The notes beneath the pieces are model-generated. The model did not search any database and was not told where the DNA came from. It was given only the letters and a program-made list of their open reading frames with translations. This document shows, piece after piece, positions 1-34,495 of a stretch of 34,495 bases of DNA (positions are counted from its first letter, which is position 1; every line of letters starts with the position of its first letter). Position numbers and translations under genes: made by a program. The DNA comes from Candidatus Kuenenia stuttgartensis. Its GTDB lineage: Bacteria; Planctomycetota; Planctomycetia; Planctomycetales; Planctomycetaceae. Where the stretch lies: contig CAMAVB010000055.1 of NCBI GenBank assembly GCA_945861465.1, positions 1-34,495 of the forward strand. The letters are read 5' to 3'.

Positions 1-957
1 AGACAGGACCAGCGTCCCTTTGCCCTTCGCGAGCGAACTCAGCACGACCGACGCTTCGTAGGTTTCACCCAGACGGACAAATCGCGGCAGATCAAGCCGT
101 TCCAATAACACTTCGTGAGTGTAGTTGTACTCAATGGGGACGACGTTGACCTGGACATCGCGGGACTGCAGGTCGTCGATGATGTCTTTCAATTGACCAA
201 CGGTTTCGGTGCCGTCGCTCACGAGGACAATGCGTCCCAGATGTTCTTCCGGCAGCATCGCGGCGCTTAATGCGAGCGACTGCTCCAGATTGGTCGCGTC
301 CTGACTGACACGCGAATTGATGTATTTTTCGAATGGAAAAGTTTCGCGCGGCGGATACTCGACTGCCGCCGTCCGCCCGAATACGACCAACCCAGCCTGA
401 TCCGTGGCCGGCTTTTCAGCCGCAGTGCCAGCCACCATTTCCAACGCCTGATTTCGCGCTTCGTTGACGGAATCGGAGACATCGACGTTGTACACCACGG
501 AGACCACGTCGCTCGTCCGCACAGCGCGTGGTTCTGCAAGGATCAGAATCAGCAGACCGCAGATCACCAGGCGACAGAATCCCGCAACCGCACCCCGCCG
601 TGCCGGAAGCCCAGCGTGACCAGCCGCCTGCATCCACCACACCCATGGCGTGAACAGCAATAACAGGAACGCCCATGGCCTGGCAAACTCCAGCTCTCGT
701 ACGATTTCGAATACCGGCTTGGGAACGTTCCAAAACGACAGCCATTTGAAATTTATCAATTCGACGCCCCAAACTGCAATCGCGACCTTTTCCCAAAGGT
801 GCGGCTTGCCCGCGGTCACCACAAACGTCGGCAGAATTGAAAAGCACACGAGAGCAAACAATGCGGCGAACACGAGCAATGGAATTCCCGCATTCCATCG
901 CACGGGGCGATGTGGTCGCGGAAAAATACGCATGAAAACCCGTTGCAGTTTGTTCAT
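1..957 (-). CDS. VWA-domain membrane protein (BatA-like), 3' end beyond window
   Basis: The frame stays open for 319 codons from the ATG at 957 to the window edge, so the C-terminus is missing. Hydrophobic segments lie at about residues 24-46, 94-108 and 124-142, followed by a von Willebrand A domain. The metal-site motif DxSxS is present as D159, S161 and S163, with a later ATNLEQSL threonine and a VLVSDGTE strand-loop. This is the arrangement of planctomycete BatA/BatB-like proteins, with N-terminal membrane helices and an extracytoplasmic VWA domain that binds partners through Mg2+. The ATG overlaps the stop of the upstream NHL gene by 4 nt (ATGA), which suggests translational coupling. 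The binding partner is unknown. The family call is firm at the domain level and weak for function. Confidence 0.8.
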   Translation of the reverse strand, partial: MNKLQRVFMRIFPRPHRPVRWNAGIPLLVFAALFALVCFSILPTFVVTAGKPHLWEKVAIAVWGVELINFKWLSFWNVPKPVFEIVRELEFARPWAFLLLLFTPWVWWMQAAGHAGLPARRGAVAGFCRLVICGLLILILAEPRAVRTSDVVSVVYNVDVSDSVNEARNQALEMVAGTAAEKPATDQAGLVVFGRTAAVEYPPRETFPFEKYINSRVSQDATNLEQSLALSAAMLPEEHLGRIVLVSDGTETVGQLKDIIDDLQSRDVQVNVVPIEYNYTHEVLLERLDLPRFVRLGETYEASVVLSSLAKGKGTLVLS

Positions 958-1985
958 GGGGTCAATTCCACCAGTCGATGATTGCCGGTATCCGCCACCA
1001 GAATGCGTCCATCACTCAGGATCGTCAGATCCCACGGCTGATAGAACTGATCCACGCCTCGACCGGGACGACCGTACCGACCCACTATTGTGCCGTCCAG
1101 ACGCATCACCGTCAGCCGTGCCGACTTGTTTTCAATCACATAAATCTGATTATTGTGATCGAGGCGAATATCGTAGGGATACTCCAGCGGAGCGGATTTT
1201 TCTGGCAATTTGATGACTCGAACAAACTTTCCTCCATCTTCAAATACCTGAATTCGGTCATTAAACGCATCGACCACGTACACAAGTCCGTCCTGCCACG
1301 CGATTCCGCTGGGTCTCTGGAACTCCCCATCGCGCGATCCATGCTTCCCAAATTCCGTGACATACGCCCCATCCACCGTGAATTTTTGAATACGCTGACA
1401 ATCGCCATACTCGCCCACATAGATGAACCCCATCGGATCCTGAGCGATCGTCACGGGAAACACAAACTGCCCCGCACCGATTCCCTGCGTGCCAAACTTG
1501 TGACTCACCGAACCGTCGTCGTTGAACAGCACGACCCGGTGATAATGCGTGTCGGCGACTGCGACACGACCGTCGCGAAGTTTCCAGACACCTTCCGGCT
1601 TGCCCGCCGCAAACTCCGGCATCTCCCACTGTTTTTCAAGCTTGCCTTGACTGTTGTACACGAGAACGCGGCCTGCATCATCGAGAACGTACACATTGTC
1701 ATGTTCGTCGGCGTACAATCCTCGAGGTGCGGGCAGGAACGAACCCGATGCCGGGACTTTCCAGGTATCAAATTTCGTAAACGACAATTCCGGGTCGGCC
1801 GTTCGTTCTCCACAACCAGTTACAAAGAGGAAAAGCAATATTGCGATGAAAACGGCACGCTCGTAGGGTGGGACCAGCGGCTGATAAGCCGCGCCGGCCC
1901 ACCTATGGAAGTATCGCCAATGGTGGGCTGGCGCTCGCGTTGCTCGCTTGTCCCACCCTACTTTGGCTGGACCGGTCGTTCTCAT
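954..1985 (-). CDS. NHL-repeat lipoprotein with a palindromic repeat inside its signal sequence
   Basis: The 343-aa product has a hydrophobic stretch ending in a lipobox (residues 45-58, LFVTGC, lipidated Cys58) and then about six NHL-type blades, seen as repeated phrases such as RPSGIAWQDGLVYVVDAFNDR and PWDLTILSDGRILVADTGNHR. NHL proteins form six-bladed propellers used for protein or ligand binding, here probably exported and membrane-anchored. The ATG at 1985 overlaps the ABC ATPase stop by 4 nt. Codons 9-41 are exactly the 99-nt palindromic repeat at 1863-1961. Without them the N-terminus would be an ordinary 25-residue lipoprotein signal (MRTTGPAK followed by ERAVFIAILLFLFVTGC). No ATG, GTG or TTG between the repeat and the hydrophobic core offers a better start, so the repeat is probably translated. 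Confidence 0.8.
   Translation of the reverse strand: MRTTGPAKVGWDKRATRAPAHHWRYFHRWAGAAYQPLVPPYERAVFIAILLFLFVTGCGERTADPELSFTKFDTWKVPASGSFLPAPRGLYADEHDNVYVLDDAGRVLVYNSQGKLEKQWEMPEFAAGKPEGVWKLRDGRVAVADTHYHRVVLFNDDGSVSHKFGTQGIGAGQFVFPVTIAQDPMGFIYVGEYGDCQRIQKFTVDGAYVTEFGKHGSRDGEFQRPSGIAWQDGLVYVVDAFNDRIQVFEDGGKFVRVIKLPEKSAPLEYPYDIRLDHNNQIYVIENKSARLTVMRLDGTIVGRYGRPGRGVDQFYQPWDLTILSDGRILVADTGNHRLVELTP
1863..1961. repeat. 99-nt palindromic repeat in frame inside the NHL gene
   Basis: It has perfect 12-bp terminal inverted repeats, GTAGGGTGGGAC at 1863-1874 and GTCCCACCCTAC at 1950-1961. Inside are further stems, GCGGCT/AGCCGC and GCCCACC/GGTGGGC. Its length is exactly 33 codons and it contains no stop in the NHL frame. 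Confidence 0.85.
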
Positions 1986-3067
1986 GGAATACCACCTGGC
2001 GTCCCCAGGATACGAAACGCCACGCGCTGCCTTGGCTGTATCACAACTTCGGGGACCTGATGCAGCACAGACTTCGTCATCCCGGATGTCACATGCCGTA
2101 CGATCGATTCCTGATATGCCCCGACAAATGGCATTGCCAGAACTTCGATCGCCGAATCGTCGGCGATGCGAATGTGCATCCGTTCCGGCCGAACGGCAAC
2201 ATCAGAATTCGTCACATGTCCATTCAGAAACTCCGACGTTTCATCCGCCCGAAACCAATTCAGGGGACCAAGGAATGCACCAATCTGAGCATTCGGCGGA
2301 TGGTCATAGAGCGTTCTGACCGGGCCTTCGAAAACGACAGAGCCGGCGTCCAGACAAATCACATGCTCCGCGTGCCGCAGCACTGTTTCGGGTTCGTGAG
2401 ATGAGAAGACCATAGAGATATTTTCTTCGGCAACAATCTGTCGCACGAGATTCCAGTAAGTCGGCTTTCGAACCGGATCCACATGGCTGAGCGGTTCGTC
2501 GAGCAGCAGCACGGCGGCCCGCGTTGCCAGAGCCCGCGCCATGCCTAACCGCGAACGCTCACCCTGAGATAACTCCGCCGGAAACGCCTGCCGACGATGT
2601 GTCAGATCGAACAACTCCAGAAGTTCGTCTGTTTTTTTCCAAAAACACTCTGATCCGGAACCTGTTTTCTGCTCTTGTGCGGCTTCGATCCTGACCACTT
2701 GCAGATGCTGCTCCGCTGATAAATGGGGCCAGAGCCCGCCACTTTGGGGAACCCAGAACAGCGGAAGTCGGTGCGTTGGACCTGCCAGGACACTTGACTC
2801 CAGGGTGCCGGAAAAGCCGGTCTCGAACCCTGCCAGCACGTTGAGCAGCGATGTCTTTCCGGCTCCGGAAAGCCCGACAACCGCTGTCGCCCCGAAGGGA
2901 ATTTCAAGTGTGATCGAATTGAGACGCATGCTCGGCGAGCGGGGGGTGTTAACCCCCTGATTGTGCTTCGCGACGCTTCGCGAATCACGAGAATCACCAT
3001 CAGGGGACTGACGTCCCCCGCTCGCCGGAAGTGTCACATTCCGTAGACGGAACAGCGGACCACTCAT
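1982..3067 (-). CDS. ABC transporter ATPase (orphan, FbpC/ModC-like)
   Basis: The 361-aa ATP-binding subunit has all core motifs: Walker A G65-S73 (GLSGAGKTS), Q-loop Q108, signature LSQGE at 166-170, Walker B with D190 and E191, and an H-loop in FSSHEPE. The C-terminal third contains a VAVRPERMHI segment resembling the TOBE_2 domain of iron, molybdate or spermidine importers, so an import ATPase is the best guess. No permease or binding protein is adjacent, so the substrate is unknown. The signature has Gln for the second Gly (LSQGE for LSGGQ), a tolerated variant. Residues 15-45 are encoded by an in-frame 93-nt palindromic repeat. The start overlaps the holA stop by 4 nt and the stop overlaps the NHL start by 4 nt. 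Confidence 0.85.
   Translation of the reverse strand: MSGPLFRLRNVTLPASGGRQSPDGDSRDSRSVAKHNQGVNTPRSPSMRLNSITLEIPFGATAVVGLSGAGKTSLLNVLAGFETGFSGTLESSVLAGPTHRLPLFWVPQSGGLWPHLSAEQHLQVVRIEAAQEQKTGSGSECFWKKTDELLELFDLTHRRQAFPAELSQGERSRLGMARALATRAAVLLLDEPLSHVDPVRKPTYWNLVRQIVAEENISMVFSSHEPETVLRHAEHVICLDAGSVVFEGPVRTLYDHPPNAQIGAFLGPLNWFRADETSEFLNGHVTNSDVAVRPERMHIRIADDSAIEVLAMPFVGAYQESIVRHVTSGMTKSVLHQVPEVVIQPRQRVAFRILGTPGGIP
2934..3026. repeat. 93-nt palindromic repeat in frame inside the ABC ATPase gene
   Basis: The outer arms are GGCGAGCGGGGGGTGTTAAC on the left (2934-2953) and the imperfect complement ending GTCCCCCGCTCGCC on the right (to 3026). The next inner bases, CCCCTGAT against TCAGGGG, also pair. 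The length is exactly 31 codons with no stop in the ATPase frame. A related half-copy occurs at 27602-27630 and the same outer heptamer bounds the element at 26213-26323. Confidence 0.85.
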
Positions 3068-4083
3068 TTGGCACTCATGACAACGGGCTCACCCGCCAGC
3101 CGGACAAAAAGGCGTTCCAGCAGCAACTTCGGGTCAACGCGACTACCGCCTTTCATCTCGGTGTCGGCTTCAATCAATAAATGCAGAATGCGACTCGCTC
3201 GTTCAAAACCAATTCGTCGCAGATAGGCCTCGCTCGCTGAAATGGCATTCGGAAAAATACCCGCACCGGCGATCGCATCCCGGAGCGGAGTCCCGGCTCT
3301 GGCATGTTCCGTCGCTTCCGCCAGTTTGCGAAATGTATAAGTAACTCCGCCAAGGACTTTTTGCGGTGCTTCTCCGGAAATCATCAGTTTATCCAACGCC
3401 TCGAGAGCCTTTCCTGAGTGCCCATCGCGGACAGCATCAAGCATCACCCATGTGGTTTCGGTCCGCCAACCGCCGACAACCTGCGTGACGTCTTCGCGCG
3501 TGATCTCAACGACATCGCCAACCAGCGACGCCAGTTTGGCAATTTCCTGCAGCAGCATCCCAAGGCCATCGCCCGCCAACTGCACGACCAACGCCGCATT
3601 CTCACGATCCAGCGTTTTACCATACTGATCCTTCGCCACGCGCTGCAGCCACTTGAGCAGATTGGCACCTGTCAGTTCAGCACACTCGACGGCCACACCG
3701 TGCTGTTCGACCAGTTTGAACAGCTTTGTATTCTTCGGCAAGCTCTTCACGTCCAGAATCAGCAGCGATCCCTTCGCCGGACTCGCGACATATTTTTCCA
3801 GCACTGGCCGGTTGGCAGTCACGAAATCGTCAGCATCGTCGATCAGCACGATCCGCTGATCGCCGAACATTGAGACGGTCCGCAGTTCGGTCATCACCGT
3901 CCGAATCTCGGCCTGCTCGCCATTGAATCGCGTGATCGACGATTCGGCATCTTCGCCGGACACTCCCGGAATGCGGTGCAGGATCTCCGGGCGAAAAAAT
4001 CGTTCCGGACCATACATCACCAGTACACCTTGCGTCGAAATGGGTTCCCTCGACGACAAGAACTCCGTAGCACTGACACTCAT
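3064..4083 (-). CDS. holA: DNA polymerase III delta subunit
   Basis: This is the clamp-loader delta subunit, which opens the beta sliding clamp in the DnaX complex. The 339-aa product has the delta layout. The N-terminal AAA-like domain has a conserved GVLVMYGPERFFRPEIL start (the degenerate nucleotide-site region) and RIVLIDDADDFV. It is followed by a helical lid and a C-terminal domain with MISGEAPQKVLGGVTYTFRKL. I chose the ATG at 4083, which has GAGG 7 nt upstream; an in-frame TTG at 4104 would add seven residues. It is the first gene of the minus-strand cluster, and its stop overlaps the ABC ATPase start as ATGA. Pairing a replication gene with surface-protein genes is probably just promoter sharing. 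Confidence 0.9.
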   Translation of the reverse strand: MSVSATEFLSSREPISTQGVLVMYGPERFFRPEILHRIPGVSGEDAESSITRFNGEQAEIRTVMTELRTVSMFGDQRIVLIDDADDFVTANRPVLEKYVASPAKGSLLILDVKSLPKNTKLFKLVEQHGVAVECAELTGANLLKWLQRVAKDQYGKTLDRENAALVVQLAGDGLGMLLQEIAKLASLVGDVVEITREDVTQVVGGWRTETTWVMLDAVRDGHSGKALEALDKLMISGEAPQKVLGGVTYTFRKLAEATEHARAGTPLRDAIAGAGIFPNAISASEAYLRRIGFERASRILHLLIEADTEMKGGSRVDPKLLLERLFVRLAGEPVVMSAK

Positions 4084-4202
4084 GCCTCTGCCTCGTTGCG
4101 ACAACCAGATTTCGTTCTCCGAGGGGTAGTGTGTCGAAGATGTATCGCTTTTTCTATCGCCGCAGCGGTAAATTGTGATTCAACGACAAATGAAGTGCGC
4201 TA

Positions 4203-4303
4203 AGGACTGGCGAAGAAATAACTGTCGTCTTCCGGATGTGGAGCACGTTTTTAACGTGCTCGGCACGATGGAATCGTGCCCCACTTATTTCTGTCGCAGT
4301 CCT
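4203..4303. repeat. Compound hairpin repeat
   Basis: Outer arms (AGGACTG...AGAAATAA against TTATTTCT...CAGTCCT) enclose two strong hairpins. These are GAGCACGTTTTTAACGTGCT plus one base at 4241-4261 and GGCACGATGGAATCGTGCC at 4262-4280. The sequence is non-coding and upstream of the FlgT/FlgO-like gene. Confidence 0.8.
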
Positions 4304-4322
4304 ACGGCAGGCTGGTGTTTCA

Positions 4323-4486
4323 ACCGCGAATGGACGCGAATCCACGCGAATAGCTGCAAAGAATCGGTGTGTGTTCGCTTCCGATCACTATTCAACCGGC
4401 GTGGGCTCAGAAGCCATGGGACGAAAACATCCCATTTTTCCAGTTTTTCTGGAGTATATTCGCGTCCATTCGCGTCCATTCGCGGT
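4323..4486. repeat. Inverted repeat with CGCGAAT-rich 29-bp arms
   Basis: The left arm at 4323-4351 and right arm at 4458-4486 are complementary at all but one base. Both arms contain tandem CGCGAATGGA / TCCATTCGCG units. The open frame of the downstream gene runs through the element, but the signal peptide begins after it. Confidence 0.85.
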
Positions 4487-4541
4487 TAAGCTCTGTTTTC
4501 CATCGACGCTTCCCATGGCTCTGGGTGAACTGCTGAATCAC

Positions 4542-6155
4542 ATGTTTTCCTTCCACGCAAAGTACACGGTATGCCGGCTACTGGTTGTTGCAGTCTCGTT
4601 GGTATGGTTTGCAGACTCGGTTCAGGGGCAGACGGAGGAACCTCCGATTGTGCGAGTGTCCGTAAAAGGAACCGGCTCGATCCTGGGCGAATTGATTGCA
4701 GACGATGACGATTCCATTGAGGTGTTTGATTTTCAAACGAATCGCTCAGTGTCAGTTGCGAAAACCAATGTGATTCGCATTGAGAATCCTGTCACTCTTG
4801 ATGATGCCGCTCGATACGCTGGCCTGCCAGCCGTGATGGGCCGGAAGATAAGTCAGCTTGCTTCGCGTCAGATGCCCGTCGGGAAAATTGCGAAAATAAC
4901 GCCCCAGATCGTTTATATGACGCTTGGGGTTTCCAGTGGTATTAAGAAAGGCCAGCGTATCCTCGTCTTCCGCAGTGAAGGCGACATTGTCGATCCGGAC
5001 ACCGGTCAAGTGCTGGCGAGCGAGAGACCGAAAATTGCTGAACTGGAGGTCACTGAAATCAATGAGAACATTTCCAAAGCGAAGATGATCGGCGATTTTG
5101 AAGTCAAGCTGGAAGTGGGAGATGAGGTTGAACCCGCAGGGACGCCACTGGTGGTCGCTGTTTGCCCGCTCTCAAATGATGATGGCAGCGCGAACGCGAC
5201 TGGAAAAAGCATTGCGGAAGAGCTCACCGGTGCATTGGTTCAGCGAAATGTCAAAGTCGTGGAACGCAGTGCGCTTGACATGGTACTGGCCGAACTGCTC
5301 ATTCAGAACACCATATTATTTGACGAAAAATCTGCGCAGAAACTCGGGAAACTCACAGGAGCGAGCATGGTTCTGACGGGAAAAATCATTTCGGAAAAGA
5401 ACAGCGGTAAGGCTCATCTTCGGTTGATCGATGTGGAATCCGGCGAGATCATGCTTGCTGTTTCAGCACCTGTTAAACTTTCAGCCCGATCGTCTTCCCT
5501 ACCCAGTACTCCGAGTGGTGCAGTCAAGAGCACGAATCCTCCTGGAACAACAGATGTCCCTCAGTCTTCCGGAGAACTGGAAAAACTCGGCCAGTCACGA
5601 TCCCTGCCAAAGTTTCTGACGACAACTTCAGCACTGAAGAGAACTTCTGAGGGCGGAGTGAGATTGCAGGGCGATGCCAGTCGGGGCGAGTCTGGAGGTG
5701 GTGTGATTCTGACACGCCAGCGTGATTTCATAAATCACGATTTCATCTTCGAAGTGCTGGTTTCATTTGAAAGCAATGACTCGATTGCCTACGTTGGAAT
5801 TGGTCCCGGTCAGAGCATCACCTCACGAAGCCAGCTCGATGATTCAATCTATTTGCGCCTGCATTCTCCGTCTTTTGGAAAGGGCGAAGTGAATGTGCTG
5901 AATGTTGTGGATGGCGGGAAAACCATTCTGGGTCAGGTTCCACAGGCGGGCACTCATCTGCTGCGACTGGTCAAGGAGGGAGATGCATTGTCGCTCATTG
6001 TGGATCCTGAAAACGACGGTCCGACAGATGATGACCTGGAACTTGTCATTCCGGATATCAAAGCGTTTAGCCCGAAACTCAACTCCAAAAACAGCTACCT
6101 CTTCATGTGTGGTTCCGGTACTTTTCATGCCGCGAGATTGACGGTGACGAAGTAA
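4542..6155 (+). CDS. Secreted FlgT/FlgO (CsgG)-like protein
   Basis: The 537-aa product is taken from the ATG at 4542, which gives a good signal peptide (charged start, core CRLLVVAVSLVWF, cleavage near DSVQG-Q). The ATG at 4515 is also possible, and the frame is open back to 4236 only through repeats. A central segment (VYMTLGVSSGIKKGQRILVF ... VGDEVEP) resembles the FlgT C-terminal domain. It is followed by a FlgO/CsgG-type domain with VVERSALDMVLAEL and KLGKLTGASMVLTGKI. The last 150 residues look like a beta-rich LamG/DUF1080-like module. Such proteins act in the periplasm or at the outer membrane; no flagellar or curli genes are nearby. It converges on pyk with a 6-nt gap and no visible terminator. 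Confidence 0.7.
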   Translation: MFSFHAKYTVCRLLVVAVSLVWFADSVQGQTEEPPIVRVSVKGTGSILGELIADDDDSIEVFDFQTNRSVSVAKTNVIRIENPVTLDDAARYAGLPAVMGRKISQLASRQMPVGKIAKITPQIVYMTLGVSSGIKKGQRILVFRSEGDIVDPDTGQVLASERPKIAELEVTEINENISKAKMIGDFEVKLEVGDEVEPAGTPLVVAVCPLSNDDGSANATGKSIAEELTGALVQRNVKVVERSALDMVLAELLIQNTILFDEKSAQKLGKLTGASMVLTGKIISEKNSGKAHLRLIDVESGEIMLAVSAPVKLSARSSSLPSTPSGAVKSTNPPGTTDVPQSSGELEKLGQSRSLPKFLTTTSALKRTSEGGVRLQGDASRGESGGGVILTRQRDFINHDFIFEVLVSFESNDSIAYVGIGPGQSITSRSQLDDSIYLRLHSPSFGKGEVNVLNVVDGGKTILGQVPQAGTHLLRLVKEGDALSLIVDPENDGPTDDDLELVIPDIKAFSPKLNSKNSYLFMCGSGTFHAARLTVTK

Positions 6156-6161
6156 CAGGCA

Positions 6162-7637
6162 TTACGGTACGACATGCACCATCATGAGGTCATGTGTCTC
6201 ACCCAGCCAGTTGGTGTGGCCGACGACGATGACTTTGCTGCCGGAACTAAGCAACTGCTGGCGTTCGCCCCATTTCAGCACAAATGCCAGGAGTGCATCG
6301 GCTGATTGCTGCACAACGCGGCTGAGAATCGGCGTCACGCCCCAGTACAGACACATCCGCCGAGCGACCTCTTCGCGATCCGTAAATGCCAGAATGGGCA
6401 CGCATCCACGCTGTCGTGAAAGAGCCAACGCCGTGCGTCCGGTGACGGTGGCGACCACAATCAGATCGGCCTGAAGATACTCGGACGCGGCAATTGCACC
6501 ACGCGTCACGGCTTCCGTAATTGGTCGCGCGCGGCGGGATTCGTCGTCGCGCAGGTCGTTCAGGCTGGTGGCATGAACCAAAGGCTCGGCTTCTGCTGCA
6601 ATGCGATCCATCATCCGGACAACCTGCACTGGATGATGACCGATGGCGGTTTCTCCGGACAACATCACAGCATCCGTGCCATCAATCACGGCGTTGGCGA
6701 CGTCGGTCACTTCGGCTCGTGTGGGCAATTCATTGGTCTGCATACTATCGAGCATCTGCGTTGCCGTGATGACGGGAATCCGCAATTCGTTGCAGCGGCG
6801 GATGATCTGCTTCTGCAGGATCGGGACGCGGCAGATGTCCGCTTCCACTCCCAGATCTCCCCGCGCGACCATGACGGCATCCGTCTCGCGGAGGATATTT
6901 TCAAGATCTGCGACCGCTTCTGTCTTTTCAATCTTGGCCACGATCAGCGGTGTGACCTTGGGGCGATACCCGTCAATCAGTCGCTTCAGTTCGAGGATAT
7001 CTGCTGCCTGACGCACAAAACTGAGCCCGATAAAGTCAACCTGGTTCTGCAGCGCCCATTCCAGGTCTCGTCGATCTTTCGCCGTGACGCTGGGTGTGCT
7101 GAGCGCCACGCCGGGAAGATTGACGCCCTGTCTGCTGCGGATTCTTCCCGCCTGAATCACCTGGCAACGAACCCATGCGGACGCGGAATCTTTTTCCAGC
7201 ACGACCATCGCGACTGTGCCATCCGCCAGCAGGATCCTGTCGCCGGGTCTGACGTCGTCGATCAGTGGTTCATAGGTGCAGGTCAGATCAGTCTGCACAT
7301 CCGAAGTCAGCCCGCGTATGAAGCGGAAGGATGCACCTTCATTGCAGTAGACGTCGCCGCCTGGAAGTTCACCCAGTCGGATCTTAGGTCCGGAAAGATC
7401 GCCAAGGATCCCGATCGGGCAATCCAGTTCTGCGGAGACCTGGCGAATCCTGCGGACCACATCGGACAGCCATGCATACTCGCCGTGCGCGAAATTGAGC
7501 CGAAAAATATCGACCCCGCTGATCACCAGTTCTCGCAGAACTTCCAGCGATTCACTGGCCGGACCGACCGTGGCAACTATGCGCGTCTTCACAAGTTTCT
7601 GACGACCCGGGATACGAGGCGTTGCTGCAGCGGACAT
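6162..7637 (-). CDS. pyk: Pyruvate kinase
   Basis: It transfers phosphate from phosphoenolpyruvate to ADP, the last glycolytic step, in the cytoplasm. The 491-aa product is of usual length. Family motifs are in order: FRLNFAHGEY (45-54), GDLSGPKIRLGE (79-90), the catalytic-lysine motif IVAKIEKTEA (232-241), metal/substrate motif MVARGDLGVE (256-265) and ATQMLDSM (292-299). A C-terminal regulatory domain follows, with VVATVTGRTALALSRQR. The ATG at 7637 has AGGAGAG seven bases upstream. It is the third gene of a dnaB - unknown - pyk run with 26 nt to its upstream neighbour. FAHGEY replaces the more usual FSHG, a minor change. Confidence 0.97.
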   Translation of the reverse strand: MSAAATPRIPGRQKLVKTRIVATVGPASESLEVLRELVISGVDIFRLNFAHGEYAWLSDVVRRIRQVSAELDCPIGILGDLSGPKIRLGELPGGDVYCNEGASFRFIRGLTSDVQTDLTCTYEPLIDDVRPGDRILLADGTVAMVVLEKDSASAWVRCQVIQAGRIRSRQGVNLPGVALSTPSVTAKDRRDLEWALQNQVDFIGLSFVRQAADILELKRLIDGYRPKVTPLIVAKIEKTEAVADLENILRETDAVMVARGDLGVEADICRVPILQKQIIRRCNELRIPVITATQMLDSMQTNELPTRAEVTDVANAVIDGTDAVMLSGETAIGHHPVQVVRMMDRIAAEAEPLVHATSLNDLRDDESRRARPITEAVTRGAIAASEYLQADLIVVATVTGRTALALSRQRGCVPILAFTDREEVARRMCLYWGVTPILSRVVQQSADALLAFVLKWGERQQLLSSGSKVIVVGHTNWLGETHDLMMVHVVP

Positions 7638-7663
7638 GTTTTACTCTCCTGATGTCTGGTTCT

Positions 7664-7978
7664 CTACAAATGCACCGGAATAAAGCGTTGCTGCTCTCCC
7701 GGCAACGGCGTTTCCGCCGGATCGATCCACGGAATCTCACGATTGTTCTGCAAACAATCCATAAGAAACGCCTTAAACCGCTTTGTGAGCAGCATTAGCA
7801 GTTCTCGTTCCGAATTGCCCTCCGCTGCAATCCCCGCCATGTTCGCGACTCGTGCCAACATTCTGCCGGTTGTCGTGTCACGCGTCAGAATCACGATGCA
7901 GTTGAACACCGGAACGGCGGCTCCTCCCGTTCCACAGGAGGATTCAGATGCCTGAGGCAGAGAACCGGAAGAACTCAT
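7664..7978 (-). CDS. 104-aa conserved-looking protein between dnaB and pyk
   Basis: I do not recognise it with certainty. The first 20 residues are Ser/Gly-rich. From about residue 23 there is a compact alpha/beta pattern, VPVFNCIVILTRDTTTGRML ARVANMAGIAAEGNSERELL, then a helix MLLTKRFKAFLMDCL. A short strand pair followed by 'AEG-SEREAL' and a helix is reminiscent of the HicB/UPF0150 fold, but no antitoxin context exists (no HicA partner). It lies 10 nt after dnaB and 26 nt before pyk, so it is probably co-transcribed with both. The start at ATG 7978 has GGGAAAA upstream. Confidence 0.6.
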   Translation of the reverse strand: MSSSGSLPQASESSCGTGGAAVPVFNCIVILTRDTTTGRMLARVANMAGIAAEGNSERELLMLLTKRFKAFLMDCLQNNREIPWIDPAETPLPGEQQRFIPVHL

Positions 7979-7988
7979 CGGCTTTTCC

Positions 7989-9338
7989 CTACAGATTGAA
8001 ATCGTTGTCCGCCATCGGACTGTAATTTTCGAATCGCATATATTCTTTCCGCCACGTCAGACGGACCAGACCGGTTGGTCCACTGCGATGTTTGGCTACG
8101 ATAATTTCGGCTTCACCCGGACGATCTTCCGGGTCGTACGCATCTGGACGGTGCAGAAACATGACCATGTCGGCATCCTGTTCGATGGCACCGCTCTCAC
8201 GCAGGTCCGCCAGTCGCGGTCGTTTGTCTTCACGCAATTCCACACCTCGATTCAATTGAGCGAGTGCAATAACCGGAACTTTCAGTTCCTTCGCAAGAAA
8301 CTTCAGGCGGCGAGAAATCTGCGCAATCTGTTGTTCGCGCGGTGAACCTTTTTCGTCCGGTTCAATCAACTGCAGATAGTCAATTATGATGACTCCCAGC
8401 GGCGACTTGCGATGCTGTCGCCGCGCGATCGCGGCAATCTGGGTCATTGTGCGACCGGGCTTGTCATCAATAAACAAGGGCAACCGCGAAAGATCATCCG
8501 ATGCCCGCACCATCGCGTCATGCTGCGCATCAGACAGAGTGCCGGAGCGGAGGGCATGACTGTCAATGCGTGCCGTGATGGACAGGAATCGCTCCGCCAA
8601 TTCCAGATTGGACTGTTCCAGACTGAAAAGCAATACGCCCTTGTTTGATTTTCTCGCGACGGCTTCGGCGATGTTGCACACCAGCGCTGTCTTTCCCATA
8701 CTCGGGCGCGCGGCAAGGATGATCAGTTCCGTTGGCTGAAATCCGGTGGTCTGACGATCCAGATCCGTGAAGCCGCTGGTGATCCCTGTGACGTCGCCGG
8801 TAATATGCTGTCGTTCCTCAATCCGGGCGAACGCTTCCAGCAGAATATCGGCAATTGCGAAACTGGCAGTATCGCCTTGTGACTCGAGGATTGAAAAGAT
8901 CCTGCGTTCCGCACTCTGCAGCAATCCTTCGACATCATCACTGGCTTCATAGCTATCGCTCAGAATCTCCGTACACGCATAGATCAGACTGCGCTGCATC
9001 CATTTATCACGGACAATGGTCGCATAGTATCGCACATGTGCCGCATGAGGAACGGCTTCCAGAATGTGAGCCAGATAAGCGGCACCGCCGATACTCTCGA
9101 ATTCCCCGCTCCGGACGAGTGCTTCGGCCAGCGTGATGGCATCAATACCGCGAATTCCGTTTTCATACAGCCGATGAATGGCGGAGTACATCTTCTGATG
9201 TGCGTCGCTGTAGAAATGTTCTGCCTTGAGCGATTCGCCAACTTCGTCGATGGCTTCGTTCATCAACAGAATACTGCCCAGGACGCCGCGTTCGGCATCC
9301 AGATTCTGCGGCGGAAGTTTAAGTCTGTCGTCGGCCAT
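7989..9338 (-). CDS. dnaB: Replicative DNA helicase
   Basis: This hexameric helicase unwinds DNA ahead of the replisome. The 449-aa product has the N-terminal primase-interacting domain (PQNLDAERGVLGSIL at 10-24) and a linker. It then has the RecA-like motor with Walker A RPSMGKTAL (211-219), Walker B GVIIIDYLQLI, the DnaB H4-type segment ALAQLNRGVELREDKRPRL, and REQQ/SRRLK helices. No intein interrupts the usual insertion sites. The ATG at 9338 is the natural start (MADDRLKLPPQNLDAER). It heads a dnaB - 104 aa - pyk run and sits downstream of the rplI terminator, matching the common rpsF-ssb-rplI-dnaB order. Confidence 0.97.
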   Translation of the reverse strand: MADDRLKLPPQNLDAERGVLGSILLMNEAIDEVGESLKAEHFYSDAHQKMYSAIHRLYENGIRGIDAITLAEALVRSGEFESIGGAAYLAHILEAVPHAAHVRYYATIVRDKWMQRSLIYACTEILSDSYEASDDVEGLLQSAERRIFSILESQGDTASFAIADILLEAFARIEERQHITGDVTGITSGFTDLDRQTTGFQPTELIILAARPSMGKTALVCNIAEAVARKSNKGVLLFSLEQSNLELAERFLSITARIDSHALRSGTLSDAQHDAMVRASDDLSRLPLFIDDKPGRTMTQIAAIARRQHRKSPLGVIIIDYLQLIEPDEKGSPREQQIAQISRRLKFLAKELKVPVIALAQLNRGVELREDKRPRLADLRESGAIEQDADMVMFLHRPDAYDPEDRPGEAEIIVAKHRSGPTGLVRLTWRKEYMRFENYSPMADNDFNL

Positions 9339-9391
9339 CGGTCCTGAATTCCCACGATCCTCGGTACAGCAAAAACATGCTGTTGCATCCA

Positions 9392-9425
9392 GAAAAAATC
9401 CTCAGACAACTGAATGCCTGAGGAT
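9392..9425 (-). terminator. Intrinsic terminator after rplI
   Basis: On the minus strand, the stem ATCCTCAG (9425-9418) pairs with CTGAGGAT (9405-9398) across a 12-nt loop and is followed by a run of T (9397-9392). It lies between rplI and dnaB, so it should separate or attenuate the two transcripts. Confidence 0.75.
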
Positions 9426-9516
9426 TATGATTTGTCATACGAGCGCGGATTTGTGATACCTCGCGCGGGTTGCGATGAGGTGGAACCGGATTCGTCAGAA
9501 TTCGGAGCCGCACCAA

Positions 9517-10005
9517 TCAGCCGCTGGTCGCTGAAGGAACAACCCACACTTTGACTTCGCCCTGAACCTTGTCGTGAAACTTGAGTTTCACGGTGTACAT
9601 GCCCAACTCTTTGATCGGTCCGTCGAGACGCACATGCTCGGCTTCGACCGGATGTCCGGCTGCCTTGAGTGCTTCGCTGATGTCACGAGCGACCACGGAA
9701 CCGTAGAGATGATTTTCGGGCGTGGCATGTGCTTCGATCGTCGCACTGTACTTGCTGACGGCATCAGCAATTCGCTGCAACTGCTTGACGCGGCCCAACT
9801 CGATTGCAGCCAGACGTTCTTTGTGCTTTTCCACCATTCGCTTGTTTTGCAACGTCGCGACGGTCGCCTTGCCTTGTGGCAACAGGAAATTGCGGGCAAA
9901 GCCGGGTTTTACCCGGACGATTTCGCCGCGCTGACCAAGGTTGTCAACGTCGTGTACAAGGAGTACCTCCACATTGCGTGAAGTTGTTTGAACTGCTCGA
10001 GCCAT
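9517..10005 (-). CDS. rplI: Ribosomal protein bL9
   Basis: This large-subunit protein bridges to L2 and 23S rRNA domain V. The 162-aa product has the bL9 N-terminal signature EVLLVHDVDNLGQRGEIVRVKPGFARNFLLPQGKA at about 13-47, the long connecting helix rich in Lys/Glu, and the C-terminal domain ending GEVKVWVVP. The ATG at 10005 adds about 11 residues before the usual start. A GTG at codon 12 (VEVLLVHD) would give the standard length, so the start is uncertain. It is the last gene of the rplY-pth-rpsF-ssb-rplI run. Confidence 0.95.
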   Translation of the reverse strand: MARAVQTTSRNVEVLLVHDVDNLGQRGEIVRVKPGFARNFLLPQGKATVATLQNKRMVEKHKERLAAIELGRVKQLQRIADAVSKYSATIEAHATPENHLYGSVVARDISEALKAAGHPVEAEHVRLDGPIKELGMYTVKLKFHDKVQGEVKVWVVPSATSG

Positions 10006-10134
10006 CGGAAACCGATTCCTTTTTCACCGTTCCTGATCGGACGGTTCCGACATTGGAAACCCCCGTTCGATCATTAGAAATCAACATCAAATCCCGTGTA
10101 TCCCGGTGCGGGTTTTCGCCCGCGACCGAAACGA

Positions 10135-10187
10135 GTAGCCAGATTTCGCTGAAATCTGCTGTGCCGACTTCGGCGAAGTCGGCCTAC
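10135..10187. repeat. Twin-hairpin repeat between ssb and rplI
   Basis: Two adjacent hairpins lie within GTAG...CTAC ends: AGATTTCGCTGAAATCT (10141-10157) and GCCGACTTCGGCGAAGTCGG (10163-10182). They sit in a 260-nt gene-free spacer that holds no other feature I can see. Confidence 0.8.
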
Positions 10188-10266
10188 GTCAATCCGTCTT
10201 TAAAGCTTGCGTCACAAAATTCTTCTCAGGAAACGTCAACTTTCGACGTTTTGTTGACCAGATTCC

Positions 10267-10878
10267 TTAAAAAGGAACCTCGTCACCCCCATTGGAGGGC
10301 ATGTCATCATAAAATGTCTGATCCGGAGACCGATAGGCATCTCCATCCCCGCCGCGGTCATTTCCGCTTTCATTCACGCGGCTATCGGTTCCACGACCTG
10401 ATGGCGGTTTGGAGGGCCCCGAAGCCGGTCGAGCGGGTCCGCGTGATGCTGTGCCTGCACCTCCGCTCGCCACTGGCGAACCACCCGCACCTGACGAACC
10501 GCCGCCTCCTGAACCGCCGCCTCCTGGACCACCGCCGCCTTCGCGACTACCCAGAAGCTGCATTGAGTCCGCGACCACCTTTAACTTGGAACGTTTTTGC
10601 CCTGTCTCTTTGTCTTCCCACGAATCCAGACTCAACCGGCCTTCAATCAGAACTGGTCGTCCCTTGGCCAGATATTCGCCGGCGATCTCAGCCGTACGGC
10701 CCCAGAGCGTGATGTCAACAAAAGTCACTTCTTCTCTGCGCTCATTGGTTTTTTTATCGGTCCACTGACTGTTGACCGCAAGCGAAATATCACACACTGC
10801 GGTTCCACTTGGGATGTACCGCACCTCGGGGTCGCGCGTCAAATTGCCAACCAGAATGACTTTGTTAAATGAAGCCAT
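10267..10878 (-). CDS. ssb: Single-stranded DNA-binding protein
   Basis: It coats single-stranded DNA in replication and repair. The 203-aa product starts at the ATG at 10878 ([20 protein letters not shown]), which has GGAG 8 nt upstream. An in-frame start 8 codons earlier lacks that. The OB fold runs to about residue 105 ([40 protein letters not shown]). A long Gly/Ser/Pro-rich disordered tail follows and ends in GGDEVPF, the acidic tip that recruits partner proteins (canonical DDIPF). It lies between rpsF and rplI as in many bacteria. Confidence 0.96.
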
Positions 10879-10940
10879 GAGTCGCTCCGTTTCAGACTCC
10901 ACACCGGTGTGAACTCGGGAAGCCCGCCAAGTACTGAACG

Positions 10941-11390
10941 TTATTCATTAAAATCAGAAGGCATTTCATCGCGTCGACGATCACCCCGTCCACGTTCTGG
11001 CCGGTCGTTCTGCTGAGCTTCCGCCGGCGCTTGAGCAGCACCAGTAATTGCCCCGACGGTCGCATCAAAGATCTGCTGAGAATGAACTATGAACATCTGG
11101 CGGATGATCGTTTCGTTCAATTGGCACTGTCGAATCAGAGTCTTCATTCCGGCACCCCGCATCGTGAAACACACGATGTAATGGAGTCCTTTCTTCATAC
11201 CCTGAATTTCATAGGCCAGCTTACCGTCCTGCCATGGGCGGTGGGCAACCACTGTCGCGCCGACTTTCGCAAGCACTGTCATGATCTCGTTCGTCACGGC
11301 GTCCGGGTCAGTCGCAAATTTGCCACTATCGACAAGGAACATGCCTTCATAAAAGTGCTGACGCACTGGATTTTCTGCTAAGGCTGACAC
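10941..11390 (-). CDS. rpsF: Ribosomal protein bS6
   Basis: This small-subunit protein binds 16S rRNA with S18. The core [13 protein letters not shown] through [14 protein letters not shown] and [16 protein letters not shown] is plainly bS6. The tail is extended, Gln/Arg-rich and acidic at the end ([20 protein letters not shown]). I chose the GTG at 11390 because AGGAG lies 9 nt upstream; a TTG at 11414 is also in frame. No rpsR lies next to it in this window; ssb and rplI follow. Confidence 0.93.
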
Positions 11391-11427
11391 GAAAGACTGC
11401 TCCTGAAAAAACAAACCTGTCCAATAT

Positions 11428-12006
11428 TTATTCTTCTGATGATCGATTGTATCGATTCATCGCGTTCACAACACCATCCGCAATCCATACTTCTGCAGAA
11501 TCTGCGGCGATCTTTGTCATCATCTCAGATTCTTCACGCTCCTCAGCGCGAAACCGAGCCAGCACAAAATCAGCAGCATCCATCTGCCCAGGAGGACGCC
11601 CGACACCCAATCGCAGCCGAGGAATCTGATCCGTTCCCAGCCTTTGAATAATGTCAGCCAATCCCTTTTGACCACCTGCCGACCCGCTGGCTCGCCAGCG
11701 AATCCGCCCGAGTGGCAGATTAATATCATCACAAACAACCGCCACGTCCTGCGGTAACACCTGATAGAAACTCGCGATCTGCTGCACAGCTTCGCCGCTT
11801 CGATTCATATATGTTGTCGGTGTCACCAGCAGAATCTTGCCTGTATCGGCAAAGACTTCCCAGATTACCGACGAAAATTTCGTCTGCGACTTGCCCGGTT
11901 GGCAACGCCGCACAAGCTCCAGAATGACATCAAAACCCGCGTTGTGGCGAGTCCCAGCGTATTGAGCACCCGGGTTACCAAGCCCCACCACGAGTTTCAT
12001 CGCCAT
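11428..12006 (-). CDS. pth: Peptidyl-tRNA hydrolase
   Basis: It cleaves the ester between stalled peptides and tRNA and recycles tRNA. The 192-aa product has VVGLGNPGAQYAGTRHNAGFDVI (catalytic His in RHNAG), TPTTYMNRSGEAV, VVCDDINLPLGRIRWRASGSAGGQKGL and the PRLRLGVGRPPGQMDAADFVL segment. All are hallmarks of bacterial Pth. The ATG at 12006 or the one two codons later could start it. It lies between rplY and rpsF, and the rplY-pth pairing is common. Confidence 0.97.
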   Translation of the reverse strand: MAMKLVVGLGNPGAQYAGTRHNAGFDVILELVRRCQPGKSQTKFSSVIWEVFADTGKILLVTPTTYMNRSGEAVQQIASFYQVLPQDVAVVCDDINLPLGRIRWRASGSAGGQKGLADIIQRLGTDQIPRLRLGVGRPPGQMDAADFVLARFRAEEREESEMMTKIAADSAEVWIADGVVNAMNRYNRSSEE

Positions 12007-12032
12007 GCATCCGGCATTCGCCCCGTCATGAA

Positions 12033-12590
12033 CTAAACAACTTTGCGAGAATCATAAAGTTCAACCAGAACTTCGTCTGCCGATGTCACGAGTTTGGCAT
12101 GTTCTGGCAAGTGAAGCTCACTGGCTTTGACGGTGTCACCAATCTGCAAAGCCCCCATTCGCACGACAATTGACTTCGGAATTCGATAGTCCGGACAATC
12201 AATCCTGACAACTTTTTGCAATTGCCGGACAGCTCCACCGTCTTTCAGACCAACTGCTTCGCCGCGCAATTCCAGAGCAACATCGACCGTTGCGCGACCG
12301 TTTGGATCCACGCGACGTAAATCGACGTGCATCACTTTCGTGCTGAACACGTCCCATTGCAGTTCCTGCACGACAGCCTTGTCGATCGTTCCGTCCACTT
12401 CCACATCGACAACCGACGAAAGGGTTGCCACGAGCTTAACCACCGCATCACCGCACACCGAGGCGGAAACGCCTGGCTTTCCCATCCCATAAATATTTGC
12501 AGGCACACGACCCGTGCTCCGCAAACGTTGAGTCTCGACGGTGCCGAGAGTTGTACGGCGTTCTGCCTTTAGAAGAAGATCCTGCGACAT
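12033..12590 (-). CDS. rplY: Ribosomal protein bL25 (CTC form)
   Basis: It binds 5S rRNA. At 185 aa it is the long two-domain CTC/TL5 form. The N-terminal 5S-binding domain (LLLKAERRTTLGTVETQRLRSTGRVPANIYG) is followed by the C-terminal beta domain with VDVALELRGEAVGLKDGG and LVTSADEVLVELYD. The ATG at 12590 is the first start in frame. It is the leading gene of the minus-strand ribosomal run, divergent from the methyltransferase at 13025. Confidence 0.95.
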   Translation of the reverse strand: MSQDLLLKAERRTTLGTVETQRLRSTGRVPANIYGMGKPGVSASVCGDAVVKLVATLSSVVDVEVDGTIDKAVVQELQWDVFSTKVMHVDLRRVDPNGRATVDVALELRGEAVGLKDGGAVRQLQKVVRIDCPDYRIPKSIVVRMGALQIGDTVKASELHLPEHAKLVTSADEVLVELYDSRKVV

Positions 12591-13024
12591 CTGGGAGCAC
12601 CCTGAATCGAAACACGTTAAGGCCGGTGAATCTAAACCCGTTCGAGGAGTTCAGAAATGTTGTCTGAACCGTCGAGCACTGAATTCGTAAACGTTAAACC
12701 AGCCTGGAGAGGTATAATATCACTTGAGGCATGGTTTTTCGGAAGTGGGGGAGCATACCGATCTGGAATTCAACGTTCAACACCAGATGGTTAACTGTTA
12801 TTGAGATTCGCAAAGGCTTCTCATCCGGACCAAAAGTTGCGAAAAACTGCGGACGACGCCTTTTTTTCAAGGTTCGCGTCGCCCGGAGTGCTGCTTTCAC
12901 GCCGACGCACGGTAAGCTGCACTCCAGAATTGCCTCACTTTTTGACCAAATCAGTTACCCACGCCTTGCGGCTCACGGTCCTGGAGAATCAGGACAGACC
13001 CTTGCCACATTTTGAGTTTGCTCC
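12591..13024. other. 434-nt divergent spacer, no gene seen
   Basis: It separates rplY (minus) from the methyltransferase (plus), so it should hold both promoters. A TATAAT occurs at about 12713 on the plus strand, but no matching -35 at proper spacing is visible. A loose stem pairs GGACGACGC with GCGTCGCCC around a T run near 12852-12892. I see no protein or RNA gene. Confidence 0.4.
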
Positions 13025-13807
13025 ATGTCGATTGAAGTTTCCGCCAGCATCTACGACTACCCCAAGTACTACGACCTTCTTTTCGGATCGGACGTGGCGG
13101 CGGAATTTCGGTTTCTCAAGGCATGCTTCACCAAACATGCGGGCTGCGATGTGACGCGCGTCTTCGAACCTGCATGCGGCACGGGGCGATTGCTGATCAA
13201 ATTGGGCCGATCCGGCTATGCTGTCGCGGGAAACGATCTCAATCCGAAGGCAGTCGATTTCTGCAACGAACGGCTGAGAAAGTACAATCTGCCGGAATCT
13301 GTCGTCGTCGCGGATATGTCCAACTTCAAATTGAAGAAGAAGTTCGACGCCTCCTTTAACATGATCAACAGTTTTCGCCACCTCGCGACCGAAAAGCTGG
13401 CGCGGAATCATCTGGAATGCATGGCCAGGGCGATGAATCAGGGCGGGCTGTATGTCCTGGGCATCCACCTGGAGCCCACATCCTGTCCGGCAATGCAGGA
13501 AGAAAGCTGGTCAGCTCGGCGAGGCAATCTGGTGGTCAATTCGCACATGTGGTCCAAGGGAATTGATCGCAGGAAACGACTTGAACACCTTGGTCTGAAC
13601 ATAGACGTGTTCACGCCGACAAAGCGCATGCGGATTGTGGATCACATGGAATACCGCACTTACAAACATTCACAGTTTCGGTCGCTGGTCCAATCAGTGC
13701 CTCAGCTGGAAATTGCCGAAACATATGACTTTTCCTACAACATCCGCCAGCCGCACGTGGTGAGCGGAACGACGGAGGATGTCGTATTTGTGCTGCGTCG
13801 GAAGTAA
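13025..13807 (+). CDS. Class I SAM-dependent methyltransferase
   Basis: The 260-aa cytoplasmic protein has a Rossmann methyltransferase domain. Motif I, VFEPACGTGRLLIKLG, lies at about 46-61. The acidic residue that contacts the SAM ribose lies in AVAGNDLNPKAVDFC, followed by VVVADMSNF (motif II region) and FDASFNMINSFRHL. The C-terminal half adds strands including MRIVDHMEYRTY, typical of the UbiE/small-molecule methyltransferases with a Methyltransf_25-type core. The substrate cannot be told. The ATG at 13025 is the natural start. It is the first gene of a plus-strand series and ends 43 nt before the CopD-like gene. Confidence 0.8.
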   Translation: MSIEVSASIYDYPKYYDLLFGSDVAAEFRFLKACFTKHAGCDVTRVFEPACGTGRLLIKLGRSGYAVAGNDLNPKAVDFCNERLRKYNLPESVVVADMSNFKLKKKFDASFNMINSFRHLATEKLARNHLECMARAMNQGGLYVLGIHLEPTSCPAMQEESWSARRGNLVVNSHMWSKGIDRRKRLEHLGLNIDVFTPTKRMRIVDHMEYRTYKHSQFRSLVQSVPQLEIAETYDFSYNIRQPHVVSGTTEDVVFVLRRK

Positions 13808-13850
13808 AGTTCTTTAATCAACTTCATCCAAGTTCTCTGAAGGTTTTTCA

Positions 13851-14339
13851 ATGGATCTCGAACTGTTGTTGGGCATCATCTCACGCTGGATTCATATCGG
13901 CTCCGCGATTGTACTTCTGGGCGGCACGATTTGTCTGAAGTTTGTCGTGGGACCTGTGTTGAAGGATCAGTCACAGGAATTGAAAGAGGCTGTTCGCGGT
14001 CGCTGGAAGAGGTTCGTGCATGCCGCCATTGCCGGTTTGTTACTGAGCGGTCTTTACAACTATCTCAAAGCCTTCCCCCTGCACCGAGGCGACGGATTGT
14101 GGCACGCCATGGTTGACACGAAAATCATACTGGCATTGGGTGTGTTCTTCATTGCATCCGTGCTGGCGGGACGATCAAAAGGCACGCAGAAGTTTCGTGA
14201 CAACGCCGCCAAATGGACGACGATCGCGATTCTGCTCGGGCTGCTGATTGTGGCGATGAGCGGCATCGCTAAAGTGGTGGGCTCGAAGGGAAAGACAATC
14301 GATCCGACCACCGAATTTTTCGTCGAACCAGGGCGCTAG
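13851..14339 (+). CDS. Four-helix membrane protein, CopD-like
   Basis: The 162-aa integral membrane protein has four hydrophobic segments at about 8-30, 58-72, 86-106 and 122-140. The opening RWIHIGSAIVLLGGTICLKFVVGP has the conserved His/Gly helix pattern seen in CopD-domain and related YkoY-like membrane proteins, so a metal or haem role is possible but unproven. It starts at ATG 13851 with GAAGG upstream. No copper genes are nearby. Spacing to the methyltransferase allows co-transcription. Confidence 0.6.
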   Translation: MDLELLLGIISRWIHIGSAIVLLGGTICLKFVVGPVLKDQSQELKEAVRGRWKRFVHAAIAGLLLSGLYNYLKAFPLHRGDGLWHAMVDTKIILALGVFFIASVLAGRSKGTQKFRDNAAKWTTIAILLGLLIVAMSGIAKVVGSKGKTIDPTTEFFVEPGR

Positions 14340-14371
14340 GGTGGCTTTCCAGGTTGAGTTCCAGCGGTGTC

Positions 14372-14444
14372 GGCCGGACCAAGCGTAGCGCAGTTCCGGC
14401 AATTGGCAGACACCTGCCGGAACGGCGCTTCGCTTGGTCCGGCC
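14372..14444. repeat. Inverted repeat upstream of pyrD
   Basis: The arms GGCCGGACCAAGCG...CAGTTCCGGCA and TGCCGGAAC...CGCTTGGTCCGGCC pair over about 28 nt with small internal mismatches. The element is non-coding and ends 37 nt before the pyrD start. Confidence 0.85.
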
Positions 14445-14481
14445 TACAAATACAGTAGATGATGTTGAGGACAACAGACGA

Positions 14482-15396
14482 ATGACGGCGCTAGCGGTCA
14501 GCCTGAACCGATTACGGCTGCAGAATCCGATTCTGGTTGCGTCGGGGACCTTTGGTTATGCAAAGGAGATGACGGCCTTTGTGGATTTCTCGCAACTGGG
14601 CGGGATTGTTCCTAAAACGGTGACACCGCAGCCGCGTCCGGGGAATCCACCGCCGCGCACGGTCGAAACGGCCAGTGGCATGTTGAATTCCATCGGCCTG
14701 GACAATGACGGATTTGACCTGTTCGTGGCCGAGAAATTACCGTATCTCTCCGGGCTGGGCACTTCGATCATTGTCAACATCGCCGCAAAGACCAACGACG
14801 ACTTTCGGCGTATGGCGGGCGTTTTGAATGAGTGCTCAGGCGTGGCGGCGATTGAACTGAATATCTCCTGCCCGAATGTTTCCGGCGGCGTCGATTTCGG
14901 AACGAATGCTGTGCTGGCTGCGGAGGTTGTAGCAGCAGTCCGCGACGCATGTGATCTTCCGGTGATCGCCAAGTTGACACCCAATGTCACAAGTGTGGTG
15001 CCGATTGCCCAGGCAGTGGCCGACGCCGGTGCTGATGCTGTATCGCTCATTAACACGTTTCAGGGAATGGCCGTTGACTGGAAGCGACGACGTCCCGTGC
15101 TGGGGAATGTCCTCGGTGGCCTGAGTGGTCCCGCCATCAAGCCGCTGGCATTGCGAATCGTCTGGCAGGTTTTCCAGGCTGTGAAAATCCCCATCATCGG
15201 GATTGGCGGGATTCAGTCGATTGACGATGTCATGGAATTTTTTCTGGTCGGCGCGACTGCTGTCCAGGTCGGCACCGCCAACTTCTATAATCCTGGTCTG
15301 GCCAACCAACTTATTCGCGAACTTCCCGCCGCATTGCAGACTCTCGGAGCTGATAGCGTGGCGGAAATTGTCGGGACACTGAAAACTACGGGTTGA
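14482..15396 (+). CDS. pyrD: Dihydroorotate dehydrogenase, class 1
   Basis: It oxidises dihydroorotate to orotate in pyrimidine synthesis, using FMN. The 304-aa product from ATG 14482 has the class 1 fold. Motifs are [15 protein letters not shown] (16-30), [10 protein letters not shown], the active-site loop with base Cys130 in [12 protein letters not shown], the lysine in VIAKLTPN, and phosphate-binding [12 protein letters not shown] and [10 protein letters not shown] catalytic Cys and cytosolic form fit class 1A or 1B. Class 1B needs PyrK, which is absent here. GAGG lies about 11 nt before the ATG. The stop overlaps an in-frame TTG of trpS; the trpS ATG is 9 nt on. Confidence 0.95.
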
Positions 15397-15404
15397 ACGC
15401 ATCC

Positions 15405-16379
15405 ATGAAAATTCTTTCCGGCATTCAGCCCACTGGGCGATTTCACTGGGGCAATTACTTCGGTGCAATTCGGCAGTACATTGCACTGCAGGGGCACGAA
15501 CAGTCTTTCTATTTCATTGCGGATCTGCACGCACTGACGACGATTCGGGAACCGGATGTCCTGCGGCAGAATGTGAAAGATGCGGCTCTGGATCTGCTGG
15601 CACTCGGACTGGATCCAAAGCAGGCCACGCTGTTTCGTCAATCGGATGTGCCGGAGACGACGGAACTCACCTGGCTGTTGATGACAATCACACAAATGCA
15701 TTTACTCGAAAAATGTGTCGCTTTTAAGGACAAAAAGGCCAAGGGCATCGCAGCCGACGCTGGTCTGTTTACGTACCCCGTGTTGATGGCTGCCGACATC
15801 CTGCTGTACGACAGCACGACGGTGCCAGTCGGGGCGGATCAGATTCAGCACGTGGAAGTGACCCGCGACCTGGCACAGCGGTTCAACACGATGTACGGCG
15901 AGACATTGCACTTGCCGGAGGCCTATGTGCTGGACGATTCGGCCAAAGTGCCGGGCACGGACGGCGAAAAGATGTCCAAGAGTTACAACAATACGATTCC
16001 GATTTTCGAAACGCCAAAGAAGCTGCGGAAAATCATTATGTCGATCAAGACCGATTCGACAGCTATGGAATCGCCCAAGAACCCCGAGACGTGCTCCGTG
16101 TTTGAACTGTACAGATTGTTTGCGACTCCTGAAGCTCAAAAAACATTGGCGGAACGCTATCGGGCTGGCGGCATGGGTTATGGCGAAGCCAAGGAAACGC
16201 TGTATCAGGCGGCGATTGTACACTTGGGCGAGGCGTTTGATCGCCGTACGCAGTTGGAGACGTCGCCGGATGTCGTCGAAGACATTCTTCGCGAAGGCGC
16301 TCATCGAGCCCGCGCGAAGGCTCAGGAAGTTCTGGAACGAGTTCGTTCAGCGTGCGGTCTGCTGTCGAAACCCGTGTGA
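15405..16379 (+). CDS. trpS: Tryptophanyl-tRNA synthetase
   Basis: It charges tRNA-Trp with tryptophan. The 324-aa class I synthetase from ATG 15405 opens [21 protein letters not shown]. Here HWGN (14-17) is the HIGH motif, with Trp in place of the commoner Leu. The second signature is intact in [30 protein letters not shown] and [20 protein letters not shown] also match. It is tightly behind pyrD, so the two are probably co-transcribed. Confidence 0.96.
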
Positions 16380-16592
16380 AATCGCACTGCACGACACAGC
16401 TGGACTTTTTCGAGTTTGAGGGAGAATGCAAATCCTTCTTGCAGTTCGCACGGTCAACGGGCAGAATCCGTAGTGGGGCGCGTGTTTCCATAGTCTTTCC
16501 GACAATGGCGTCTGAGGCAACCCGGGATTGTGATTCCGCTGCTTGTCGATTCAGTCCACAGCGTGCCAGAATGGGCTTGAAGGATTTGTCAG

Positions 16593-18275
16593 ATGATCGA
16601 AGCTCGTCAGCGGATGCTGGTGATTGGTAAGGCTGCCTCAACTGTTTCGAAAATCAAAGAACTGACAGGCGAAAAACTGGACGTCATTTCGGCTGATGAC
16701 GTCCGGCTTCCGGATGCCTCAGCGGATTATGTGGTGGTCGATGCCTCGGAACCGCAACTGATGTCCGACCTGCAGGTCTGCGCGTTGGGACTGTTGAGCG
16801 CTCTGCCGGACGGGATCGTGCTGCTGGATGATGATCTCAACATTCTGTGGCACAACTCCACATTCCGCCAGTTGCTGCGAACTGAGGAACTCATTGTTGG
16901 GCAGCGATTGCAGGACATCATTCGCCCTGCGGACGGGACAGACCTCCGACGGATCGCGATCCCGGCAAGTTCCGGTGAAGCTGCGTCGCTGTCAGTTCGT
17001 CGAGAAGACCGCAGTTCATTGGGACTCAGACTGGCCAGAACCGCCATCAATCTCGAAGATGGCAGGACGTCGGCCATGATCCTGACGGTGCGGGATGTCA
17101 GCAAGCAGGTTCTGGAAAAGCAGAAGCAGGACGCCATCTATCGCGCGGGTCTGGAAATGGGCAACCTGACGACAGAAGAAGTGACCGCGATGAGTCACGA
17201 AGAACGTGTCGTGTTGCTCAAGGATCAGATCCTGCAGTTCACTCAGGAAATTCTGGGCTATGACACATTTGAAATTCGGCTCAACGATCCGGAAACCCAC
17301 GAACTCCTTCCCTTGCTGGAATACGGTATGGATGCTGACGCCGCCGTGCGAAGGTTGTACGCCCGGGAAAGCGAGAATGGCGTCACGGGGTTTGTCGCGT
17401 TCAGCAAACGCAGCTATCTGTGTTCGGACACGAAGAACGATCCGCTCTATCTGCAGGGTGCGATTGATGCCCGCAGTTCGCTCACCGTACCATTGATGAT
17501 CCGGGATACAGTGCTGGGCACTTTCAACGTCGAAAGCCCCGGAACGCTTTCATTCAATCAGACCGATCTGGACTTCCTCACTCTGTTTAGTCGAGTTGTC
17601 GCGAGTTCGCTCAATCAACTGCAGCTGCTGGCCGCTGAAAAAGTGACGGTTGTGACTGAGAATTCTGACCGACTCCGGCGTGAAATCGCTAAACCGTCAG
17701 ATGAAATCCTCAACGCAGCCACCTGGATTCTGGAACGCTATATCGGGCACGATCCGGACGTCTGCGATCGACTGCATCTGATCACTGACCGCGTTCGCAA
17801 AATCTCCGGTCATGTCGGCACCGTGCCGGGAAAATCTGACAACGCGATCCCACTCAACATGACGACCGCCCAGCGACCTCCTCGAACAGCGTTGGTGGGT
17901 AAACGCGTGCTTGTCGTTGATCAGGATCCAGCCGCCCGCGATGATGCGCACAACCTGTTGGGGCAGATGGGGTGCGAGGTCGAAGCCGTGCAGAATGCGA
18001 CTGAAGGTTGCGCGATGCTTCGCAACTATCACTATGATGTCGTGCTGACCGATATTCGGTTGTCAGATGCCAACGGCTACGAATGTTTCCGGCGGCTTCG
18101 TGAAATTAACAGCCATGTGCCCATCATTATGATGACCGGATTTGGCTACGATGCATCCCATTCGATTGTCAAGGCGCGTCAGGAAGGTTTGAAGGCCGTG
18201 CTCTACAAGCCATTCCGGAGGGCACAGATGCTGGATGAAGTAGAAAAGGCCGTGACCACGCCCGCGCCGGGGTAG
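16593..18275 (+). CDS. PAS-GAF-receiver signalling protein
   Basis: The 560-aa soluble protein has a PAS domain at about 65-180 (LPDGIVLLDDDLNILWHNSTFRQLL) and a short coiled linker. A GAF domain follows at about 205-350 (SSLTVPLMIRDTVLGTFNVESPG). A degraded histidine-kinase dimerisation-like helix pair comes next (about 350-400, no phospho-His motif and no ATPase). The C-terminal receiver domain has the acidic pair in VLVVDQDPAARD, phospho-acceptor Asp487 (VVLTDIRLSD), Thr in IIMMTGFG and Lys539 in LYKP. It lacks an output domain, so it probably passes a sensed signal through phospho-Asp. An ATG seven codons later is an alternative start. Confidence 0.85.
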   Translation: MIEARQRMLVIGKAASTVSKIKELTGEKLDVISADDVRLPDASADYVVVDASEPQLMSDLQVCALGLLSALPDGIVLLDDDLNILWHNSTFRQLLRTEELIVGQRLQDIIRPADGTDLRRIAIPASSGEAASLSVRREDRSSLGLRLARTAINLEDGRTSAMILTVRDVSKQVLEKQKQDAIYRAGLEMGNLTTEEVTAMSHEERVVLLKDQILQFTQEILGYDTFEIRLNDPETHELLPLLEYGMDADAAVRRLYARESENGVTGFVAFSKRSYLCSDTKNDPLYLQGAIDARSSLTVPLMIRDTVLGTFNVESPGTLSFNQTDLDFLTLFSRVVASSLNQLQLLAAEKVTVVTENSDRLRREIAKPSDEILNAATWILERYIGHDPDVCDRLHLITDRVRKISGHVGTVPGKSDNAIPLNMTTAQRPPRTALVGKRVLVVDQDPAARDDAHNLLGQMGCEVEAVQNATEGCAMLRNYHYDVVLTDIRLSDANGYECFRRLREINSHVPIIMMTGFGYDASHSIVKARQEGLKAVLYKPFRRAQMLDEVEKAVTTPAPG

Positions 18276-18386
18276 ACTGTTCAGATTTGGCACATTCGGC
18301 GTGGGACGAAATCCGACGGATCAGTCCGATCCGACTGATTCAAACAGGTTTTGTTCTACATCTAAAGGACAACGATTCGACAAGTT

Positions 18387-18438
18387 CCTTCTCCCCCGAA
18401 ATCGGGGGAGAAGGTGGCCGACAGGCCGGATGAGGGGG
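18387..18438. repeat. Hairpin repeat (CTCCCCC...GGGGGAG type)
   Basis: A stem CCTTCTCCCCCGAAATCGGG plus GGAGAAGG is followed by the small stem GGCCGACAGGCC and GATGAGGGGG. A second copy in inverted orientation lies at 33936-33987 inside the RAYT remnant. Confidence 0.85.
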
Positions 18439-18480
18439 TTGTCCAGGATGGCAATGTGCGTAAAACGCCCCCTCACCCTG

Positions 18481-18558
18481 CCCTCTCCCCCAATTCGTTT
18501 GCGGCAACGCTCCCTCCTAAACAGTGTGCACACACGCAAATGAATTGGGGGAGAGGGG
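18481..18558. repeat. Inverted repeat just before gspF-like gene
   Basis: The arms CCCTCTCCCCCAATTCGTTT and AAATGAATTGGGGGAGAGGG pair almost perfectly. The loop holds the perfect palindrome GTGTGCACAC at 18524-18533. Confidence 0.85.
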
Positions 18559-18587
18559 ACCGCACTTCATCGCCCTGGAAATTCCAC

Positions 18588-19637
18588 ATGATTCGCAATC
18601 GTCAGATTTCATCGCAGGCACTCGGCGCGTTCAGTCGTTCGATGGCTCGGATGCTGGAAGCCGGTGTGGATGTTCGAAAATCGCTGCAGACGTCGTCGCA
18701 GCAGTCAACCGATTCGCGCCTGGCGGTCAGCGCCCAACGCCTGCAGAAAGCCATCGCCAGCGGTTCGTCACTGGCCGAATCGATTGGTGAAGAAGGCGAA
18801 CTGTATCCCCCGCTGTTTCGCGATCTGTTGAACGTAGGTGAGTTGACCGGTACGGCACCGGAAGTCTTTGCTTCGCTGGCAAAGTATTACGAAGCCCGTG
18901 TCCAGCAGGTGCGCGAATTCCGGGCGCAGATTGCCTGGCCCGTCATTCAGCTGGTCGCGGCGATCGGCATTGTGGGGCTGTTAATTCTTATCCTCGGAAT
19001 TCTGCCGCCTCAGCCCGACGGAAAACCGTTTGATGTGCTGGGCCTCGGACTTTACGGAACGACTGGTTCAGTGACGTGGTTTCTGAGCTGGCTGGCGGCG
19101 GCAGGGCTTGGTTTGTTTGCATGGAAGTTCGTGGCGAACAATGCTGCCGGCCAGACGGCGCTGCATCCGTTGCTGTTGCGAGTCCCTGTGATCGGAAAGT
19201 GCATGCAGTCCTTTGCGATCTCACGGTTTTCCTGGTGCTTCGCCCTGACCCAGCAGGCGGGCATGAGCATTCGCCCATCGCTGGAATGCAGCCTGAAAGC
19301 CACCGCCAACGGAGCTTTCGTTGCGGCAGAACCGCTGATCTGGGAGGAAATGAAGGCGGGCGAATCACTGACGGACGCATTGACCTCATCGCAATTATTT
19401 CCCATGGAATACCTGCAAGTGGTAGCGACAGCCGAAGAAACGGGTACCGTGCCCGAACAACTGGATCGACTGAGTCATCTGTTTGACGACGAGGCCCGCC
19501 GCGCGATGAACCGCTTGACCGTCTTCTTTAGCGGAGCGATTTGGCTGGCGGTCGTGATTCTCATCATCATCTTCATCTTCCGGATCGCCATGATCTATGT
19601 GGGCACCATGAATGATGCCCTGAAAATGGTGAATTGA
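18588..19637 (+). CDS. Type II secretion/type IV pilus platform protein, GspF-like
   Basis: The 349-aa inner-membrane protein has the duplicated T2SSF helical domain. The first copy is at about 8-125 (ALGAFSRSMARMLEAGVDVRKSL ... LFRDLLNVGELTGTAPEVF) and the second at about 205-320 (RFSWCFALTQQAGMSIRPSLECSL ... YLQVVATAEETGTVPEQL). The usual three membrane segments are present, the last being AIWLAVVILIIIFIFRIAMIY. The true start is the ATG at 18588; the frame is open further upstream only through repeats. No GspE, GspD or pilin gene is near, so it is an orphan here; in PVC bacteria such genes are often scattered. Confidence 0.9.
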   Translation: MIRNRQISSQALGAFSRSMARMLEAGVDVRKSLQTSSQQSTDSRLAVSAQRLQKAIASGSSLAESIGEEGELYPPLFRDLLNVGELTGTAPEVFASLAKYYEARVQQVREFRAQIAWPVIQLVAAIGIVGLLILILGILPPQPDGKPFDVLGLGLYGTTGSVTWFLSWLAAAGLGLFAWKFVANNAAGQTALHPLLLRVPVIGKCMQSFAISRFSWCFALTQQAGMSIRPSLECSLKATANGAFVAAEPLIWEEMKAGESLTDALTSSQLFPMEYLQVVATAEETGTVPEQLDRLSHLFDDEARRAMNRLTVFFSGAIWLAVVILIIIFIFRIAMIYVGTMNDALKMVN

Positions 19638-19717
19638 AGAGACGACTGACATCCGACCACGCACCTGATACGCTTTTGCCTCTTGGGAGGATCTGAAGGA
19701 GCTCAGGCTGGAAAGCA

Positions 19718-21031
19718 ATGACACTCGAACCTGATAAACGGCAGTTTTCGGCGGCAATGCCGGAACAAATAAACACTGCAGATTCGGACGGTCCATTGGA
19801 CATTCTGCGCAGGGACGTCCGCACCGTTGATGTCGGTCAGACCTTTGACAGCGGCGCAGGGCGAATCTTTCCCTGCGAATCCTGTGGCTCGGACCTGGAA
19901 TTCAACATCGGCGAACAAGCCATGAAGTGTCCGCATTGCGGACACGTCAAGCAGATCGAACGACGTTTGGAGGGCGAACTGCCGGAGCAGGACTTCCACG
20001 CGATGCTCGAACACATCCGTCAATGGCGTGAGGAAGCTCAGGCGAAAAAGATCAACGCCGATCCGGACATGGCTGAAGCGGAATCTGCGCATCGTGAACT
20101 TCGCTGCGATTCGTGCGGCGGCAACGTCGAATTCTACGGCACGTTGACGAGTACTTTCTGCCCGTACTGTGGTTCGCCGATGCAGCTTGAGAAAGCACAT
20201 AAGAGCGACCCACACCGGATTCCTGTCGATGGCATCCTGCCGTTTCAGATTGATCGCGATCATGCAAAGCAAAATCTGATGCACTGGGTGAATTCTCGCT
20301 GGTTCGCACCCAACAGCTTTCGTAAGGACCGGGCAACGGGAAAATTCAACGGCGTCTATCTGTCGTATTTTACGTTCGATTCCATGACGCTGACGGCATA
20401 CACCGGACAGCGTGGCGAACATTATTACGTCACGGTGGGGACCGGAAAGAATCGACGCACGGAACGCCGGACGCGGTGGTATCCGGCCAGCGGTGATTTC
20501 CAGCGATTCTTTGATGACGTGCTGGTGCTGGCGAATACGGGGCTTCGCCGGGATTTCATGCTCGAACTCGAACCGTGGCCGTTACTGAAAGTTGTCGCAT
20601 TCGATCAACAGATGCTCGCTGGATTGATGGCACGCACGTACGACATCGAACTGGATCAATGCTTTATCGAGGGCAAGCAGCGAATTGATGCCGCGATTCA
20701 AGCGGAAGTCCGCCAGCGCATCGGCGGCGATACGCAGGTCGTGAGTTCCGTGAACAGTCGTTACGACGCGATGACGTACAAACACCTGTTGCTACCGGTC
20801 TGGCTGCTGGCCTACCAGCACAACAACAAGACATTTCAGGTGTTCATCAACGCGGCGACTGGCGAGGTTCAGGGAGAACGCCCTTACAGTGTCTGGAAAA
20901 TTCTGCTCATGATCCTGCTGGCAATGATCGTGGCGGGCGGCATCTTCGCAGCCACACAGAACAACAGGCAATCCACTTCTCGATCGGCTCCGTCGCCGGA
21001 CATCTCATTGCCGGCGGAACTGCCGGAGTGA
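19718..21031 (+). CDS. Double zinc-ribbon protein with C-terminal membrane anchor
   Basis: The 437-aa product has two CxxC...CxxC ribbons: Cys53/56/71/74 and Cys130/133/148/151. A beta-rich domain of about 240 residues follows (PVDGILPFQIDRDHAKQNL ... YDAMTYKHLLLPVWLLAYQHNNKTFQVFINAATGEVQGERP). A single membrane helix lies at about 396-414 near the C-terminus. Similar proteins are widely labelled as TFIIB-type zinc-ribbon or 'primosomal protein N' related', but nothing here looks like a helicase. The function is unknown; a tail-anchored cytoplasmic protein is likely. The start is ATG 19718. Confidence 0.75.
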   Translation: MTLEPDKRQFSAAMPEQINTADSDGPLDILRRDVRTVDVGQTFDSGAGRIFPCESCGSDLEFNIGEQAMKCPHCGHVKQIERRLEGELPEQDFHAMLEHIRQWREEAQAKKINADPDMAEAESAHRELRCDSCGGNVEFYGTLTSTFCPYCGSPMQLEKAHKSDPHRIPVDGILPFQIDRDHAKQNLMHWVNSRWFAPNSFRKDRATGKFNGVYLSYFTFDSMTLTAYTGQRGEHYYVTVGTGKNRRTERRTRWYPASGDFQRFFDDVLVLANTGLRRDFMLELEPWPLLKVVAFDQQMLAGLMARTYDIELDQCFIEGKQRIDAAIQAEVRQRIGGDTQVVSSVNSRYDAMTYKHLLLPVWLLAYQHNNKTFQVFINAATGEVQGERPYSVWKILLMILLAMIVAGGIFAATQNNRQSTSRSAPSPDISLPAELPE

Positions 21032-21169
21032 CGAATTGGTAGTTCCAGACTGCACCGTCTTCTATGTCACGGCCAGTTGAAGCGAGGTCGCCCGACCAGG
21101 CCAGCCACGAATTGACCCAGCGCGGGGCTTCGCCCGCAACCCACAGCGAATCCCGCGAAGAACGCAAAA

Positions 21170-21241
21170 AGGCAAGAAAATTCCGGGTAACAAAATCTGC
21201 AAGTTCCTGAGTTCAATTTCCAACCTGAAATCTTCTTGCCT
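21170..21241. repeat. Inverted repeat with AGGCAAGAA ends
   Basis: The perfect 9-bp ends AGGCAAGAA (21170-21178) and TTCTTGCCT (21233-21241) enclose a 54-nt loop. The element is in the 473-nt convergent spacer after the zinc-ribbon gene; no T run follows, so a terminator is not supported. Confidence 0.65.
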
Positions 21242-21411
21242 TAATGGGCCGTGGCAATCTGTCCATCGCACAACATGCACGTGCCAATCAACTTGCTCAA
21301 CTGCAGTGCGGAAATCTTCGCGGTACGACAAGAATTCAATCGTCAGTAGTACAAATGGACCGAAGGCGGGCTTTTCACGTAACTCCAAGGACGAGCGCGA
21401 AAGAAACTTTA

Positions 21412-21481
21412 ACCGCAGATTTCGCGGATTTCACAGATAAACACAGTGTAACTCATCCGTGCCATCCGTGAAATCCGCGGT
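21412..21481. repeat. Inverted repeat with ATTTC(A/G)C(G)GAT arms
   Basis: The left arm starts ACCGCAGATTTCGCGGATTT and the right arm ends AAATCCGCGGT. The arms share a CGGATTTCAC unit and pair with some mismatches over about 27 nt. Repeats of this general form are common in PVC and Bacteroidetes genomes. It is non-coding, 24 nt before the histidine kinase stop. Confidence 0.8.
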
Positions 21482-21504
21482 CAGAAAACTGCGATTGGCA
21501 TAAT

Positions 21505-22977
21505 TCAATGGACTCTGGAATCGACCGCCTGAACGATCGATGAATGCGAGCTGACTTCAGATCCCGAGTCCAAAACGACAGGCAAAGTTACAAGAAACTC
21601 CGTGCCCTGATGTGTCGATTTGATCAGCGTGATTTCTCCTCCGAGTGCATGTCGCGTGAGCTGGCGGCACACGAAGAGTCCCAGTCCGGTGCCATGATCT
21701 TTCGTGGTGTAGTAGGGCTGAAAAATCTGTTCCTGAGTTTCCTTCGGAATTCCGTGGCCTTCATCTCGCACATGAATTCCAATTCGCGCAGGCACGATGT
21801 CCGTATCCGCAATCAACTCTGTTGTAATCTCGATCGCCGCACCTTCGTCCGTGGCGTCCAAAGCGTTGAGAACCAGGTTGAGCATCACCTGAACCAGTTG
21901 ATCATACACCGTGCGGATGTGTGGCAGGTTGAGAGCAAAGGTTGAAATAATGGTCTTGCCTTTCCACCGTTTGTAATACTTGGCAATGTTCAGTGCATCG
22001 TTGATCGCAGCATGCACATCGACCGTCGAATGCTGTTGGTTGGTCGGACGACTGAATCCTGTCAACTCACGCAGCGTCCGCTGGATTCTGGTGAGTTGCC
22101 CATCGACGAGGTCCAGGCGTTGTTTCACGTAATCGTCGGAATTTTTCCGACTGAGCATCTGAATGATGGAACTAATCGATGCCAGCGGATTGCCGACTTC
22201 ATGTGCGATCCCGGCCGCCAGCAATCCAAACGCCGCCTGCTTTTCCTGCTGGACCAGCATTGCCTGTGATTCCTGCAGTTCCTTCGTTCTGACAGCGATT
22301 CGGCGTTCCAGTAGTTGTTGATTCGTTTGCAGTTCTTCATTCAGGATCACCAGTTTCTGTCCGGCGGATCTGAGCAGTCCTGTCAACCCGATAATGGCCC
22401 ACGCCGCCCAACCCAGGAAGACCAGCGTCAGAATCATCGTCACTTTATCTGATTCCTGCTGCGGCGCGGCATACAGGCCCAGCATAATGTAACTGATTGA
22501 GTGCAGGCCAAAAGTGGCAAACGTCAGCTTTGGTGAATGGCGAATCGCACAGACCAGCACCGAAAGAAAATAATAGAATCGAAACGGACTGCTGACACCC
22601 AGATCAAAATTGCAAAGCAATCCAATGAACAGCGCTTCCATCAGCGAGATGCCAATGCGATATTCCTTCAGGAGGACCCTGCCTTTCCAACTGGCGAGCG
22701 TATCCACAAACGCATAGACCGTGCCCAGCACCAACATGCCGTTCAGCTCCGGACGACCAACTTCTCGATCAACCAGATTGACGTACAGGCAGCCCACACA
22801 CAAACCGAACCAGCGAATTCGCACGGTAATTGATTCCGCCTGAGCCTCGCGACTGGTCGGATCAAAATATCTCGCGGCAGCAGCAGCCGCTTTGAAGCTT
22901 GCTGGCAGCCGTATGATTCCGGAAGGTGTTTCCGGGTAGGGTTTTCGCGAAGTGCGATCCGGTTCAGAGGGACTCAT
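21505..22977 (-). CDS. Membrane sensor histidine kinase
   Basis: The 490-aa product has about six hydrophobic segments within residues 50-205 and no large external loop, so it probably senses within or near the membrane. A coiled linker (about 208-250) leads to the HisKA box with His259 in AGIAHEVGNPLASI. The ATPase domain has the N box NLVLNALDA, G1 DEGHGIP and G2 GTGLGLFV, all intact. This is the NtrB-like HPK4 type. No response regulator is adjacent; the receiver-bearing protein at 16593 is a candidate partner only by proximity. The start is ATG 22977. Confidence 0.92.
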   Translation of the reverse strand: MSPSEPDRTSRKPYPETPSGIIRLPASFKAAAAAARYFDPTSREAQAESITVRIRWFGLCVGCLYVNLVDREVGRPELNGMLVLGTVYAFVDTLASWKGRVLLKEYRIGISLMEALFIGLLCNFDLGVSSPFRFYYFLSVLVCAIRHSPKLTFATFGLHSISYIMLGLYAAPQQESDKVTMILTLVFLGWAAWAIIGLTGLLRSAGQKLVILNEELQTNQQLLERRIAVRTKELQESQAMLVQQEKQAAFGLLAAGIAHEVGNPLASISSIIQMLSRKNSDDYVKQRLDLVDGQLTRIQRTLRELTGFSRPTNQQHSTVDVHAAINDALNIAKYYKRWKGKTIISTFALNLPHIRTVYDQLVQVMLNLVLNALDATDEGAAIEITTELIADTDIVPARIGIHVRDEGHGIPKETQEQIFQPYYTTKDHGTGLGLFVCRQLTRHALGGEITLIKSTHQGTEFLVTLPVVLDSGSEVSSHSSIVQAVDSRVH

Positions 22978-23221
22978 GATATTCCTTAATATTTCGAGAT
23001 CGACGGCAGCAATTCCTCGGCGACATCCTCGACTTGAATCTGATGGATGAGCATGAACTGCCGGAGACAGGTCGGTTTACGGTGTTCGTGACGGCTGCCC
23101 GCAATCTCTCTTCGTGGACTTTTACACTGTCTTTGAATGTTGCGAAACTCACGGCCACGGCGTCCGATACAAATGGCAGCACAAAATCCTCTTGTCGCGG
23201 CTATGATGGAGCGAGCCTGAT

Positions 23222-23449
23222 ATGAGTCGAGCGGTTAACGTACTGGCACTCGTAAGGGATGGTCAGAAGTACATTTTCCTTTACGATGACAACAGCGTCC
23301 AGCAGGTCCTGTCTCAACTTGCTGAATTTGCAGGTGACCCGGAGCTTGACTTTACATGGTACGATGCGGCAACATTGTCTCAACGCGTTCGTGATCTGCA
23401 GCGTGAAGAGGTTGATATGGAAACCGAGGATTTCCCGACCTTTTTCTAG
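23222..23449 (+). CDS. 75-aa acidic protein, unknown
   Basis: I do not recognise a family. The sequence MSRAVNVLALVRDGQKYIFLYDDNSVQQVLSQLAEFAGDPELDFTWYDAATL SQRVRDL has a plausible beta-beta-alpha start and an acidic end (DMETEDFPTFF). GGAG lies 10 nt before ATG 23222. It is coding-like in composition and sits alone between the histidine kinase (divergent) and xerC. Confidence 0.65.
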   Translation: MSRAVNVLALVRDGQKYIFLYDDNSVQQVLSQLAEFAGDPELDFTWYDAATLSQRVRDLQREEVDMETEDFPTFF

Positions 23450-23544
23450 GAGTCTGTCTGATTACGGACGGTTTTGTGAGCGGAATGGCGCTTGCTACCG
23501 GTTTTTGCAGATCATTTACCTGCAGCGAGCCGTCTGCTGATATC

Positions 23545-23610
23545 ATACCAACCCGTTGCGCCAGCGAGGCTGAAACGGCTGAATTTCTCGCTGACGCATC
23601 GGGTTGGTAT
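23545..23610. repeat. Palindromic repeat with ATACCAACCCG ends
   Basis: The ends ATACCAACCCG and CGGGTTGGTAT are perfect 11-bp inverted repeats, followed inward by CAGCGAG / CTCGCTG. The right end is 19 nt before the xerC start. The xerC frame stays open through it, but the SD-supported start is downstream. Confidence 0.9.
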
Positions 23611-23629
23611 TCGGATTTGGAGACTTCCC

Positions 23630-24544
23630 ATGCATGCAGCGATTCACGCATTTCTGAACTATTTAAAGATTGAACGCAATGCGTCCGAATTGACGATCAA
23701 ATCGTACGCCGACGACCTTTCCCATACCATTGAATTTCTGCAGGAACAGACTGGCGCGGTGCCAGATCCTCGCCATATCGAAGTTGGAATTCTCAGAGCA
23801 TACGTCTCTTACCTGCATGAATGTGGCTACGCTCGAACCACCGTCGCCCGACGACTTGCGTGTCTTCGCAGTTTCTTTCGGTACTGTAATCGTGAAGGCA
23901 TTTGCGAAACCAATCCCGCCAAACCTCTGCGGACGCCTCGCAGCGGTCGAAAACTGCCGCATTTTCTGACCACCGATCAGGTCAGCGCATTGCTCGTCGC
24001 TCCCCCCGCAAATTCCGATGCAGGACTGAGAGATCGAGCAATCCTTGAAACGATGTACTCGGCCGGACTTCGCGTTTCGGAAGTTGTGGGAATCGATCTA
24101 AAAGACTGGGATCGCTCATCTGGTATTATACGAGTTATGGGCAAAGGGCGTAAAGAGCGAATTTCTCCGGTGGGAAGTTACGCCACCAAAGCTCTGGATC
24201 GATGGCTGGAGGTTCGCAGTCCTGATGCGAAAGCAGCGGAAAAGCAACGATCGGCAATGTTTCTTAACCGATTCGGGCGGCGGCTCACCACTCGAAGCAT
24301 CGGTCGCATGCTGGAAACGCATATTCTGACGGCTGGTTTGTCGCAGCAGACAACCCCGCACACTCTGCGGCACAGCTTTGCTACTCACCTGCTGGATGGC
24401 GGTGCCGACTTGCGCAGTGTTCAGGAATTGTTGGGACACAAGAGCCTGACAACGACGCAGATCTACACCCATGTGAGTACCCGTCGATTACGGGAAACCT
24501 ACGAAAAAGCCCATCCGCACGCAGCAAAGAACCGCGCATCCTGA
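23630..24544 (+). CDS. Tyrosine recombinase XerC/XerD
   Basis: It resolves chromosome dimers at dif-like sites, or acts on similar sites. The 304-aa product from ATG 23630 (GGAGA 8 nt upstream) has the N-terminal SAM-like core-binding domain ([19 protein letters not shown]). The catalytic domain has the full set of residues: Arg148 (AGLRVSE), Lys172 (GKGRKER), His244 and Arg247 (HTLRH), His270 (LLGHKSL) and nucleophile Tyr279 (TQIYTHV). Length and C-terminus match Xer rather than phage integrases, and there is no adjacent prophage. I cannot choose between XerC and XerD. Confidence 0.92.
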
Positions 24545-24698
24545 TGAGGCCGTACAGTCTCAACCAGAAAAATCGTATTCGCCTTCGTGGGTTGGATCTG
24601 CTAAGATTTGTCGAGCGTCGGGCTTCCAAAATGGCCAGGCGTTAAGGGCAGACAAGGAAAGTCTGCTGGCTTCGATTAATCGTCACGGAAGACCTGAG

Positions 24699-26135
24699 AT
24701 GTCCGACCGACCAGAACTAACGCTGCACGACGCCGGAATTCCTGTGACACGTGGGCGGTTGATGCAGTTTGCGGATGATCCGATTGGTTGCATGAGACAG
24801 CTCAATCACGATCACGGGGATCTGGCTGTCCTGGCGGAAAACGACCAACGACTGGTCTTTGTGTTTTCGCCGGAATTCAATCGTGAAGTTCTTTCCAACT
24901 CGCAGGTCTTTGAATCGCGTTTCTTTGCGGTTCGCGGTAATCGTAACTCCGCCCAGCGTCGCGTGACTTCGGGTTTGCTCAGCCAGAACGGTGCCGAACA
25001 TCGTGACGCCCGGCGGATGATGAAAGATGTCTTTGCGAAAAAGATTCTTCCCGAATATCACCAGACAATTTGCCAGATCGCATCTGATCTGACCGACAAT
25101 TGGAGGGCGGGCGAAGCTTGTGATCTGAACGCCGAAATGGTCCAGTTCATGCTCAAGATGACGGCCGCACTCCTGTTCGGGGTCGATGATGCAGCATTCG
25201 CATATCGGCTGGGCGCGTTGATCGATCGCTGGGTTCATCGCAATCACGAAATCGGCATGGGAGCGTTAGTTTCGTCGCCGCAATTTGCGGAGGGCTATGA
25301 CGATCTGCTGCAACAGGCTGAAGAACTGGAACATTCTGTGCGCGAGATGTTTCAGTCACATCGCAGCGCGGAGCATGACCGGCTGAATATTCTGAGTCTG
25401 CTGTTTCAGGTTCAGCAGTCGCAGGGGCAACTCACCGACAATCAATTGACGGGGCATGCGACATTGCTTTTCGCAGCCGCACACCTGACGACGGCACATA
25501 CTTTCAGCTGGACGTTGTTTCTGTTGTCCCAGCATCCGGACGTGCTGCAGAAACTACAGATGGAACTGAGCACCAAAGTTGCCGCAGATATTCCGACGCT
25601 GGAAGAGCTGGACGGCTTGCCGTATCTGGACGCGGTGATCAAGGAAAGCATGCGTGTCCTGCCAGCTTCGTCCTATTCGCAGCGAATCGCAGTCGAGCCG
25701 ACATCACTTGGCCCCGTTCGACTGAATCCGGGCACTCCAGTAATTTTTAGTCAGTTCATCACGCATCACCGCCCCGACATTTACGTGGATGCCGACCGCT
25801 TCCTGCCGGAACGCTGGGCCACAATCGCGCCCTCGGCATATGAGTATCTGCCGTTCGGTGCTGGCCCGAGAATGTGCATCGGGGCACCTTTGGCGATGGC
25901 TGAAATTCGTACTGCCCTGACCATCATGCTCAAGCGATTCAACTTCCAGATCCAGCCCATGAGTACCGTCAACGGGCATGTGATCTCCACGATGCTCGGC
26001 CCCACCAGCACAATCCCGGCCACGCTGCTGCCTTGCAACAGACTTCCAGTCAGTGTGCCCGTTTTCGGTTCGATCCACAATCTGGTTCAGCTGCCTGATG
26101 CGACGCGAGCGGGTTCAATTCCGGCAGCGGCGTAG
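24699..26135 (+). CDS. Cytochrome P450
   Basis: This haem monooxygenase has 478 aa. The haem-binding loop FGAGPRMCIG carries ligand Cys393, the K-helix ExxR is E316-R319, and the PERF region is DRFLPERW. The I-helix motif reads A260-A-H-L-T-T265: the acidic residue of the usual (A/G)Gx(D/E)TT is Leu. That could alter proton delivery or suggest a peroxide- or isomerase-like chemistry. No ferredoxin or reductase gene is adjacent. The substrate is unknown. The start at ATG 24699 follows a 154-nt spacer after xerC. The tail after about residue 440 is a low-similarity extension. Confidence 0.92.
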   Translation: MSDRPELTLHDAGIPVTRGRLMQFADDPIGCMRQLNHDHGDLAVLAENDQRLVFVFSPEFNREVLSNSQVFESRFFAVRGNRNSAQRRVTSGLLSQNGAEHRDARRMMKDVFAKKILPEYHQTICQIASDLTDNWRAGEACDLNAEMVQFMLKMTAALLFGVDDAAFAYRLGALIDRWVHRNHEIGMGALVSSPQFAEGYDDLLQQAEELEHSVREMFQSHRSAEHDRLNILSLLFQVQQSQGQLTDNQLTGHATLLFAAAHLTTAHTFSWTLFLLSQHPDVLQKLQMELSTKVAADIPTLEELDGLPYLDAVIKESMRVLPASSYSQRIAVEPTSLGPVRLNPGTPVIFSQFITHHRPDIYVDADRFLPERWATIAPSAYEYLPFGAGPRMCIGAPLAMAEIRTALTIMLKRFNFQIQPMSTVNGHVISTMLGPTSTIPATLLPCNRLPVSVPVFGSIHNLVQLPDATRAGSIPAAA

Positions 26136-26212
26136 TGCTCGGTCAAGACTTGATTTTGTGATTGGCCGGACCACGCGGTTGAACGTGCCCATGCCAACCG
26201 AGCGAGGCATAA

Positions 26213-26323
26213 GGCGAGCGGCAGATGAGAATTTACCTGTTGTACGACGGACATCCTTGTCCGTCGTTTGTTTCGGCGGACTTGGAAGTCCGCTGCACTG
26301 TAAGAACTTATCTGCCGCTCGCC
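26213..26323. repeat. Nested palindrome element, 111 nt
   Basis: The outer 14-bp perfect inverted repeats are GGCGAGCGGCAGAT and ATCTGCCGCTCGCC. Inside are ACGACGGACA/TGTCCGTCGT (26244-26267) and GCGGACTTGGAAGTCCGC (26276-26293). It lies between the convergent P450 and queC genes. Confidence 0.9.
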
Positions 26324-26340
26324 TAACAAAGCACTTCTGC

Positions 26341-27030
26341 TTATCGATACGGAATCGGGTCCACAGCGTTCGCTTCGCGAAAGCCCTTGAGACGCAGTTG
26401 ACAGGAATCACATTCACCGCAGGAAATCCCGCGGCCATCGGGATCGTAGCAACTGTGAGTCAGTCCGTAATCGACTCCCAGACTCAGTCCCCGTCGAATA
26501 ATTTCGGCCTTTGTCATTGAAATGAGTGGCGTGTGAACGGTCAAATGCTGCCCCTCCACGCTGGCCCTGGTCGCAAGGTTCGCCATCTTCTCGAAGGCGG
26601 TGATGAATTCCGGACGGCAGTCAGGATACCCGCTGTAGTCCACTGCATTCACACCGATGAATAAGTCATTGACCCCGACGGATTCTGCAAGTCCGAGTGC
26701 GATCGAAAGAAAGACGGTGTTGCGCGCGGGTACGTAGGTCACCGGGATGCCCACAGACATTTCCGTCTCATTGCGATTGTGGGGAACCGGGATATCGTTT
26801 GTCAGTGCGGAGCCGCGAAAGATATTTGTGTCGATCTTGCAGACAACGTGTTCCTGAACACCGATCGACTTGCAGACCTTTGCGGCCGCCTCCAGTTCAA
26901 ACCGATGGCGCTGCCCGTAGTCAAACGAGATGGCGTGAATCGCAAATCCCTGCTGACGGGCAATCGCCATGACCGTCGCCGAATCAAGTCCGCCACTGAC
27001 GAGAACCACTGCCTTCAATGCTGCTTCCAT
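26341..27030 (-). CDS. queC: 7-cyano-7-deazaguanine synthase
   Basis: It makes preQ0 from 7-carboxy-7-deazaguanine with ammonia and ATP, on the queuosine/7-deazapurine path. The 229-aa product has the PP-loop SGGLDS at 12-17, the [10 protein letters not shown] segment, [10 protein letters not shown] and [14 protein letters not shown] zinc site is formed by Cys194, Cys204, Cys207 and Cys210. All are hallmarks of QueC. It is alone on the minus strand with no queD, queE or queF beside it. The 303-nt spacer upstream shows no gene and I could not identify a preQ1 riboswitch in it. Confidence 0.96.
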
Positions 27031-27333
27031 CTCTTGAATTTCCCGAGAAACGACCTCTGCAATCGGAGAAAGACGTCAGAAGACGCGAACGATGGCAGAC
27101 AATCGAACGGACCTCAATTCCACAGCCGCGAGAATTGGCAGTTCTCATCGAAATCACAGGGATTCCCGCGATTTACCCAGTTGTGGTTGAGAAGACTTCC
27201 GGAAGTCGATACACTTCACACTTCAATTTTCCGGCTGAGACTGGCTCGGCTGGGATTCCTTGTGTTTCGCGTGGCATAAATCCTGCCTGCGACCAGGCAA
27301 ATTCAGTAATCAAAGCGCGATTGGAGCGTTGAC
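27031..27333. other. 303-nt divergent spacer, no gene seen
   Basis: This holds the promoters of queC (minus) and the small basic protein (plus). No convincing -35/-10 pair, RNA structure or ORF is visible. Confidence 0.35.
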
Positions 27334-27582
27334 GTGTCAATTGACAAGACCCTCAAAATTCGACTTGGCCTATCAGGTTCTCGCAACGTTCTGAGCCGCG
27401 GTGAGCGGATTGCCCGGTTGGTGGAAGAAGACCGATTTGCTGCAGGTCGCAGCCCGTTCGGGCTTCCGAAAGTTCGCGTGCAGAAAGCCATTGCCGGTAA
27501 GAAAAAGAAGAAGACTGTCGAAGAAGTCGCAGCGGCCGCCGCCGCTGCTGCTCCAGCCGCTGGTGCCAAGGGAAAGAAATAG
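27334..27582 (+). CDS. PVC small basic protein
   Basis: The 82-aa product matches my memory of the 'small basic protein' family of Planctomycetes, Verrucomicrobia and Chlamydiae (MSIDKTLKIRLGLSGSRNVLSRGERIARLVEEDRF and PFGLPKVRV). The tail is Lys-rich, then Ala-rich, then KGKK, giving a very basic protein likely to bind RNA or ribosomes. The start is GTG 27334 with GGAG 8 nt upstream. A strong terminator follows at 27651. It is monocistronic and probably well expressed. The function is unproven. Confidence 0.85.
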   Translation: MSIDKTLKIRLGLSGSRNVLSRGERIARLVEEDRFAAGRSPFGLPKVRVQKAIAGKKKKKTVEEVAAAAAAAAPAAGAKGKK

Positions 27583-27601
27583 CCGCAGACCTGATCATCC
27601 T

Positions 27602-27630
27602 GGCGAGCGGCAGGGCGTCAGCCCTCCGAG
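27602..27630. repeat. Half-copy of the GGCGAGCGG repeat
   Basis: GGCGAGCGGCAGGGCGTCAG then CCCTCCGAG. The internal AGGGCGTCAGCCCT is a hairpin. It resembles one arm of the element at 2934-3026. Confidence 0.6.
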
Positions 27631-27650
27631 TCATTTCATTTTCCAATCAG

Positions 27651-27683
27651 GCATCTTCGAACACGATTCGAAGATGCTTTTTT
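27651..27683 (+). terminator. Strong intrinsic terminator
   Basis: A perfect 11-bp stem GCATCTTCGAA / TTCGAAGATGC with loop CACGA is followed by six T. It ends the small basic protein transcript. Confidence 0.93.
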
Positions 27684-27690
27684 GTTGACC

Positions 27691-27766
27691 TTAAAAAAGG
27701 GGGCAGGAACCAATTGCCAAATGGCCCAGAGGGTGCTCCGCACTATTGGTTCCTGCCCCTTTTTAA
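27691..27766. repeat. Long hairpin element, copy 1
   Basis: The arms AAAAAGGGGGCAGGAACCAA and TTGGTTCCTGCCCCTTTTT pair over about 20 nt. The core GCCAAATGGCCC...AGGGTGCT...CACTATTGGTTCC is shared with the element at 32277-32362. Confidence 0.9.
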
Positions 27767-27815
27767 ACAACGATCTGCCGCCGGGCTAAGATTTAACGTC
27801 GGGCCTCAACATCAT

Positions 27816-27877
27816 GGGCAAAAAGATGTTGGGCAAAAAAATGGCTGCTATTTTTCTGCCCATACATTTTTCTGCCC
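27816..27877. repeat. Palindrome with tandem GGGCAAAAA units
   Basis: GGGCAAAAAGATGTTGGGCA at the left is matched by CTGCCC...CATTTTTCTGCCC at the right. Each arm has the unit GGGCAAAAAxATG twice, so several alternative stems can form. Confidence 0.8.
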
Positions 27878-27994
27878 GAACGTCCTCGCTCCTGAAACGT
27901 CGTTATTGACGGTGGCGTACGCGCGAATTCCTCAGCTTAGCTTTGCAGCGGGCTGTTGTTTTTTAAGCCTACCAACGACTGAGAGTGATCCGAG

Positions 27995-29713
27995 ATGACG
28001 CAGATCCCTGCTGCCTATCGACTGCGCGCATTCGCGGCCACTTTTTTCCGACGCAGCATTCAGCGGTCTCGTTGTGAATTCCTGAACCTCGCGCAATCGT
28101 CGTGTCGTGAAACGCAACGCACGCTGCTCACGGATCTGCTGCGGCTGAATCAGTCGTCCGCATTTTCCCGAGACTATGGTCTGACCGAGCGAACCACACT
28201 CCAGGAATTTCGTGAGCGCGTGCCTGTCGCCGACTATGAACTCATCCGCAGCTACGTCGATCAGGTCGCCAACGGAAATCATGCAGCGCTGCTGGGCGAA
28301 TCGAACACGCTGCAGATGTTTGCCATGACCAGTGGCACAACTGCCGCGTCCAAACTGATCCCCGTCACCACGCGATTTCTGGATGACTATCGACGCGGCT
28401 GGCAAACCTGGGGAATCGGAACATACTCCGATCACGCACTGCTGCAGAAACTGAACATCGTGCAGATTTCCAGCAGCCATCAGAAAACGCGCACCGCCGA
28501 CGGAACACCGTGTGGCAACATCAGTGGTCTGGTCGCTGCCATGCAAAAGCGCGCCGTGCGGTCACTGTACACGATTCCTGCCACTGTGGCGGAGGTTGCC
28601 GATGCTGAAGCTAAGCGGTACACCATTCTTCGCCTGGCACTCGCGGATCCATGGGTTGGAATGATCATCACTGCCAATCCCAGCACTTTGCTGCAACTGG
28701 CTGAATTCGCAAACACCCGGGCCGAATCCTTGATTCGCGACATCCGCAACGGTGGAATCAGCGGCGTGGGTTTACCTGCTTCGCAACGGCGAGATTTCAA
28801 AAGTCATCTGCGTCCCGATGTTCGCCGCGCCGCTCAGTTGCAGCAGGTCATCGAACATCACGGCACGTTGCGGCCCCGGGAATGCTGGCCGATGCTGCAG
28901 GCACTCGGCGTTTGGTGTGGTGGAAGTGCTGCCGCCTACATTCCGAAACTCAGGCAGGTCTTCGACGGGATCACAATTCGGGATCACGGACTGCACGCCA
29001 GTGAAGGTCGAATGACGTTACCTCTGCAGGATGAATCTTCGTCGGGCCTGCTTGAGATCCAGACTCACTTTTTTGAATTCCTTCCGGTCGCCGAAGAGGT
29101 ATCTACAAAGCCCGTCGTGTTGGAAGCCCATGAACTTCGGACCGGCGCTGAGTACTATATTCTGCTCACGACAAGTTCAGGACTGTATCGTTACAACATC
29201 TGCGACGTCGTGCGCTGTACGGGATTTTTCGGGACCACTCCGCTGCTGGAATTTCGCCACAAAGGCGCACACATCTCGAGCATCACCGGGGAGAAACTTG
29301 CGGAATCGCAGGTGGTGGAGGCAGTGAACGCGGCCGTCCTGCTTTGTCGTGTCAATCTCGAACTGTTCACTCTGACTCCACAATGGGGCGAGCCGCCCGG
29401 CTATACGCTGTTCGTGCAGGGTGACTTTGCTTGTGGCGAGCGGGAGGACTTGCGGCTGAATCAATTTGCGGCAGTCGTGGACGAGCAGTTGGCATGCAGC
29501 AATGTGGAGTACAGGGAAAAGCGTGCATCCGGCAGATTGGCACCGATCCGCGTGCAGGCGTGGCCGCCGCAGCGCTGGGAAGCATTCACGAAAACTCGCC
29601 AATCCCGCAGCGGCGGCAGTCTCGAACAGTACAAGCATCCTTGCCTCTTGCCAGACCCCGAGTTCCAGAATCTGTTCCGTGGCACAGAAATTCAAGAATC
29701 ATTCACGCGTTGA
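27995..29713 (+). CDS. GH3-like acyl-adenylating enzyme
   Basis: The 572-aa product belongs to the GH3 (auxin-responsive promoter) family of adenylate-forming acid-amido synthetases. These activate a carboxylate with ATP and join it to an amine. The ATP loop TSGTTAASK is at 112-120, the second motif GLHASEGRM (about 334-342) supplies the usual Glu, and YRYNICDVVR is the third motif. A C-terminal domain of about 150 residues follows. Bacterial members exist but their substrates are largely unknown. The ATG at 27995 is the start. It stands alone, behind three repeats. Confidence 0.87.
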   Translation: MTQIPAAYRLRAFAATFFRRSIQRSRCEFLNLAQSSCRETQRTLLTDLLRLNQSSAFSRDYGLTERTTLQEFRERVPVADYELIRSYVDQVANGNHAALLGESNTLQMFAMTSGTTAASKLIPVTTRFLDDYRRGWQTWGIGTYSDHALLQKLNIVQISSSHQKTRTADGTPCGNISGLVAAMQKRAVRSLYTIPATVAEVADAEAKRYTILRLALADPWVGMIITANPSTLLQLAEFANTRAESLIRDIRNGGISGVGLPASQRRDFKSHLRPDVRRAAQLQQVIEHHGTLRPRECWPMLQALGVWCGGSAAAYIPKLRQVFDGITIRDHGLHASEGRMTLPLQDESSSGLLEIQTHFFEFLPVAEEVSTKPVVLEAHELRTGAEYYILLTTSSGLYRYNICDVVRCTGFFGTTPLLEFRHKGAHISSITGEKLAESQVVEAVNAAVLLCRVNLELFTLTPQWGEPPGYTLFVQGDFACGEREDLRLNQFAAVVDEQLACSNVEYREKRASGRLAPIRVQAWPPQRWEAFTKTRQSRSGGSLEQYKHPCLLPDPEFQNLFRGTEIQESFTR

Positions 29714-30469
29714 TGTGGAAATCGCATGTTCCTCACCCAAGGCCAATCTGCAGGACGCCAGACACGGCCTGCGCACTCAGGACACGCCCACCTGATTGAT
29801 TTGAACCGGAGCGGTCGTACATCACGGTCCCGATCACACATGCCGCTCCGTCAACGGGTAACTGTGTTCATTTCGACTGCGCCATTTGACGGCGAGGCGA
29901 GCCCTCGCAAATCAAATTGTTGGCTGCTCCGGTGTGTCGGACCGGAGCAGGCAAAACAACTTCTGTTTCACGCTTCGGTCGTGACTAAGGCGGTTGATGA
30001 AGATGCTTTTTCCGAGTCGGTCGATATGACCCCTGTAGAGTGAAAACGAAATTGCATCTAACTCAGGACGGTTCATCCTGAGGGAGTAACTGCATTGAAA
30101 TATCTGTCGAGAGCCTTGCCGAATCAGCCGGTTTTCGGCGATCGCGGGCATGGCCGGAAAACGCACTCTGCTTGCCATCAATTTGATTACACTTGTCGTG
30201 TGTCGCCACATCCTTCGGCGCGTTGGGCGAGGGCGACAGAAGCAGTGTAAAGCCGCCCTCAACGAAGGCTGCTTGGAGCGATGTAAGGCGCTGGACGTAC
30301 CGGATGGGCCGCGCAAACCCGGATACGCAATCTACGAAAGCTTGGCGTGCGACGAGACCAGGAGTCTGTCCCGACACCTCGTCCGACATGGAAATTATTG
30401 AGCCGATGCGCTAAACATCGCGACCGCTGTTGTTGCGTTTAGTTTTCCGCAGCTTTCGTCAGCGATTTT
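29714..30469. other. 756-nt region without a supported gene
   Basis: It contains a stem TGCTCCGGT/ACCGGAGCA at 29925-29949 and a small GCGAGG/CCTCGC stem at about 29892-29907. A possible 83-aa plus-strand frame at 30150-30401 starts with a hydrophobic N-terminus (MAGKRTLLAINLITLVVCR) but has no ribosome-binding site or recognised family. It is probably decayed sequence. Confidence 0.4.
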
Positions 30470-30496
30470 TTGCGCGACATTGAGTTGAGGTCAGGG

Positions 30497-30580
30497 ATGA
30501 GTCAAACGTTTCGTGAATGGAATCCGGATCAGAGCTGGCTGTTTACGCCATCGCCGCAGGACTGGCTGCCGGATGGCCAA
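30497..30580 (+). pseudogene. IS transposase N-terminal fragment (IS1182-like)
   Basis: From ATG 30497 (GAGG and CAGGG upstream) 28 codons read MSQTFREWNPDQSWLFTPSP and QDWLPDGQ. This matches the conserved opening of IS1182/IS5-group transposases (xxTFRxxxPDQxxLLPPSxxDWLPExH). The similarity ends abruptly at 30580, where unrelated sequence begins. The rest of the element is absent from the window. Confidence 0.65.
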
Positions 30581-30581
30581 A

Positions 30582-30697
30582 TTAGAAATCCACCTGGAAT
30601 CGAAAACCAGCCACCAGCGCGTCGCGGTAAATCCCCGAAGGTGTACCAACATATATCGGTCCAGCAGGCATCGCAGAAAATTGCGATTCGCGTCATC
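30582..30697 (-). pseudogene. C-terminal beta-barrel fragment (probable)
   Basis: On the minus strand one frame reads MPAGPIYVGTPSGIYRDALV AGFRFQVDF and stops at 30582. A C-terminal strand with alternating hydrophobics and a final Phe is typical of outer-membrane barrels. Upstream the frame is closed, so this is only a relic. A similar end occurs at 32408-32480. Confidence 0.35.
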
Positions 30698-30884
30698 GGC
30701 AGTTGGGTAGCTGCGTTCGGGCTGCTTGCACTTGCCTGGCACTTTCGGGCCAACGGGTAAATGGATCGGGCTGGCCGTGGTTGACCAAAAACCCGCTAAA
30801 CGTGGCAGGAACGAATGGCACTGTCGTGATTATAAGTGAATTCAGGTGCAGTGTTACGCAATTCGGTCCTGAGGGACATCGCGT

Positions 30885-31110
30885 GGCATCAACCCTGAAA
30901 GGGTTTCACAACCAAGCCTCGGGTCGCCGCGTTGCGGCGCACCCCGGGTAAAGTGATCGGGATGACCCCGAACCCCAACGAGGTTCCACAACCGTTGATG
31001 CTGAAACTTGCTTTTTGTTTCGGCCCAAAGGGCCAGCAGTTCAAATAGCCAGGGCCATCGGCCCTGGAATCGAAAACAACCAGACGTTGAAGGCCCAACG
31101 GGCCGGCAGT
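30885..31110. repeat. Array of about six hairpins, non-coding
   Basis: Successive stems are AACCCTGAAAGGGTT (30891-30905), CCGGGGTGC-type stem GGGTCGCCGC/GCGGCGCACCC (about 30921-30945), GAACCCCAACGAGGTTC (30970-30986), CGGCCCAAAGGGCC (31021-31034), CCAGGGCCATCGGCCCTGG (31049-31067) and GGCCCAACGGGCC (31092-31104). No ORF fits. Similar strings of GGGGTTG-type hairpins recur in PVC genomes. Confidence 0.75.
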
Positions 31111-31277
31111 TCGATTCCGAATGATGATCCTTGACTGCGAAAGGTCGGCCCGGAATACGCGACATGAGATCGGCGATACGAAGCGCCCGCTTCCACTTGA
31201 CTTTTGTGTCATATATGCAACACTATTCATGTGGATGCATTCTGCATTTCACACCTCGTACATGCGAACGATTTCCT

Positions 31278-31646
31278 ATGACGCTATCTACGGTACTTCA
31301 GCACCGAGCCCGAGCGCTGGAGATGTCAATTACTGATCTGGCTCGCCGTAGTGGCGTATCGAGGGCGACCGTGATCAGGATTCTCGGGGGCAAGGATCAG
31401 GGTTACACTGTTTCGAATCTTCAGTCCATTCTCACGGCATTGGGAATGACGATGGATTTGTTGGAGATCCCAGCCGAGCAATTCAAAGAGGCCATCGCAT
31501 TGCAAAAAGCTCGGCGGTTAATCGCGTTGACTCAGGGAAACGTTGCTCTTGAATCGCAAGCCGTATCGGCAACTTCTGCCCAAGCGCATCTCGACGCTAC
31601 CAAGGCTCGCATTGCATCCTCTGGTCGAAAGCTCTGGGCGTCCTGA
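31278..31646 (+). CDS. HTH antitoxin-like regulator paired with Fic protein
   Basis: The 122-aa product from ATG 31278 has an XRE-type helix-turn-helix at about residues 16-36 (MSITDLARRSGVSRATVIRIL). After a short linker it has a C-terminal helical region FKEAIALQKARRLIALTQGNVALESQAVS ... ARIASSGRKLWAS. This C-terminal block resembles the 'LVxLVQGTxALExQxxD...GSRRxLW' tail of HTH proteins found before mobile mystery protein B (Fic). By analogy it should bind the operon promoter and restrain the Fic protein. A longer frame opens at 31131 but the extra 49 codons are unlike the family. It is 28 nt before the Fic start. Confidence 0.75.
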   Translation: MTLSTVLQHRARALEMSITDLARRSGVSRATVIRILGGKDQGYTVSNLQSILTALGMTMDLLEIPAEQFKEAIALQKARRLIALTQGNVALESQAVSATSAQAHLDATKARIASSGRKLWAS

Positions 31647-31674
31647 CTCATTCAGCTCGCATAGAAATCGATTC

Positions 31675-32277
31675 GTGAAACCATTTCGTTCAACAGGGCA
31701 AGATGATGACACGCCCTTTGATGGGTCTGGTTTGAAGATAAAGACCATCAAGACTCGTCGACAATTGAATGAGGTCGAGTTCGCGTCAATCCTGCGCGTG
31801 ACTGAAAAATACTTGCTAGTCAAACCAAGCCAGAAGCTTGCTCCCTTTACCTTCAGTTGGCTGCTGGAGTTGCACCGTGAGATGCTGGGATCGATCTGGA
31901 ACTGGGCAGGGAAAATTCGAACAACTCAAAAAAACATTGGTGTGAATCCAGCAATTGTAGTAGCTGAGTTAGGTGTCATCGCAATAGAATCAGAAAACCG
32001 ACATGGCGAAACTGGCGACCTGGTGGTCGCGACTGCTGCCGAGTTCCATCATCGCGCCGTATGGGTTCACCCCTTTGAAGATGGCAACGGCCGGTGGGCC
32101 AGGCTCCTGGCTAACATTTGGCTCATGCAGCACGACCAGCCGGTAACTCTGTGGCCCGCTAACGACCTGCGCAGCACGGAGAGTCCGATTCGAAGCGAAT
32201 ACATCGCAGCCATGAAACAAGCGGATCTCCGAAACTACGGGCCATTAATCGATCTGCATAAGAAGTTCAGCGAGTAG
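31675..32277 (+). CDS. Fic-domain protein (mobile mystery protein B-like)
   Basis: The 200-aa product has an intact Fic motif HPFEDGNGRWAR (132-143), so the catalytic His132 and the anion-binding GNGR loop are present. Fic proteins transfer AMP from ATP to target hydroxyls. The segments TRRQLNEVEFASIL, LLELHREMLGSIWNWAGKIRTTQKNIGVNP and FHHRAVWVHPF match the mobile mystery protein B family, which travels with a small HTH partner. I chose GTG 31675; an upstream TTG at 31543 would overlap the antitoxin. I could not find a clear (S/T)xxxE(G/N) inhibitory motif, so control probably rests with the partner. A hairpin begins at its stop codon. Confidence 0.8.
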   Translation: MKPFRSTGQDDDTPFDGSGLKIKTIKTRRQLNEVEFASILRVTEKYLLVKPSQKLAPFTFSWLLELHREMLGSIWNWAGKIRTTQKNIGVNPAIVVAELGVIAIESENRHGETGDLVVATAAEFHHRAVWVHPFEDGNGRWARLLANIWLMQHDQPVTLWPANDLRSTESPIRSEYIAAMKQADLRNYGPLIDLHKKFSE

Positions 32278-32362
32278 GGCTCTGAAAAGGGGTCCGGAAC
32301 CAATAGCCAAATGGCCCGAAGGGTGCTGCACACTATTGGTTCCTGGTATCTTTTCAGAGCCC
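32277..32362. repeat. Long hairpin element, copy 2
   Basis: The arms GGGCTCTGAAAAG and CTTTTCAGAGCCC are perfect 13-bp ends. The core GGAACCAATAGCCAAATGGC ... AGGGTGCT ... CACTATTGGTTCC matches the element at 27691-27766. It begins at the last base of the Fic stop codon and may double as its terminator. Confidence 0.92.
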
Positions 32363-32407
32363 TGACTGCGGCATGCCTTCGGAGTGTGCCACATCAGCTC
32401 GGCGGCC

Positions 32408-32481
32408 CTACAGGTGTATGTTTAGTCGAATGCCGGCCACGAACGCATCATCGCCGCCGGGAAATTTAGGGCCAGCCATCG
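32408..32481 (-). pseudogene. C-terminal beta-barrel fragment (probable), second copy
   Basis: A minus-strand frame reads MAGPKFPGGDDAFVAGIRLN IHL then stops at 32408. DAFVAGIRLNIHL is similar to DALVAGFRFQVDF at 30582-30697. It is only a relic, closed upstream by a stop. Confidence 0.35.
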
Positions 32482-32655
32482 GTTACACGGCGAATGCGTA
32501 TTGTGTAGGGTTTGGTGAATCTGAGTTGTTGTCGGTGGCAGTTTTTTTGAGACGGTTTTTCGGGGGCAGGCAAAATGGCACGTACAAATCGGCGGGATGT
32601 GTTGGCGGCGGGCGAGATTCAGGTGGTGCATTACATCAATCGATGCGTGCGGCGT

Positions 32656-33770
32656 TGGGAACAGCACGTTCGTCGCCCCCAAAATCAGCAGGTTGAACGC
32701 CTCCACTGGGACACGCTTTTGTTTACTTCCTTCGTCTACTTCCCGTGTCTCCTTCCTGTGATTGTTTCCTTCGAAGAATTCAAAACTCCTGCGTTTACTT
32801 CTGCGTTTACTTCCCCCGCGCTGGCTGTTTGCCTGTTGTTGGTTTAGCCGACAGCGACTTCCGAATTTTGGTCAGCCTTTCCAGCGAGTGCCTGCCTCAA
32901 TCCATCAGCGGCGCGAGGAACCGATATGGTTCGATTTCGCCGCTTACGTAGTCGCGGGAAACGCAGCAATGCCGCAATGAAATCGTTGCACTGGACATTG
33001 ATCGCGAGGACAATTCCTCGATCCCTGAAGAGCATCCTGGAGGCTTCTGCGACGTTTCTTCAGTGAGCCGGGTTGTCGGCCCAGCGTTTGGTCATTTGCA
33101 GTTCTGATGTTCCTGATCGTCATCGGCTGTTGCCAGTCCGGATCGGTTGTGGTCGCCTGACCAGAAACCGTTGATTCCGCGTCTGTAATCCAGCATGACT
33201 TTCGCTGCATCACTTCTGCTGCCAACACGCCGCTGTGGCTGGACATCCCATGCACAGGATCTTTGCTCCCAAAGAAACCCCTGACAGAAATGAATTGATG
33301 AAAGACGAATGGTCGCTCCCCGTCAGAAACAGGTTCAGACAGCCCTGGCCCCGTCCGGATTTGCAGTGAAGCATTCGCCGGAGACCTGCGCGCCCTTCGG
33401 AGCTTGATCAAGCTCCGAAGCTGTCAGCGGTTCGACGCTGTGTCTCATCCCTGGCCCTCGCCCTGACCAGCGTTCTGTGGCAGCAGCCCCAATGGCGGGC
33501 CGCTCCATCCCCGTCTGGTGTATTCGAGTTGAGCCAGCACCGCAGACACGCATCCTCCGTGGACGGCGACTCCGGCCCGCCCCAACTGCCTCTTCGCGAC
33601 GCAGCCACTTCGCTATGCAGCCATGCGACTGACAACAACCGAAACCTGCAACCGCTCCGCACGCAAAAACCACATGCGACGAGTCCAGAGGCTTACGTCA
33701 CGAAATTCCGGCACCACAAGTGGTGACCTCGAACCTGCTGATTTTGGAGGCGACGAATGTGCTGTTCCCA
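32656..33770. mobile_element. Possible 1.1-kb insert bounded by 39-bp inverted repeats
   Basis: The left arm at 32656-32694 (TGGGAACAGCACGTTCGTCG...) and right arm at 33732-33770 are complementary at 37 of 39 positions. They bracket a stretch with no supported gene and interrupt the RAYT exactly after codon 28. No transposase frame is visible inside, so it may be non-autonomous or a rearrangement scar. Confidence 0.5.
33395..33420. repeat. 26-bp perfect palindrome
   Basis: CTTCGGAGCTTGA followed by its exact complement TCAAGCTCCGAAG, centred on GATC. No spacer separates the arms. Confidence 0.85.
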
Positions 33771-33935
33771 GTCTGAAGGAAAAGCGCGTCCGGCTGTCGA
33801 GCATTTCATGGTTCATGCGGTTCCTGTCAGATGCGGGCGAATATCGCCGTGAGTCCTGAGTCGAGTAATTTCACGAGTGCTCAGGACCGCATCGTGGATT
33901 TGAAAGCGGCGGAAGAAGTTTCTACTCCGGAAGTA

Positions 33936-33987
33936 GCCCCCTCATCCGGCCTGTCGGCCACCTTCTCCCCCGATGCGGGGGAGAAGG
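33936..33987. repeat. Hairpin repeat copy inside the RAYT remnant
   Basis: An inverted copy of the element at 18387-18438: CCCCCTCATCCGGCCTGTCG, GCCACCTTCTCCCCC, then GATGCGGGGGAGAAGG. It is in frame with the surrounding RAYT 3' piece and adds a Pro/Ser-rich stretch between TSAQDRIVDL and GWLAPIPL. Confidence 0.85.
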
Positions 33988-34495
33988 GACACAGTGAGGA
34001 TACGAAGGACAATCGTGTCGAACACGGTCAGCGTGCGGGATGGCTGGCTCCGATTCCGCTGGAACCGAAGCGGCAGGCCGTGCGCGCGAAGACGACCGAG
34101 CGTCGCGCATCGAACAAGGGTTGTCTGTCGCTGGGGCTTGGTGATTACCTGCAACTGCTGGAATGGACAGGTCGTCAGATCCGCAGCGACAAACGCGACG
34201 CGATGGCCGCGAATCTGGAACCACTGTTTGAGCGTCTTGGGATCTCGACGGAACTGTGGGTTGACTGCGTGTTGAATTTCCGGAAATGGTTCCGTTCGAG
34301 CGTTGGTCGTCCGAAGTCCATGGAGGCCGCTGCCGAAACACGCGGCCACAACCGAGCGATCAGCATCAACTCCGCCCGCAGGGCATTCAAATAGACCAGC
34401 ATTCAAGGCAGCTCCTCGAAGCCGCCTTCTTTACGCAAACAGAGATTTCAAACTGGATGGCCCCGCATTATGGATGGTGGTGTCTCACTTTTGTT

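Follow-up and report, generated by a model that had tools for sequence, protein, structure and literature searches.

A mobile palindromic element, composed of two inverted REP sequences and therefore referred to as REPIN, is present in frame within the leader of a lipoprotein-like NHL-repeat gene in the planctomycete DNA analyzed here (the whole stretch of 34,495 nt is called the window below). We consider it quite likely, judging from sequence comparisons, that this element landed in frame in the leader, is read through during translation, is cleaved off and is tolerated.

In the mechanism that we infer, the REPIN, consisting of two inverted GTAG-tagged REP hairpins and being non-autonomous, would be moved by a REP-associated tyrosine transposase (RAYT). 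One copy would have inserted 24 nt after the NHL start codon, thereby separating the N-terminal residues of the signal from its hydrophobic stretch. With an inserted length of 3 × 33 nt and no stop codon, ribosomes coming from the ATGA overlap could pass through the REPIN, which would merely extend the charged n-region of the NHL signal. Upon export, signal peptidase II would remove the REPIN peptide together with the signal; since the peptide is cut off in this way, the mature lipoprotein would be unchanged and the insertion tolerated. Other in-frame insertions would survive in apparent variable loops or linkers, and frame-breaking ones would have been purged, which fits with none being seen at flanks of at least 120 nt. 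The features of the window to which this refers are the following:

954-1985, minus strand: NHL-repeat, lipoprotein-like gene with the REPIN in frame (Pfam NHL, E 1.4e-25)
1812-1862, minus strand: hydrophobic stretch and lipobox VTGC, residues 42-58, right after the element (assigned by eye)
1863-1961, unstranded: GTAG-tagged REP dimer (REPIN), 99 nt, encoding residues 9-41 on the minus strand
1863-1903, plus strand: REP arm A, 41 nt, inner hairpin GCGGCTGATAAGCCGC
1904-1921, unstranded: spacer, 18 nt; copies vary in the spacer
1922-1961, minus strand: REP arm B, 40 nt, inner hairpin CGAGCAACGCGAGCG
1982-1985, minus strand: ATGA, shared by the ABC stop and the NHL start
1982-3067, minus strand: ABC transporter ATPase gene, directly upstream of NHL
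2933-3027, unstranded: another palindrome, of a different kind, lying in frame within the ABC gene at about residues 14-46
3064-4104, minus strand: DNA polymerase III delta gene, the stop of which overlaps the ABC start (ATGA)

The element is a GTAG-tagged REP dimer

A preliminary description of the window had reported a 99-nt palindrome with 12-bp ends and 33 stop-free codons, which proved correct to the base. Positions 1863-1874 read GTAGGGTGGGAC and positions 1950-1961 are the exact reverse complement (the GTCCCACCCTAC end), so that perfect 12-bp inverted ends bound a palindrome spanning 99 nt (1863-1961), with GTAG facing outward at both outer ends. Folding of the DNA between 1856 and 1968 gave -37.2 kcal/mol (z -6.7) and folding of the mRNA between 1840 and 2010 gave -86.3 kcal/mol (z -5.8); in both cases none of 200 shuffled sequences was as stable.

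The exact 12-bp end was found 220 times (115 + 105) in the 8.2 Mb genome, as compared to 0 + 0 occurrences of a reversed-pattern control. Among the 100 places listed, the majority are pairs of a plus followed by a minus end. A genome search for these ends had been proposed in the preliminary description, and the view of the element as an isolated oddity was rejected on the basis of the 220 exact ends. All of these matches start with GTAG because the search pattern does. With the 99 nt as query, at least 87 matches at E ≤ 10 were obtained, many places being counted on both strands; this similarity search scored the best 40 of 161 first-look candidates. The copy number in this planctomycete is roughly estimated at about a hundred.

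In the sampled stretches of the same genome (G000), 66 unique inverted dimers of 77 to 162 nt were identified, 24 of them at 77-79 nt and another 24 at 97-100 nt. Dimers were accepted if their ends had at most one mismatch; best-match loci contributed 27 of them, and the remaining 39 were taken from further stretches, chiefly contigs C1-C77 in the order listed. In 61 of the 66, the two flanks are not coding in a common frame, in keeping with a dispersed and mostly intergenic family. In the 24 dimers of 97-100 nt, the inner hairpin of arm A is present exactly in 11 and with up to two mismatches in 21, that of arm B with up to two mismatches in 23, and both together, at the same tolerance, in 20. 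The possibility that the element is specially stop-free was discarded, as the number of open frames out of six is near that of shuffled sequences (3.1 versus 2.9 for the 97-100-nt dimers and 3.7 versus 3.4 for the 77-79-nt dimers); in all 48 dimers one frame per strand is closed, an effect that the GTAG tag would have. At five loci (L009, L016, L018, L021 and L027, around position 1501), the REPINs have flanks that by eye resemble GAGAACCGGAGTT...AACTCCG...TTCTC and look as though the REPIN were nested in a longer palindrome.

The genome contains a full RAYT gene (L070:626-1252, NF047646, E 4.8e-55) that is surrounded by nine ends of this family (up to two mismatches) and flanked by an arm resembling REP arm B. 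A RAYT fragment below the NCBIfam cut-off (L075/L199) is accompanied by two such ends. Altogether, ends of the family occur at 2 of the 19 Y1_Tnp loci of the genome and are absent from the examined flanks of the other 17. Within the genus, 7 of 18 genomes have matches to the family at E 0.001, most of them in G000 and its congener G081, and congener G102 has no match at this threshold. The GTAG tags, the inverted arms, the dispersed copies and the RAYT gene with its associated ends therefore identify the element as a GTAG REP dimer, i.e. a REPIN. It is presumably mobilized by the RAYT, and the pattern of presence and absence between congeners is consistent with mobility.

Translation very probably passes through the element

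The ORF 954-1985 on the minus strand encodes MRTTGPAK, then VGWDKRATRAPAHHWRYFHRWAGAAYQPLVPPY (33 residues, no stop) and then ERAVFIAILLFLFVTGC. The element begins precisely on a codon boundary and provides residues 9-41 of the NHL protein. As judged by eye, ERAVFIAILLFLFVTGC resembles the hydrophobic part and the lipobox of a lipoprotein signal, and a charged n-region, a hydrophobic stretch and a lipobox Cys were recognized in the same manner in the window gene and in most orthologous leaders. An ATGA at the ABC stop together with a frame open to the lipobox is found at 9 of 22 NHL loci. Eight of these nine belong to the 15 genus members, counting the present genome, and the remaining seven members show different arrangements at the ABC-NHL junction. 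In G102 the same ATGA start is followed by a 17-codon leader that has no insert. In G101, G114 and G053 the ATGA is present and the frame does not continue into the NHL protein.

No in-frame ATG, GTG or TTG is present inside the 99-nt element. The sole such codon between the element and the Cys is a TTG eight codons upstream of the Cys, which, as judged by its position, is too late for a signal. Because no usable start follows the element and the ATGA start is conserved, translation very probably passes through it. A start after the repeat, named in the preliminary description as a finding that would speak against its interpretation, is made unlikely by these same observations. The peptide contributed by the element would be removed upon cleavage at the lipobox.

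We regard it as unlikely that the REPIN is extragenic, i.e. that it is part of the 5' untranslated region of a gene starting after it and that the long N-terminus is an annotation artefact. According to the accessible text of PMC3733652, many REPs at the N-termini of ORFs may be extragenic and followed by a downstream start, and the copies at L015, L016, L022 and L030 of G000 have a plausible ATG after the element. The window gene, however, is devoid of in-frame ATG, GTG and TTG codons from its start to the hydrophobic stretch, the ATGA start is common to genus members without the insert, and the likeliest alternative would be a CTG at residue 37 (giving MVPPYERAVFIA...), a rare start.

Upon dinucleotide shuffling of the 99 nt, 34% of the sequences were open in the frame concerned. 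Combined with the 1-in-3 condition on length, an in-frame outcome by chance is thus expected about once in nine for a single insertion. The open frame in one case alone is weak evidence, and the weight of the argument comes from the orthologues and from other genes.

In-frame copies are found in other genes

Five of the 66 dimers are bordered on both sides by coding sequence in one frame when flanks of 180 or 240 nt are considered, and four with flanks of 90 or 120 nt. Frame-shifted dimers amounted to 0 of 66 at flanks of 120, 180 and 240 nt and to one (L181) at 90 nt. The five in-frame dimers are located in UvrA (two sites, the first doubtful), an SNF2 helicase, a DUF7133 protein and PurL, and a similarity search added another DUF7133 copy, the ends of which are worn. 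Stop-free, in-frame insertions into conserved genes that are absent from orthologues, the behaviour of protein-coding palindromic elements such as those of Rickettsia, were seen in NHL, UvrA, SNF2, DUF7133 (two) and PurL. Of 11 genomes aligned, G000 and G081 carry the second UvrA insert and the other nine lack it. The SNF2 insert (3 aligned) is shared by the same two genomes and absent from G106, and the first DUF7133 insert (8 aligned) is again shared by the two and absent from six. Confined to G000 are the second DUF7133 insert (8 aligned) and the PurL insert (15 aligned), G081 having a different, longer loop in PurL. In-frame dimers were also detected in HypF of G081 and in an aldehyde dehydrogenase of G115.

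Two candidates were not retained as clean cases. The copy in HlyD (L003) has flanks similar to those at L004, L006 and in part L007 and may belong to a larger repeat. At the first UvrA site (L185), part of the dimer aligns with native sequence in G102; a pooled dN/dS value of the inserts includes this site and was therefore set aside. On contig C40 of G000 (L119, L185), the frame containing UvrA stays open for about 2500 codons and comprises UvrA domains in repeated form, and comparably long frames occur in many genus members.

In two genes of G081 a REPIN precedes a signal-like stretch, and no Pfam family was found for either protein. At L117, GGAGGTGATCGC and then an ATG are located 16 codons before the element; there is an ATG inside the element, the next 42 codons having none. 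At L107, an ATGA overlap lies 10 codons before the element, TTG and GTG codons occur inside it, and a TTG and an ATG follow after 9 and 12 codons. Since other possible starts are present, both loci are weaker support for our interpretation than the window gene. In G000 and G102, the orthologues of the L107 gene carry no such REPIN at this site and have another repeat-like sequence in the leader; in these orthologues (L222, L223) the repeat-like sequence differs by species and the frame is open.

These insertions can be regarded as natural experiments, in which one palindrome is present in a signal peptide, UvrA, an SNF2 helicase, PurL and further genes, and relatives provide the empty sites. 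Some inserts are common to two species and others confined to one.

Divergence of shared inserts and possible function

The synonymous divergence between G000 and G081 was compared for inserts and 33-codon windows of the same gene. The SNF2 insert shows no synonymous changes, and 0 of 590 windows were as low; the corresponding figures are 0 of 1053 windows for the DUF7133 insert and 4.6% of 1707 windows for the UvrA insert, with windows that overlap and three inserts that were comparable. The stretch of 33 codons that follows the UvrA insert is just as low (pS 0.186). The pN values of the inserts (0.055, 0.029 and 0.135) are at or above those of the remainder of the respective gene (0.041, 0.027 and 0.100), and therefore give no sign of selection on the encoded peptide. 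Purifying selection on the inserted peptides was thus not seen, non-synonymous divergence not being reduced. The low synonymous divergence of the shared inserts may possibly reflect a constraint on the DNA or RNA hairpin.

In this context it can be asked whether the REPIN is retained for a function, either as an mRNA hairpin that tunes translational coupling after the overlapping start or through its peptide. The low synonymous divergence of the SNF2, DUF7133 and UvrA inserts and the fact that three genes have N-terminal copies 8, 10 and 16 codons past their start would agree with this. We nevertheless consider it quite unlikely, as the comparison involves overlapping windows and three inserts, the codons following the UvrA insert are equally low, pN of the inserts does not fall below that of the rest of the gene, and 13 of 15 genus members manage without the REPIN at the NHL site.

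The NHL gene in the genus and the order of species

By blastn, no REPIN was detected at the ABC-NHL junction in 13 of the 15 genus members that have the gene (own genome included); the junction of G114 contains a lone 12-mer with two mismatches to the REPIN end. In G081, 32 nt identical to the window element are present at the same site and in frame. The orthologue alignment thus did not reveal the same 33 residues in all orthologues, which according to the preliminary description would have argued against an insertion. In the G081 leader the 32 nt are preceded by a different repeat family, which matches 20 times in G000 and, counting this copy, 8 times in G081. This other family makes up most of the NHL leader of G081, in frame (L032:1268-1520). 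The whole G081 leader of 114 codons is open, as 3.7% of shuffled sequences would be, and contains other possible starts. The leader of G106 (103 codons) is also open (7.3% of shuffles), without this REPIN, and has an ATG at codon 71 as a possible start.

For the mature NHL protein, dN/dS is 0.07 between G000 and G081, 0.08 between G000 and G102 and 0.04 between G000 and G106. As indicated by these pairwise values, which average over the whole divergence so that a recent loss of function could escape them, the mature protein is under purifying selection with strong constraint. The preliminary description had proposed that the element entered a working gene, with the long N-region being tolerated or export being impaired; entry into a working gene is borne out by the 13 of 15 members without the REPIN, the preserved frame and the dN/dS of 0.07. 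The hairpin in the mRNA, with -86 kcal/mol across 171 nt, could lower NHL expression. That the insertion disabled the gene, with a coincidentally open frame and a lipoprotein no longer made or exported, would agree with the chance of about 1 in 9 per insertion and with a strong hairpin 24 nt after the start, but is very improbable given the otherwise intact gene with a dN/dS of about 0.07 and the 114-codon leader of G081, which holds part of the element in frame and would be open in 3.7% of shuffles.

The NHL tree weakly groups G000 with G102 (84/77), and not with G081. Three other genes taken together gave a trichotomy of G000, G081 and G102, with 23% of 200 bootstrap trees joining G000 and G081. 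The gene trees thus did not prove a sister relationship of these two, and a single origin of their NHL inserts falls short of proof. The inserts shared at the same sites favour a grouping of G000 and G081, or else suggest losses in G102. REPIN insertions might mark phylogeny where gene trees fail to resolve.

Relation to known elements

In Rickettsia, palindromic elements (RPE) are inserted in frame in protein genes. The tag is GTAG in our case as opposed to CGTC for RPE-4 and RPE-6, the phylum is another one, and the two are likened by description. An earlier study of the REPIN/RAYT system reportedly treated REPINs as mainly extragenic; several of the copies described here are, in contrast, inside genes and by our reading would be translated. 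When the definition of REPINs in the available part of PMC6006769, which also covers RAYT classes, is applied, the present system agrees with it in having two inverted REPs in one hairpin, a population of copies and a RAYT in the genome.

According to the accessible text of PMC3733652 (BMC Genomics 2013), RPE-4 and RPE-6 of R. conorii are equated with CGTC REPs, and proteins with RPE-1 at the N-terminus are expressed. The same text places GTAG REPs in Planctomycetes, naming R. baltica (taken here as Rhodopirellula baltica), and describes REPs that lie within ORFs in a number of species, such as uvrA of O. terrae and Thioalkalivibrio. With the head-to-head GTAG REP dimers in this part of PMC3733652 our element shares outward GTAG ends, heterodimer arms, a spacer, dispersed copies and a nearby RAYT, as well as intragenic in-frame copies, uvrA included. 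The signal-peptide case and the cross-species dating of one insert set the present work apart from it, the likeness to its 24 families being one of description. The statement in the preliminary description that no planctomycete counterpart is known must thus be restricted: GTAG REPs in Planctomycetes have been published, and it holds for intragenic cases insofar as the text of PMC3733652 contains none in a planctomycete, a list in its Additional file 3 possibly holding one. Beyond the accessible text of this paper, the literature gave nothing to the point on in-frame REPs of planctomycetes. The RU-type small mobile sequences of enterobacteria, as presented in the available parts of PMC2759123 and PMC2229807, are non-autonomous and intragenic and may carry ORFs; compared by description, they differ in being likened to MITEs and not to REP dimers with a RAYT.

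In the literature searched, chiefly abstracts and main texts of open papers, a REPIN located within a signal peptide was not described. Our results are a well-documented further case of a known phenomenon, in-frame REPs, and not a new system. The identity as a REP dimer with a RAYT, the in-frame copies in other genes and the in-frame palindrome of the adjacent ABC gene go beyond the preliminary description. As far as the literature was searched, the position in a signal peptide together with start-codon evidence, the in-frame inheritance across species and the presence of two palindrome families in adjacent genes are new. As the product is removed, it is suggested that the n-regions of signal peptides tolerate mobile DNA. 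Gene callers and REPIN surveys should therefore be used with caution, since palindromes regarded as 'extragenic' can be translated.

Other repeats in the window

The palindrome at 2933-3027 in the adjacent ABC gene has a fold z of -8.6 and is absent from the seven congeners with a comparable N-terminus (eight aligned, G102 being incomplete there). A shifted start is possible for the ABC gene because an ATG (residue 47) directly follows this palindrome. Three copies of an arm like that of the 2933-3027 palindrome lie beside another Y1_Tnp gene (L072).

Taking a broader view, several mobile palindrome families of the planctomycete clade might repeatedly lodge in frame 8 to 16 codons past overlapping or strong starts and in linkers, be inherited across species and be kept as DNA or RNA hairpins that tune translational coupling. 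Signal peptides would offer them a safe place, as the encoded peptide is cut off. We consider this generalization rather unlikely.

Two further repeats were noticed in the window. A 45-nt inverted repeat, 93% complementary, is formed by 18394-18438 and 33937-33981, with more copies in L021, L026, L191 and others. Finally, 27695-27755 and 32285-32345 are two 61-nt repeats that are 89% alike and have inverted ends (GGAACCAAT...ATTGGTTCC).
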